This document shows, piece after piece, positions 1-64,000 of a DNA stretch of 64,000 nucleotides. Below the pieces are notes generated by a model. That model ran no database searches. It saw nothing but the letters and a program-made list of their open reading frames with translations, and was not told where the DNA came from. This DNA comes from Thermococcus alcaliphilus (GTDB lineage: Archaea > Methanobacteriota_B > Thermococci > Thermococcales > Thermococcaceae): positions 1 through 64,000 of the forward strand of contig NZ_JAMXLV010000022.1 of the NCBI RefSeq assembly GCF_024054535.1, written 5' to 3'. Position 1 is the first letter of the stretch. Each line of letters starts with the position of its first letter. Made by a program: the position numbers and the translations under genes.

Positions 1-1
1 G

Positions 2-274
2 AGCTGGTATAAGTCTGCTTTTAAGAGTCTGGGGTTGGGTTATCTGCATGTGACTTTCGGGCCGAGGAACAGTGTTGAGCGCTGGTTTAGGACGTTGAAG
101 GAGCGGACGAAGCGTTTTTGGAATAATTTCAGGAGTGAGGACTGGAGGAGGGTTCATAGGTTTGTTTTTCTGTTTGCCTTCTGGTATAATTTTGTCAGAA
201 TTCATTCTAGGTTTGGTGGTCCGCCTGGTGATTTTGCTGAATGGCTTCAGGAGGTAATGCCCCAGTTATCCTAA
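2..274 (+). CDS. Transposase, C-terminal part (truncated by window edge)
   Basis: The reading frame is open from the first bases of the window, so the gene begins to the left and only about 90 C-terminal residues are seen. They contain NSVERWFRTLKERTKRFWNN and a FWYNFVRIHSRFGG segment. This is the terminal part of a DDE-type catalytic domain: the E of ERWF would be the last acidic catalytic residue, followed by the usual basic and aromatic tail. It most resembles IS6/IS240-like archaeal transposases, but the family cannot be fixed from the tail alone. Base composition is less A-rich than the neighbouring genes. Whether the copy is intact cannot be judged from here. It ends 64 bp before the sugar-nucleotide gene. 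Confidence 0.75.
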   Translation, partial: SWYKSAFKSLGLGYLHVTFGPRNSVERWFRTLKERTKRFWNNFRSEDWRRVHRFVFLFAFWYNFVRIHSRFGGPPGDFAEWLQEVMPQLS

Positions 275-285
275 CAGTATCAAAA

Positions 286-331
286 CCACCATAAATTATA
301 TTAACTGGGAAATCCCTAAACTTTATGGTGG
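286..331. repeat. 10-bp inverted repeat flanking the 339 promoter
   Basis: CCACCATAAA (286-295) and TTTATGGTGG (322-331) are perfect inverted copies separated by 26 bp. The spacer holds an AT-rich box A candidate (AAATTATATTAAC, about 293-305). The right arm includes the GGTGG Shine-Dalgarno of the gene starting at 339. It could be an operator pair, or a trace of the adjacent transposon end. Confidence 0.5.
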
Positions 332-338
332 CAGTTAC

Positions 339-1424
339 ATGCAAGCAGTTATTCTAGCGGGCGGAAAAGGCACAAGATTGCTTCCTCTAACCGTCTACCG
401 CCCCAAACCAATGATTCCATTTTTCAACAAACCCATGATGGAGTACATAGTCAACGCCCTAGTAAACGCTGGAGTGGAAGAGATATTCGTACTCGTTGGA
501 TACCTAAAAGAGAGAATCATGGAGTATTTTGGAGACGGAAGTGATTTTGGGGTTGAGATTCACTATTCAAATGGAGAAAACATAAAGCTTGGAACCGCAG
601 GAGCAACAAAAAAGGTTGTGGACAAAATAGAGGACACGTTTATAGTCGCTTCAAGTGATGTTCTCACCAATTTAGACATTAGAGCTCTCTATGAGTACCA
701 CAAGAAAAAGAAAGCTCTCGCAACAATAGCCCTCTCGCAGGTTGAAGATCCAACCCAGTATGGGATAGCGATTGTAGATTCAGAGAACAGAATAATAAGG
801 TTCAAGGAAAAACCAAAGCCGGAAGAGGCATTCAGCAACCTTGTAAATGCAGGCATCTACGTCTTCGAGCCAGAGGCATTCGATCTAGTACCCAAGGGGG
901 AAAACTTTGATTTCTCACTCAATCTGTTTCCCAAAATGCTCGAAGAGAAGCTGCCTCTCTACGGTTTTCCGTTTAAAGAATACTGGAACGACGTGGGAAG
1001 GCCATCAAGCTACCTTCAAGCAACTGAGGACGTGTTCTTGGGGAGACTGAGACTCCCACAATTAAGAACGGAATCCCTAAAAGGGAACCTAGAATACGGG
1101 GGCTCCCTTTACAGCGGGAGGAGATGTCAAATCAGAAACCCAAGCATAAGGGGATTTGCCGTACTGGGAGATAACGTTAAAATAGGCAGAAACGTTAAAA
1201 TAGAACGGTCGGTAATATTCTCCAATGTGACTATCGAGGAAGGAGCAGAGATCTACGAAGCGATAATTGGAGAGAACGTTTACATTGGAAAGGGTGTAAT
1301 TATTGAAAGCGGTAGCGTTATCGGAGATAACTCCGTGATTGAGGACTTCACAAAAATTGGTGCAAATGTAAAAATCTGGACTGAGTCAAGAATTGGAAAA
1401 GAAAGTATAATACTTCCTGATTGA
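339..1424 (+). CDS. NDP-sugar pyrophosphorylase with C-terminal left-handed beta-helix (mannose-1-P guanylyltransferase/glucose-1-P nucleotidyltransferase type)
   Basis: 361 aa. The N-terminal nucleotidyltransferase fold starts with the signature LAGGKGTRLLPLT and the RPKPM motif (residues 6-24), which bind the nucleotide. The sugar-phosphate side is represented by FKEKPKPEE and NAGIYVFEP (about 150-180). From about residue 260 hexapeptide-like repeats (NVKIGRNVKIERSVIF and following) form a left-handed beta-helix. The family joins NTP and a sugar-1-phosphate to give an NDP-sugar for glycan or compatible-solute synthesis. The exact sugar and nucleotide cannot be read from sequence. The GGTGG ribosome site lies 7 nt before the ATG. 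The next gene, a phosphomannomutase-like protein, follows with no gap, which favours GDP-mannose-type metabolism, but that is inference. Confidence 0.88.
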   Translation: MQAVILAGGKGTRLLPLTVYRPKPMIPFFNKPMMEYIVNALVNAGVEEIFVLVGYLKERIMEYFGDGSDFGVEIHYSNGENIKLGTAGATKKVVDKIEDTFIVASSDVLTNLDIRALYEYHKKKKALATIALSQVEDPTQYGIAIVDSENRIIRFKEKPKPEEAFSNLVNAGIYVFEPEAFDLVPKGENFDFSLNLFPKMLEEKLPLYGFPFKEYWNDVGRPSSYLQATEDVFLGRLRLPQLRTESLKGNLEYGGSLYSGRRCQIRNPSIRGFAVLGDNVKIGRNVKIERSVIFSNVTIEEGAEIYEAIIGENVYIGKGVIIESGSVIGDNSVIEDFTKIGANVKIWTESRIGKESIILPD

Positions 1425-1431
1425 GGTGATT

Positions 1432-2142
1432 ATGATGGAGATTTATAGATCCGAGGAATTCAACCCAGAAGAGCTCGCTCTGCTTGGTAGAGCAATAGGA
1501 ACCGTAGGACAGGGAACTATAGTGGTAGGACGAGACGGAAGGGCAATTTCAAGGTATGGAAAGAGGGCACTCGTAGTGGGAATCGTAAGCACCGGGGCAG
1601 CAACTATGGATGTTAGACTTATTCCGCTAATAGCACTCAAAGATTTTGCCCATAAGAGGGGCCTACCCCTAGTATATGTTTACTATCACAATGGGGTAAG
1701 GGTAGAGATTAGTGGCTTTGACCCCGATGAAATAAAGGCCATACTGGAGAGTAAGAAGTTTATAGAGGCACATCCCAACGATATAGGAGCGACTGTTTAT
1801 TACCCCAACGCCCTAGATGACTTTCTGCAGGATATTTTCAGGCACTATAACTTCAAGATAGAGGGAAGCGCATTGGTGGATTGCATGAATACTCCAGCAG
1901 TGCTTTTCTTCCCCAGATTAAATGAACACTTTGGGTTTGAAGTGGAACTTCTCAACGATATGATGACCAGCTACTTGCCTCCAAAACCTAAAGAGGTTTA
2001 CCTTCAAAAGCTCAAAAAAGGAGAGTACACCTTCGGACTTCGCTTTAAGCCAAATGGATATGTAGAATTCCACAAAGGAGAAGAAGAAAAAGAGTTTGGT
2101 AGCATGTGGAAGCTCTTAGATTATATGAAGAAGACCCTCTGA
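1432..2142 (+). CDS. Short phosphomannomutase-like protein lacking the catalytic serine loop
   Basis: About 236 aa, against about 450 for a normal alpha-D-phosphohexomutase. The N-terminal 100 residues resemble domain I of the family: GTIVVGRDGRAISRYGKRAL matches the usual VVGRDxR segment, and STGAATMDVRLIPLIAL matches the STGxDVxDxGxxPTP region. Where active enzymes have the TASHNP phosphoserine loop, this protein reads YVYYHNGVRVEIS, so no phosphorylatable serine is apparent. The sugar-binding and metal-loop domains are also not recognisable. It is probably not a working mutase and may be a structural or regulatory partner of the pyrophosphorylase just upstream. GTG at 1426 is possible, but GAGGTGAT sits there as the ribosome site, so ATG 1432 or 1435 is preferred. 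Confidence 0.7.
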   Translation: MMEIYRSEEFNPEELALLGRAIGTVGQGTIVVGRDGRAISRYGKRALVVGIVSTGAATMDVRLIPLIALKDFAHKRGLPLVYVYYHNGVRVEISGFDPDEIKAILESKKFIEAHPNDIGATVYYPNALDDFLQDIFRHYNFKIEGSALVDCMNTPAVLFFPRLNEHFGFEVELLNDMMTSYLPPKPKEVYLQKLKKGEYTFGLRFKPNGYVEFHKGEEEKEFGSMWKLLDYMKKTL

Positions 2143-2225
2143 ATTCAACTCTAAGAAGAAATACAAAAGGCAAAAAGCATTAAAAAGAAAAGGATCAGGT
2201 AAGTTGCAACTCTGGAGGTGTATTT

Positions 2226-2855
2226 ATGGGCATGTTCATCGTCTTAGAAGGAATCGACGGGGCAGGAAAGTCAACTCAAGCTAAAATGCTTGCGAAGTGG
2301 TTTGAAAATAAGGGATACGAAGTCGTTCTCACCAAAGAACCTACAGACACTGCTTTTGGAAAGCTAATAAGGAGACTCGTACTGACGGGAGGAAAAGAGG
2401 GAATAATCGATGGTGCACGGATAAGCAAAGAAGCAGAGGCACTACTTTTTGCTGCAGATAGAGCCGAGCACGTTAAAAAACTCATAGAGCCTTCTCTGAA
2501 AGCCGGAAAGGTGGTTATATCCGATAGGTATTTCTACTCATCCCTAGCTTACCAGTGGGCTAGGGGGCTTGATCTGGAGTGGCTTATCAACTTGAATGCC
2601 TTTGCCCCAAGGGCTGACCTCGTAATCCTTCTCGACTTGCCAGTTAAGGAGAGCATAAAACGCATAAACGGTAGGAGCATCAGGTCAGAGTTTGATAAGA
2701 TCGTGGAGCTCCAGAAAAAGGTGAGGGAAAACTACCTAAAGCTTGCCGAGAAGTTTGAGGAGATAAGGATTATAAACGCCCTAGCCCCTGTTGAGGATAT
2801 TCACAACGACATAGTGGCTCTGGTTGAGCATGAACTCCTTGAAAAAAGAGAGTAG
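2226..2855 (+). CDS. tmk: Thymidylate kinase (dTMP kinase)
   Basis: 209 aa, normal length. It phosphorylates dTMP to dTDP with ATP. Visible motifs are the P-loop [10 protein letters not shown] (about 8-17), the TKEPT segment, the DRY-type motif [16 protein letters not shown] and the lid-region RSIRSEFDK. The start is chosen because GGAGGTG ends 5 nt before ATG 2226; an in-frame ATG two codons later is less well placed. A box A-like GCATTAAAAAG about 35-50 bp upstream suggests its own promoter. Confidence 0.95.
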
Positions 2856-2911
2856 AGGTCAGACAGTGCCGATCTCATCATCTATCAGACCGGTAAACGC
2901 ACATCATCCCA
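2855..2911 (-). ncRNA. C/D box sRNA (23S-directed, two guides)
   Basis: Read on the minus strand, the order is C box ATGATGT (2907-2901), guide GCGTTTACCGGT, D' box CTGA (2888-2885), C' box ATGATGA (2881-2875), guide GATCGGCACTGT and D box CTGA (2862-2859). The spacing is that of a compact archaeal C/D sRNA guiding 2'-O-methylation with L7Ae, Nop5 and fibrillarin. The D' guide is complementary over 10 nt (CGTTTACCGG) to the 23S gene at 30889-30898. The D guide is complementary over 8 nt (CGGCACTG) at 30932-30939. By the N+5 rule the targets would be a G and a U in these stretches. A box A (CTTTTTAAAG, 2940-2931) lies about 25 bp upstream. Confidence 0.85.
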
Positions 2912-2943
2912 AACCTTTTAACTCCCTATTCTTTAAAAAGTGT
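2911..2943. promoter_or_regulatory. Overlapping divergent promoters of two C/D sRNAs
   Basis: The 33 bp between the sRNAs contain AAACCTTTTAACTC (2911-2924), placed about 25 bp before the plus-strand sRNA. They also contain CTTTTTAAAG on the minus strand (2940-2931), about 25 bp before the minus-strand sRNA. Each box A thus lies nearer the other RNA, so the two promoters interlock. Confidence 0.6.
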
Positions 2944-3001
2944 TAGCCGATGACGAGCGTTAGCCACCCTGATGAGTGATGACAAGAGGGTTAGCTGAGG
3001 C
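2944..3001 (+). ncRNA. C/D box sRNA (23S-directed)
   Basis: The order is C box CGATGA (2948-2953, one change from TGATGA), guide ending CGTTAGCCACC, D' CTGA (2969-2972), C' GTGATGA (2976-2982), guide CAAGAGGGTTAG and D CTGA (2995-2998). The D guide matches the 23S gene over 10 nt (AAGAGGGTTA, 30866-30875), only 13 bp from the site matched by the neighbouring divergent sRNA. The D' guide shares 8 nt (GTTAGCCA) with 23S at 30593-30600 but is unpaired next to the D' box, so that target is doubtful. The 160 bp that follow, up to the next gene, hold only that gene's promoter and no ORF. Confidence 0.82.
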
Positions 3002-3115
3002 TTTGCCTTGTGAGGACATATTACTCCGAGTGATGATGCATCCGTGTCGTTTTATGCTCATCAAAGACTAATTTGTGCTTTTTTATGGTCAAGATTGCCT
3101 AACTGCGCTTTCTCG

Positions 3116-3129
3116 GAAAGCTTATATAG
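3116..3129 (+). promoter_or_regulatory. Promoter (BRE/box A) of the acyl-CoA synthetase-iorAB operon
   Basis: GAAAGCTTATATAG is a strong purine-rich BRE plus TATA element. It predicts a start of transcription near 3150, just before the GGTGAT ribosome site at 3151-3156. Confidence 0.7.
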
Positions 3130-3163
3130 ACTTTTACCGATATGAAACTCGGTGATTGTAAAA

Positions 3164-4531
3164 ATGCTTGATTATTTCTTCACCCCAAGGAGCGTTGCGG
3201 TGTTGGGGGCATCTAATGACCCTCTGAAACTCGGTTATGAGGTCTTCAAAAACCTTAAAGAGTACAAAGGGAAAGTTTATCCAGTAAATATAAAAGACGA
3301 AGTCGTTCAAGGGATTAAAGCATACAAGAACGTCAAGGACATTCCAGATGATGTTGACCTAGCTGTCATAGTTGTACCCAAAAGATTTGTCAAGCAATCA
3401 CTCATCGATTGCGGAGAAAAAGGCGTGAAAGGTGTCATAATAATAACAGCAGGATTCGGCGAAATGGGTGAAGAAGGAAAGAAAGAAGAGAGAGAACTCG
3501 TTGAAATAGCCCATAAATATGGAATGAGAATCATAGGGCCTAACTGTGTAGGAGTAATGGACACTCACAGCAATCTCAATGCAACATTTATCATGAATGC
3601 CAAGAAAGGCAGCGTTGCTTTCGTATCCCAAAGCGGAGCCTTAGGAGCTGGAATAGTTTACAAGACTATCAAAGAGGACATCGGCTTTTCCAAGTTCATA
3701 AGCGTCGGGAATATGAGTGACGTGGACTTTGCAGACCTTATGGAGTATTTGGCTGAGGATGAAAACAGCAAAGCTATCGCCCTTTATATAGAGGGTATAA
3801 AAGACGGAAGGAGATTCATGGAAGTTGCGAAAAGAGTCAGCAAGAAGAAGCCAATAATAGCCCTAAAAGCCGGAAAGAGCGAAAGTGGTGCAAGGGCTGC
3901 CTCATCCCATACGGGTTCTTTGGCCGGAAGTTACGCTATTTATGAAGCTGCATTCAAGCAAAGCGGAATTTTAGTTGCAAACACTATAGACGAAATGTTA
4001 AGCATGGCAAGGGCTTTCACCCAACCACTGCCAAAAGGAAAGAGAGTCGCAATAATGACCAACGCAGGTGGTCCAGGGGTTTTAACGGCAGATGAAATAG
4101 ACAAGAGAGGATTAAAGTTAGCCAACTTGGAAGAGGAGACAATGCAAAAGCTCCGCTCATTCTTGCCTCCAATGGCGGCAGTTAAAAACCCAGTTGACAT
4201 GATAGCCTCAGCCAGGGGAGAAGAGTACTACAAGACAGCAAAGCTCCTTTTAGAGGATGAAAACGTTGATATGCTCATCGCTATTTGTGTTGTGCCAACT
4301 TTTGCGGGGATGACTCCAACAGAGCATGCGGAAGGAGTCATAAGGGCGGTAAAAGAGGTTAACAATGGAAAACCGGTTTTGGCATTGTTCATGGCTGGAT
4401 ACGTTAGCGAGAAAGCCAAGGAACTTCTTGAAAAGGAAGGAATTCCAACTTATGAACGACCCGAAGACGTTGGGGTAGCTGCTTATGCTCTGGCGGAGTT
4501 TGCCAAGTCAAAGGGTGTTGTTAAAGAATGA
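3164..4531 (+). CDS. Acyl-CoA synthetase (ADP-forming) alpha subunit, arylacetyl type (ACS II alpha)
   Basis: 455 aa. The alpha subunit of the heterotetrameric NDP-forming acyl-CoA synthetase converts acyl-CoA, ADP and Pi to acid, CoA and ATP, the substrate-level phosphorylation step of archaeal amino-acid fermentation. Residues 1-130 are the CoA-binding Rossmann domain (VAVLGASNDPLKLGYEVFKN). The CoA-ligase-like domain follows. The phosphohistidine loop SSHTGSLAGS is present with His at about residue 249. ATG 3164 is preferred over GTG 3152 because GGTGAT lies at 3151-3156. The gene is 10 bp before iorA. In P. furiosus the alpha subunit next to ior genes is the aryl-specific isoenzyme, so phenylacetyl- and indoleacetyl-CoA are the likely substrates. 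The ATP-grasp beta subunit is not in this window. Confidence 0.9.
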   Translation: MLDYFFTPRSVAVLGASNDPLKLGYEVFKNLKEYKGKVYPVNIKDEVVQGIKAYKNVKDIPDDVDLAVIVVPKRFVKQSLIDCGEKGVKGVIIITAGFGEMGEEGKKEERELVEIAHKYGMRIIGPNCVGVMDTHSNLNATFIMNAKKGSVAFVSQSGALGAGIVYKTIKEDIGFSKFISVGNMSDVDFADLMEYLAEDENSKAIALYIEGIKDGRRFMEVAKRVSKKKPIIALKAGKSESGARAASSHTGSLAGSYAIYEAAFKQSGILVANTIDEMLSMARAFTQPLPKGKRVAIMTNAGGPGVLTADEIDKRGLKLANLEEETMQKLRSFLPPMAAVKNPVDMIASARGEEYYKTAKLLLEDENVDMLIAICVVPTFAGMTPTEHAEGVIRAVKEVNNGKPVLALFMAGYVSEKAKELLEKEGIPTYERPEDVGVAAYALAEFAKSKGVVKE

Positions 4532-4541
4532 GGTGGTGTAG

Positions 4542-6482
4542 ATGGCTAAAGTTAGTGATATTGTTTTATGGGACAAACCCGGAGAAAGGGTTTTGCTTTT
4601 AGGAAACCAGGCAATAGCTAGGGGAGCACTTGAGGCAAACATAGCGGTTTATGCCGCTTATCCTGGAACTCCAAGCTCTGAGCTCACCGATACAATGGCT
4701 GTTGTAAGCAAAAAAGCTGGAGTCTACATGGAGTATTCCACAAACGAAAAGGTAGCTTTTGAGACCGCTTTAGCCGCAGCTTGGAGCGGCCTTAGAGCAA
4801 TGACCGCAATGAAGCACGTTGGTTTAAACGTCGCTGCCGATACTTTCATGAGTGCTGTTGGAATGGGAGTAGAGGGTGGATTCGTCATAATGGTGGCAGA
4901 CGACCCAAGCATGTGGTCTTCACAGAATGAACAAGATACTAGGATTTATGCAAAGTTTGCAAATGTTCCAGTCCTTGAGCCAAGCGATCCCCATGAGGCA
5001 AAGGAGATGACAAAGTACGCCTTTGAGCTTAGTGAGAAGTTTAAGCACTTTGTGATTTTAAGGACAACGACGAGAACTTCCCACGCAAGAGGAGATGTAG
5101 TATTAGGGGAACTGCCAGAGGAAATAAAGCAAGGAAAGAGAAAGTTTGGAAAGTTCAAAAAAGATCCAAACAGGTTTGTCGACGTCCCAGCTAACGCAAG
5201 AAAATTCCACCCAATAATCCTTGAGAAGATTGAGAAAATAAGAGAGGAACTCAACAACTGTCCATTCAATTGGATAGAAGGCAGCGAGAACGCCAAGGTT
5301 GGTATCATCGCTCCGGGTTTGAGCTACGCCTATGTGAAAGAAGCTCTCGCCTGGCTTGGCGTTGACGATGTGAAGATTCTCAAGCTTGGAACACCGTTCC
5401 CTGTTCCCTATGGTTTGTTAGAGAAGTTCTTTGAGGGACTTGAGAAGGTTCTTATCGTAGAGGAGCTCGAGCCGGTTGTTGAGGAGCAGGTAAAAACGTG
5501 GGCTTACGACAAAGGGCTTACTATCCCAATCCATGGCAAGGATCTCGTGCCCAGAGTTTACGAGATGACAACAAGGAGGGCAGTAACTGCTATAGCAAAG
5601 TTCCTTGGGCTTGAGACGCCAATAAACTTTGAAGAGCTTGACGCAAAGTACGAAAAGGTTAAGCCACTCTTACCCCCAAGACCTCCCTCACTGTGTCCAG
5701 CATGTCCACACAGAAACAGCTTCTACGCAATAAAGAAAGCCACAAGGGCCAGGGCAATCTACCCGAGCGATATAGGATGTTATACCCTAGGATTGCTTCC
5801 GCCGCTCCAAACGGTTGATACAACGGTTGCAATGGGTGCTTCAATTGGAATTGCCCATGGATTGAGCATAGCCCAAAACGGAAGCCTAAGTGAAGAACAG
5901 AGAAACCCCGAAAAGCAGGTAATAGTTGCCACAATTGGTGATTCAACATTCTACCACACTGGATTACCGGCTTTGGCAAACGCAATCTACAACCGCTCAA
6001 ACGTGCTGATAGTGGTTTTGGATAACCTCGTCACTGCAATGACCGGTGATCAGCCAAATCCAAGCACCGGACAGACCCCGCATGGTATGGGCAAGAGGAT
6101 ACCCATTGAGGATGTTGCAAAAGCCATGGGAGCCGACTTTGTGGCAGTAGTTGATCCATATGACATAAAGACAACCTATGAAACCATAAAGAAAGCCTTA
6201 GAGGTTGAAGGAGTTAGCGTTGTGGTATCAAGACAAGTCTGTGCTCTCTACAAAGTGGGACAAATGAGAAGAAGAGGCGAAAAGTGGCCAATCTACCAAG
6301 TCAATGAGGAGAAGTGTACAGGATGTAGGGTATGTATCAACGCCTACGGCTGTCCAGCGATTTACTGGGACGAGGAGAAGAGACAGGCAAGAGTTGAGCC
6401 AACAATGTGCTGGGGATGTGGAGGTTGTGCTCAAGTATGTCCATTCGGAGCTTTTGAGCCTGTAGAGGAGGGATCACAATGA
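4542..6482 (+). CDS. iorA: Indolepyruvate:ferredoxin oxidoreductase, alpha subunit
   Basis: 646 aa. It oxidatively decarboxylates aromatic 2-oxo acids (indolepyruvate, phenylpyruvate) to aryl-acetyl-CoA, reducing ferredoxin. The N-terminal pyrimidine-binding domain contains [13 protein letters not shown]. The central and C-terminal TPP domain holds [21 protein letters not shown] and [19 protein letters not shown]. The last 60 residues form a two-cluster ferredoxin domain with cysteine runs CTGCRVC and [12 protein letters not shown]. It is expressed with the upstream CoA synthetase and overlaps iorB by ATGA, so the pathway from transaminated aromatic amino acid to ATP lies in one operon. AGGTGGTG precedes the ATG by 3 nt. 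Confidence 0.96.
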
Positions 6483-7087
6483 GGGAGTATAACATAGTCA
6501 TCACTGGAGTAGGAGGCCAAGGAGTTTTAACTGCCGCAAACATTCTTGGCTGGGCTGCCTTAAGAGCGGGATACAAGGTAAGATTAGGTGAAGTCCACGG
6601 AATGAGCCAGAGGTTTGGGTCAGTTATAAGCTATGTGCGCTTTGGCGAAGACGTTTACGGCTCAATGGTGCCAGAGGGAAAAGCAGATGTTATGCTTTCC
6701 TTCGAGCCTGTCGAGGCCTTAAGATACGTTAACTACCTCAAAGAGGGTGGAATGGTAGTTGTTAACACAAAGCCAATAGTTCCAGTGCAGGTTTCAATGG
6801 GAATGGCAAAGTACCCGAGCTTGGACGAGATAAGGAAAGTCTTCGAAGAGGACTTCAAGGCGAAATGGATTGGCTTTAATGCTGAAGAGCTTGCGGAAAA
6901 AGCAGGACACGTTGTTACGACCAACACAGTTCTAATTGGAGCTTTAACACAAATTCCAGAGTTCCCACTCGATGCAGAACACGTTAGAGAGGTCATAAAA
7001 ATAAGCGTTCCTCCAAAAGCCGTGGAAATGAACATGAAAGCCTTTGACCTTGGAATAAAGGCTGCAAAAGAGATTTTAGGGCTCTAA
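6479..7087 (+). CDS. iorB: Indolepyruvate:ferredoxin oxidoreductase, beta subunit
   Basis: 202 aa. This gamma-domain-like subunit pairs with IorA. The N-terminus [20 protein letters not shown] is the conserved glycine-rich motif of the 2-oxoacid oxidoreductase gamma family. [20 protein letters not shown] and [10 protein letters not shown] are also family hallmarks. Its ATG overlaps the iorA stop codon (ATGA), which implies translational coupling. T-rich DNA follows the stop codon, before the tnpB element. Confidence 0.95.
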
Positions 7088-7088
7088 G

Positions 7089-7110
7089 CCCTCTTTTTAC
7101 TTTTTTCTTC
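7089..7110 (+). terminator. Oligo-T terminator after iorB
   Basis: CCCTCTTTTTACTTTTTTCTTCC just after the iorB stop codon has two T runs of 5-6, typical of intrinsic termination in Thermococcales. Confidence 0.5.
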
Positions 7111-7142
7111 CGAAAGCCTCGCCCTTTAGGGCGGGGATGCAG
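7111..7142 (+). mobile_element. Left end of IS200/IS605-type (tnpB-only) element
   Basis: CCTCGCCC (7117-7124), loop TTTA and GGGCGGGG (7129-7136) form a stable 8-bp subterminal hairpin of the kind bound by TnpA at the left end of IS200/IS605 elements. It is GC-rich in AT-rich surroundings and is followed about 70 bp later by tnpB. No tnpA is present, so the copy is non-autonomous. Confidence 0.7.
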
Positions 7143-7213
7143 TAATTGAAAATTAGCCTGAAAACAGGAAAGCAAAACTATTTTAAAGCCTAAAAAACAT
7201 ACTACACCTTGTA

Positions 7214-8521
7214 ATGAAGCGGACAATAACAGTAAAACTCCACCCCTCAAAAGAGCAAGAGAAAGCACTCAAAGAGTTAGCTTTTATCAGCTCGAAAATC
7301 TGGAATAGAGTAAACTACCTTAGGAGACAGGAATTCTTTGATGGCAAACCAATAGACTTCAACAAAAGCGAGAAAATAGTTTATGAAGAGTTTAAAGCCG
7401 AGATAGGCTCGGCAACGGTCCAGCAGATAGCAAGAAAGAACGCTGAAGCTTGGCGTTCATTCTTCTCCCTCTTGAGGAAGAAGAGAAACGGTGAACTCCC
7501 CAACTGGCTCAAACCCAGACCACCAGACTACTTGAAAGATAACGGAAACAGGAAACCATTAATAGTCCTTAGAAATGACCAGTACAAGATTGAGGATAAC
7601 AAGCTAATTCTCAAAGGCCTTGGCAAATTCAAGCGTTTGGAAGTCCAGTTCAAGGGGAGAATACACTTGAAGGGCAAACAAGGACGGTTAGAAATCAAGT
7701 ATGACCCAATCAAAAGAAAGTGGTATGCCCACGTGAGCTACACGGTGGAAGAAAGGCTTTATGGTCAAGAGTGGGTTGAACTCCCAAGGCAACCCTTGGG
7801 CAACCTCTCCGCTGGAATTGACCTTGGTGTAAACAACCTGATGGCTGTTTATGTGGAGAACGGGGAGAGCTTTTTAGTGAACGGTAGGCCACTCAAGAGC
7901 ATAGCCTTCTACTGGAGGAAGAGGATAGCTGATTATCAGTCAAAACTCAATAAGAGCGGGGCAAAGAGGAGTAGAAAGCTCTCCAGAATACACCAGAAGG
8001 CCAAACTTCAGGCGAAACACTACATCAACACGGCAGTAAGGCAAACTATTGAGAGGCTCTACCAGATGGGCGTCTCCAGAATTGTAGTCGGTCATCCCAA
8101 GGAAATAACGAGAAACTCCGACAGAGGCAAAAAGCAAAATTTCATTCTCTCTCACGTCTGGCGGTTCAATACAGTGATTAAACGCTTGAGAGAAGTTGCG
8201 GAAGAGTATGGTATTCAAGTTTTGGTAGTTAATGAGGCTTTCACTTCGAAAACCTGCCCCGTTTGCGGGAAGCCCCACGAGAGGGCAAGGTTTGTTAGAG
8301 GATTATTTAAGTGTCCCGAGACGGGGCTTGTGTTTAATGCGGACTTAGTTGGAGCATTCAACATTTTGAAAAAGGCTGTGAAAACGATAACCCCGAGCCT
8401 GCCGGGTTTAACGGGAGGTAGGGGTAATTGGGGGAAGGCCCTCCCAGAGGGGTCGAAGACCCGCTTTAACTTGAGTCTGAATGAGACCCCTCAAACCTTC
8501 CCGTCATTGGCGAGGGGTTAA
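7214..8521 (+). CDS. tnpB: TnpB, RNA-guided nuclease of IS200/IS605 family (solitary, IS1341-like)
   Basis: 435 aa. TnpB proteins are omega-RNA-guided DNA endonucleases that favour retention of their transposon. The split RuvC site is complete: D203 in GIDLGVNNL, E341 in VVNEAFTSKTCPVCG and D377 in FNADLVGAFNIL. The zinc ribbon is incomplete: C348 and C351 are followed by C367, but the fourth position is T370 (KCPETG). An N-terminal OrfB-type helical domain spans residues 1-100. The start ATG has no strong ribosome site. The element sits between iorB and a histone-deacetylase-family gene, with no TnpA gene. The glycine- and proline-rich tail after residue 390 is coded by DNA that also belongs to the predicted omega RNA. 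Confidence 0.93.
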   Translation: MKRTITVKLHPSKEQEKALKELAFISSKIWNRVNYLRRQEFFDGKPIDFNKSEKIVYEEFKAEIGSATVQQIARKNAEAWRSFFSLLRKKRNGELPNWLKPRPPDYLKDNGNRKPLIVLRNDQYKIEDNKLILKGLGKFKRLEVQFKGRIHLKGKQGRLEIKYDPIKRKWYAHVSYTVEERLYGQEWVELPRQPLGNLSAGIDLGVNNLMAVYVENGESFLVNGRPLKSIAFYWRKRIADYQSKLNKSGAKRSRKLSRIHQKAKLQAKHYINTAVRQTIERLYQMGVSRIVVGHPKEITRNSDRGKKQNFILSHVWRFNTVIKRLREVAEEYGIQVLVVNEAFTSKTCPVCGKPHERARFVRGLFKCPETGLVFNADLVGAFNILKKAVKTITPSLPGLTGGRGNWGKALPEGSKTRFNLSLNETPQTFPSLARG

Positions 8522-8558
8522 GCCGAACCCTCGCCGTTCACGGCGGAGAGGAGGTCAG
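8400..8558 (+). ncRNA. Predicted omega RNA (reRNA) and right end of the tnpB element
   Basis: In this family the guide RNA comes from the 3' end of tnpB and the right end, with the guide copied from flanking DNA. Two competing hairpins are visible: GGCGAGGGGTT (8509-8519) with AACCCTCGCC (8526-8535), and CTCGCCG (8531-8537) with CGGCGGAGAG (8541-8550). The element probably ends at GGTCAG (8553-8558). The 16-20 nt guide would then be read from 8559 onward, inside the 3' end of the neighbouring gene. The 5' boundary given is approximate. Confidence 0.5.
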
Positions 8559-9559
8559 TTAATTTCCCACCACTTACCATATATTTTCTTCGCAGCCTCA
8601 ACAACCTTTACGGCTTTATGGCTTGGATGGACTTCCTCTATGGGAGCTTCTCTAGAAAGATACCCACTAACAAATGCCGGAAGACCCTTTCTTAATCCCA
8701 CGCTGTATCCTCCTTCTAAAACAACAGCCAAGCTAAACTTTGAAAGGGAAGCTCCGGCAAAGTGATAAAACCTCTCAGTTAACTCCATTGTCGCAAGACC
8801 ATCGTTTCTAAAGGCATCGAAGCCCGCTGAAATTACCACAACTTTTGGCTCAATGTTTTCAAGAATGGGAATCACTATTTCTCTCCACGCAAAGATGTAG
8901 TCGTCATCTTTGGAATAATGCGGCATTGGAATGTTTACTTTGCTCCCCTCTGCCCCTTTTCCCCCGATATCGTAAATCTCTCCGCTTCCCGGATAAATGC
9001 CCTCCTCGTGGATATCTATGTGCACGACGTTTTTATCTTCCCAGAAAATCTCCTGGGTGCCGTTGCCATAATGAACGTCAAAGTCTATCACAACTGCATC
9101 TCCAAGAGCATCTTTAATCTCAAGGGCGGCTCCAGCGGAGTTGTTAAAGATGCAGAAGCCGAGAGTTGGTGCGTTGAATGCTCTACCCCTCCTACCAGCG
9201 TGATGACCTGGTGGCCTAACAAGGGCAAGATAAATGTCTCTCCTTTTGAGAGCAAGCCTCGCCGTCTCAACAGCTGCTCCAAAAGCCTTAAGAGCAGCTT
9301 CCCAAGTGGCTGGGGATACATAGGTGTCGGGGTCAATAAAGGAGAAGCCCGTTTTTGAGAGCTCTCTTATCCTTTCAACGTATTCCTCCGAGTGAACTCT
9401 TAAAAGCTCCTCTACTTCTGCCTCTGGAGGGTCCCTTACGTTCCTCCACAAACCAGATTCCCTAAGACCCACTATAGCAAGCTCAAGCCTTTCTGGATTT
9501 TCAGGGTGATATCTTAGAGGTTTATGCTCTTTAAAGACCTCGGAATAGAGAATCTCCAT
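8555..9559 (-). CDS. Histone deacetylase / acetylpolyamine amidohydrolase family protein
   Basis: 334 aa. This zinc-dependent deacetylase fold may act on acetylated proteins or polyamines in the cytoplasm. Motifs are RPPGHHAG (paired active-site histidines), IDFDVHYGNGTQEIFW (zinc-binding D and H), DIHEEGIYPGSG, SAGFDAFRND (zinc Asp) and the C-terminal EGGYS (which usually carries the catalytic Tyr). The stop codon TGA (8557-8555) lies within the predicted right end of the tnpB element. The natural C-terminus may therefore have been replaced, ending now in GKWWEIN. The neighbouring branched-polyamine gene (bpsA, about 12 kb away) makes a polyamine substrate conceivable, but this is not shown. 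Confidence 0.9.
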   Translation of the reverse strand: MEILYSEVFKEHKPLRYHPENPERLELAIVGLRESGLWRNVRDPPEAEVEELLRVHSEEYVERIRELSKTGFSFIDPDTYVSPATWEAALKAFGAAVETARLALKRRDIYLALVRPPGHHAGRRGRAFNAPTLGFCIFNNSAGAALEIKDALGDAVVIDFDVHYGNGTQEIFWEDKNVVHIDIHEEGIYPGSGEIYDIGGKGAEGSKVNIPMPHYSKDDDYIFAWREIVIPILENIEPKVVVISAGFDAFRNDGLATMELTERFYHFAGASLSKFSLAVVLEGGYSVGLRKGLPAFVSGYLSREAPIEEVHPSHKAVKVVEAAKKIYGKWWEIN

Positions 9560-9589
9560 GGAAATCCCCTAGAAAAGTTAAAAAGGAGA

Positions 9590-10156
9590 TTAAGCCTCCT
9601 CTTCAATGAGGCCGTATTTTTCAAGCTCATGAAGAAGCTTTTTAACAGCTTCCCAGGCATCGTGTTCACTCTTTGCCCCGCTGCACACGATTTTTCCGGA
9701 GCTAAAGAGGAGGATAACAGCCTTTGGATCCTTAACACGATAGATAACACCGGGGAACTGCTCAGGTTCATACTCACAATTTGGCAACACAAGAGCGACA
9801 GCATCGAGATTAAACTCCATCTTAAGATCGCCGCTAAACACCATATTTTGGATATCTATCTCCGGCGCTCTGGTGAACTTAGTCCCGATCTTTGAGAGCA
9901 TTTCAACAAGCTTTGAAACTGCTGCCTGAATGTCTTCAACGCTCTTTGCCCCAGTTACCACGAGTTTACCCGAGCTAAACACAAGGAGGGCAACTTTTGG
10001 CTCATCGAAGCGGCATATTATCCCTGGGAACTCCTCCGGGTTATACTTTGAGTGCGGGCAGATTTCTATCACTTTTTCGAGATCAAGAGAAGCAAAAAGA
10101 TCCACAGAGGCTACTATGTTTTCTATCCTAAGTTCAACATTGCTCATATCAACCAA
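9590..10156 (-). CDS. tbp: TATA-box-binding protein (general transcription factor)
   Basis: 188 aa. It recognises box A and nucleates the archaeal preinitiation complex with TFB. Two direct repeats of about 90 residues are clear: [12 protein letters not shown] with [14 protein letters not shown] in the first, and [12 protein letters not shown] with [13 protein letters not shown] in the second. An acidic tail (LIEEEA) ends the protein. The start is TTG 10156: GGAGGTG ends 6 nt before it, and the resulting MVDMS N-terminus is the form known from Pyrococcus TBP; the ATG three codons on lacks suitable spacing. Its promoter region contains a long inverted repeat. Confidence 0.97.
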
Positions 10157-10175
10157 GGCTTACACCTCCACTGGG

Positions 10176-10216
10176 TTTAAAAACCCTTTATAAATAATCC
10201 CCTAGGGGTTTTTAAA
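10176..10216. promoter_or_regulatory. 11-bp inverted repeat spanning the tbp promoter
   Basis: TTTAAAAACCC (10176-10186) and GGGTTTTTAAA (10206-10216) are exact inverted copies separated by 19 bp. The spacer includes the box A candidate TTATTTATAAAG (minus strand) and a CCCCTAGGGG palindrome. The symmetry suggests a dimeric regulator or TBP autoregulation. Confidence 0.5.
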
Positions 10217-10304
10217 GTTTAGTGAGGGGCTCGTTAAAATGCAAATCTTAACGCTATTAAAAAACTTTAAGTAGTTTACCTCCATTTATTTTTTGGTGAA
10301 GAAA

Positions 10305-11303
10305 ATGATCGTGGAAGAGCTTAAAGAGATAACTCAACTTCCCGGCATTTCGGGATATGAGGGCAGGATAAGGGAGAAGGTTATCGAATGGATAAAGGAT
10401 TTCGCTGACTACAAGGTTGATACAATTGGAAACCTTATCGTGGAGCTTGGAGAAGGGAAAGAAAAGGCCATTTTTATGGCACACATGGACGAAATTGGAC
10501 TCCTGATAACAGGAATAACCAATGATGGAAAGCTAAAGTTTAGGAAAATTGGGGGAATAGATGATAGGCTTCTTTTGGGAAGGCATGTAAGGGTAATAAC
10601 CGAGAAGGGGGAGCTGGACGGAGTTATAGGTGTAACACCAGTTCACCTCAACCTTGAAAGGAAGTTCGACACCATTCCTTGGCACAGTCTCGAAATAGAC
10701 ATTGGAGCGGAATCAAAGGAAGAAGCCGAAGAAATGGGAGTAAAGGTTTTGGACTTTGCAGTATTTAAAAAGCACTTCAGCATCTTAAACAACAAATACA
10801 TCGCTACACGTTCCTTAGACGACAGGTTTGGTGTTATTGCTTTGATTGAAGCCATAAAAGACCTTGTTGATCATGATCTGGATGGAAAATACATCTTTGC
10901 CTTTACGGTTCAAGAAGAGATAGGGCTTAAGGGAGCCAAGTTTTTGGCAAACAAATATTCACCAAAGTACGCCATAGCTGTAGATTCGTTTGCATGCTGC
11001 TCTTTCCTTACTGGAGACGTGAGGCTCGGAAAAGGTGCTGTAATAAGGGCTGTTGACAATTCAGCAATCTACACCCCATCTCTGGCAAGGAGAGCCCTTG
11101 AAATAGCAAAAAAGAACAACATTCCAATACAGATCGGAGTTACCGGGGGAGGAACTGATGCATCGGTTTTTGAAGCCAAAAGCCAGACTTTGGCTCTAAG
11201 TGTTCCCATAAAATACCTCCACAGCGAAACGGAAATGCTCCATCTAGATGACCTCAAAGCCCTGATAAAGCTAATAGAAGCACTAGTGTTTGAACTCGAA
11301 TAA
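10305..11303 (+). CDS. M42 family metallopeptidase (glutamyl/deblocking aminopeptidase type)
   Basis: 332 aa. A cobalt- or zinc-activated aminopeptidase of the tetrahedral (TET) or deblocking class, expected to trim peptides in the cytoplasm. Family motifs are LPGISGYEGRIREK at the N-terminus, FMAHMDEIGLLI (first metal ligand His-x-Asp), TRSLDDRFGV (bridging Asp), VQEEIGLKGAK (catalytic Glu pair), VDSFACC and the terminal KYLHSETEML (His ligand). ATG 10305 is chosen over TTG 10293 because GGTGA lies at 10295-10299. It faces the proteolytic fermentation genes functionally, but it is not in one operon with them. Confidence 0.9.
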   Translation: MIVEELKEITQLPGISGYEGRIREKVIEWIKDFADYKVDTIGNLIVELGEGKEKAIFMAHMDEIGLLITGITNDGKLKFRKIGGIDDRLLLGRHVRVITEKGELDGVIGVTPVHLNLERKFDTIPWHSLEIDIGAESKEEAEEMGVKVLDFAVFKKHFSILNNKYIATRSLDDRFGVIALIEAIKDLVDHDLDGKYIFAFTVQEEIGLKGAKFLANKYSPKYAIAVDSFACCSFLTGDVRLGKGAVIRAVDNSAIYTPSLARRALEIAKKNNIPIQIGVTGGGTDASVFEAKSQTLALSVPIKYLHSETEMLHLDDLKALIKLIEALVFELE

Positions 11304-11316
11304 CGGAGGTGATTCT

Positions 11317-12081
11317 TTGCTTAAATATGTTGGGTATTTTGGTGTTGGAGTTTTCATAGGTATATTGGCAGCTCTCTTCGGCTTAGGGGGAGGGTTTTTG
11401 ATCGTACCAACTCTAAACCTCTTAGGAGTTGAAATCCATCACGCAGTTGGAACCTCAAGTGCTGCCGTTGTTTTCACTTCCCTAAGCTCTGCCATAGCCT
11501 ATCACAGACAGAGGAGAATACACTACAAAGCAGGTCTCCTCTTGGCAAGCACTGCAGTGATAGGAGCGTACATAGGGGCATGGATGACGAGTTATATAAG
11601 TGCAAGCCAGTTAAAGGTCATTTTTGGTGTAGTCCTATTCCTTGTGGCAATAAGGCTTTACCGCAAAAAGAGCAAAGAGCCACATGAAGTAGATTTGAGC
11701 CAGATAAAGCTGGATTATAAAATTGTGCCTATTGGAGGATTCATAGCAGGAATAGCAAGCGGGCTGCTTGGTATAGGCGGCGGAGCAATAAACGTTCCTT
11801 TCCTAACTTACATGGGACTGCCGATACACTATGCCGTGGCAACTTCAAGCTTTGCCATAGTATTTACCGCCACAAGCGGGGCTTTTAAACACTATATGCT
11901 CGGGAACGTTGAAGTTGAGTGGCTAATACTACTTGTACCGGGGTTGATAGTTGGGGCTCAGTTAGGGGCAAAGATAGCGAAAAGAACCAAGGCAAGCAAC
12001 CTAACAAAAGCTTTCGCTGTTGTGATGGCATTCCTAGCCCTCAGAATGATTCTCAAAGGACTTGGCTACCCAGTTCCTTGA
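11317..12081 (+). CDS. TauE/SafE family membrane transporter (sulfite/organosulfonate or small-anion export)
   Basis: About 254 aa with eight predicted membrane segments in two homologous halves. Each half begins with the family signature: ALFGLGGGFLIVPTL near the N-terminus and GLLGIGGGAINVPFLTY near residue 150. The start is TTG 11317, 4 nt after GGAGGTGA; the longer reading from 11290 would overlap the peptidase gene. The substrate cannot be deduced. The next gene is a paralogue, so the two may form separate or paired exporters. Confidence 0.85.
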   Translation: MLKYVGYFGVGVFIGILAALFGLGGGFLIVPTLNLLGVEIHHAVGTSSAAVVFTSLSSAIAYHRQRRIHYKAGLLLASTAVIGAYIGAWMTSYISASQLKVIFGVVLFLVAIRLYRKKSKEPHEVDLSQIKLDYKIVPIGGFIAGIASGLLGIGGGAINVPFLTYMGLPIHYAVATSSFAIVFTATSGAFKHYMLGNVEVEWLILLVPGLIVGAQLGAKIAKRTKASNLTKAFAVVMAFLALRMILKGLGYPVP

Positions 12082-12142
12082 GTTTTTGTTATTAACTTTT
12101 TTAGGGAAAAAGAGATTTAAAGTGATTTTGCGAACTTTTTTC

Positions 12143-12877
12143 ATGATCGAGTATCTCGTCGATTTCATCATTGGGCTTGCAATAGGGACAATAGCTGGAC
12201 TTTTTGGAGTCGGTGGAGGGTTTCTTATAGTTCCAACGCTTACTTTTATAGGATTACCTATTCATACTGCAATTGGGACAAGTCTTGCCTGCATAGCAAT
12301 TAGTTCTCTTGCTTCCGCTTATACCCACATTAAAAAGAGAAAAGTTCTTTTTAAGGTGGTGGCAATTAAAGAGGCATTTTCAATGCCAGCCGCACTAATT
12401 GGGGCCCATGTGACAACATTTTTACACGAATCCCTCCTAAGAGGAATGTTCTCAATGCTGTTGTTCTACCTGGCATATAAGATGGCCACAACACCTTCAA
12501 AATCTCATCATGAAGAAAGCCTCAAAATAAACTACAAGAATGTTCCCATAGTGGGTGTACTTTCAGGCTTTGTATCCGGTCTGCTTGGAATAAGCGGAGG
12601 GATTCTGAACGTCCCCCTTTTCCATGTTCTTGTTGATATACCTGTAAGGTACTCTATCGGGACATCTAGTGTGGCACTATTTTTCACAGCTCTCGCTGGA
12701 ACTTATGGACATCTTAAGGCAGAAAATGTGAACATTGAAACGGCACTTCTTTTAGCTCCAGGGCTGGTAATAGGAGCGTACCTAGGGGCGAGAAGTGCCC
12801 ACACTTTGCATCCAGAGAAATTAAAACGTTGGTTTGCTCTTATACTCATTTTGATCGGAGTTAAAATGTTAATTTAG
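12143..12877 (+). CDS. TauE/SafE family membrane transporter (second paralogue)
   Basis: About 244 aa. It has the same repeated signature as the preceding gene (AGLFGVGGGFLIVPTLTFIG and GLLGISGGILNVPLFHV), and eight hydrophobic segments are evident. It has its own promoter: GAGATTTAAAG about 25-30 bp before the ATG, with no ribosome site, so the mRNA is probably leaderless. The separate promoter, 60 bp after the first transporter, suggests independent control of the two copies. Confidence 0.83.
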   Translation: MIEYLVDFIIGLAIGTIAGLFGVGGGFLIVPTLTFIGLPIHTAIGTSLACIAISSLASAYTHIKKRKVLFKVVAIKEAFSMPAALIGAHVTTFLHESLLRGMFSMLLFYLAYKMATTPSKSHHEESLKINYKNVPIVGVLSGFVSGLLGISGGILNVPLFHVLVDIPVRYSIGTSSVALFFTALAGTYGHLKAENVNIETALLLAPGLVIGAYLGARSAHTLHPEKLKRWFALILILIGVKMLI

Positions 12878-12918
12878 CCCTTAAATTTATTAACTTCTCC
12901 CCCATAATTAAAAAAGAG

Positions 12919-12961
12919 CTTTGGAACAGCTTGAAACCTTCGTTTCACCGGGTTCCTAAAG
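12919..12961 (+). other. Stem-loop in the leader of the secreted coiled-coil gene
   Basis: CTTTGGAAC (12919-12927) pairs with GTTCC-T-AAAG (12952-12961). A 5x5 internal loop (AGCTT/ACCGG) follows, then GAAAC (12933-12937), loop CTTC and GTTTC (12942-12946). It lies 34 bp before the start codon region. It may be an RNA regulatory structure, but no known class fits. Confidence 0.4.
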
Positions 12962-12994
12962 TAAGCCAAGATCATATTAACGATGGTGAGAGTG

Positions 12995-14140
12995 ATGAAG
13001 TTTAGTGCTCTTGGGATCATCCTTGTTTTAATAGGCGGGCTAATCCCCATTAGCATTGCCCAAAACCAAAGCAACAGCCAATATCTGGAGGAGCAGAGCA
13101 ACGAGAGTATGGCAGGAGAGCTAATAGCTCAGCTGACCAAACTCAGCGAATTTGTAGAATCAAGGATAAGGCCCATAAAGAACGAACTGCCCCAGGATAC
13201 TTTAGAGAACTACAAAAAAGCCGAAGACCTCAAAGAAAAAGCTTCTCTGGAATATCAGAATGGAGAATATCAAAATGCGATCCAGGATGCCCTATTGGCT
13301 ATGAAACACTATAAAGAAGTTCTCAGGGAATTGAAAGAAACAGAAAGTACAGAAATGTTGAGAGAGCAGATGAATGTGGAAGCTGAAAGGATCATTGCGT
13401 ATTTCTCCTACGTAGAGAAGGTCATAAAAGTGGCTGAAAAGGAAGGAGTTAACACGGACAGGCTGATAAAAACCTACAAGGAGACCAAAGATGCTTATAG
13501 AACTGTCCTTGAAGCCTTAAAAGCAAAAAAGATAGAAGATGCGAAAAGAAACATGGAAATTGCTAGAATGAAAAGGGCTGAACTCAATAGAGAACTAGAA
13601 AAAGTGCTCAGAGAACTCGCTTCGAGGAATGCTGAAAGGATCGTTAATTCTTTCTTGGTAAAGACCAAGCAGAGTATTGCAGTTGCTGAGGTAATGGTAG
13701 AAAACGCAAAAACAAGAGGCATGAACGTGAAAGAGGCGGAGCAGAGCATAGAGAGAATAAAAAACATCTACATAAAAGTCGAGAGCTTAGCAAAAGAAGG
13801 GAAATGGATTGAGGCATTAGGGGTAATCAGAGAGAATTCCCACCAAATACAGAAGTTCTTTAGGACGATAGAAAGAGTTAGAAGAGAGAACATAAACATA
13901 AAAGAAACCCTAGAAGAGCTGAGAGAGAGGATAAAAAAGGATACAACCGCAATTGCAATTCTAAAGAAGAAAGGAATAAATACAGCAAGAGCTGAGGTGC
14001 AGCTCAAAGGAGCCGTCAATGAGCTTTCTGCAGCGATTATTTCATTAAAACGCAACGATATCAGCAACGCCATCGTCCATATTCAGAGAGCTGAAAAGCT
14101 TCTCGCAGAGGTAGAGGAATTCATAAAGGCCAACTCTTAG
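12995..14140 (+). CDS. Secreted or surface coiled-coil protein of unknown function
   Basis: About 381 aa. An N-terminal signal peptide (FSALGIILVLIGGLIPISIA, cleavage expected before QNQSN) is followed by an almost wholly alpha-helical, Lys/Glu-rich sequence. Repeated helical hairpins of about 90 residues can be seen, recurring as VEKVIKVAEKEGVNTDRLIK, AEVMVENAKTRGMNVKEAEQ and TAIAILKKKGINTARAE, each an A-x-x-K-G-(V/I/M)-N pattern. This points to three tandem repeats of one helical unit. No enzyme motif is seen. ATG 12995 is favoured by GGTGA 6 nt upstream. The gene is followed 11 bp later by a membrane-tethered winged-helix protein, so the pair may form an envelope sensor. Confidence 0.7.
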   Translation: MKFSALGIILVLIGGLIPISIAQNQSNSQYLEEQSNESMAGELIAQLTKLSEFVESRIRPIKNELPQDTLENYKKAEDLKEKASLEYQNGEYQNAIQDALLAMKHYKEVLRELKETESTEMLREQMNVEAERIIAYFSYVEKVIKVAEKEGVNTDRLIKTYKETKDAYRTVLEALKAKKIEDAKRNMEIARMKRAELNRELEKVLRELASRNAERIVNSFLVKTKQSIAVAEVMVENAKTRGMNVKEAEQSIERIKNIYIKVESLAKEGKWIEALGVIRENSHQIQKFFRTIERVRRENINIKETLEELRERIKKDTTAIAILKKKGINTARAEVQLKGAVNELSAAIISLKRNDISNAIVHIQRAEKLLAEVEEFIKANS

Positions 14141-14151
14141 GGGGTGCAGAA

Positions 14152-14991
14152 GTGAAACGTGCCTTTGCTCTAATAAGCATCCTCATTCTCCTGCCCGTTG
14201 TCAGTGCCCAGTTTACAGTTTCACAGGTGGAGCTGACGATCTACACCGATGGTTACGTTAAGGTTCATTATCAGTTGATTCCAGAGGAATACACCTCTCA
14301 AATCAGCCTGCCGCTTTTAGGGAAAAACTACGAAGGTGTGGAGGTTGTTGATGAAAACGGCAATCCCCTTAATTTTGAAGTTTACAATGAATCGCTCATC
14401 ATTTATGTGGAAAATGCTCAAGTCGTAGATGTGTCCTACTATACTCCCGATCTGACGTATAAAGAAGGCTTAGTGTGGACTATTAACGTCTCAATGGAAT
14501 ATCCCTTTGACGTCATTCTTCCTGAAAATGCCGTTGTGGTCGATTTATCCGAGCTTCCCCTTAAAATAGCCTCCAATGTAATTACAATGCCCCCTGGAAA
14601 CCAGAGTATTTCCTACACTCTTGAATTTGCAGCCGAAGAGGGCAGGAAGGACTTTTATTTTCCAGTTTTGGCATTTTTGGTGGTCTTGATAATAGCCATT
14701 TCTGGCTTTTTGACAATAAGAAAGAGAAAAAAAGAGGCCCCAAAGGAAGAGCTCCACATAAACAGGGACGAATTTTTGAAAAAGCTCGAAAGTTTTAACT
14801 TAAATGAAGATGAAAAGAGGGCTTTACTCTACATACTAGAAAAGGGAGGCAGGGCAAGCCAAGCAGAGGTTAGAACTGCTTTGGGAATACCCAAAACCAC
14901 AGCGTGGAGAATGTTCAAGCGCCTCGAAAGACAGGGGCTTGTTAGAATAATCAAGGGGAGGAAAGAAAATTGGGTAGAATTAAAACCTTAA
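14152..14991 (+). CDS. Membrane-anchored winged-helix transcription regulator with extracytoplasmic domain
   Basis: 279 aa. A signal peptide or N-terminal anchor (ALISILILLPVVSA) is followed by about 150 residues of beta-rich extracellular sequence. A membrane helix (PVLAFLVVLIIAISGFL, about 172-190), a basic stop-transfer run RKRKKE and a cytoplasmic winged helix follow: DEDEKRALLYILEKGG-type helix, then PKTTAWRMFKRLERQGLVRI as the recognition helix. The architecture is a one-component signal transducer: an outside sensor and an inside DNA-binding domain. The start is GTG 14152 after a GGGGTG site. Its stop overlaps that of metG by 4 bp (convergent). The upstream secreted coiled-coil gene is the obvious candidate partner. 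Confidence 0.8.
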   Translation: MKRAFALISILILLPVVSAQFTVSQVELTIYTDGYVKVHYQLIPEEYTSQISLPLLGKNYEGVEVVDENGNPLNFEVYNESLIIYVENAQVVDVSYYTPDLTYKEGLVWTINVSMEYPFDVILPENAVVVDLSELPLKIASNVITMPPGNQSISYTLEFAAEEGRKDFYFPVLAFLVVLIIAISGFLTIRKRKKEAPKEELHINRDEFLKKLESFNLNEDEKRALLYILEKGGRASQAEVRTALGIPKTTAWRMFKRLERQGLVRIIKGRKENWVELKP

Positions 14992-17171
14992 CGAACCTTT
15001 GCCCCTAATTTTACCCCTTTTTCTGGTGTTAATAGGGCAACGGTTTTTCCGTCATCTGCTGCCAAAAGCATTCCCTGGCTCTCAATTCCCCTGAGCTTCT
15101 TTGGCTCCAAGTTCGTAATAACTGCCACGTACTTGTTAAGAAGCTCCTCCTTTTTGTAGTATGCCTTCAAACCTGCCACAAGCTGCCTAACCTCATCTCC
15201 TAGATCAACCTTGACAACATAGAGCTTGTCAGCATTTGGATGGTCCTCAACGCTGATTATCTTCCCAATTCTTATATCGAGCTTGGCAAATTCATCAAAC
15301 TTCACATAACCCATCTTCCTCTCCTCCTTCTGCTTTTCTTTTGACCCCATTACTTTCTCTCCATAAATCTTCCTCAAGACTACCTCAGCTTCATCTCCAA
15401 GTCTTTCTTTTGCTACCTTAACAACATCCTCCATCTTGTAATACTTATCAAGCAAAATTCTGGCACTTTCTGGATTGCCTCTGCCTATGTACTTAACTAT
15501 GTATGCTATTATATCTTCATCGCTGACTTTTCTAAATAGGATCTCAGCTTTTCTGACCTTGTGTCCGGCTTTAAGGGGCTCAAACTTCCACTTCTTGACT
15601 TCTTCGAGGTTTAAGAGGTGCCATATCTTTTCACTTGCGTCCGGAAGGAAGGGTTCAAGGAGTATACCCAATGCCTTAACTATTTGGAGAGACACATTTA
15701 CGGTTGTTCCAGTCCTAATTCTATCGGTTTTAGCCGTCTTCCATGGTTTCTGATAGTCAAAGTACTGGTTGCCAAATATTGCAAGCGTCATTACCCTTTT
15801 AAGAGCCTCTTTGAACTGGTACTTTGATATTAACTCACCAACCTCTGCAAAAGCCTTCTTTATCTCGTCAAATGCTTTCTTGTCAAGGTCATCAAGTTCC
15901 CCGAGTTCTGGAACCTTTCCATCAAAATACCTGTTAACAAAGGTGAGTGCCCTGTGCACGAAGTTTCCAAGATTGTTCACGAGCTCTTCGTTAATTTTCT
16001 TCTTGAAATCATCAAAGCTGAAATCACTATCCCTCGTTTCTGGCATTATGGCGGTTAGGTAATACCTCAAGTAGTCTGCAGGAAATGCATCGAGAAACTC
16101 ATGCACCCATATAGCCCAGTTTCTGCTAGTTGAGAACTTTCTACCCTCTAAGTTTAGGTACTCGTTTGCGGGAATGTCATAAGGCAGAAGCCAGTCAAAC
16201 TCACCTTTTTCATCTTTATACTTGCCATAGGCCATTAAGAACGCTGGCCAGAATATGGCATGGAAGGGAACGTTGTCCTTTCCGATGAAGTGAACTATTC
16301 TTGTCTCGCCGTCGTATCCACTAAGCCAGTACTTCTTCCACTCCTCTTCTTTTCCAAGCCTCTTAAAGTACTCAACGGTTATTGAGATGTACCCTATTGG
16401 TGCCTCAAACCAAACGTAAAGGACTTTCCCTTTAACGTCTTCGTCCTCAAGAGGTACCGGAATTCCCCAGTTAAGGTCTCTCGTTATTGCCCTCTCTTCC
16501 AGACCCTCGTTGATCCATCCCAAGACCGTATTTCTGACGTTTGGCTTCCAGTGTTTCTGGCTTAAAACCCACTCTTTAAGCTTCTCTTGGAAGTTCTGCA
16601 TTTTTATGTAGTAATGGGCAGAATCCTTGAATGTGATTGGATTTCCACATATGTTGCACCTTGGGTTTATGAGCTTCTCCGGGGTAAGGGGATGACCACA
16701 GACCTCACATTGGTCACCTCTCTGATCCTCTGCACCACAGTAGGGGCAGGTGCCAATAACGTATCTATCCGGTAGGAACATCTTGTCATGCTCACAATAA
16801 GCCTGCTTTTCAACTTTTTTAACAAGGTGTCCATTCTCAAGGGCTTTCAAGAAGAACTCCTGACTTATCCTGTAGTGGACGGGAAGTTCAGTTCTCCCAA
16901 AATAATCAAAGCTTATCTTTGCCCTTTCAAATGTCGTTTTGATGTGCTCATGGTAATAATCTACTATCTCCCTTGGACTCTTGCCTTCCTTTAAGGCTCT
17001 GAAAGTTATCGGAGTACCATGTTCGTCTGTTCCACATATGAAAATAACGTCTTCTCCCTTTAGCCTCAAATAACGCACGAATATGTCTGCTGGAAGATAT
17101 GCCCCAGCTAGATGCCCTGCATGTATGGGGCCATTAGCGTAAGGCAATGCAGAGGTTACAGTGAATCTCAT
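14988..17171 (-). CDS. metG: Methionyl-tRNA synthetase
   Basis: About 727 aa, class I. The HIGH motif is in NGPIHAGHLAGAY, and the KMSKS equivalent is KFSTSRN, usual in archaea. The zinc knuckles lie at about residues 140-185 (CPYCGAEDQRGDQCEVCG and a further CNICG). The last 105 residues are an EMAP-II/Trbp111-like tRNA-binding OB fold (LDIRIGKI, HPNADKLYV, LRGIESQGMLLAA), here fused to the enzyme rather than coded separately. ATG 17171 follows GGAGGTGG with 5-nt spacing. A box A, CTTATAAAGG, lies about 45 bp upstream. Confidence 0.97.
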   Translation of the reverse strand: MRFTVTSALPYANGPIHAGHLAGAYLPADIFVRYLRLKGEDVIFICGTDEHGTPITFRALKEGKSPREIVDYYHEHIKTTFERAKISFDYFGRTELPVHYRISQEFFLKALENGHLVKKVEKQAYCEHDKMFLPDRYVIGTCPYCGAEDQRGDQCEVCGHPLTPEKLINPRCNICGNPITFKDSAHYYIKMQNFQEKLKEWVLSQKHWKPNVRNTVLGWINEGLEERAITRDLNWGIPVPLEDEDVKGKVLYVWFEAPIGYISITVEYFKRLGKEEEWKKYWLSGYDGETRIVHFIGKDNVPFHAIFWPAFLMAYGKYKDEKGEFDWLLPYDIPANEYLNLEGRKFSTSRNWAIWVHEFLDAFPADYLRYYLTAIMPETRDSDFSFDDFKKKINEELVNNLGNFVHRALTFVNRYFDGKVPELGELDDLDKKAFDEIKKAFAEVGELISKYQFKEALKRVMTLAIFGNQYFDYQKPWKTAKTDRIRTGTTVNVSLQIVKALGILLEPFLPDASEKIWHLLNLEEVKKWKFEPLKAGHKVRKAEILFRKVSDEDIIAYIVKYIGRGNPESARILLDKYYKMEDVVKVAKERLGDEAEVVLRKIYGEKVMGSKEKQKEERKMGYVKFDEFAKLDIRIGKIISVEDHPNADKLYVVKVDLGDEVRQLVAGLKAYYKKEELLNKYVAVITNLEPKKLRGIESQGMLLAADDGKTVALLTPEKGVKLGAKVR

Positions 17172-17279
17172 CTCTACCACCTCCAAGAACTAACTTGCTG
17201 CCCTTTATAAGTTCTCGCCAATTTTAAATATTACGGTGAGTTATTTTCTGTATATGAAAATATATCTGCTATTGCATAA

Positions 17280-17549
17280 TCACTTACCCATGTTGATCTC
17301 CGAGGCTTTAATGACTACACATTTTTCGGGCAACTCCACTTCTCCTCTGTAAACGATTAAAGCACCCTCAAAAGGCATGATTGTGACTTTAATCTTTTTC
17401 AGACCAAAGCCGGATGAGGAAAGCTCGCCAGTCACTACTATAGGATTTTCTTTAAGCTCTAAGAGCTTGAAAAAGCTCTCCTTATTAACGTAGACTATCA
17501 ACCCTCCAGCCACAACCCTCTGTGCCGGAACCTCAATCCCGCAACCCAT
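17280..17549 (-). CDS. Conserved small protein of unknown function
   Basis: 89 aa, predicted cytoplasmic and beta-rich: VVAGGLIVYVNKESFFKLLE, NPIVVTGELSSSGFGLKKIK, IMPFEGALIVYRGEVELPEK. I do not recognise the family. The Shine-Dalgarno GGTGAT precedes the ATG by about 3 nt. It is divergent from the pterin-synthase-like gene, with a shared 54-bp promoter region. Codon use matches the neighbours, so a real gene is likely. Confidence 0.65.
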   Translation of the reverse strand: MGCGIEVPAQRVVAGGLIVYVNKESFFKLLELKENPIVVTGELSSSGFGLKKIKVTIMPFEGALIVYRGEVELPEKCVVIKASEINMGK

Positions 17550-17603
17550 GGTATCACCAAAGTGTTTTAACTATCAAAACCCAAAACTCTTTCGGTGGGA
17601 AAA

Positions 17604-17951
17604 ATGAAAGCGAGGATTAGAGAAAAGTTCGCCTTTGATGCCGCCCATGCGGTAAAGATAAATGGAGAACTTGAAGAGATTCACGGACACACTTTCAGAG
17701 GCGAAATTTTCATTGAAGGAGAAATAAAAGAAGGCTACATAATGGACTTTCTGGAGCTTAGAAAGATTTTAGACAACGCCATTGCACCTTTAAGGCATAA
17801 AAATCTAAACAAGCTTTTCGAAAACCCGACAACCGAGAACATCGCCCTCTGGATTGCTGAGAGAGTTAGGAAAAACTTACCCCAAGATATTAAGCTGCAT
17901 AAAGTCGTTCTGTGGGAAGGAGACGAAAATGGAGTTGAGTTTGAGTTTTAA
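17604..17951 (+). CDS. 6-pyruvoyl-tetrahydropterin synthase/QueD family protein
   Basis: 115 aa, the usual size. The zinc-binding histidines are in FDAAHAV and in HGHTF. The usual catalytic cysteine before the HGH motif is absent: the segment reads NGELEEIHGHTFRG, with glutamates in that region. Glu variants of the family occur in archaeal pterin synthesis, so the product could be 6-hydroxymethyl-dihydropterin or another pterin rather than the QueD product. The C-terminus has the conserved Glu in VVLWEGDENGVEF. ATG 17604 lies 5 nt after GGTGG. Confidence 0.8.
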   Translation: MKARIREKFAFDAAHAVKINGELEEIHGHTFRGEIFIEGEIKEGYIMDFLELRKILDNAIAPLRHKNLNKLFENPTTENIALWIAERVRKNLPQDIKLHKVVLWEGDENGVEFEF

Positions 17952-18005
17952 CGCCCTACCAAAAAGCTAAAATTTAGGGGAATAAAGGTATTAGGGGTGA
18001 AGAAA

Positions 18006-19178
18006 ATGAAAGATTTCTACATAGCACATGAAGATGAGATAAAAGCAGGAAAAACCACAGATGTTTACTTTATCAGAACTAAGAAGATACTGGAAGAAAA
18101 AGGCATTCACAAAAAAGTTTTTGCTGATATATCAACAACTTCTCTTCCAAAAGGCTGGAAATGGGGAGTCCTAGCTGGAGTGGAGGAAGTGGCAAAGCTC
18201 TTGGAAGGACATCCGGTAAACGTTTATTCCATGCCGGAAGGGACAATATTCCATCCATACGAGCCTGTAATGCAGATTGAAGGATACTATAAGGAATTTG
18301 GTATCTTTGAAACCGCACTGCTCGGGATGCTGAGCCAAGCAAGTGGAATAGCAACAGCAGCCCTTAGAGTCAAAATGGCTGCAAACTTCAAACCAGTTTA
18401 TTCCTTTGGTATAAGGCACATGCACCCTGCAATAGCGCCGATGATCGATAGAAGTGCCTTCATAGGTGGTTGCGATGGAGTTAGTGGTGTTTTAGGAGCG
18501 GAGATGATTGGAGAAAAGCCTGTAGGAACAATGCCTCATGCATTAGTCCTAACGGTTGGTGACCAAGTAAAGGCATGGAAATACTTCGATGAGGTCATGC
18601 CAGAGGAGGTTCCAAGAGTAGCTCTCGTTGACACCCTTTGCGATGAAAAGCTAGAGGCTTTAATGGCGGCTGAAGCGTTGGGAGAAAGGCTAGCTGCAGT
18701 GAGACTCGATACACCAAGTTCAAGAAGGGGGAACTTCAAACGCATAGTGGAGGAGGTAAGGTGGGAGCTGGATTTAAGAGGTTACGATCACGTTAAGATA
18801 TTTTTAAGCGGAGGGCTGGATGAGGAAAGTATTAAAGAGCTTGCTGACATAGCTGATGCCTTTGGTGTCGGAGGAAGCATAGCAAGTGCAAAACCAATAG
18901 ACTTCTCCCTCGATATCGTCGAGGTCGAAGGGAAGCCCATAACTAAAAGAGGAAAGCTGAGCGGGAGAAAGCAAGTATACAGATGTGAAAACGGTCACTA
19001 CCACAGAGTTCCAGCAGAGAAAAAGCTTGAAAAGTGCCCAGTCTGTGGAGCGAAAGTTGAACCCCTTCTAAAGCCGCTCATTGAAAACGGTGAAATAGTG
19101 GCAGAACTGCCAAAGGCGAGGGAGATCAGAGAATACGTCCTTGAGCAGGCAAAGAAGTTTGGGTTGACACTTGAATAG
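18006..19178 (+). CDS. pncB: Nicotinate phosphoribosyltransferase
   Basis: 390 aa. It makes nicotinate mononucleotide from nicotinate and PRPP in NAD salvage. Motifs include the GIRHMHPAIAPMIDRSAFIG region, MPHALVLTVGD, the RLDTPSSRRG segment and IFLSGGLDEESIKEL with FGVGGSIA at the phosphate-binding site. A C-terminal zinc ribbon (YRCENGHYHRVP with KCPVCGAK) is appended, as in archaeal members. ATG 18006 follows GGGGTGA by 6 nt; GTG 17997 is part of that ribosome site. PRPP would come from prs elsewhere in the window. Confidence 0.92.
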   Translation: MKDFYIAHEDEIKAGKTTDVYFIRTKKILEEKGIHKKVFADISTTSLPKGWKWGVLAGVEEVAKLLEGHPVNVYSMPEGTIFHPYEPVMQIEGYYKEFGIFETALLGMLSQASGIATAALRVKMAANFKPVYSFGIRHMHPAIAPMIDRSAFIGGCDGVSGVLGAEMIGEKPVGTMPHALVLTVGDQVKAWKYFDEVMPEEVPRVALVDTLCDEKLEALMAAEALGERLAAVRLDTPSSRRGNFKRIVEEVRWELDLRGYDHVKIFLSGGLDEESIKELADIADAFGVGGSIASAKPIDFSLDIVEVEGKPITKRGKLSGRKQVYRCENGHYHRVPAEKKLEKCPVCGAKVEPLLKPLIENGEIVAELPKAREIREYVLEQAKKFGLTLE

Positions 19179-19197
19179 CCTTTTTTCGTTTTTATCA
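19179..19197 (+). terminator. Oligo-T terminator after pncB
   Basis: CCTTTTTTCGTTTTTATC directly after the pncB stop has runs of 6 and 5 T. The C/D sRNA at 19207 lies immediately downstream, so it may be processed from read-through RNA. Confidence 0.45.
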
Positions 19198-19206
19198 ATT
19201 TATCCC

Positions 19207-19272
19207 CGGGATGATGAAGAGCCCGCTTAATCCCTGAGCTTAGCTGTGATGCTTGGTGGGGGCTCTGACCGC
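19207..19272 (+). ncRNA. C/D box sRNA, target unassigned
   Basis: The order is C box ATGATGA (19211-19217), guide ending GCCCGCTTAATCC, D' CTGA (19234-19237), C' GTGATGC (19246-19252, one change), guide TTGGTGGGGGCT and D CTGA (19265-19268). All four boxes are in the right order with canonical spacing. GCTTGGTGGG also occurs in the 16S gene near 34360, but the 4 nt next to the D box would be unpaired, so it is a poor target. A tRNA target or another rRNA site is possible. No strong box A is seen upstream. Confidence 0.65.
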
Positions 19273-19342
19273 CAAACTCATAAACAATCAAGCCTCTAGA
19301 ACCATACCCATAGAATAGAAGTTAATAAAAAGAGAAAGAAGT

Positions 19343-19543
<201 letters not shown>

Positions 19544-19681
19544 TCAAAAATAGAGGGAAAGCTAAGTTTAAAAATCTTTTTCAAACTAAAGGTTATACTA
19601 CACATTCTAAAGAAAGAGGTCAATGCTTGGGATCAAAGAAGAAAACAGAAAGGAATACAAAAGAGAAAATTGATGAAAACA

Positions 19682-19951
<270 letters not shown>

Positions 19952-19968
19952 AAAATTTAGGAAATAAC

Positions 19969-20286
19969 TCAGATCATTCCCAACCTTTTCTTGACTTCTT
20001 CACTTATTCTGTCCGGAGTCCAAGGCGGATCAAATGTGAGCTCTATTTCCGCATCCTTAACTCCAGGAATTTCGAGAATTTTCTGCTCCACAGCCTGAAG
20101 AAGCCACATGGTAAGAGGACATCCCGGAGTTGTCATGGTCATCTTGACATAAACGGTGTTGTCAGGGTTTATCTTGAGCTCATATATAAGCCCCAGATTA
20201 ACAACATCTATTCCAATTTCAGGGTCAATCACTTCTTTGAGCTTTTCAAGAATCATTTCCTTTGTGATCTTAGTGTTTTCACTCAT
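19969..20286 (-). CDS. MIP18/DUF59 family Fe-S assembly or metal-sulfur protein
   Basis: 105 aa. It has the DUF59 pattern VIDPEIGIDVVNLGLIYEL and the conserved TMTTPGCPLTMWLLQAVE with its single cysteine, followed by the FDPPWTPDRISEE segment. Relatives (SufT, PaaD, MIP18) take part in Fe-S cluster maturation. The gene stands behind two ferredoxin genes on the same strand, so a role in cluster insertion is a reasonable inference. ATG 20286 has AGGTGAGG 4 nt upstream. Confidence 0.9.
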   Translation of the reverse strand: MSENTKITKEMILEKLKEVIDPEIGIDVVNLGLIYELKINPDNTVYVKMTMTTPGCPLTMWLLQAVEQKILEIPGVKDAEIELTFDPPWTPDRISEEVKKRLGMI

Positions 20287-20355
20287 TTTCCTCACCTGAA
20301 AAAAGTTTCTAAACAACAAATTTAAACCTTATGGAACAAAAATGTGGAAAAAGAA

Positions 20356-21408
20356 TCAAGTTGTTGAGCTTTCCTCGTCGTCATATAGTTCTTGACCAAC
20401 TGTGATTTCCTCTTCATAACCTCTGGATCCCTCGATGGTTTGAATTCTAAACATATAGCTCTTGTACCAGTTGTACGTAGGCATGGTCTTTACTGGCAAG
20501 AGTTTCCACGCTCTCGTTTCCTCAACGTATCCCCAGTTGACGTACTCGTTAAAGTTCCTTATTATATCCGTTATAACTACGTTGAACTCTGTTATGAGGA
20601 GCTTCTCTATCTGGTGCCATTTGTCAATTGAACTTTCCCTTCTTGTAATTCCAAAGTAACCTGCACATCCTGGGCCCTTTAGTGTTGCAATTCCCCTTCC
20701 AACAAAAGCCCTAACAGCATCGACTGTCTCGGGAGGATCGGTGATAAAAGTATCGAACTTCCTTAAGGCATAATCTGGTAAAGGCTTTCTGAGATCGAAG
20801 GTGAATATCTCCACGTTACTGTAGCCGATTTCCTCCGCAGTTTTTTCAATAAACTTTGTGAGTCTCTCATCAATATCAAGAACCGCAATCCTCTTTGGAA
20901 GGCCCGAAAGCATTAGAGCAATGCTCGTTAAATCGTCATCTCCAAGGACAAAGACCTCCTTATTTTCAAGATCTCCCCTCGTATGCATCAAGGCTACCCT
21001 TGCAACTGTTGTCTCGGGAGTTACATATGCCTGATCAAACTCATGCTTTGGCTCGGGCCTGTTTTTCACTATTTCTTTAAACTCCTCAAGGAGGTCTCTA
21101 AAAGCATCAAGTTCAACTGTTTTTCCTTGGCAGTGGCTGCAGGTGTAGTCTTCTCTCCTTCCGATTCCATACTTCTCCACAAGCTCCTTCCCCTTCTGGG
21201 TAAGGATTATCCCATCTTTGAACTCCACATAGCCTAAATCGTGAAGCGCTTCAACCACTGCAACCACGAGGGGAAGTGGTTCTTCGCTAAGGTCTACTAC
21301 CCTCCATGGATCGCTGCTCGCAAGAATTGCACTCAACACGTTTTCAATGGTCCTCTCATAAACGGGTATTGATGTTTTCTCTCTAACTCTCTCAACAATC
21401 GCTTTCAT
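20356..21408 (-). CDS. bpsA: N4-bis(aminopropyl)spermidine synthase (branched polyamine synthase)
   Basis: 350 aa. It transfers aminopropyl groups from decarboxylated S-adenosylmethionine to spermidine N4, giving the branched polyamine needed at high temperature. It has an N-terminal winged-helix domain (SILSAI-type helices to about residue 90), a TCSHCQGKTVELD linker with a CxxC, and a Rossmann-like domain with VFVLGDDDLTSIALML and TDPPETVDAVRAFVGRG (active-site DPPE). The tail ITVGQELYDDEESSTT is the conserved flexible C-terminus of Thermococcus BpsA. ATG 21408 is used. Confidence 0.95.
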   Translation of the reverse strand: MKAIVERVREKTSIPVYERTIENVLSAILASSDPWRVVDLSEEPLPLVVAVVEALHDLGYVEFKDGIILTQKGKELVEKYGIGRREDYTCSHCQGKTVELDAFRDLLEEFKEIVKNRPEPKHEFDQAYVTPETTVARVALMHTRGDLENKEVFVLGDDDLTSIALMLSGLPKRIAVLDIDERLTKFIEKTAEEIGYSNVEIFTFDLRKPLPDYALRKFDTFITDPPETVDAVRAFVGRGIATLKGPGCAGYFGITRRESSIDKWHQIEKLLITEFNVVITDIIRNFNEYVNWGYVEETRAWKLLPVKTMPTYNWYKSYMFRIQTIEGSRGYEEEITVGQELYDDEESSTT

Positions 21409-21525
21409 CTCCGCTCCCTCCATTAACTTTCATCAAAACCGTCGAAAGAAGTTCATGAAAAGCTATTTTAAAGTTTTTGGAATAAATTTTTAGCCCTACT
21501 TTCATTAGAAAAAGAGGTGAGAAAA

Positions 21526-22320
21526 ATGCCGATATATTTCATAGGACTGGGACTTTATGATGAAAAGGACATTACCCTTAAGGGCCTGGAAATAGCAAGA
21601 AAGTGCGATTTGGTGTTTGCAGAATTTTACACCTCTCTCTTAGCTGGAACAGACATAAAAAAGATAGAAGAACAGATAGGAAAACCGATAAGACTATTAA
21701 ACAGAGAAGACGTTGAGCTGAACTTTGAGAGGATAGTCCTCAGTGAGGCAAAAACCAAGGATGTTGCCTTTCTCACGGCTGGAGACCCAATGGTAGCGAC
21801 AACTCATGCGGACTTAAGGATAAGGGCAAAGCAGATGGGAGTAGAGAGCTACGTTATCCATGCGCCATCTATCTACTCTGCCGTTGCTATAACCGGACTT
21901 CAAATCTACAAATTTGGGAAGAGCGCTACCGTTGCCTACCCGGAAAAGAACTGGTTCCCAACCAGCCACTATGACACAATCAAAGAAAACAAAGAACGTG
22001 GTCTTCATACGCTTCTCTTCCTTGACATTAAAGCAGCAGAAGGGAGGTACATGACCGCCAACGAGGCTATGAAGATTCTCCTTCAAGTGGAGGAGAAGAA
22101 AAAAGATGGAGTCTTTACCGAAGACACTTTTGTGGTTGTCCTTGCAAGAGCAGGTTCCCTAAACCCAACGCTCAAAGCCGGTTATGTAAAAGACATGATA
22201 AAAGAAGACTTTGGAAAGCAGCCTCACGTTTTAATAGTTCCCGGAAGGCTGCACATAGTCGAGGCAGAATACTTGGTAGCCTTTGCCGATGCTCCTGAGC
22301 AGATATTAAAGGAAGTTTAG
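21526..22320 (+). CDS. dphB: Diphthine synthase (diphthamide biosynthesis methyltransferase)
   Basis: 264 aa. It methylates the modified histidine of elongation factor aEF2 on the way to diphthamide. It is a class III (tetrapyrrole-methylase-like) SAM enzyme: YFIGLGLYDEKDITLKGLE at the N-terminus, FLTAGDPMVATTH at the SAM loop, and HAPSIYSAVAITGLQIYKFG and VPGRLHIVEAEYLV at the end. ATG 21526 is preferred because GAGGTGA ends 6 nt before it. It is convergent with the decayed malic enzyme gene. Confidence 0.95.
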   Translation: MPIYFIGLGLYDEKDITLKGLEIARKCDLVFAEFYTSLLAGTDIKKIEEQIGKPIRLLNREDVELNFERIVLSEAKTKDVAFLTAGDPMVATTHADLRIRAKQMGVESYVIHAPSIYSAVAITGLQIYKFGKSATVAYPEKNWFPTSHYDTIKENKERGLHTLLFLDIKAAEGRYMTANEAMKILLQVEEKKKDGVFTEDTFVVVLARAGSLNPTLKAGYVKDMIKEDFGKQPHVLIVPGRLHIVEAEYLVAFADAPEQILKEV

Positions 22321-23010
22321 CTTTTTTCTCTCTCTGTTTATTGGGGCAATGTAACGCTGGTAAAATTCCTCAGCTTCCTCGTATGCTCCTCCACCCATTC
22401 CCCACTAATTTTTCTCCTTGCAACCCCGTCTTTTATGGCGTGTTCCGCAACTGCCCTTGCTTCTTTTGGATACACCTCAGGATGCAGTGGAGTGGGGATT
22501 ATGTGGTCTTCTGACAGTTCTTCCTCACTCACACAGCTCGCTATAGCCTCAGCTGCAGCTATGTTCATGTTCAAAGTAATTTCCCTCGCTCTAACATCCA
22601 AAGCCCCTCGAAATCAGCTTAATTGTATTCACAATCTCATCTACGTCATTACTGTCTATCAGTATAGGGAACGCATCCACACCAGCTAGGGCTTTGAAGA
22701 GAACGCATTTGCCTTCCATCACAGGCATTCCAGCTAAAACCCCAATGTTCTCCAAACCAAGCACCGCAGAACCGTCTGTAACTACAGCCACGGTGTTTGG
22801 TATAGAGGTGTAGTCTTCATAACTTTCTCCATTTGCTATAGCCTTACAGGGCTCAGCAACACCCGGGGTGTATGCCAGGCTTAGGTCATAGAAGTCCTCA
22901 ACCTTAACCTTTGGAATAACCTCTATTTTTCCATTTCCGGGAAAGTTGTTTCGATGGTAATCGAGGGCATCCCTTTCAAGCTTTTTTCTTTGTTCTTCGC
23001 TAATCCTCAT
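22318..23010 (-). pseudogene. Malic enzyme remnant (internal deletion and frameshifts)
   Basis: The first 134 codons (from ATG 23010) are a normal NAD(P)-malic enzyme N-terminus: SLAYTPGVAEPCKAI, AVVTDGSAVLGLENIG, GMPVMEGKCVLFKALAGVDA. At 22614-22600 this frame (ending IKLIS) jumps into a different frame reading FRGALDVRAREITLNMNIAA, which belongs to the C-terminal part (IIPTPLHPEVYPKEARAVAE). About 200 residues carrying the catalytic lysine and NAD-binding domain are missing, and the frame breaks to a stop. Near 22400 a further shift is likely: another frame reads YEEAEEFYQRYIAPINRE, a plausible original C-terminus. The gene cannot make an active enzyme. Confidence 0.88.
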
Positions 23011-23083
23011 GAATTCATCCCCTATCTTGTGAGACCTCTTTCAATTAAACTCTTTCCATGTTTTTGTTTGACATTTTTGTGTT

Positions 23084-23100
23084 CAAAATATTTAAATATA
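23084..23100 (+). promoter_or_regulatory. Promoter of the purine permease gene
   Basis: CAAAATATTTAAATATA is a strong BRE/box A about 40 bp before the ATG at 23143. A GGGGTGAGAGG ribosome site lies between them. Confidence 0.6.
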
Positions 23101-23142
23101 CTGGTTGTTTTATCACTTTCGTATCAATTAGGGGTGAGAGGG

Positions 23143-24480
23143 ATGAAGGCTTTTGAGAAATATTTCGAGTTTGAGAAGTACAGAACGGATATGAGAACTG
23201 AGGTACTCGCGGGGATAACCACTTTCATGACAATGGCATATATTCTCTTCGTAAACCCTGCAATATTAAGCGATGCGATGGGAAAAGAAGCCTTTAACTC
23301 ACTTGTAGCGGTAACGGCACTTGCAGCAGGAATTTCCACAATAATAATGGGCATCTATGCCAAAAAGCCCTTTGCTTTAGCTCCGGGAATGGGACTGAAT
23401 GCCTACTTTGCCTACAGTGTCGTGCTTGGAATGGGTTACGATTGGAGAGTGGCACTTGCAGCAGTTTTTGTTGAGGGAATAATCTTCATAATACTTAGCA
23501 TTACCAAAGTTAGGAGCGCAATAATCCATGCAATTCCACTAAGCCAGAAATATGCAGTTGGAGCTGGAATAGGACTTTTCTTGACATTGATAGGCCTTAA
23601 TGACGTTGGTCTTCTAACCGCCTTTGTTGATAAGAACGGGGTGCTTAAGTTCACCGGGTTTAATGCCTCAGCACTTGGAACAAAAGCAGGTCTTTTGTTC
23701 CTATTCGGACTGTTCTTGGCTGCAATCCTCATAAGCCTCCGGGTGAAGGGTGCTCTATTAATTTCAATCCTTACCACAAGCATTTTGGGATGGATAAGCG
23801 GAGCTGCACCCTGGCCAGAACATTTCTTCTCAACTCCAGACATAAGCTACACCTTTCTAAAACTTGACCTTCAAGGCCTCCTCAACGTAGGAGCAATTGG
23901 TGTAGTGTTTGCCTTCTTCATGGTCGACTTCTTTGACACCCTCGGAACAGTAACGGGGTTAAGTGCCAAGGCAGGTTTCCTGACAAAAGAAGGGAAAGTG
24001 CCGGATGCCGAGAAGGTTCTCTTGACCGATGCAATAGGCACAACCTTTGGTGCACTCCTCGGAACTTCAACCGTAACAACGTATATAGAGAGCGCCGCTG
24101 GAATTGAAGAGGGCGGAAGAACAGGGATGACAGCCCTAGTGACAGGTCTACTCTTCCTTGCCATAGGATTGTTCATAGCACCCATTGCGCAAGCAATTCC
24201 GGCTTTTGCTACCGCACCGGCTTTGGTTATAGTTGGTTACTACATGTTAAGTGCAATAAGGGGAGTTGACTTCGATGACGCGAGCGAAGCTATTCCTGCA
24301 TTTCTAGTGCTCATAACAATTCCCTACACATATTCAATAGCAGACGGAATAGGAATGGGCTTTATAAGCTACACCATAATAAAGTTGTTCAGCGGAAGAG
24401 GAAAAGAGATACACCCACTGATGTACGTATTGGCATTAATCTTCATAGGCTACTTTGCCTACTTGGGAGGACTCTTTTGA
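23143..24480 (+). CDS. NCS2 family purine permease (AzgA type: adenine/guanine/hypoxanthine)
   Basis: 445 aa with 13-14 hydrophobic segments. Family motifs are RTEVLAGITTFMTMAYILFV (N-terminal), APGMGLNAYFAY (substrate loop), FFMVDFFDTLGTVTGLSAKAG and GTSTVTTYIESAAGIEEGGR, which together mark the AzgA branch of proton-coupled purine transporters. ATG 23143 is used since GGGGTGAG lies just before it; the longer reading frame upstream overlaps the malic-enzyme remnant. Its 3' end overlaps the convergent DtxR-type gene by 22 bp. Confidence 0.92.
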   Translation: MKAFEKYFEFEKYRTDMRTEVLAGITTFMTMAYILFVNPAILSDAMGKEAFNSLVAVTALAAGISTIIMGIYAKKPFALAPGMGLNAYFAYSVVLGMGYDWRVALAAVFVEGIIFIILSITKVRSAIIHAIPLSQKYAVGAGIGLFLTLIGLNDVGLLTAFVDKNGVLKFTGFNASALGTKAGLLFLFGLFLAAILISLRVKGALLISILTTSILGWISGAAPWPEHFFSTPDISYTFLKLDLQGLLNVGAIGVVFAFFMVDFFDTLGTVTGLSAKAGFLTKEGKVPDAEKVLLTDAIGTTFGALLGTSTVTTYIESAAGIEEGGRTGMTALVTGLLFLAIGLFIAPIAQAIPAFATAPALVIVGYYMLSAIRGVDFDDASEAIPAFLVLITIPYTYSIADGIGMGFISYTIIKLFSGRGKEIHPLMYVLALIFIGYFAYLGGLF

Positions 24481-24914
24481 GTCTTCGCCTCTTCTTTTTC
24501 CATGTGTTCTTTAAGAAACTGTTTGAGGACGTAGGGACAGTGTTCCTGGATATACTGGGCAAATTCCTTCATTCTCTCAGCCGTAATCTCATGAACGTAA
24601 TGTTCAAACTGGCACGCATCTTCTTCCGCTATTTCCGGAGGAATTCCAAGTATCTCGGTGAAAAATCTCATCAAGAGGACGTGTTTTTGGTAAGTTTCTT
24701 TAGCTATTTCAAGCCCCTTCTCAGTTAAAAGAATCCTATCGTACTTTTCGTAGTCTATCAAGCCTTTTTCATTTAGCTTTTTTAACGCATCCACCACACT
24801 TGGCGGTCTAACACCCAGTTTTTTTGAAATATCTTTTACTCTGATTACCCCTTTGTTCTTTTGAAGTATGTACATAGTTTCGAGGTACTCCTCCTCTCTC
24901 TTTGTTATTTCCAC
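24459..24914 (-). CDS. DtxR/MntR family metal-dependent transcription regulator
   Basis: 151 aa. It has an N-terminal winged helix (REEEYLETMYILQ, then VKDISKKLGVRPPSVVDALK as recognition helix) and a metal-binding dimerisation domain with HVLLMRFFTEILGIPPEIAEEDACQFEHYVH. The cysteine, glutamates and histidines of this stretch are the Fe/Mn ligands of the family. There is no SH3-like third domain, so it is the short type. GTG 24914 follows AGGTGAGG. Its own promoter carries a TTAG-N6-CTAA dyad close to the classic DtxR box, which suggests autoregulation by iron or manganese. Confidence 0.93.
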   Translation of the reverse strand: MEITKREEEYLETMYILQKNKGVIRVKDISKKLGVRPPSVVDALKKLNEKGLIDYEKYDRILLTEKGLEIAKETYQKHVLLMRFFTEILGIPPEIAEEDACQFEHYVHEITAERMKEFAQYIQEHCPYVLKQFLKEHMEKEEAKTQKSPPK

Positions 24915-24928
24915 AAACCTCACCTGAA

Positions 24929-24942
24929 TTAGTTTAACCTAA
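24929..24942. promoter_or_regulatory. Putative operator for the DtxR-type regulator
   Basis: On the minus strand this reads TTAGGTTAAACTAA, a dyad (TTAG-x-TTAA-x-CTAA) sharing TTAGGTTA with the bacterial DtxR iron box. It lies between box A (CTTAAATTATT) and the start codon of the regulator, where binding would block transcription. Confidence 0.5.
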
Positions 24943-24987
24943 ATAATTTAAGTGCTTTTTGGTTACACCAAAAATGATAAAGAGGGA

Positions 24988-25569
24988 TCATTTAGCAAGT
25001 TCCATTCCCCTTTCAAAAGCCTTAATGTTAATTTCCCAAAGCTTTGGCTTTAATGTTTCTTGAATTCCACTCAAGAGGCTCTCCTTATTCAATGGGATCA
25101 AACCTTTACTATAGGCAAATCCAAGCATAAGCACTCCCAGAGTACGGGGATTTATCTTGTCTGCCTCTTTCTGAAAGTTCCTCATATCAACGGTGCATAT
25201 TCTTGAAAGGGCACCACGTATTTCCTCAAGACTTGGGTACCTCTCTTTTCCGACCAAAGTCGTGGCTGTGTGAATCGGATAAGCGTTTACTATAGCATGG
25301 CTTTTGTCGCTTAGGAATCTTGCGTTCCTTAGAGCTTCAGCCGGCTCAAGAGCTAGCATCAAATCTGCTTCTCCCTCCTCGATAAGAGGAGAATAAACTT
25401 CCTCTCCAAATCGGAGATAACTAAGCACACTACCGTAGCGCTGACTCATTCCAAGGGTTTCTCCTATTCTAACATTGTATCCCTCTTTCATTGCGGCATT
25501 TCCGATGATCCTTGAGAGTGTAAGTCCGCCCTGTCCTCCAACTCCCGCTATTATCAGATTGAACTCCAC
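24988..25569 (-). CDS. Solitary IorB-like 2-oxoacid:ferredoxin oxidoreductase subunit
   Basis: 193 aa. It has the same architecture as IorB at 6479: NLIIAGVGGQGGLTLSRIIG at the N-terminus, GETLGMSQRYGSVLSYLRFG, and LALEPAEALRNARFLS. No alpha subunit is adjacent. It could pair with IorA made elsewhere, or with another TPP subunit, to give a second substrate range. The start is GTG 25569 after a GGTGGTGA site. Confidence 0.85.
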   Translation of the reverse strand: MEFNLIIAGVGGQGGLTLSRIIGNAAMKEGYNVRIGETLGMSQRYGSVLSYLRFGEEVYSPLIEEGEADLMLALEPAEALRNARFLSDKSHAIVNAYPIHTATTLVGKERYPSLEEIRGALSRICTVDMRNFQKEADKINPRTLGVLMLGFAYSKGLIPLNKESLLSGIQETLKPKLWEINIKAFERGMELAK

Positions 25570-25650
25570 AGTTCACCACCAAGAAAATTAAGGTGGAAAG
25601 GTTAAAAATCTGGCGGAAGGTTTATTTGGCAACTCGTCTAATTTCCTAAC

Positions 25651-26334
25651 ATGAGCTTTAAAGAGTATTACCGTGCATTTAAGGCTTACACTGATATAAA
25701 CTCGAAGGAATATCAACGGAGAATAGAAGAGCTCGAACCCTATCTGCTTAGAGTTATGAAGAAAAAAGGAAAAGTTTTGGACCTAGCATGCGGTGTCGGA
25801 GGGTTCTCCTTTCTTCTTGAAGACCATGGATTTGAAGTTGTTGGCGTTGATATCGATGAAGAAATGATCAAAAAAGCCATAGAATACGCAAAGGAAAAAA
25901 ATTCCAAGGTGAAATTTATTGTTGGGGACGCAAGAAAGTTGCCCTTTGAAGATGAAACGTTTGATTACGTTCTCTTTCTCGGAAATACAACTGTCCACTT
26001 CTCACCTAAAGAACTTAATGAAGTCTTTAAAGAGGTTAAAAGAGTTCTCAAAAAAGATGGGCTGTTTCTGATAAATTTTGTAGACATGAGGGGACTCCTT
26101 TCAAGAGTCCAAATGGGAACCATAGTTGGAGAGGAGTACTGGATAAGCAGGGTAATGATTGACGAAGGAGAAAAAACTGCTGTGATAGAGTACAAGAGCG
26201 AGAAAGATTCTTTTAGGGTTAGATTTGCAATATGGGGAAAAACTGCCGTAGAGTTGCTCGCAAAACTCTATTTCACTCCCCTAGAAAGCGTTAAACTTGA
26301 CGATATATCCTACCTAAATGTATATAAAAAATAA
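25651..26334 (+). CDS. Class I SAM-dependent methyltransferase, substrate unknown
   Basis: 227 aa. The SAM-binding motifs are VLDLACGVGGFSFLLEDHG (motif I), VGVDIDEEMIKKA (motif II), FIVGDARKLPFEDETFDYVLF (motifs III-IV; DxRxLPF) and VLKKDGLFLINF (post-motif). It resembles small-molecule or lipid methyltransferases of the UbiE/Methyltransf_11 group. No substrate clue comes from the neighbours, which are divergent (IorB-like) and convergent (LysRS). The ATG lies about 30 bp after GGTTTATTTGG, so the mRNA is probably leaderless or has a very short leader. Confidence 0.85.
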   Translation: MSFKEYYRAFKAYTDINSKEYQRRIEELEPYLLRVMKKKGKVLDLACGVGGFSFLLEDHGFEVVGVDIDEEMIKKAIEYAKEKNSKVKFIVGDARKLPFEDETFDYVLFLGNTTVHFSPKELNEVFKEVKRVLKKDGLFLINFVDMRGLLSRVQMGTIVGEEYWISRVMIDEGEKTAVIEYKSEKDSFRVRFAIWGKTAVELLAKLYFTPLESVKLDDISYLNVYKK

Positions 26335-26343
26335 AAATAGAAA

Positions 26344-27924
26344 TCAGCCTTCGAGCCTAAGCCTTTTTATCACGAATTCCTTATCGAGCGATGCCAAGAA
26401 GGGAGCAAGTCTTGGTCCTCTATCTTTTCCTATGAAGAGGTTGTAGAGAACCTTGAAGTACTTCTTGCTTGGGATGTTTCTCTTCTTGGCGGCGTTGAAT
26501 ATAACTGAATTAAACTCATCGACTGTAAATTTTTCTCTTCCCTCAAGCCACTCCGCAACTTCCATAAGGGCTTCTCTTATTTCTTCCCTTATCTCAATTT
26601 GTGGAATTTTTTCCTGAATCTCAAATTTAACTTCGTCAGGAGCATATTTTTCAACCCAGTTCTTGGCAAGCTGTATTCTGAGCCGAATTCTCTTCAGGTC
26701 TTCCTCGTCAAGCTGTGCCGGAACGTGACCCTGTTCTTTTAGTATTTCAATTATCCTCTCTTCAGTTAGGTGAGGCATTTGGACAAGGACGACGAGGAAT
26801 CTAAAGGGAGCCTGAGCAATCAAACGGCTCGGGAGAGAGGGCATTGAAAGTTCATACGTTCTCTTAAGCTCTTCAGCTTCTTCAAGGTTTTTAGCTTCCT
26901 CCAATCCAAAGTACAGTCTCTCAACCCTATCAAATTCATCGTAAAGATTAAGCAAGCCCAAGCCTAAGTCGATCTTGATTTCCTTGTTTGGCCTGTGTCT
27001 TGCGTAGATGAACCTTATGACACCGGGCTCAAGAACTTCATAAAGATCGCTTAGTAGGATAACGTTGCCCTTGCTTCCGCTCATCTTGCCTTTTTGGCCC
27101 TTTATGCCAACGAACTCATACATAAGCGTCATTGGAACTCTCCAGCCAAAAATATTCTCAACTATTTCCTTTCCGGTGTCGTAGGAACCTCCAGCAGCTA
27201 AGTGATCCTTTCCTGCCGGTTCAAAATCTACTTTGAAATGAGCCCACCTCATTGGCCAATCAACACGCCAGCGGAGCTTGACGTTGCCCTCTCTTATGTC
27301 GGTTTCACCTTCGGCACCGCAGTGCGGACACCTATAAGAAACCTTCCACTCACCATCCCATTTAACAAACTCAGCTTCCTTCCTACATTTTGGACAGTAA
27401 ATCTGTACTGGTTGCCAATTATCGGGCAAATGAGGCTGTTTTGCCATATCTCTAAACTTGTTCAAGATTTCCATTATTTTCTCTCTCTTTTCGAGAGCTA
27501 ACCTGATTTCGTTTGCGTATTCTCCGCTCTTGTAGAGCCTGCTTGCCCTTAGAAAATCAACCTCAATCCCAAGCTTTTCAACTTCTTCTTCAAAGATACT
27601 CATAAAATGATCCGCGTAGCTGTCGTGACATCCCCACGGGTCTGGAACTTCACTAACGGGCATCGTTAAGTATTCACCCCACTCCTTGGGGACGTTTTTC
27701 GGTACCTTTCTAAAGCGGTCGTAATCGTCCCACATGTGAATGTGTCTAACTTTTTTTCCTTTATCCCTCAGTGCATGCCCCACAATATAGGCTGTAAAAA
27801 GCTCTCTAAAGTTCCCTATATGAACGTAACCACTCGGCGTTATTCCACTTTCCACTACATACTCTTCTTTGTCTCCTCTCTCTTTGATGATCTTTTCTGC
27901 CATATAGTCAGCCCAATGAACCAT
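26344..27924 (-). CDS. lysS: Lysyl-tRNA synthetase, class I
   Basis: 526 aa. This is the class I enzyme typical of Euryarchaeota, unrelated to the bacterial class II type. The signatures are [16 protein letters not shown] (HIGH) and [12 protein letters not shown] (KMSKS). A zinc site is formed by [11 protein letters not shown] and [14 protein letters not shown] 27924 is chosen because CAGGTGAGGGGA precedes it; the longer frame to 27999 crosses the box A AAGCTTAAAAAG. It is convergent with the methyltransferase gene. Confidence 0.97.
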
Positions 27925-28073
27925 TCCCCTCACCTGCAGGTAATTATGAGAGACACTTTTTAAGCTTTGGCTAGCTAAGATATCAAAAGTCTTCAACATT
28001 CAGAAACCACTAAGAAACTGGACAAAAGATATATTAGTTTCCCCAACATTTAATTGCTTGGTTGGTGAAATCA

Positions 28074-28688
28074 ATGTTCCCTGCATGGCTACTTTATGCT
28101 GGCATTGCGGCTACTATCATTATCCTCGCGATAGGATTTACAAAAAAGCTCGGAGAAGAATACGCTTGGGTTAACAGAAAGATAATCCACTTTAGCATTA
28201 CGCCTGCGATAGTGTTTTATTACACTGGAAAAATTCCAAGAGAAGTCTTCGCTCTTGCAGCTTTTGCTTTTGCATTGGCCCAGTTAATTCTCCATCTAAA
28301 GAGAGAAGAACTCTCCTGGTACCAAATAAATAGGAATTATGGCGAGGTGTTTTTTGCCTTTTCTGCTTCTTTTGTAGTTGCTTTTCTCCCAAGAGAATAC
28401 GCAACAGCGGTGTTGCTGATTATGGCAATAAGTGATGGCGTTACAGGCATTCTGAGGTTCTATTACTTCAGAAAAAATGGATACAACGTAAAACTCAAAA
28501 AACATTGGAGCGGCAGCTTGGGATATTTTGTAACAGCGTTTTTAATAGCATTTGCAGTTCTTCCGGAAAACTCATTCACAATAAAACTAATATGGAGCGG
28601 GATACTAACATTGGCAGAGTATCAAAGGTTTCTAGATGACAATCTAGCCGTTCCTCTCGTGGCTACTTTTCTCTATCCCCTAGTTTAA
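28074..28688 (+). CDS. CTP-dependent polyprenol/diacylglycerol kinase-like membrane protein
   Basis: 204 aa with six to seven hydrophobic segments. It has the family signatures NRKIIHFSITPAIVF at the second segment, ISDGVTGILRFYY (Asp-containing nucleotide loop) and KLKKHWSGSLGYFVTAF. Relatives are dolichol or phytol kinases (SEC59 group), which use CTP. In archaea the likely substrate is a dolichol- or geranylgeraniol-type alcohol for glycan carriers or lipid recycling. ATG 28074 follows GGTGA by 5 nt. Its stop codon directly abuts that of the convergent DUF366 gene. Confidence 0.78.
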   Translation: MFPAWLLYAGIAATIIILAIGFTKKLGEEYAWVNRKIIHFSITPAIVFYYTGKIPREVFALAAFAFALAQLILHLKREELSWYQINRNYGEVFFAFSASFVVAFLPREYATAVLLIMAISDGVTGILRFYYFRKNGYNVKLKKHWSGSLGYFVTAFLIAFAVLPENSFTIKLIWSGILTLAEYQRFLDDNLAVPLVATFLYPLV

Positions 28689-29255
28689 CTATTCAGCCCA
28701 CCTCACCTTGAGACTGTCTTTTTTCACTTTGATAAACTCTTCAGCCAGGGCTTTTCCGCTCTTTTTCATAAACTCCGGGATATCGAGAATTCCAAGCTCT
28801 TTAAGCCCAATTGCGTTGACTCCTTTCGGAATTCCCTTTGCCTCAACGTTTATCCCGATGTGTATTTTTATGCTAACCGGCGAAACTGTGGCTATTGAGA
28901 TACTGAGCTTTCTGCCGTCGATGTAGATGTCATCTCCTTTCCTGAAAGTTTTTATGCCATATCCCTCTAACAACTCGCAAAGCTTTGCTATAAAGAGTTT
29001 CTGGAGAGCAGAGGCTAAAAGAACGTTGGGGTACTCAAAAACCTCTATTATATAGTGAACCATATCATCGCTTTTAATTTCCTTTTTCTGCCGGAGGTCT
29101 TCGATATCAATCATTTCCTCAACTTTTACATCACATTTGCCTCTAAAAACCACTATAGAATTTCCCAAAACCCCGAAGTTTCTGTAGGCCCAGTGACTTC
29201 TTATTGCCGAACCATCATAATCTATCCTTCTGTCAGTTACAACCAAAAGCTCCAT
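28689..29255 (-). CDS. DUF366 family protein
   Basis: 188 aa, soluble, of unknown biochemical role. DUF366 is recognised by the start RRIDYDGSAIRSHWAYRNFG, by VVFRGKCDVKVEEMIDIEDL and by SIKIHIGINVEAKGIPKG. The last of these resembles a nucleotide- or RNA-binding beta structure, but no function is established to my knowledge. Start ATG 29255 has GAGGTGG 5 nt upstream. It lies 10 bp after the MDP-1 phosphatase gene, with which it is probably co-transcribed. Confidence 0.82.
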   Translation of the reverse strand: MELLVVTDRRIDYDGSAIRSHWAYRNFGVLGNSIVVFRGKCDVKVEEMIDIEDLRQKKEIKSDDMVHYIIEVFEYPNVLLASALQKLFIAKLCELLEGYGIKTFRKGDDIYIDGRKLSISIATVSPVSIKIHIGINVEAKGIPKGVNAIGLKELGILDIPEFMKKSGKALAEEFIKVKKDSLKVRWAE

Positions 29256-29265
29256 TTAGACCACC

Positions 29266-29739
29266 TCATAAGCTTTCTAGGAGCTCCTTAAGCTCCTCGA
29301 AGCTCTTTACATCAACCCACATGTGTATAAACCTGAGGTTTGGAATGCTCTTCTTTACATCCTCAAGGTGAATTGTCCTATCATCAACATAAATAACTTC
29401 TGATATTTTGTATCCTTCGCTCTCGAGTTGCTTCAACGTTCGAAGTATCATGTCTGCTTTGTTTGGGTGGTATTCTATTTTTGGAAAGACAAAATACTCC
29501 CAAATGCCAAATTCCTCCAGAATCGGCCTCACAAACTCTTCAATATTCCAACTCGCAATGCTTAAAAGAAACCTACTTCTTGCCCACTCTAAAAACTCCA
29601 AAACTCCATCGAACAGCCTCAGCTTATTCCCATATGCGTCGGTTACTTCATTTCCATCCCTTGTAAATGGAGGGACAAGTCTAGAAGCATCGTAATGATC
29701 CCACAGCGTACCATCCAAATCAAGTACCAGCAATTTCAT
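29266..29739 (-). CDS. HAD-family phosphatase, magnesium-dependent phosphatase-1 (MDP-1) type
   Basis: 157 aa. HAD motif I is LLVLDLDGTLWD (nucleophile and acid/base Asp), followed by the MDP-1 hallmark WNIEEFVRPILEEFG with the preceding SIAS (motif II Ser). YHPNKADMILRTL supplies the motif III lysine and VIYVDDRTIHLEDV the motif IV acids. In eukaryotes MDP-1 acts on protein tyrosine phosphate or fructosamine-6-phosphates; the archaeal substrate is unknown. ATG 29739 follows GGTGATTGT. Confidence 0.85.
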   Translation of the reverse strand: MKLLVLDLDGTLWDHYDASRLVPPFTRDGNEVTDAYGNKLRLFDGVLEFLEWARSRFLLSIASWNIEEFVRPILEEFGIWEYFVFPKIEYHPNKADMILRTLKQLESEGYKISEVIYVDDRTIHLEDVKKSIPNLRFIHMWVDVKSFEELKELLESL

Positions 29740-29815
29740 TACAATCACCAGAAAAGACTCAAGAACACAATTTTTGAATTTATCGATATTTCAGAAAACA
29801 GAGAAGAATCATTTT

Positions 29816-29842
29816 GAGGACCGTGCATAGGTGGATTTGGCC
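29816..29842 (-). repeat. 3' arm of the 23S rRNA processing stem
   Basis: The 27 bp here are the exact inverted complement of 32922-32948. Together they form the helix cut by the splicing endonuclease (bulge-helix-bulge) to release pre-23S rRNA in archaea. Confidence 0.85.
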
Positions 29843-29849
29843 TATCAAA

Positions 29850-32912
<3,063 letters not shown>

Positions 32913-32921
32913 CATTTTTTG

Positions 32922-32948
32922 GGCCAAATCCACCTATGCACGGTCCTC
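32922..32948 (-). repeat. 5' arm of the 23S rRNA processing stem
   Basis: Exact 27-bp inverted complement of 29816-29842, immediately before the mature 23S 5' end. Confidence 0.85.
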
Positions 32949-33017
32949 ATCGTGACCCCTTATTCGGGGCCTAGGACCCTTCCACCCCGAGCGTTGCTCG
33001 GGATGTGCACCTCTTCG

Positions 33018-33094
33018 TGGTGGACCGGCCGGGATTTGAACCCGGGGCCTCCGGCTTGCAAAGCCGGCGCTCTCCCAGGCTGAGCTACCGGCCC
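33018..33094 (-). tRNA. tRNA-Ala (anticodon TGC)
   Basis: The full cloverleaf is on the minus strand: acceptor GGGCCGG/CCGGTCC, D-arm GCTCAGCCTGGGAGAGC, anticodon stem CCGGC/GCCGG with loop CTTTGCAAG (TGC anticodon), and T-arm with GGTTCAAATCC. Discriminator A and an encoded CCA (33020-33018) follow. It lies in the 16S-23S spacer, the usual place in Euryarchaeota. The flanks CGTGG/CCACG extend the acceptor stem and may guide processing. Confidence 0.97.
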
Positions 33095-33100
33095 ACGAAA

Positions 33101-33118
33101 AGGCAGGCCCAACACCCC
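33101..33118 (-). repeat. 3' arm of the 16S rRNA processing stem
   Basis: 18 bp, exact inverted complement of 34705-34722. The pair encloses 16S rRNA in the precursor. Confidence 0.85.
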
Positions 33119-33147
33119 TTAAGCCCCCCGGATGGGTTTCCGGCGAT

Positions 33148-34633
<1,486 letters not shown>

Positions 34634-34960
34634 TGCTATTAGGAGTACGGCCGGTGGGACTCCCCTCGAAGGGGAGTACCATAAAACCCATCCGGGGTTT
34701 GGTCGGGGTGTTGGGCCTGCCTTACCCCCGAGGGGTCCCCTTTCGGGTTTCCTCGGGAGCGCACTTTGTTGTGCCCAAGGCTGGAGGGCGGGGTTCATTG
34801 TTGGGTGCTTTGCACCCACTCCCCTCGACGCCGCCGTTTTATGCCTGGGCTTTGGGCGCCCTTATTCGGGCGCTCCACCCTATAGCTCGAGACCCCCACA
34901 ATGAAAAATTTTTGCAAAGCCTTGGGAGGCCATATTTTTAGTAAAAAAGCTGTTAAAATT
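34634..34960 (-). promoter_or_regulatory. rRNA operon promoter and leader
   Basis: No gene is present. From 34634 to about 34890 the DNA is GC-rich, with several hairpins (for example GAGCGCCC/GGGCGC near 34858-34876 and the 16S processing arm), as expected for a transcribed leader. Upstream it turns abruptly AT-rich. Box A candidates on the minus strand are CTAAAAATATGG (about 34931-34942) and GCAAAAATTTTTC (about 34903-34915). The next 160 bp, to prs, are AT-rich with nothing recognisable. Confidence 0.5.
34705..34722 (-). repeat. 5' arm of the 16S rRNA processing stem
   Basis: 18 bp, exact inverted complement of 33101-33118. It lies in the GC-rich rRNA leader. Confidence 0.85.
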
Positions 34961-35119
34961 GAGTTTTGTTATTACGAATTTTGAACATTTAAATGATAAA
35001 AACAACAAGCTATTTTCTTAGTTGGCATATGCATCTAAACCCGCACTAAAAAACAAGCACCATACCATTTACACATGAGAAATCCTCTACTCAAAATAAA
35101 AAGAAGGCATTAAAAGACA

Positions 35120-35974
35120 TTAAAGTCTCAAAATGTCTTCCACAAGACTTATCTTCGAAACTGGAGTGGGTATAGTATTGGTCACGGCAAGTTCATCAAC
35201 TGCTTTGCTAACTCTCTCAATAGCCCCTTCAGCAAAGACCCCATGGGTTGCAACAACAAATATTTTTCCAGCGCCCATCTCCCGTAGTATGTTAGCGGCC
35301 TTTACCATAGTGCCCCCAGTGCTTATGATGTCATCCACTATGAGCACGTTTTTCCCTTTCACGTCAACTTCCACCGGGGTCATCTGAACTTCAGTTGGAG
35401 AGATGCGCTTCTTCTCGAAGTAGCTAAACTCTAAACCAAGAAGCTCCGCAACAGCCTTTGCCCTCTCCAATGCACCCTTGTCCGGAGCTAAAACTAACCC
35501 GTCACCAAGCTTTTCCCCAAAGTACTCGGCTATAGCTCTGGCAGGGCTTAAGTTAACTGCCTTCCCCGGGAAGTATTCCAGAGTTTTTGGATTATGAAGG
35601 TCAAAGACATAAAGCTCATCATAATAGATACCAAGAGCCTTCATAACTGCTCTAACGCTTATCGGCTCTCCTTCTTTGGTAACTCTATCCTGCCTCGAAT
35701 AAGCCAAATATGGCACCACTGCCTTAAGATGCTCAAATCCTTTCTCTTTAAGTGCATCTCCTAGGAGGAGTAGCTCAATAAGGCGCTCATCTTGGGGATT
35801 AAAGGTAGATTGAACAACAACAGCTTCCTTTCCCTCTCCAAGAATCCTTACGTACTTTTCCCCATCGGGGAACTTCTTTATCTCCACATCCAAAACTTCC
35901 TTGCTGTATTTGCTTGCCTTCATCTTAACCTCTTCGGCCATGTGATAAGCCCCACTTCCCAGCACTACTTTCAT
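35120..35974 (-). CDS. prs: Ribose-phosphate pyrophosphokinase (PRPP synthetase)
   Basis: 284 aa, the short archaeal form. It makes PRPP for nucleotide, NAD (pncB here) and tryptophan or histidine synthesis. Motifs are [14 protein letters not shown] at the start, [23 protein letters not shown] (ATP loop), [13 protein letters not shown] and the PRPP-binding [21 protein letters not shown] 35974 is chosen because GGGGTGATTGTG precedes it; the longer reading overlaps the upstream DUF1614 gene region. It is last of a three-gene minus-strand run with ASCH and DUF1614. Confidence 0.95.
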
Positions 35975-36018
35975 CACAATCACCCCAAAGAAAATAGGTT
36001 TAGCGTTTAATACCTTTT

Positions 36019-36717
36019 TCATACCAGCAAAACCGCAATAACTCCAGCAAGAAAAATACCATCAAAAGTACCAGCACCGCCTATGCTAACCATTGGAGCT
36101 CCGAGATCTTTGAGCTTGTCCCAGTTTAACAGATCAGCTCCTATGAGGACACCCATTGTACCGCTTGTATATGCCACCAACGGTCTGTTTGGAGCCCCTA
36201 TGGTGAGGGCAAGGAGAGCAGCGACTAATGGAGGAACAAAAGTAGGAATCGCTATACCCAATCCTTTCACAGGTCTTGAAAAGGCTTTGCTAATTATCAT
36301 CGAGATAAGAACAGCAACTCCTACTCTAATCAAAAGATCATTTTGTTCAAGGACTATAAGCCTCAATACCTCGTAGAGAACCACACTTAGGGGAACAAGA
36401 GCTCCCCCAACGTTAACACTCACTATTGTTTTTTGCTCACCCCAGTCAACGTATGGAACGGGATAAGTAATGCCAAAAAACGACACTTTGGCAACTCTAA
36501 CAATTGGCCCATAGCTTCTGATCTCCTTAACCGGAATGTTGATGAAGCTTCCTATTAATGAAGCCCAAAACAGCGTAAAGGCAACAGGAAGAGGAAGTCC
36601 CAACTTTTGAAATGCCAGTGTTATTGTACCTGCAAAGAGTATGAAAAGGATAGGCAACAAGAAAATCAAGAGAATTAAGAAAGGCAAGGTCAGAGGTAGA
36701 AAAAAGTATCTCCTCAC
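36019..36717 (-). CDS. DUF1614 family membrane protein
   Basis: 232 aa with about seven membrane segments. The sequence has features of DUF1614: [11 protein letters not shown] after the second helix, [22 protein letters not shown] with [13 protein letters not shown], a [14 protein letters not shown] helix and the terminal [16 protein letters not shown]. The function is unknown. GTG 36717 overlaps the stop codon of the ASCH gene (GTGA), which implies translational coupling; 44 bp separate it from prs. Confidence 0.8.
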
Positions 36718-37067
36718 TCCTTGAACCCCCTGATATTAACCCATATTTGAGCACCTTTAGGCATTATAACCTCCAATGGCTTCTCAAACTTTACTGGGTT
36801 TTTGAAAACCCACGCGTAAAGTCTCTTACCGTTTGAATAGTCCTTTAGGAACTCATATTCTGCTAGATGCTTTTCTTTATGTTCTTTTAATTCCTCGGGT
36901 GTGAAAGGCCCCAGAACATCCACAAGTTCAGCTTTTCCTATTGCAAAACCCTTGTTTATAATGTAGACCTCTCCCCTAATCTTGGTAGAGCTCTTTCTAA
37001 TTTCCCATATCTTCTTTCCTTCCACAATCCAAGAAGCAAATGGCTCTTTGACTATTAATCCTCTCAT
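36714..37067 (-). CDS. ASCH domain protein (PUA-like RNA/nucleotide-binding)
   Basis: 117 aa. It has the ASCH pattern LIVKEPFASWIVEGKKIWEIRK with the G-K-K-x-x-E-x-R motif at about 16-24, then GEVYIINKGFAIGKAELVDV. The fold is PUA-like; proposed roles for the family include RNA binding and, in some members, nucleoside amidohydrolase or nuclease activity. The role here is unknown. It is translationally coupled to the DUF1614 gene. Confidence 0.83.
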   Translation of the reverse strand: MRGLIVKEPFASWIVEGKKIWEIRKSSTKIRGEVYIINKGFAIGKAELVDVLGPFTPEELKEHKEKHLAEYEFLKDYSNGKRLYAWVFKNPVKFEKPLEVIMPKGAQIWVNIRGFKE

Positions 37068-37168
37068 ATGCCTTCAAATCGAAATAATGATAATCCCTTT
37101 ATAAAACCAACGTTTGATGGGAAAGATTTAAGTGGAGTTTCAATCTATTATTCTCGGAGGCTACGCCT

Positions 37169-37807
37169 ATGAAGATTATCTGGTATGGTCATGCGTGTTT
37201 TTGGATTGAAATAAATGGCGTGAAAATTCTGATAGACCCCTACGAATATGTCAATGACGATGCCATAGATGGCATCGATTACATACTGGTTACCCATGAA
37301 CACATAGACCACTACGGCAAAACACCCCTTCTGGCGAGACTTAGAGATGCAACTGTAATAGGGCCCAAACCTGTGTATCTAATGGCAATAAGCGATGGAA
37401 TAACCAAAGTCATGGAGATAGAAGGAGGACAGGAAATAGAACTTGAAAACGGGGTTAAAGTAAAGGCGATATTTATGGAGCACCCCTCAAGCCAGTACCC
37501 AGTAGGATACATTATATCCAATGAACAAAAGACACTCTTTCATCCCGGAGATACATATTACAGCCCGATTTTCAAAAATTTCCGGGGCAAAATAGATGTC
37601 CTTTTCGTCCCAATAAGCGGAAGGTCAACTGCAAACGTGAGGGAGGCAGCAAACATAGTTGAAGTAGTTCGACCAAAAATAGTAATACCAATGCACTATG
37701 GCGTCTACAGTGAAGGAAACGTGGAAGAGCTAATTAAAGAGCTCAGAGAGAGAAGGATATGGGTTCTGGTAAAAGTTCCAGAAGTTGGAAAGCCCTTTGA
37801 AGTATAG
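37169..37807 (+). CDS. Metallo-beta-lactamase-fold hydrolase (UPF0173/UlaG-like)
   Basis: 212 aa. It has the metal-binding signature [14 protein letters not shown] (HxHxDH), [12 protein letters not shown] with a further ligand His, [10 protein letters not shown] (bridging Asp) and PMHYGVYSE (last His). The compact size and the [20 protein letters not shown] start place it in the UPF0173 group, whose substrate is not established. A GGAGG site precedes the ATG by about 8 nt. It is probably co-transcribed with radB, 11 bp downstream. Confidence 0.85.
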
Positions 37808-37818
37808 CGGTGTGGATA

Positions 37819-38520
37819 ATGCTAACCACCGGCAGTAAGAGCTTAGACGAATTACTAGGTGGGGGAATAGGCAGAGGTGTATTAACTCAGATATACGGTG
37901 CATTTGCTACTGGAAAGACCACTCTAGCAATGCAGGTGGGCCTTTTAAATGATGGAAAAGTTGCATATATAGATACTGAGGGAGGGTTCTCCCCCGAGAG
38001 ATTAGCCACAATGGCTGAAACCAGAGGACTTGACAAAGAAAAAATCCTCCAGAAGTTTCTCGTATTTGAACCGTTTGACTTCAAAGAGCAGAAAAAAACT
38101 GTCTCAGGCCTTAAAAAGATCGTAAATGAAAAATTCTCTCTGATTGTTGTGGATTCAATAACCAACCACTATAGAATAGAGGAAAACAAAAGTGCAGTTA
38201 CCGCTGACCTCGGAAAGCAACTTCAGATTCTGCTTTGGCTTGCAAGAAAATACAATCTGGGAGTTATTGTTGTAAATCAGGTCTACTTCGACTCAAAGCA
38301 CAATCTCCTAAAGCCGATAGCAGAGCATACCTTGGGATATAAGTGTAAAGACATCCTCAGATTAGAAAAGCTAAGAGATGGCTTCAGAATTGCAGTTTTA
38401 GAGAGACATAGATTCAAACCAGAGGGGGGCATTGTTTACTTTAAAATAACGGATAAAGGAATAGAAGATGTGGAAAAAACTAAATCTTTTCAAAAAGCTC
38501 CTGAGTCAATCTTACTATAG
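37819..38520 (+). CDS. radB: DNA repair and recombination protein RadB
   Basis: 233 aa. This archaeal RecA/RadA paralogue contains only the ATPase core. Walker A is [12 protein letters not shown], Walker [14 protein letters not shown], and the [11 protein letters not shown] and [11 protein letters not shown] motifs complete the RecA fold. It lacks the N-terminal helix-hairpin-helix domain of RadA. RadB is thought to mediate or regulate RadA-dependent recombination. ATG 37819 fits the GCGGTGTGG site; GTG 37810 is within that site. Its last 41 bp overlap the convergent FAU-1 gene. Confidence 0.92.
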
Positions 38521-39895
38521 CCTTGTACAGCTTCTCACTTATAACCCCATCTTCGTAGTGCCTCTTGAGTTCTTCTTTGTCTACAATCTCCTTCTTCCCG
38601 TCAGGCCACTTTACGATATCGACCTCTAAATCAACGTATCTTGCCCTATCTGGATATATTTCAACTGGGGTGCAGATGTTGTAGTATTCTCCCTTTAGGT
38701 TGCCATCTCTGTCATAATAGCTATGCTTAAACCACCATTTTCCTTCTTCAATCTCAGTTATTGCATAATCCCCAGCTTCTATTGGCAAGTCCAAGCCATC
38801 ATAGAATCTACCGGGTTTTAGATTCCTTCTTACCTTCAGCTTTAGGGGATTTAGAGAAACCTCAACCACTTCCCCTGGGCCTATCTTGATTACTTGACCG
38901 TCTGGCTTAACGTGCTCAAACCTGAAAAGCCATCCCTGCTTTGGCCCCTTATTGTTGATTAATGCCTCTAAAAAGCCTTCACTAACCTTTTTTCTCTGAG
39001 AGGGAATCTTGCTTAGAATTCCCTCTCCAATTTCAACGGCAAACCCAAACTCGGGATCATATGCCTTAAACTTGTGATGGCCCTCTATCGTAGGGACTAC
39101 CGTATTTCTTATGTCGTCAAGCTTTGCCTTTGCCGCACCGCCAAATTCAACCTCGTAGATGTCTCTGCCCTCAACTATTTGGGCAGGAGCAGAGTATTTT
39201 TCAGCCTCTTTCAGCTTTTCAGCGATCTTTGAAAGCTTTATTAGCTCATCCCGTAGGAGATTCCAATCTTTATACGCAGCTGCCGTTCTCCACAAAACCC
39301 CCCATTCTCCAAGATCGACACTCAATCCAAGTATTCTAAGTCTTTCTCTCTCTGATTGATCCCTAATCTTCCTTGATATTTTCACATGTCTCTGGGTTCC
39401 AACGGGTTTTGGAATAAGCACTGCATAGTCCCCTGGTATAGTGAGTAAGACACTCAAATGAGGAAGGAGGTTGTTTTTCTTGACCTGAACAAGCACCTCG
39501 TCCCCTTCAACAGCATCTGGAAACTCTTCTATTAGCAAAGTTCCAATTGCATTCCCTATGTCCACATACACATATCTTTCGTCCTTTTTGATAACGATTC
39601 CTTTATATATGCCGTAAAGCTGGTAGGGCATTTTTCTAAAGAAAACGTCTAAAAACTTCTCCTCAAAAACCTTCTTAACTTCTTCAACTTTTTCTCCAAC
39701 CAGCACCACACCATGGGAGTCTTTTTTGTCTTGAATATCCACATCGAACTCATCGTAGACCTTTTCAATGCCTAGTCTTTCAGCGATCTTCTGACTTGGC
39801 TGGCTTATCTTAAAGCCTTCATCGAGGAGCAACTTTGTCAAAGCCGTGCTGTATATCCCTCTAATCCTCACCGAAACCTCTGAGTTTGTAGACAT
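38480..39895 (-). CDS. FAU-1 family RNA-binding protein / probable ribonuclease (S1 + DUF402)
   Basis: 471 aa. An N-terminal RNase E/G-like region contains an S1-type fold ([27 protein letters not shown], residues about 90-130). The C-terminal 150 residues are a DUF402 domain ([53 protein letters not shown]). FAU-1 of Pyrococcus binds AU-rich RNA and has ribonuclease activity in pre-rRNA processing. ATG 39895 follows GGTGGTGAAT. It overlaps the upstream unknown gene by 35 bp and the convergent radB by 41 bp. Confidence 0.87.
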
Positions 39896-40625
39896 ATTCA
39901 CCACCTCTTTCCCGTTTTTCCACAACACCAATGAGCGTTAAGCCTTCAAGGATTTTAGCAGCATGTTCTCTCTCAACACCGCTGTTCTTTTCTACATTTC
40001 TCACCTCAACCCACAGTAATCCTTTTGAATGCCAGTCTCTCAAGGCTTCTTCAACTTTATGAACCCATGAGGGATTGGTGTAGAGGTAGTAGATGAATGA
40101 GATTAAGAGCTCAAGTTTCTCATCCAAATTTTCTATCTTTTTTATTTTGTCAACAATATTGGCCGGTGGTAGTTTCCTCTCCTCACTTATAAATATAAGC
40201 CCCTCAAGTTCTCCAGTTAGCTTTTGAATTGTTTGGGTGATTGAGTAATCATATACCCTATAAAACTGCAACAACCTCTGGAGGGATGCATTTATTTTGG
40301 CTTTTTCAGTGAAGCTCATTTTCGGATTCTCAACTAAAAGAAGGAGTTCCTCTAATCGAAATTTCATTTGATGTTCGTTTTTTTGAAGCTCTTTTGCGAG
40401 CCGCTCAAAGTCTCCCCCAAGAAGAGAAGATGCCTTTCCTATTTGAGACGCTATATCAAATTTTCTCTCAATAATGCCATAAAGCTCGGACACCAGGTCT
40501 TTTAACTCTTCAAACTCCCATGATGATGAAAGGGAGTATACACGAAGAAAGCCCTTCTGAAACTCTTTGTGGAGAATCTCAGCCTCTTTAACAAGTTCAC
40601 GAATTTTATTTGTGTCCACCTTCAT
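39861..40625 (-). CDS. Helical protein of unknown function with C-terminal winged-helix-like region
   Basis: 254 aa, soluble and mostly alpha-helical and coiled-coil up to residue 190 ([20 protein letters not shown] and similar). The last 55 residues ([38 protein letters not shown]) look like a winged helix, with a helix pair and a basic wing. I do not recognise the family. Its 3' end overlaps the start of the FAU-1 gene by 35 bp, so the two are translationally linked and it may act with the RNA-binding protein. Confidence 0.65.
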
Positions 40626-40745
40626 CCCCTACATTATATACTCCCTCATTGTTCTTTTACTTTTCGCAGCTTTTGTGGTTAACATAACTGTTTACCCAAA
40701 ATCTTTTTTTAAAGCAATGATGTTTTAAGTAATAGAGGGGAGCGC

Positions 40746-41669
40746 ATGGTTTTAGTGGATCGCTTTGGAAGACCGGTGACAAATCTGAGAATTTCTCTCA
40801 CAAATGAGTGCAACTTAAACTGCTTCTACTGCCACAGAGAGGGGCAAACCCTCAGCTTCCAAGAGATGAAACCAGAAGAAATAGAAAGAATAGTCAGAAT
40901 AGCGTCCCAGCTTGGCATAAAAAAGGTCAAGCTAACTGGAGGGGAGCCGACTATTAGAAAAGATATCGTTGAGATAGTGAGGAGAATACGGCCTTACGTT
41001 GAAGACCTATCTATGACCACCAACGGAACAACAATGAAGCTACTGGCAGAGCCATTAAAAGAAGCTGGACTCGATAGAGTAAACATAAGTCTCGATACCC
41101 TTGACAGAAAAAAATATAAATCTATTACAGGATTTGACGTGCTTCCCCAAGTTCTTGAAGGAATCGAGAAAGCCGTCAAGCTCTTTTATCCAGTTAAGCT
41201 TAACATGGTTGTCATGAAAGGTCTCAACGACGGGGAGATATGGGATATGATAAACTACGCTGCCCAGAAAAACGCCATTCTTCAGCTAATTGAAATCGAA
41301 GTCCCAAGGGAGATGGAGGACTCATGGTTTTTCAAAAAGTATTTTTATCCGCTAAAACCTCTGGAAGAGAAATTTGAGGAGATCGCGATGGATGTAAAGG
41401 AAAGACGAATGCACAGGAGAAAGAAATACTTTATTCCCACAGACTACGGCATCGCCGAGGTTGAAGTCGTTAGGTCAATGCACAACACAATATTCTGTGC
41501 AAACTGCACTAGGATAAGGCTCACTTCAACGGGCCATTTAAAGACCTGCCTCTTGAGAAGGGATGACCTCGTAGATATCCTAACTCCAATAAGGAACAAC
41601 GCCTCCGATGAGGAACTTATTGAAATTTTTAAAAAGGCTATTCTCATGCGGGAGCCCTATTGGAAATGA
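40746..41669 (+). CDS. moaA: GTP 3',8-cyclase (molybdenum/tungsten cofactor synthesis)
   Basis: 307 aa. Radical-SAM enzyme for the first step of molybdopterin synthesis, supplying the tungsten pterin of Thermococcus aldehyde oxidoreductases. The N-terminal cluster motif is [12 protein letters not shown], with [11 protein letters not shown] for SAM. The C-terminal [4Fe-4S] that holds GTP is [20 protein letters not shown]. The final GG common in bacterial MoaA is absent; the protein ends MREPYWK. A box A (TTTTTTTAAAGC) lies about 35 bp before the ATG. Confidence 0.93.
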
Positions 41670-41684
41670 AAAGTATTTAAATAA
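41669..41684 (+). promoter_or_regulatory. Promoter of the first DUF835 gene
   Basis: AAAAGTATTTAAATAA overlaps the moaA stop codon and lies about 40 bp before ATG 41719. It shares GTATTTAAAT and a following ATGCCT with the promoter at 47433-47449 of the other DUF835 gene. Confidence 0.55.
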
Positions 41685-41718
41685 TGCCTTAGATTACTCT
41701 AACCTAGAGGGAGAAGCA

Positions 41719-43561
<1,843 letters not shown>

Positions 43562-45013
43562 TCACTTCTTCAGGAAATCAAATAGAGTTGCCTGTTTGCC
43601 TTTCTTCTCTTTCTTTTCCTCGGGCTTTTCTTCAGCTTCTTTTTCTTCCCCTATTTCTTCTTCAACTTCTTCAACCTCTTCTTCCTCTGGCCCTTCTTCA
43701 CTGATTTCTTCTTCATCTATAGTCTCAGCTTCAATTGTTTCAATTCTCACTTCAAGCTCCGTTTTCGTTTCCTTCAACTTTCTATGAATGGCCAGCATCT
43801 TCCCTTTGATCTTTGCCACCTTTTCTTTATCCTCAGTAAGGAACTCAATCTCCTTATCCCCTAAGTCGAGAAAAACTGCTATATGAGCTGCAACATCCGG
43901 GTTGTTAACAAATATGGCTTTGAATATCTGCATTGTTTCAATTGCCTCAAGTTTGCTCATGTGCATTTCCTTCATTATCTTCTTCACTATGGAGTCCCTA
44001 ATAGAGCGCTCTTCCTTGGTATCCCTGAGCATTTTAAGGGTTTTTGGTGGGTAGAAGCGCAAGAAGCCTTTTTTCTTCACACCGGCAACCGCAACTCCGG
44101 CGGTCATCATGTCTATTGCATACTTCCACAAACCGTAGTTCCCTGTTCTTGTTGCCCTTCCAAGGTATATATCGGCTCTGCTTATGGCCTCATATGCCCT
44201 CGCAATGTCCTCTGGCTTGTAATACACATAGGGAATGTTTTCTTCAATCCAGAGAAGAACTTCATCTGGGGTATTGTCAAGGTTCATGAGGGCCATTTTT
44301 GCCCTTTTTGCATTATCTGTGGCAAATATCATGCCTAGAGCTTCAAAAATCGACTTCTCAACATCCCTATATGCCAGAACAAGCTCGGCATCTTCAACGC
44401 CGCCGCTTACGATATTCTGGAGGTCATTTATTGCTGCCCTTAAGTCTCCCCTAGCCCTTTTTGCAATTTCCTGCAGGACTTCTTTAGGAACGAAAATACC
44501 CTCCGCTTTTACAATCCTAAAGAGAGCCTTTAAAATATCCCTCTGGCTTAAACGCTTGTACTCCACTATTTCTGCTTTGTTTCTTATCTCCAATGGTACC
44601 TCCCAGTATCTGTTGGCGGACATTATTATGGGATTCCTCGCCTTGTCTATGAGCTTCGCTATCTCTCTTGCCCCCGAAGGCTCTATGTTATCCGCCTCAT
44701 CAAGAAAGATCAGCTTTCTCCTCCTTCCAAAGACATCCATTGTATAGGCGGCATTGAGGTAGCGCTCTATTTTACCAAAAGTTCTGTCATCGCTTGCGTT
44801 GAGCTCAATTACCTCAAATTTATACTCATTAGCTAGAGCGTAAACTGTGGTAGTCTTCCCGCTACCAGGGGGACCGGCAAGGAGGAGAGCTTTTTTCTTG
44901 GGCGTTCCATGAAACCAACTTTCAATCCATGCTTTAACCTTCTCCAACGCTTTCTCTTGATTTACTATCTCCACGAGCCTTCTTGCCCTATACTTTTCAA
45001 CCCATGGCAGCAT
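43562..45013 (-). CDS. rfcL: Replication factor C, large subunit
   Basis: 483 aa. It is part of the clamp loader that places PCNA on primed DNA. Walker A is [12 protein letters not shown], Walker [12 protein letters not shown], and the AAA+ collar follows. The C-terminus is strongly charged (Glu/Lys runs from about residue 420) and ends with a PIP box, QATLFDFL, for PCNA binding. The operon order rfcS-rfcL on the minus strand is standard: 10 bp separate the two. Its stop codon abuts that of the convergent Trm5-like gene. Confidence 0.97.
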
Positions 45014-45023
45014 TTGGGCTCAC

Positions 45024-46016
45024 CTAATCCTTGCCAAGCAGTGTGAACTGAGCCAAGAGAGCTTCAAGCTGAATCATTTCATTTGCTCCCTCAACAAGCC
45101 TGAAGTTGTACTCTCCTATTTTATCAGCCAAGGCAACCTTCTTCGGCTCACTTATTGGAAGATTGAACACCTCTTTGTGCATCTGAATCAAAACGTCTTC
45201 TCCGCTTAAACCTTGCTTTAGAAGTATCTCCCTAAGCTTGTCCCTAGCTTTGAGGAAGTTGCCTTCTAACGCTAAAAGCATCATTTCCCTAACATCTTCT
45301 GGTCTGGCCCTGCTTGCAACCAAAAATACGTTTTCATCGGTTATTTTGACATCTAGGGCAGCTGCAGCCTGGAGAACGTTTATTGCCCTCCTTAAGTCAC
45401 CTTCAGCCACGTAGAGTATCGCTTGAAGACCTTCCTCGGTTAGCTCGAGCCCTTCGTTTTCAGCTATGTATTTTAACCTCTTTGCAATATCTTCATCTTT
45501 TAACGGTCTAAAGCGGAAAATCGCACATCTTGATTGAATGGGTTCTATGATTTTGGATGAATAGTTGCAGCTCAAGATAAATCTAACGTTGCTAGAAAAC
45601 ATCTCCATGGTTCTCCTCAAGGCTTGCTGGGCATCTTGGGTTAAAGCGTCGGCTTCATCAAGGAAGATTATCTTAAAGCTTGCACCTCCTATCGGCTTTG
45701 TCCTTGCAAACTCCTTTACCTTCTCACGGATAACGTTTATACCTCTTTCATCGCTCGCGTTCAATTCGAGAAAGTTGTGCCTCCAGTGCTCCCCAAATAA
45801 CTCTCTAGCTAAACAAAGAGCACTTGTCGTTTTTCCCGTCCCAGGTGGGCCTGCAAAGAGAAGATGCGGCATCGAGCCGGTTTTAACATAGTGCTTAAGC
45901 CTCTTCACTATGTGATCTTGCCCTACAATGTCGTCAAGCCTCTCAGGCCTATACTTCTCAACCCACGGTTTTTCAAGAATTTTAACTTCCTTAACCTCTT
46001 TTACTTCTTCAGCCAT
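45024..46016 (-). CDS. rfcS: Replication factor C, small subunit
   Basis: 330 aa. The AAA+ clamp loader small subunit has [19 protein letters not shown] (Walker A), [20 protein letters not shown] (Walker B) and the arginine-finger SRC motif QSRCAIFRF. The gene is uninterrupted, whereas rfcS of several Pyrococcus species carries an intein near the P-loop. The N-terminus has an unusual VKEVKEVK repeat. ATG 46016 follows AGGTGG. Confidence 0.97.
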
Positions 46017-46149
46017 TGCAACCACCTGTTATCGTGACCTAAACACTTTATAATCACGAGAATATTTAAACTCTTTGGAACCCTCCAAAGAATTTCCAAA
46101 CTTCATCAATAAGGAGACTGGTGTTAGTCCGTTGTTTATTGAAATGCAT

Positions 46150-46165
46150 GAAAAACTTTTATAGG
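46150..46165 (+). promoter_or_regulatory. Promoter of the PLP-enzyme gene
   Basis: GAAAAACTTTTATAGG is a BRE/box A about 40 bp upstream of ATG 46199. The preceding 120 bp hold nothing recognisable. Confidence 0.55.
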
Positions 46166-46198
46166 TGAGAAATACCAATATTCTACTTGGTGGTGCCA

Positions 46199-47386
46199 AT
46201 GGCAAAGCTTGACTGGATTACCGAAGAGCTTAATGAACTTAAAGAAAAAGGACTTTATGTAAGAATTAGAGTTCTCCAGAGCGCCCAAGGCCCTTGGGTG
46301 ATTGTGGACGGAAAGAAAGTTCTGAATATGTGTTCCAACAACTATCTCGGTTTGGCAGCACATCCAAAAATTAAGGAAGCGGCTATAAGAGCTATTCTTG
46401 ACTATGGCGTTGGAGCTGGAGCTGTTAGAACGATAGCCGGAACAATGGAGCTCCACGTGGAGCTTGAGGAAAAACTTGCAAAGTTCAAGAAGAGAGAAGC
46501 TGCTATTCTCTTCCAGAGCGGCTACAATGCAAACCTCGGGGCAATAAGTGCCCTCATAAAGAAAGGTGAGGATGGAGTTTTTGTTAGCGAAGAACTAAAC
46601 CACGCGAGCATTATCGATGGTATGAGGTTAAGCGGTGCGCCAAAAGTTATCTACAAACACCTTGACATGGAAGACCTCAAGAAGAAGCTTGAAGAAGTGA
46701 AAGACAAGAAAAAGAAGCTTATTGTCACTGATGGTGTATTCAGCATGGACGGTGACCTCGCCCCACTCCCCGAGATCGTGGAATTAGCGGAACAGTACGA
46801 TGCTATGGTATACGTTGACGACGCCCACGGTGAGGGTGTTTTAGGTGAACATGGAAGGGGTATTGTTGACCATTACAAGCTCCACGACAGAGTGGACTTT
46901 GAAATGGGAACCCTAAGCAAGGCATTTGGTGTCATTGGTGGCTATGTTGCAGGGCCAGAGGAGGCAATAGAATATTTAAAGCAGAGAGGAAGACCATTCC
47001 TGTTCTCATCCGCCTTGAATCCGCCTGATGTTGCTGCCGCTATTGCCGCGGTTGAGATTCTCCAACATAGCGATGAGCTCGTTAAAAAGCTTTGGGACAA
47101 CACCCATTTCCTCCAAAAGGGACTTAGAGACATTGGCTATGACTTAGGAAACACCAAGCACCCAATTACACCGGTAATGCTATATGACGAAAAGCTAGCC
47201 CAAGAGTTCTCAAGAAGACTCTACGATGAATACAACATCTTTGCCCAGGCAATAGTTTATCCGACAGTCCCATTAGGCACAGCAAGAATAAGGCTTGAGC
47301 CTTCAGCAGCCCACAGCAAGGAAGACCTGCAGTACGTCATAGATGCCTTCGAAGATCTCGGAAAGAAGACCGGATTCTTGAAGTGA
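46199..47386 (+). CDS. Glycine C-acetyltransferase / 2-amino-3-ketobutyrate CoA ligase family (PLP enzyme)
   Basis: 395 aa. This alpha-oxoamine synthase condenses glycine or another amino acid with acyl-CoA. In threonine catabolism it cleaves 2-amino-3-ketobutyrate to glycine and acetyl-CoA after threonine dehydrogenase. Motifs are [55 protein letters not shown] and the PLP lysine in [14 protein letters not shown]. Alternatives are KAPA or serine palmitoyl-type synthases, but no biotin or sphingolipid genes are nearby. ATG 46199 follows GGTGGTG. Confidence 0.88.
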
Positions 47387-47387
47387 T

Positions 47388-47430
47388 TTTTCCTACTTTT
47401 TATTTTCGTTTTATTTTTTAAACTTTTTCT
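47388..47430 (+). terminator. Oligo-T terminator after the PLP-enzyme gene
   Basis: Repeated T runs (TTTTT, TTTTT, TTTT, TTTTTT, TTTTT) fill the 43 bp after the stop codon, typical of Thermococcales termination. Confidence 0.55.
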
Positions 47431-47432
47431 AA

Positions 47433-47449
47433 CGAAAGGTATTTAAATC
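47433..47449 (+). promoter_or_regulatory. Promoter of the second DUF835 gene
   Basis: CGAAAGGTATTTAAATC is a strong BRE/box A, 34-50 bp before ATG 47483. It is similar to the promoter at 41669-41684. Confidence 0.6.
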
Positions 47450-47482
47450 TATATGCCTACTCATTCCTGGAGATGAGAGGGG

Positions 47483-48295
47483 ATGAGCGTCATAACTGCA
47501 ACCCTCTCACTAACCGCCTTGCTATTGCTGATAGGCTTAACAATAGTCGGAATAAAGTATAGAAGGAGGTTCATAGCTAGGTACCCCACGCTTAGAAGAT
47601 TCTATGACTTCATGATAGTGGGGTTTGCCATGGCAGCCCTATCAAAGTTTGTCTTCATGTTCCTTGATTTATATGACGCTGGAATTCTCTTTCTGAACCC
47701 TTCAGAGAAAATGCTCTTAAACACAGCTGGAAATGGTTTAACAACGTTTGCACTTCTCTTCCTTCTTCTCGGATGGGTGACCCTATTAAAGAGCCTCGTA
47801 TCAAGATACAAGCTCTCTCCAGTGATAGAAATAGAGGGGAAAGAGGAAAAATTTGCCCCTGGGGTGTATCTATGCAAAACAGGAGATTGCAACTCATTAC
47901 TGCTGGATCTGTTGAAAGGAAGAGCAGGACTTATTGTCTCCAGAACACCAAGGCATGTGCTTAAAGAAAAGCTAAAGCTTGAGCAAACCCCAATGTTATG
48001 GCTCACAAAAATAGATGGGGAAGGAAATATACACCCACTAAGGCTTGAGTTCCTTCTGCAGACATTAGTAGACTTCATGAAGTCGGGAGATACTCCAAAG
48101 ATAATTTTACTAGATGGAATCGAATATCTCATGGTAGAAAATGGGTTTGAGCCGGTCTTTAAGTTCCTAGCAGCATTGAACGATTACGCCCTACTCAACA
48201 ACACGATAATCTTGGTTCCCTTGGATGAGAGCGCTGTTGAAAAAAGACACGCAAACCTCTTAAGGAGGGAGTTTAGGGAGATAAAAGCAGACTAG
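47483..48295 (+). CDS. DUF835 family membrane protein (second paralogue)
   Basis: 270 aa. Three hydrophobic segments lie in the first 105 residues (ATLSLTALLLLIGLTIVG, FMIVGFAMAALSKFVFMFLD, NGLTTFALLFLLLGWVTLL), then a DUF835 domain (GVYLCKTGDCNSLLLDLLKG, GLIVSRTPRHVL, IILLDGIEYLMVENGFEPVF, IILVPLDESAVEKRHANLLR). It lines up along its length with the protein at 41719, differing in the loops. The function is unknown; a membrane-linked signalling adaptor is plausible. The last 4 bp overlap the convergent endA stop. Confidence 0.8.
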   Translation: MSVITATLSLTALLLLIGLTIVGIKYRRRFIARYPTLRRFYDFMIVGFAMAALSKFVFMFLDLYDAGILFLNPSEKMLLNTAGNGLTTFALLFLLLGWVTLLKSLVSRYKLSPVIEIEGKEEKFAPGVYLCKTGDCNSLLLDLLKGRAGLIVSRTPRHVLKEKLKLEQTPMLWLTKIDGEGNIHPLRLEFLLQTLVDFMKSGDTPKIILLDGIEYLMVENGFEPVFKFLAALNDYALLNNTIILVPLDESAVEKRHANLLRREFREIKAD

Positions 48296-48819
48296 AATTT
48301 TATTCTGCCTATGTGATAATAAACCACGTCATTGTCCTCATCGACCACCGCCAGAACCATCTTTTTTCTAACCCCATGGGCAACCCTAACCCTGGCGGTT
48401 AAGTCGTTTGGGTACATCTTCTGGTTCTCACTTACCACCCAGATTAGCCAGTCCGCATGCTCCTCCATTCCTTTTCGGTACACCCTAAAGTGAGAACCGT
48501 ATTTGAGAGCTGTCTTCACAGTGTACCCCCTATTCCTAAGATCCCTGTAAACCAAAAACTTTAAATCAAACTGCTCATCTTTTTTCCTTCCAATTTCGAA
48601 AAGCTCTTGAACGCTGAGCTCTTTTTCACCGTCAAAAACTTTAATCCATCCTTTGTCCAACAGATAAGCAGCTTCAATAAGAGAAAGGAAAAGCTTGCCA
48701 TTTACAACTTCCCCATAGTGCCGCTTGTTGTAGAGCTTGTTTATAGCACTCTCCATCGTGCTGAAAACCCTATCTCCGCTTAGGTAAAATTTGAACTCAC
48801 TCAACTCCTGTCCCCCCAT
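48292..48819 (-). CDS. endA: tRNA-intron (splicing) endonuclease
   Basis: 175 aa, homodimer-type archaeal EndA. It cuts bulge-helix-bulge motifs in pre-tRNA and in the rRNA processing stems, such as those around the 16S and 23S genes here. The catalytic region has GYTVKTALKYGSHFRVYRKG (catalytic His in GSHF) and VRVAHGVRKKMVLAVV (catalytic Lys). The N-terminal domain ends near residue 75. ATG 48819 overlaps the rimI gene by 19 bp. Confidence 0.95.
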   Translation of the reverse strand: MGGQELSEFKFYLSGDRVFSTMESAINKLYNKRHYGEVVNGKLFLSLIEAAYLLDKGWIKVFDGEKELSVQELFEIGRKKDEQFDLKFLVYRDLRNRGYTVKTALKYGSHFRVYRKGMEEHADWLIWVVSENQKMYPNDLTARVRVAHGVRKKMVLAVVDEDNDVVYYHIGRIKF

Positions 48820-49310
48820 GCGTCTGGTGTGAGAACCATGTAGTAGGCATCCTCGCCATCGGAGTAGTAGCCTTTTATGATTTTCATCTTCTTAAAGCCT
48901 AGCCTTTCGTAGAGCTTTATCGCCCTCTCGTTGCTGACTCTGACCTCAAGTCCTATGTACCTAGCTCCTCGTTTTATTAACCTGTCTATAACAACCTCCA
49001 TAAGAGCCTTGCCTATCCCATTCCCTCTATAAAGAGGATCAACGGCTATACTCATTATGTGACCTTCCATGTCTGGTCTTAGATATCCCATCACATAGCC
49101 CACTACCTTCCCGTTGTATTCTGCAACTAGAAAGGTCTCGGGATTTGCCTCAAGGAACATCAAAAACAGCCCTCTCGGATATTGCTCCCTGAAGGACTGT
49201 CTCTCAATGCGCATAACCTCACTTAGGTCAAAGAGGGTAGCAGGCCTGATAGTGACAAGGCTCAGGGGAATCTTTCTTGGGAAAGGGACATCTCTTGAAG
49301 AGAGACTCAT
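48801..49310 (-). CDS. rimI: Ribosomal-protein-alanine/N-terminal acetyltransferase (GNAT, RimI/Ard1 type)
   Basis: 169 aa. The GNAT fold has VTIRPATLFDLSEVMRIE at the N-terminus, the acetyl-CoA loop VDPLYRGNGIGKALM (R-x-x-G-x-G/A) and LEVRVSNERAIKLYERLGF near the end. Archaeal homologues acetylate protein N-termini (Ard1-like specificity). It is translationally overlapped with endA, so the two are one operon. The N-terminal 15 residues before the fold are rich in Ser, Arg and Pro. Confidence 0.88.
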   Translation of the reverse strand: MSLSSRDVPFPRKIPLSLVTIRPATLFDLSEVMRIERQSFREQYPRGLFLMFLEANPETFLVAEYNGKVVGYVMGYLRPDMEGHIMSIAVDPLYRGNGIGKALMEVVIDRLIKRGARYIGLEVRVSNERAIKLYERLGFKKMKIIKGYYSDGEDAYYMVLTPDAWGDRS

Positions 49311-49360
49311 ATTGAAATATTCTCCCGATAGTTTTTAATCTTATTGATTTAAAAGGAAAA

Positions 49361-50605
49361 TCAAAGATGGATTATTACCGGCTCAAAGGGGACCTCTATC
49401 TTCCCATCTTTGCTTTCAACCTTTTTACCTGTCAGAAGGTCTATTCCCTTAACTTCAATCTCTATCTCTCCAATTTTGCCCTCTAGGTTGAAAATTCCAA
49501 CTGCATTTTTGCACTCCACAACCGCAATTCCTTCCTTCGCCAAGTACACTCTTTGATCGTTGCAATCGATTGACTTTTTAATCTCGATTAATTTCTTGAC
49601 AAAAGATGAAAACTCCTCATTTCCCTTTTCCCAGGGAATAGGGTCCTTTTCAAAGAGGCTTGGCTGGTTTTCAATAGCATATTCCTGCCCTGCATATATT
49701 AGCATAGCCCCCTTTAGCATGAACATGAAGGCCGTCCAGTTCCTCAGGCGAAGTTCATCCTTAAATATCCCAGCCGCCCTTGGTAAATCATGATTTTCCA
49801 GAAATCTAAGCTTAACGTAATCCGCTGGATACAAAGTATCCTGAACGTAGAGGTAGTCAATATAGCTTGATAGACTTTTCTCTCCCCGCAGATACCTTTC
49901 CAGCATCTCTCTTCCATCGTAGTCGTAAGTAATATCAAATACCCGGTGCATCTCAACATCCGAGTGGACTCTAAATCCCCTCTCCCGCAGCCACTTGACA
50001 AAAGAAGGATGTACCGTCTCAGCCAGCCAGATGAGGTTGGGATTAATCTTGGCAACTTCTTTTTTGGCTTTCTCCCAGAATTTCAAGGGCACAAGAGGAG
50101 CAACATCGCATCTAAACCCATCCACGTATTTAGCCCAGAACTTCAAGGTCTCTATTTGATATTCCCAGAGCTCTCTGTTGGAGTAGTCAAGGTCGTAAAC
50201 ATCGCTCCAGTCCGGAACCTTTCTTGAAGGCTTGCCATCAACTGTGTAGAACCATTCGGGATGCTCTTCCAAAAGCTTTGAATCTCGCGAGGTATGATTG
50301 TATACAATGTCTATCATAACCTTAAGCCCAAGCCTATGAGCTTTTTCCACGAGTTTTTTAAAGTCTTCAAACGTTCCCAGTTCGGGATTTATTGATCTAT
50401 AATCCCTTATAGCATAAGGAGAACCAAGAGAACCCTTTCTGCCTTCCTCTCCTATTGGGTATATGGGCATCAGCCAAACAAAGTCCACGCCGAGGGATTT
50501 TATCCTCTCCAAATCTTCAGCCAAGGCCTTTAGAGTCCCCTCTTCAGTGTGGTTTCTTGGGAAGACTTCGTATATAACGAGCTTTCTCAACTCGCTAGCC
50601 CCCAT
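49361..50605 (-). CDS. GH13 family alpha-amylase, cytoplasmic
   Basis: 414 aa, no signal peptide. It should act on internal maltodextrins or cyclodextrins. The GH13 (beta/alpha)8 motifs are IDIVYNHTS (region I), VDGFRCDVAPL (region II, nucleophile Asp), IWLAETVHPS (region III, acid/base Glu) and FLENHDLPR (region IV). The domain order starts directly with the barrel (VIYEVFPRNHT), and a short beta domain ends the protein. The ATG follows GGTGATATAA. A TATCAC-N5-GTGATT motif overlaps this ribosome site, which suggests control by the sugar-responsive repressor TrmBL1. Confidence 0.92.
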   Translation of the reverse strand: MGASELRKLVIYEVFPRNHTEEGTLKALAEDLERIKSLGVDFVWLMPIYPIGEEGRKGSLGSPYAIRDYRSINPELGTFEDFKKLVEKAHRLGLKVMIDIVYNHTSRDSKLLEEHPEWFYTVDGKPSRKVPDWSDVYDLDYSNRELWEYQIETLKFWAKYVDGFRCDVAPLVPLKFWEKAKKEVAKINPNLIWLAETVHPSFVKWLRERGFRVHSDVEMHRVFDITYDYDGREMLERYLRGEKSLSSYIDYLYVQDTLYPADYVKLRFLENHDLPRAAGIFKDELRLRNWTAFMFMLKGAMLIYAGQEYAIENQPSLFEKDPIPWEKGNEEFSSFVKKLIEIKKSIDCNDQRVYLAKEGIAVVECKNAVGIFNLEGKIGEIEIEVKGIDLLTGKKVESKDGKIEVPFEPVIIHL

Positions 50606-50608
50606 TTA

Positions 50609-50625
50609 TATCACCGAGAGTGATT
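50609..50625 (-). promoter_or_regulatory. Thermococcales glycolytic motif (TrmBL1/Tgr site)
   Basis: TATCAC-CGAGA-GTGATT differs by one base from the consensus TATCAC-N5-GTGATA. It lies downstream of the box A-like CTATTTTAATACC (minus strand) and just before the amylase ATG. A site downstream of TATA represses genes for sugar breakdown when maltodextrins are absent. Confidence 0.7.
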
Positions 50626-50650
50626 ACACTTGGTATTAAAATAGTTTTTG

Positions 50651-50664
50651 GAAAGTTTTAAAAG
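50651..50664 (+). promoter_or_regulatory. Promoter of the C/D sRNA at 50687
   Basis: GAAAGTTTTAAAAG is a BRE/box A centred about 26 bp before the expected 5' end of the sRNA. Confidence 0.55.
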
Positions 50665-50686
50665 AAAGGTAGTAGGATGTTAAAGA

Positions 50687-50745
50687 GAAGTGATGAGCGC
50701 TTCCGATCCTGAGGGCAAGATGATGACCGGATTCCTGTCTGATCT
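50687..50745 (+). ncRNA. C/D box sRNA (one 23S-matching guide)
   Basis: The order is C box GTGATGA (50690-50696), guide GCGCTTCCGATC, D' CTGA (50709-50712), C' ATGATGA (50720-50726), guide CCGGATTCCTGT and D CTGA (50739-50742). All boxes are canonical. The D guide matches the 23S gene over 10 nt (CGGATTCCTG, 30487-30496). By the N+5 rule the methylated base would be the second G of CAGGAAUCCG. No convincing rRNA match was found for the D' guide. Confidence 0.85.
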
Positions 50746-50782
50746 ACCATCCATGTCTTTTCTTACCATTACTAAAGGTTAA

Positions 50783-50797
50783 GATTAAGTTTATAAC
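50783..50797 (+). promoter_or_regulatory. Promoter of the herA-mre11-rad50-nurA operon
   Basis: GATTAAGTTTATAAC is a BRE/box A about 37-50 bp before the herA start, followed by AAGGTGAT as ribosome site. Confidence 0.6.
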
Positions 50798-50833
50798 CAG
50801 CTCGGAGTTAATTGATTAAATGAAGGTGATATG

Positions 50834-52567
50834 ATGAGGATAGCGGAAGATGCCGTCGGGATAGTCAAAGGTGAGGCAAGTGTCATAGGGTATGATTTTT
50901 CCGCTCACCCCGATGTGAATTTACAGTTTGGGGAGTTTGTCGTTGCCCAGAACAGAAACGGGGAATGGGTTATTGGTACAATCAGAAGACTTCAAAACAT
51001 AAATTGGCTTCTCATAAGTGGGAAAAGCACGTATCAGTCCCTTCAGCTTGATTTGGAGCAATACGGAGAGAGCATTGAGGACAACGAGGAAGTAATCGCG
51101 AGTGTAAGGGTTCTAGGCAAGCTCAGCTTTAACGGCGAGAAGGTTGAAGTTCTACCAAATAGAGTCCCAATTCCTAATGGAAGGACTGTTTACAGGTTAA
51201 GCGACGAGGTTCTCAAGGCAATATACAACCCCGGGGAAGGGTACATAGAGGTTGGGACACTTCTTCTAAGAGAGAGCGTGCCAATTTATTTAAATGCTGA
51301 CGAACTTGTATCGAGGCATTTTGCCGTTTTGGCAGTTACAGGGGCGGGTAAGTCAAACACCGTTGCAGTGATGATAAGCCAGATCGTCGAAAAGCTCAGG
51401 GGAACGGTGGTTGTCCTAGACCCACACGGGGATTACGTAAAGCTAAAGCTCCCCAACACAGGGAAAAAGTATGTCAAGATAATAGAGGCCAAAATAAGAC
51501 CTGAAGAAATGGATAGCGAGGAGCTGGCAGACCTAATAGAGGTCGCAAAAAATGCCACCATACAGAGAGAGTTCCTAGCTAAAGCTTGGGAAACAATCAA
51601 ATACGAAAACCCAAATTTGGGCGGAAGAGAGCTCATTGAAAAGCTCATGGAGACAATAAACGACTGGATCAGAAATAAAGAAGCGAGGTACTGGGATGAA
51701 GGGAAGAAGGACTATTTCACGGAGGAACTCAAATCGGATAGAGTGGAGACACTAAGGGGAGTTGTTTTAAGACTTAGGAGATTTTTGAGGAATTATGGGA
51801 GCTTATTAACTAGTGAGGACTTAATATCCCAAATTGAGCCGGGAAAGGCGAATGTTATCGACCTCGGGCCCTTAGATGAGGGTCAAATGAAAGTCGTTGT
51901 CGGAAAACTGCTCCAGGGAATATTTGAAGCAAGGGTAGACTATGAAAAAGCCAGAAAGACTCTTGAACGCATAGAAGAAGATCTAAGAGAAAGCAGAGCG
52001 GCGAAAACATCAAAACTTGAAGAAGAAATCAAAGAGCTCAAGGAACTTATGAAGAGCATCGAAAAGAAAAGTAAAGCACTTGCCGAGCCAATACTCATGG
52101 TAGTGGAGGAGGCACACATCTTTGCCCCGCAAGGAGAACACAATGATGCCGTGAGGGTTTTGAGCAGAATTGCTAGGGAAGGAAGAAAGTTTGGAGTTGG
52201 GCTTGGAATAGTATCCCAAAGACCAAACAAACTTAATGAAGACGTCTTAAGCCAGACAAACACCAAGATAATATTAAAGATCGTAAATCCGAAAGACCAG
52301 GACTACGTTCTAAAGGCAAGTGAACAGTTGAGTAATGATTTACTAGCCGATATAGCATCTCTTGGAAAAGGGGAGGCGGTTATAGTTGGCCAAGCAATAG
52401 CCCTTCCAGCGCTGGTTAAGATTTACAACTTCAAAGAAAGGGGCGGCGATTATGGAGGAGAAGACATAGGGATTGTATCAAGGTGGCGTAAAAGAGCAGA
52501 AGAAGAGAAGAGAGAGGAAGAAATTCAGCAGGCTTATGAAGATGAGGGGATAGAATATGACCTTTAA
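50834..52567 (+). CDS. herA: HerA, bipolar DNA helicase/translocase of end resection
   Basis: 577 aa. A hexameric FtsK/VirB4-like ATPase that with NurA, Mre11 and Rad50 resects DNA ends to 3' tails. The N-terminal HAS-barrel (residues 1-90, [19 protein letters not shown]) is followed by Walker [14 protein letters not shown], Walker [15 protein letters not shown] and the arginine-rich [19 protein letters not shown] segment. A Glu/Lys coiled-coil insertion ([16 protein letters not shown]) precedes Walker B. ATG 50834 gives better spacing from GGTGA than ATG 50831. Its end overlaps mre11 by 11 bp. Confidence 0.96.
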
Positions 52568-53876
52568 GTTTGCCCATATTGCAGATGTGCATCTTGGGTT
52601 TGAGCAGTACAGACTGCCCTACAGAGCCGAGGAGTTTAGAATAACCTTTGAGACTGCAATAAAAAAAGCAGTCGAGGAAAAAGTGGATTTTATACTTATT
52701 GCGGGAGACCTCTTCCACCGCAGCAACCCAAGCCCCCAAACAATAAAAGAAGCCATAGACATCCTTTCAATCCCAAAAGAAGAAGGAATTCCGGTTTTTG
52801 CAATTGAGGGAAACCACGACAGAACCCAAAAGAGAATTTCCGCCTACAATCTTCTAGAATCCCTGGGGTTGATGCACGTCCTCGGCTTCAGCGAGGAGAA
52901 AAAAGAAAACACGTATCAAACCACAGAAAAAGTCAATGGAAAGCTAATCGTCAAGGGAGTCTTCGAAAAAGGGAACAAAAGCCTTGAGATCTACGGCATG
53001 AAGTTCATGAGTGCTGCGTGGTTTGAGAGAAACAAGCTAAGTGAGTACTTTAAGCCAAGCGGAGACGCTGTGCTTATGCTCCATCAGGGGATAAAGGAGA
53101 TGATGGACAGCCTAAAACTGGAAACGCAGAGAGATTATTTCGAGATAACCCTTGAAGACCTGCCAGAGGGCTTTCTTTACTACGCAATGGGGCACATACA
53201 CAAAAGGTGGCAAACCAACAAAGGCCTGGGTGTGGTTGCTTATCCAGGTTCATTAGAGAGGTGGGACTTCGGGGACTACGAAATGAGATACAGGTGGAAC
53301 GGGAACGCTTTTATTCCTCAAACTGGAGAGGATAAGGGCTTTCTGATAGTGGAAGACTTTAAACCAAGGTTTGTGAAGCTTGACGTTAGACCCTTCTACG
53401 ATGTTAAGATTAAAGCTGACGAGAGTGTTGTAAAAACGGAGCTTAAAAAGCTGAGCACAAAAATCCCGAAAGAGGCTTTTTTAAGGGTGGACATTGAGTG
53501 GGAGAGACCTTTTGACGTGTCTTTTCTCCACGAAATCTTCAAAGTTGAATACCTCCACATAAGAACGAAGTTCAAAAGGCCTTCCATAATCAAGGGGGAC
53601 ACGACAAACCTAAAAGAGTTCTTCACCCCTCTGGAACTCAAGATAATCGAGCTCGTTGGCGAGAAAGATTTTGAAGATTTTGAAGAGGTTATAGAGCTCC
53701 TCCTAAAAGGCTCCACCCCAGAGAAAGAAGCTACACCTAAGAAGGAAGAGAGAAAAGAAGAAGTCAAAGAGGGGATAAAAGAAGAAAAACCCAATTTAGA
53801 AGCCGAGAAGAAAATCAAGAAGATAAAAGAGCCACCAAAGAAAAAATCGGATTTATTATCTTGGCTGAAAGGGTGA
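52557..53876 (+). CDS. mre11: Mre11 double-strand-break repair nuclease
   Basis: 439 aa. Mn-dependent 3'-5' exonuclease and endonuclease. The phosphodiesterase motifs are all present: [44 protein letters not shown] and [11 protein letters not shown]. The C-terminal 60 residues are a Lys/Glu-rich linker ([17 protein letters not shown]) ending in [12 protein letters not shown]. The gene overlaps herA and is 6 bp before rad50, so translation is coupled. Confidence 0.97.
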
Positions 53877-53882
53877 GAGAAA

Positions 53883-56537
53883 ATGATGATTGAAAAGATA
53901 ATCGTGAGGGATTTCCGCTCACACGAGTTCACAAAGGTAACGTTTGCACCCGGGATAAATCTTATAATAGGGCAAAACGGCTCTGGAAAAAGCTCCCTTC
54001 TCGATGCGATACTTGTAGGCCTTTATTGGCCCATGAAGCCCAAGGATCTTAAGAAGGAGGATATCCTCAGGGTAAATGGGAAAAGCACCGAGATAACGAT
54101 ATTTTTTGAGAAAGACAATGTGAAATACCAGCTCCACAGGAACATAACAAGGGGCATAGCTTTTGTTAAGTATCAAGAAGGTCAGGGATGGCACCATGCA
54201 ACTGAAGCAAGCCAGCAGTCCGTGAGAAGATGGATGGAAAAAATGATTCCCTACGATGTATTTGTGAACGCGATATACATAAGACAAGGAGAAATTGACG
54301 CAATCTTGGAGAGCGATGAAAGCAGAGAAAAGGTTGTTAGAAAGGTTTTAGGTTTGGATAAATATGAAAACGCCTATAACAACCTTCTTGAAGTTAGAAA
54401 AACCATAGACTCAAAAATCAGCGCAATTGAAGAATACCTCACAGCAATGAAGAACATAGATGAGATGATAGAAGAAACCCGAAAAAGCCTAAGTGAAGCT
54501 ATAAAGCAAATAAACGAGCTCACACCAAAGATTCCAAAGCTGAGGGCGGAAGCTGAAAGAATAGAAAAGAGGCTTTCTGAACTTGACGAGCTGTTGGAAC
54601 AGCTTAACAAAGCGAAAGAGGAAAAAAGCGAAATTGAAAAGAATCTCGAAGGAGTAAAGACAAGGATAAGCTCCCTAATCAAGTCAACAAATGAAAGGAA
54701 AGAGAAGATAAATGAACTGAAAAAGAAATTTGAAAAGCTTGAAAAAATCAAGCCTCAAGCTGAGATATATATGGAGCTCGAAAAGTTCCAAAGGGAATAC
54801 AGTGAAATAAAATCAAGGATCGAAAAAGAGCTTAAAGGCTACGAAGGAAGGCTTTCCCAAATAGAAGAAAGACTCAAAGAGCTCATGAAGAAGGAAGAAG
54901 AGGTAAAAGAGCTCGAAGAAAAAATAGAAGAAATAGCAGAAAGGCTTGAAACTCTAAAGCAACAGATAGAGCAGTATGAAGAAGCCATGAGAATCAAGAA
55001 AACAGTAGAAGATTTAAGGAAAAGATTATCTCTCAGCGAAGAGAAAATTAAAGCCCTCAAAGACGAAATAGAAGAGGCAAAAAGGAGAAGAGAAGAAATC
55101 CGCGAGAGACTTGAAAAGATTGGAGAAGAAAAAGGAAAGCTCAGGAGCCTCTCCGGAGAGAAAGACAAGGCAATATCAGAGCTCATGAAGGCTAAAGGAA
55201 AGTGTCCCGTCTGCGGTGCCGAGCTTACAGATGAACACAGAGAAGAACTCATCAAAAGCTACAAAATAGAGATTAAAAAATACATGGAAAGGATGAAAGA
55301 GCTAGAAAAAGATGAGAAGGAACTTAGGGCAGAGCTCATGAGAATTGAAAAGACTTTGAAAAAGGAAAGCACTGTAATAGCAAACGAAGAGATATTGAAA
55401 CAAATAAGGGAAAATGAGGAAAAGTTAGCTCAGTTTAACCTAAGAGAACTCGAGAAAGAGGCCAAAGAATACGAAAAGCTCTCGAAAGAAAAGAACCAGC
55501 TTGAGGGCAAACTTAAGAGCATCTTAGAAGAACTCAAAAAGAAGCCAGTGCTAGAAAAAACAAAGAGAAGCATAAGAGAGAAAATAGAAAACGCCAAAAA
55601 AGAGCTTCAGAAATACGATAAGAAACTCAAAGAGTTCGGCTTTGAAAACGAAGAAGACCTTAGGGCAGAGCTCGAAAAGTTGAGACCCCTCTATGAAGAA
55701 TACCTAGGCCTTTTAGAAGTCAAAGATGAGCTTGAGAAAGAGAAAAAACGCCTTGGCAAAGAGGAAGAAGAGCTAAAAGATTTGGAAAAGCAAAGGAAAG
55801 GGCTCGAAGAGCAACTATCTCTGTTAAAGGAGAGAATTACAGAACTCGAGAAAAAGTACAACAAAGAAGAGCATGACAAGCTTAAAAAAGAATACATCCA
55901 GGCTAGAGAAGCCCTAACGAAGGCAGAAACCGAGCTTGAAAACCTTGAAAAAAGAAAAGAAGAGTTGAGCAAAAACCTAGAGAACCTACAGAAAGAAAGG
56001 GATAACGTCAAGAACAGGAAAAAAGAACTTGAAGAGCTGAAGAAAGCCAAGAAAAGAGTTCAAGAACTCAGAGAAAAGGTCAGAAGATTTAAGAACCTCC
56101 TCAAGGAGGATGCCCTTGCAAAAGTTGGTGAATATGCAAGTGAGATATTCGAAGAGCTCACTGAGGAGAAATATTCCGGAATAAGTGTGAAGGCAAAGGA
56201 AAACAAGGTTGTTCTTGGGGTTATATACGATGGAAAGGAGAGGGAGCTCTCATTCTTGAGCGGCGGTGAGAGAATAGCCCTCGGTCTGGCGTTTAGATTA
56301 GCCTTATCCCTCTACCTTGCGGGAGAGATTCCCCTCCTCATAATGGACGAGCCGACACCTTATCTCGACGAGGAGAGGAGAAGAAGACTCGTGGACATCA
56401 TGGAGCGCTATCTGAGAAAAATCCCGCAGGTGATAATAGTTTCGCACGACGAGGAGCTCAAGGATGCCGCAGATAGAGTGGTTAGAGTCAGGCTTGAAAA
56501 CGGCGTTTCGAGAGTAGAAGAAGTAGAGGTGGGATGA
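53883..56537 (+). CDS. rad50: Rad50 ABC-type ATPase
   Basis: 884 aa. It binds Mre11 and tethers DNA ends. Walker A is GQNGSGKSSLLDAI near residue 35. Two long coiled-coil arms rich in Glu, Lys and Leu flank the zinc hook KGKCPVCGAELTDEH (CPVC, about residue 443-446). The signature LSGGERIALGLAFRLAL and Walker B LLIMDEPTPYLDEE complete the ATPase. The nurA ATG follows the stop codon directly. Confidence 0.97.
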   Translation: MMIEKIIVRDFRSHEFTKVTFAPGINLIIGQNGSGKSSLLDAILVGLYWPMKPKDLKKEDILRVNGKSTEITIFFEKDNVKYQLHRNITRGIAFVKYQEGQGWHHATEASQQSVRRWMEKMIPYDVFVNAIYIRQGEIDAILESDESREKVVRKVLGLDKYENAYNNLLEVRKTIDSKISAIEEYLTAMKNIDEMIEETRKSLSEAIKQINELTPKIPKLRAEAERIEKRLSELDELLEQLNKAKEEKSEIEKNLEGVKTRISSLIKSTNERKEKINELKKKFEKLEKIKPQAEIYMELEKFQREYSEIKSRIEKELKGYEGRLSQIEERLKELMKKEEEVKELEEKIEEIAERLETLKQQIEQYEEAMRIKKTVEDLRKRLSLSEEKIKALKDEIEEAKRRREEIRERLEKIGEEKGKLRSLSGEKDKAISELMKAKGKCPVCGAELTDEHREELIKSYKIEIKKYMERMKELEKDEKELRAELMRIEKTLKKESTVIANEEILKQIRENEEKLAQFNLRELEKEAKEYEKLSKEKNQLEGKLKSILEELKKKPVLEKTKRSIREKIENAKKELQKYDKKLKEFGFENEEDLRAELEKLRPLYEEYLGLLEVKDELEKEKKRLGKEEEELKDLEKQRKGLEEQLSLLKERITELEKKYNKEEHDKLKKEYIQAREALTKAETELENLEKRKEELSKNLENLQKERDNVKNRKKELEELKKAKKRVQELREKVRRFKNLLKEDALAKVGEYASEIFEELTEEKYSGISVKAKENKVVLGVIYDGKERELSFLSGGERIALGLAFRLALSLYLAGEIPLLIMDEPTPYLDEERRRRLVDIMERYLRKIPQVIIVSHDEELKDAADRVVRVRLENGVSRVEEVEVG

Positions 56538-57860
56538 ATGTACCGCCTCATTTCCAAATATCAAGCGGATAAAATCCTCCAGATGCTCAAAAGAGAACTC
56601 AAAGAAGCTGAAGGGGCTCTAGAGGGCAAGGTGGATTGGAGACCTCTTCCCGAAAAAAAGGAGAGCAAAGTTTATGCTGTTGATGGAAGCCAGGGGAAGG
56701 CAAGGCTGAGTGGGACAATAATATATACAGTTGCCTCTTTTGCCTTTGGAAACGGTAAGAGCGCTCGCCTAGTCTATACAAATGCTATGACGTATAACCA
56801 TGGAATCTCCGACCAGATAATAAGACTCCAAATGGAGACCCTAGAAAACAAGCTCGGAGCGTTGGTTGGGAATGAAGAACATATGATTTTGATGGACGGA
56901 ACACTCACCGGTTCATTAACAAGACCTCCCGTTTATCCCGAGAGCGTTAAGGGCATAACGACCCTTCTTGATACGTTAGAGAAAGGCAAACCAGAAGAGC
57001 TCATAAAGGACTTCATGGAGAGGCTCGATGAGCACTATCTCGATTTAGAAAAGCGCCTTGCTGAGGAAAGGGAGCTCTACAGTGGAGTTATACTCGCGGA
57101 CGAGGTTATAGATGAATACTCGGAGTTCTACAAAGCCATGGAAGGCGGAGAAGTTGTAAACTACGACGGTGCCTTAAAGAGGTTGAGGGATGCACTAAAA
57201 GCCGAGGTTCCCAGAAGTGAGATAATAAAAATTGCCGAAGAGCTGGATGAATATACAGAACGGAAGACATTAACCCTTGAAGAGGCAAGAAACACCATTC
57301 ATGTTGTCCTAGGCTACCTGGAGTATCTCTACTCACTAGAGAAGCTCCTCCAAAGGAAGCTAATCTACATCGCAAAGAGCTTCTACAACAGGAAAATTAC
57401 GTCAAAGCTGGGCATAGATCTCCTTGATGTGCCGTTTATCGATGCATATCTTGTCAAAACGCATGGCGAAGAGCTTCCCGGTTACTGTGTAATATATGAC
57501 CCAGAAAGGGCTGAAGAAAAAAAGAAAATAGCCCACCGTCTGCCGAGAATTCTAAGGAAATACTTCCCCACTGTCCAAAGGTTCATAGAAACGGGAGTTC
57601 CCTCAGCATATATAAGAACCATGAGAGGGGGCATCATATATCTGCTCCAATCCAACACATCAATCAACGATGAGCTGATAGCAAAATTGCTGTGGCACGA
57701 GAGCAACGGCTATATAAGACCACTCCAGAGAGCCCATGAAGGGGTAAAAATTGAACAGAAAGCCTTCAGAGCTGAGCTTGAAGCCCTAATGAACTATTTG
57801 AAAAAGAAAGACAAAGAGTTGAGGGTTTTCATAAAATATGGAAGGTCTCCGCTCGAATGA
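56538..57860 (+). CDS. nurA: NurA, HerA-associated 5'-3' nuclease
   Basis: 440 aa. This RNase H-like dimeric nuclease degrades the 5' strand during end resection, threaded by HerA. The catalytic region starts with [19 protein letters not shown] (first Asp) and continues with [20 protein letters not shown] (second acidic site). [16 protein letters not shown] and [20 protein letters not shown] are conserved stretches near the end. The ATG is adjacent to the rad50 stop codon (TGAATG). The tgtA gene is convergent, with the stop codons abutting. Confidence 0.95.
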
Positions 57861-59597
57861 TTACCCAACTCCCCTTCTAACTTTTACCGCAAGCCCCTGC
57901 TGGAATATCTTAAGTTCTTTGCCGTTTAACAGGCTTTGTCCGGTTGCCAAAAGCTCATCGTTCTCATTCACCACAAGAACTTCGTCGTATGGTCTTATAG
58001 ACTCGTCTGCATCAACCACGAACTTTGCAAAGACGTTCTTTCCTCTTCTTGCAAAGGGCTCCGCGTCTTCATTAACAACAACCCTCATCCGCGGATAGGG
58101 AAGGACCTTGTGCAGTCTTTTTGCTCCTTCAATTCCAAGGGTCAAAAGACCGTCTTCCGCTCTAAAAGTTGCTATGTGTTTGCCCCTAGCTTTTATCTGT
58201 CTTGGCATTCCGGTCTTTCTTGAGAGCTCGACAAAAATATCTTTAAAGGCTTCACTAGCTCCTTCGCCAAATTGATATTCAGCAACAGCCTGAACGTAAA
58301 GCTTCGCTTCCTCTTTTGAGGGCTTCTCTATTGTGAAGTCCTCCTCCCCCTCGCTCTGGGCAAACGGGAAAGTTAAGCTCAGGTATTTGGGAATTTCGCC
58401 AAAAAGGGGATGGCTGATTGTCTCCGGGAACTTCCCTTTTACCCTTTCAGCTCTTTGCTTTGCTCTCAAAACTACGGGAGTTCTCATAATCTCTTCACTA
58501 ACCTTGAAAAAAGCAGAAGCCTTTGTTATCGGCTCGTTCTCCTCGAGGTAGTCCTTGTATTCAAGCAGTCTTTTATAAGCCGCAAACATTTTTGGATGAG
58601 ATCTTGAACGCTCATCAACTAGCTGCCAGAGGGTTCCCTCTTTTATTGCTTGCTTCACTCTGTTTAACTCCTCCCTAATGACCCATAGGTTGTGAATGGC
58701 TAGAAGCCTTGTTCTCTCTTCCTTTGACATCTCACGCAGCTCTTGTGGTGTATAGCGAGAGCAGACAGGACACGAGCATGGGAAATACTCAAGCTCTTCA
58801 AGCCTCTTGGTTCCTTCAGGTGTCATGTAACGGTCGTCTTTAGCGTAAAGGGCGTAGCTTGCCGAATCAAAGAGGTCAATTCCCATCGCAACTGCCAGAG
58901 CAAATACCATTGGATGCCCAGCGCCGAAGAGGTGAACAGGTCTATCCGGTCTTAGCCCAATTTTTGACGCTATTACAACATCAACCAAATCCCTATATCG
59001 GTAGCTCTCCATTAAAGGTACCACAGCACCAATCGGATGAATCTCAAAGTTCATTTCGCTTAATTTTCTAGCGGCATAGGTTCTCAAGTCGAGATACGTT
59101 GAACCCTGAACGGTGGCATTCATGGGTATGTTCTTTATGCTCTCAGCCTCTTTTGCTCTCTCGAGTGTTATCTTAAGGTCTTCCTCAGCCTTTTCCCTTG
59201 GAGCATCTGGAATTGTTGGGATGTCAAGAAACGTTCCTATGTCAACGCCTATCTTGTGCTGGAACTCTATAATCTCTCTGTTGGTAACCTCTACTCCACC
59301 ATATCTCATAAGCTGAAAGCTTCCGGAATCGACTTCCACTATGCCATCGTAATCCAAAAGTCTGTGAATGCCTTTTTCAAGTGCTTTCTCTCTAAGTTCT
59401 TCGTCTTTGTAGATTATGTAGGAGTTTGTGATTATAATGTCAAAGCCCATTTCTTTGAGCTCTTTAGGGGTCACTATGAGCTGCTTAGGGTTAACTACGG
59501 GCATAATAGCTGGAGTTTCGAGCTTTTTCCCGTTAACTTCAATTTTTCCGATTCTTCCCGCAGCATCTCGCGCTTTTATCTCAAATTTGAAGTTCAT
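57861..59597 (-). CDS. tgtA: Archaeosine tRNA-guanine transglycosylase
   Basis: 578 aa. It exchanges guanine-15 of tRNA for preQ0, the first step of archaeosine. The catalytic domain has VDSGSFQLMRYGG and GTFLDIPTIPDAP (active-site aspartates), and a zinc site built from CSCPVC (about 280) with a distant His in LAIHNLWVI. Three C-terminal domains follow, ending with a PUA domain (EDAEPFARRGKNVFAKFV, LLATGQSLLNGKEL). ATG 59597 follows GCGGTGAGG. Confidence 0.96.
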   Translation of the reverse strand: MNFKFEIKARDAAGRIGKIEVNGKKLETPAIMPVVNPKQLIVTPKELKEMGFDIIITNSYIIYKDEELREKALEKGIHRLLDYDGIVEVDSGSFQLMRYGGVEVTNREIIEFQHKIGVDIGTFLDIPTIPDAPREKAEEDLKITLERAKEAESIKNIPMNATVQGSTYLDLRTYAARKLSEMNFEIHPIGAVVPLMESYRYRDLVDVVIASKIGLRPDRPVHLFGAGHPMVFALAVAMGIDLFDSASYALYAKDDRYMTPEGTKRLEELEYFPCSCPVCSRYTPQELREMSKEERTRLLAIHNLWVIREELNRVKQAIKEGTLWQLVDERSRSHPKMFAAYKRLLEYKDYLEENEPITKASAFFKVSEEIMRTPVVLRAKQRAERVKGKFPETISHPLFGEIPKYLSLTFPFAQSEGEEDFTIEKPSKEEAKLYVQAVAEYQFGEGASEAFKDIFVELSRKTGMPRQIKARGKHIATFRAEDGLLTLGIEGAKRLHKVLPYPRMRVVVNEDAEPFARRGKNVFAKFVVDADESIRPYDEVLVVNENDELLATGQSLLNGKELKIFQQGLAVKVRRGVG

Positions 59598-59653
59598 TTT
59601 CCTCACCGCAGAAACTTCAAGATTTAGGTTTAAAAACCTAAGGAGACTTCAGC

Positions 59654-60712
59654 TCAAATTTTCCCATTTAAATTCCCAAATAACATCCGGAGATATCCAT
59701 AGATGTGGAGGAAAAGATAAAAGAGAGCCCAGAACCACAGAAATACTGGAAAGAGAAGAGCATTTAGAAGAGAACCCCCCTCAACAACCGTAGGGATAAG
59801 AAGGGTAAGCACCTCATAACTCAAGAACAGCAAGAGCAAATCAAAGTTTCCCGTTAAGAGCAGTAAAACCGGAACTAGTATATCAAGAAGGGCAACAAAG
59901 TCGCCCAAGAGAAGGAAGAAGATCTCCTTTTCTAATCCTCCTCCTAGATGCTTCAAATCGCCCAAAAACCACCTCTTTCTCTGCCTCCAAAGTTCTGGAA
60001 GTGTTTTCGGCATTCTCGTGTAGACCCTTGCCTTCGGGGCATAGAGAACCTTTCCAAGTTTTTTGAGTTCTTTTGTTGTTGCGTAGTCCTCAACCTCACT
60101 CTCTATAAATCCCCCAATCTGCTTTAAAGCTTCTCTTCTGAAGGCTGAGAGGGGACCGGGGGCAACACTTAAGTCTTCGAGTTCCTTAGCCCGTCTAAAC
60201 ATGGCAATTCTAAGGTGTTCAACGTCTTGAGCCCTCTCTAAAAAAGACTCTCCCAAAACCCTCACTTGACCACCTACCCCGACAACCTCTGGAGAGTAAA
60301 ACCTCTCCACTAGAGATTTCAAAGCGTTTGGGGATAAAATAGAGTCCGCATCGGTGGTAACTATTATCTCCCCCTTTGCCTTCGAGAGTCCGAAGTTAAG
60401 AGCTCTTGCTTTCCCCTCATGGGTCTTCTTAAAAACCCTCACCCTCGGGTCTTTCAGGGAGGTAGCCTTCTCAAACGTATTATCCTCGCTACCATCATCA
60501 ATTACAATAACCTCAAAATCCGGATAATCTTGGGAGAGGGCTGATTTTATAGACTCAGCAATGGTCTCCCCTTCATTATAAGCGGGGATCAATATGCTCA
60601 CAAAAGGAACCCATCTTCGAGTTTTGTATGGCTCTAGAAGACTAAGGAGATAATTGATGAAAAAATATCCATCCCAAAGAAGGACTATAGCTAGGAGTAT
60701 CTCAAGCAACAT
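59654..60712 (-). CDS. Processive family 2 glycosyltransferase, membrane-bound
   Basis: 352 aa. One N-terminal membrane helix (LEILLAIVLLWDGYFFINYLL) precedes the GT-A domain: SILIPAYNEGETIAESI, VIVIDDGSEDNTFEKA, IIVTTDADSILSPNA (DxD), EVEDYATTKEL (ED base) and the QxxRW-type motif RQRKRWFLGD. Three to four further helices follow. The QxxRW motif marks processive, cellulose- or hyaluronan-synthase-like enzymes, so a surface polysaccharide is the likely product. No accessory biosynthesis genes lie next to it. Confidence 0.85.
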   Translation of the reverse strand: MLLEILLAIVLLWDGYFFINYLLSLLEPYKTRRWVPFVSILIPAYNEGETIAESIKSALSQDYPDFEVIVIDDGSEDNTFEKATSLKDPRVRVFKKTHEGKARALNFGLSKAKGEIIVTTDADSILSPNALKSLVERFYSPEVVGVGGQVRVLGESFLERAQDVEHLRIAMFRRAKELEDLSVAPGPLSAFRREALKQIGGFIESEVEDYATTKELKKLGKVLYAPKARVYTRMPKTLPELWRQRKRWFLGDLKHLGGGLEKEIFFLLLGDFVALLDILVPVLLLLTGNFDLLLLFLSYEVLTLLIPTVVEGGSLLNALLFPVFLWFWALFYLFLHIYGYLRMLFGNLNGKI

Positions 60713-60810
60713 GATCTAAACTCCACATTCTGACTTTTAACTTTTTCAATGCCCAAAGTTGAGTAGAAAGCCATAAAAGCATCTCCCCAAAAATAGAAAC
60801 CGGTGATAAG

Positions 60811-61107
60811 ATGATCATCTCAAAACCGTGCACAACCATGAAAGGAGTAATAGTTCAGCCCTATTCGTGGGATAAAGAGGTTACCGTTGATTTAAAAAAG
60901 ACTGCAGAGTGTCTGAAAGGGAGAGGTTACCAAGTGAAAAGCGTTATCCCCAAAATGATGGCGATAGCAGTAATAGACGGCTACGAAACGAGCATATATC
61001 CCAGTGGAAAAGTAATAGTAAAAGAACTCACAGACATCGAGATGGGGAAGGAAATAGCAAAAAAGATAATAGAATGTGCAGGGTTGTCAGAGCTTCTTGA
61101 AGATTAA
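60811..61107 (+). CDS. Small protein of unknown function with TBP-repeat-like pattern
   Basis: 98 aa. The start ATG 60811 follows GGTGATAAG. I do not recognise a family. The stretch [20 protein letters not shown] then [17 protein letters not shown] follows the same beta-turn-beta-helix pattern as half a TBP repeat ([13 protein letters not shown], then a helix), so a single TBP-like or related DNA/RNA-binding fold is possible. Three cysteines are present. Its stop overlaps the lonB stop by 4 bp (convergent). Confidence 0.65.
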
Positions 61108-64000
61108 GCGAGGGGCAATGCTCCCTTAATTCTTCTTATCAGGTCATCTTTCTTTTCTGAGTCCTCAAGGGCTATCTGGAGCACTTCATCAATTGTCTCA
61201 ACAGGGATTATTTCGATCTTTTCAGCTTTGTCTGGACTTAAGAAGACATCCTTCTCGTTTGCCTTTGGAATTATAACCTGCTTTATTCCCGCTTCAATTG
61301 CCGCCTCTATTTTTGGCGTAACCCCACCAACGGGCAAAACTTCTCCCCTAACACTTAGCGAACCGGTCATAGCAACGCTCTGCTTTACGGGAACTTCTTC
61401 AAGGGCTGAAATAACTGCCGTTGCAACGCTTATGCTTGCGCTGTCACCTTCAACACCCTCATAGGTTTGGAGGAACTGAACGTGGATATCATATCTGCTA
61501 ATGTCCTCTCCCTTGTAACGCTTTATTATAGCTGAAACGTTTTGGACTGCTTCCTTCGCTATTTCTCCAAGCTTACCAGTTACAATTATCTTACCTTCCT
61601 CTTTGCTTGCCGCTGGAGCGACTACGGCTTCAATGGGCAACACAATACCGCTCTGCTCTCCTATCACTGCAAGGCCATTCACCCTTCCTATTTCCCCTCC
61701 CTCGCTCTTGATAACTTGATATTCCTTCTTTCTCTCTATGTACCAATCTGCCAACTGCTTTTCAAGGGGCTTGGCGAGTTGTAATGCCTTTAGTACGTGT
61801 TCTCTAGTAACGTACTTAGCACCTTCTCTAACAGCTATATCACCAGCGGCTCTTATTATGCCTCCAAGGTCTCTAAGTCTCAAGGTAAGATGACCCTTTC
61901 TGCCTGCTCTCTTTTGGGCTTCTCTAACTATCTCTTCAACGGCATCCTTGGTAAAGTGAGGGATCTTGCCATCCTTAACAACCTCTTGGGCAACAAAACG
62001 TACGAGCTTTCTTCTGTTTTCAAGTGTATCGGGCATTGTGGTCCTCATATAAACTTCATAACCATACCCTCTTATTCTAGAACGCAAAGCAGGATGCATC
62101 TTATCAACTGTATCTAGGTTTCCTGCAGCAACCAAAATGAAATCACATGGCACTGGCTCTGTTCTCACCATGGCACCACTCGAAAGTTCGCTCTGTCCCG
62201 TTATGGGCATTTTCTTCTCCTGCATGGCAGTTAGCAAGCTCTGCTGCATTTTCAAACTAAGAGTAGCTATCTCGTCTATGAAGAGCACACCTTTATGTGC
62301 CCTGTGGATCATTCCGGGCTCAACTCTTTCGTGAGCTGGAGTGCCGAGACCTCCAGAGTTCTTAACAAATAGACCATTGGCAAGTAGATTTCCTGTCTCT
62401 GTAGTTACGTTGTAAGTAACCTCTACTTCCTCCCAGCTTTCGATGAAGTGCTTTCTCTGTCCCCTTTTAATCTTTTCAAAACGCTCCTTAAGCTCTCCAA
62501 ACCTTTCGGCAAGGCTTGATTCTGGGACAGCCGCTAGGTATTTCTCAACTTCTCTAAGGAACTTTTCTCTCTTTGCTGGAGAAAGGCTTATCGGAATGAA
62601 CTCAAGGAAGTTGAGTACATTGTCTACGGACTGGGACAATATAAGCCTCACCTTGTGTTTACCTCTCGCTTCATCCACTCTGACTTTCGCTTTAATCCCA
62701 AAGAAGCCTAGGTACCACACTAGTTCCTCAAAGAATGGGAGCTTCTTTTCAAGCTCATCGGTAAGCTGGGCTATTTCAAGACTTCCATTGAATTTTATGC
62801 CGTCTTTGTAACGAGCAAACCTCGGTACACTACCATCGCCGCTATAGAAACCATCCATGAAGGAGAGGAAGATCGATGGCTTAAGCTTGATCCACCACGG
62901 AAGCTCAAACTTGACTTTGGTCTTATTGCCAGCCGGTGCACCAAGTGCAACAAAGAACCTTATAATTTTTCTGTCCCATGTTCTAAAAAGAATGCTCTTC
63001 CCTCTGCTCTCGCGGTTCTCTTTAATCTCGTAATCGAAATCTCCAAAGAGCTCGCCAAGTGTTTTCACAAAAAGCTCAATGGCTTCCTTTTCGCTTGAAA
63101 CAAAGCTCAGAGTATTGAGGTTTTTATCAATGCTTCCATCGCTAAAGAGAGCACCCAAAATCCTTGCTATCTTTTCGAGTCTGCTGTCTTCACTGTTTAA
63201 TGGAAGTAAGTTGAGCTTTTCAAGCTCCTCTATCATTTTGAGTGAGTTTGGCTTTGCTCCCTGAGTCCACCAGCGAAGTGTACTCTCCTTGATACCAAGC
63301 TCCTTTGCAGCTTTCTTGTAACCATTACCAGTTTTTTCGTGATACTCTTTCCAGCGGAGGTAGGCTTTGAGTTTTTCTTCCTCATTATAGGTTTTAGCAA
63401 CATCAAACTTGTCGAGGACTGTAATGGGTACCCTTATTATTTCGTCATCCTTGGTTATCTCTCCAGCTTCTTTAAGACCTCTTGCCGTGTACACTTTGTG
63501 TTCAGGTGTTAATGCAAGCCAGTAATCCTTTTCAAGGTTTACTATTTTTCTAAGCTTTTGCTTTCCTTCCCTTCTATTGACATAGAGAAGCTTTACAAAT
63601 CCATCCTTTGCGAGTATTTTTACGTCCTCTCCCTGGAGATCCTTATAAACCACCCTAATCTTTCCGTCCATTCCTTCTCCAGAGGGCTCTTTGAGGGCAC
63701 TATCAACGAACTCCCTAAGTTTGAACACTCTTTTCTCTTTGCCTTTTTCAATTACAATGCTTTCTTCGCCGCTAAAACATTGGAACGGGTCATGTCTAAC
63801 GTCTCCAAGCAGAGCTCCAGCATGAGCTCCGGTTGCGTCAACAAATGGGGCTTTTCTTCTTCCACAGTTATCAACTAGGAGCTTCGGCACCAAAGCTTGA
63901 TTTCTAAGCCTCATGTTCGATATTGCCATCAGTGAGACAATGAGCACGAAGACTCCAAAGAGCAAAGTTTGGGCTGAGCGGTCCATAAGAACTGCAAGCA
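61104..64000 (-). CDS. lonB: Archaeal Lon protease (LonB), intein-containing, 5' end outside window
   Basis: Membrane-anchored AAA+ protease. The frame is open to the window edge, so the N-terminal part with Walker A is missing. A membrane segment ([15 protein letters not shown]), the pore region [19 protein letters not shown], Walker [12 protein letters not shown], sensor segments and the protease domain are visible. The catalytic serine is in [13 protein letters not shown] and the lysine in [14 protein letters not shown]. An intein of 474 residues interrupts the ATPase domain between Gln and Ser of DPFQ-SGGLG. The spliced C-terminal exteins restore the usual LonB sequence. It is convergent with a small unknown gene. 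Confidence 0.95.
62358..63779 (-). other. LonB intein with LAGLIDADG homing endonuclease
   Basis: 474 codons in frame within lonB. It starts with Cys1 ([13 protein letters not shown]), has the block B TxxH in [10 protein letters not shown], and ends [21 protein letters not shown] before extein Ser+1. The penultimate residue is Lys instead of the usual His. Two dodecapeptide motifs, [11 protein letters not shown] and [12 protein letters not shown], keep the acidic catalytic residues, so the endonuclease may be active. A helix-turn-helix-like stretch ([20 protein letters not shown]) lies between the splicing block and the first motif. The insertion site matches the Lon intein position known in Pyrococcus. 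Confidence 0.93.

Follow-up and report, generated by a model that had tools for sequence, protein, structure and literature searches.

The divergent small RNA pair at positions 2855-3001 of the window, by which we mean the whole 64,000-nt stretch of Thermococcus alcaliphilus DNA analyzed here, consists of sR12 and sR34, two housekeeping guide RNAs that are already catalogued in Rfam. Very probably, they are orthologues of the Thermococcales sR12 and sR34, inherited vertically as divergent neighbours with overlapping promoters, with sR12 directed to U1841 and G1897 and sR34 to C1920 of 23S rRNA, and with targets clustered through a general modification hotspot. The preliminary description of this region was correct in its anatomy, but the kind and family of both RNAs are known, and the cooperation that it proposed was over-interpreted. 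The principal value of the present analysis is that it closes this lead, the guide RNAs being in Rfam already.

Identity, conservation and expression of the pair

The sequence was scanned against all Rfam families, and a family was called when the covariance model score reached or exceeded the gathering threshold. sR12 (RF01147) was found on the minus strand at 2858-2909 with 45.4 bits against a gathering score of 38, and is conserved across the order. sR34 (RF01273) was found on the plus strand at 2946-3000 with 67.6 bits against 40. Both scores exceed gathering and the genes lie on opposite strands, as expected from the proposal of two divergent C/D guide sRNAs. We regarded as a C/D box sRNA an RNA of approximately 55-60 nt with a C box (RUGAUGA-like), a D box (CUGA), and internal C' and D' boxes. 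All four boxes were present in both RNAs, with one-base deviations in the C boxes of sR12 (AUGAUGU) and sR34 (AUGACGA). In sR12 (minus strand), the C, D', C', and D boxes occupy 2907-2901, 2888-2885, 2881-2875, and 2862-2859, respectively; in sR34 (plus strand), they occupy 2950-2956, 2969-2972, 2976-2982, and 2995-2998. Three of the four guides match rRNA in such a way that the fifth position upstream of their D or D' box faces the acceptor. The points established here directly are the families of both RNAs, the complementarity of the guides and its register, synteny, and the placement of the TATA elements. The window also carries two further guide RNAs: the C/D RNA sR5 (50687-50743) and, upstream of the 16S rRNA gene, the H/ACA RNA Pab19 (34770-34873).

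Across the Thermococcales, sR34 was found in 92 of 94 genomes, and the sR12 D' guide with its box in 82 of 94, always within approximately 150 bp of sR34 when coordinates were compared by eye. The pair was divergent in every one of the 82 genomes carrying the sR12 guide. Within the window's own genus, six genomes carry sR34 but lack sR12, as do the genera g2 and g6, and this retention in several lineages indicates that sR34 is independent of its neighbour.

Evidence of expression comes from T. kodakarensis. The genome of this species (G024) was recognized by its 23S gene, which lies at the coordinates given in PMC9014305, and the pair was checked by sequence. Its sR34 and sR12 coincide with Tko-sR41 and Tko-sR42, respectively (PMC9014305). 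Tko-sR41 spans 1226838-1226899 with a transcription start site (TSS) at 1226903, and Tko-sR42 spans 1226948-1227017 with a TSS at 1226948; 31 and 7,194 circular reads were reported for them, respectively, together with linear reads from both, and the circles nearly vanish in an RNA ligase knockout (PMC9014305). The expectation that small RNAs are transcribed from this locus therefore holds in a relative, by mapped starts and circular reads.

Guides, predicted 23S rRNA targets and the orphan guide

Acceptor nucleotides were predicted by the box+5 rule, and E. coli numbers were assigned by alignment to E. coli 23S rRNA. The sR12 D' guide CGUUUACCGG (2890-2899, minus strand) pairs with 23S rRNA at 30889-30898 (minus strand) through 10 Watson-Crick pairs and one G-U pair in the D'+5 register, with the acceptor G at 30895, predicting Gm at G1897. 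The sR12 D guide CGGCACUG (2864-2871, minus strand) pairs with 30932-30939 (minus strand) through nine Watson-Crick pairs and one G-U pair, with the acceptor U at 30936, predicting Um at U1841. For the sR34 D guide AAGAGGGUUA (2984-2993, plus strand), whose core is conserved in all six genera, 10 Watson-Crick pairs were formed with 30866-30875 (minus strand) in the D+5 register, with the acceptor C at 30872, predicting Cm at C1920. Following the established numbering, we take U1841 and G1897 to be in helix 68 and C1920 to be in helix 69. The three acceptor sites span 65 nt. Each target was the top site in 16S and 23S rRNA with position 5 inside the duplex, and the three matches are exact and lie where the preliminary description had placed them. 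That description was also right in assigning them to adjacent 23S helices; its range of helices 68-71, about E. coli 1900-1960, was slightly too far 3', the sites falling in helices 68 and 69.

The individual matches are only moderately strong, and the case for them rests on conservation. When the guides were shuffled, an equal or better match in 16S and 23S rRNA was obtained in 16 of 400 cases for sR12 D', 35 of 400 for sR12 D, and 6 of 400 for sR34 D. Guide-target covariation was uninformative, because the target region is almost invariant (the target sequences hardly differ across 42 further 23S genes). We consider it improbable that at least one of the three matches is fortuitous and the guide concerned has another target or none. 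The frequency with which the shuffled sR12 D guide equals its rRNA match favours such a coincidence, and the sR34 D' guide, described below, demonstrates that a guide can be conserved with no identifiable target; however, all three guides are in register, are conserved across genera, and point into the hotspot, and the complement of U1841 recurs in a second, independent sRNA. This C/D-like RNA (L140, G000:C22:68822-68877) carries the guide ACCGGCACTGG, a second guide to 23S U1841. Its D' box position is occupied by an unusual AUGA, and words consisting of an L140-like guide plus box were found in 37 of 94 genomes.

The fourth guide was left out of the preliminary description; convergence on one region holds for three of the four, the remaining one being an orphan. 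This sR34 D' guide, CGUUAGCCAC (2958-2967, plus strand), is invariant in the order, as seen in all those sR34 sequences, from six genera, that were read at covariance-model positions, and has no convincing target. The search covered 16S, 23S, and pre-rRNA, SRP RNA, RNase P RNA, and 44 distinct tRNAs called by ARAGORN, together with a genome pattern allowing one mismatch, and the only candidate among these RNAs was an 8-bp site in 23S rRNA at window position 30598 (E. coli G2201), approximately 270 nt off, which was matched by 220 of 400 shuffles. Although the guide does not change, its pairing at G2201 differs between Thermococcales, from 9 bp in Pyrococcus to mostly 6-7 bp elsewhere (7 bp in the majority of Thermococcus), and we found this site unconvincing as a target. 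Two exact matches in the genome (C18:163679 and C24:33152) lie within no Rfam family or tRNA and were not retained. Base pairing within sR34, between this guide and the region of the D guide (GUUAGCC with GGUUAGC), is also possible and corresponds to a stem that is drawn in the Rfam model. The sR34 model also has a second, weaker match in the genome (L081, G000:C21:147136-147190), whose differing guides AACGTCAGCAC and AAAGGGACTTGA would be directed at nucleotide 861 of the 23S and nucleotide 546 of the 16S rRNA of the same genome.

From the guides and the promoter motifs, we infer methylation at U1841, G1897, and C1920, as well as use of each TATA box. Both RNAs would assemble with L7Ae, Nop5, and fibrillarin; sR12 would direct 2'-O-methylation at U1841 and G1897 in helix 68, and sR34 at C1920 in helix 69, with its D' guide effectively an orphan. 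A published list of methylated 23S positions in Thermococcales was not found in the literature that could be read; RiboMeth-seq data for P. furiosus have been deposited and, according to the text of PMC7758197, are reported elsewhere.

Promoter layout and the question of joint action

Between the two genes, a TATA-like TTTTAA (2916-2921, plus strand) precedes the C box of sR34 by 28 nt, and a second TATA-like element, TTTAAAAA, which reads TTTTTAAA on the minus strand (2932-2939, minus strand), precedes that of sR12 by 24 nt; each was assigned by position and conservation. The two core promoters thus interlock in the window, as had been proposed, and this anatomy makes co-regulation through a common or overlapping promoter plausible. 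Fifty-eight distinct spacers are 55-61 nt long (from Thermococcus plus one genome of the genus Pyrococcus, G012), and every one of them has a single near-palindromic TTTTTAA element approximately 25 nt from each C box. A central element appeared in 0.07% of shuffled spacers, a figure to be read with the relatedness of the genomes in mind, as they are not independent. In T. kodakarensis (L098), the midpoint of the two TSSs (1226925.5) falls at the centre of this TATA element (1226921-1226929). A single TATA midway between opposite starts approximately 45-50 bp apart was therefore found in T. kodakarensis and not in the window. In three Pyrococcus genomes (L061, L062, and L063, in G006, G004, and G008, respectively), the C boxes are just 9 nt apart, which leaves no room for the promoters described, so that transcription there must start elsewhere; this observation speaks against the main reading given above. 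In addition, those genomes of the window's genus that lack sR12 still retain the TTTAAAA element, indicating that it may not serve sR12 alone.

It is possible, but to us doubtful, that a promoter working in both directions, built on one symmetric TATA in Thermococcus and on two interlocked ones in the window, is under selection and couples or alternates the expression of a pair of functional guide RNAs whose targets lie in neighbouring 23S helices. If this were true, bidirectional initiation, otherwise regarded as noise in archaea, would here have a conserved function. A conserved bidirectional TATA that would serve two guide RNAs is the sole, modestly new point of this analysis.

A stronger reading, that the sR12 and sR34 sRNPs form a dedicated co-regulated module which jointly chaperones or methylates helices 68-69, with the divergent promoter selected for matched amounts, appears very unlikely. 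Several observations agree with it: wherever the sR12 guide occurs (82 genomes) the two genes are divergent, each of the 58 Thermococcus-type spacers has a shared TATA at its centre, the target sites lie within 65 nt, and a chaperone role has been proposed for dual guides (PMC4644070). However, sR34 was kept without sR12 in the lineages named above, its D' guide takes no part, and overlapping core promoters should give exclusive rather than cooperative initiation. Moreover, several other sRNAs of the genome target the same region, one of them duplicating the U1841 guide. This was seen in a partial survey of the 30 best snoPyro_CD matches in the T. alcaliphilus genome, with guides parsed by script and partly by hand. 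Apart from sR12, 25 sRNAs could be assigned a target, and four of these (sR34, L140, L147, and L152, which is sR39) are directed to sites within 50 nt of this stretch of 23S rRNA, so that a random neighbour would target there about one time in six. Both targets could be assigned in 14 dual guides, half of which have sites at most 62 nt apart. The published record is similar: helices 68-71 of 23S rRNA are an archaeal 2'-O-methylation hotspot, and dual guides usually target sites less than 100 nt apart (PMC4644070, PMC7994747). The argument that the clustering is too improbable for chance and implies joint action is not supported, given the published hotspot, the four of 25 other sRNAs there, and the loss of sR12 with sR34 kept; as evidence that the pair acts jointly, the clustering is weak. 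On the preferred reading, vertical inheritance of a divergent arrangement with overlapping core promoters would account for the neighbouring genes, and the adjacency of the targets would reflect a general methylation hotspot at helices 68-71 and not a special two-RNA machine.

Comparison with known systems

The Rfam families sR12 (RF01147) and sR34 (RF01273), C/D box sRNAs of Pyrococcus, share sequence, boxes, and both guides with the RNAs in the window, although the window copy of sR12 differs in its C box AUGAUGU and in altered flanks of the D guide. The divergent order is likewise found in other Thermococcales. The window spacer differs in having two interlocked TATA boxes. In bacteria, 23S C1920 is methylated by TlyA, a stand-alone protein methyltransferase. 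The equivalent nucleotide is predicted to be modified here, but the route through sR34 would be RNA-guided instead of relying on a protein enzyme, making sR34 a predicted RNA-guided archaeal counterpart for the TlyA methyl at C1920.

Compared with the archaeal hotspot of helices 68-71, the pair would act on the same rRNA region, and close dual-guide targets are typical there, in surveyed species that did not include Thermococcales. The orthologous pair in T. kodakarensis, Tko-sR41 and Tko-sR42 (PMC9014305, PMC4247193), has a single TATA midway, whereas two are interlocked in the window. In P. furiosus, bidirectional transcription from one TATA, with TSSs 49-50 bp apart, has been described (PMC6640164). 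The arrangements are alike in having a symmetric TATA about midway between opposite starts. However, the second transcript in P. furiosus was deemed a non-functional antisense RNA (PMC6640164), whereas sR12 and sR34 are both functional guide RNAs. The divergent pair offers a natural setting in which to ask if a single archaeal TATA box is able to drive two functional genes.
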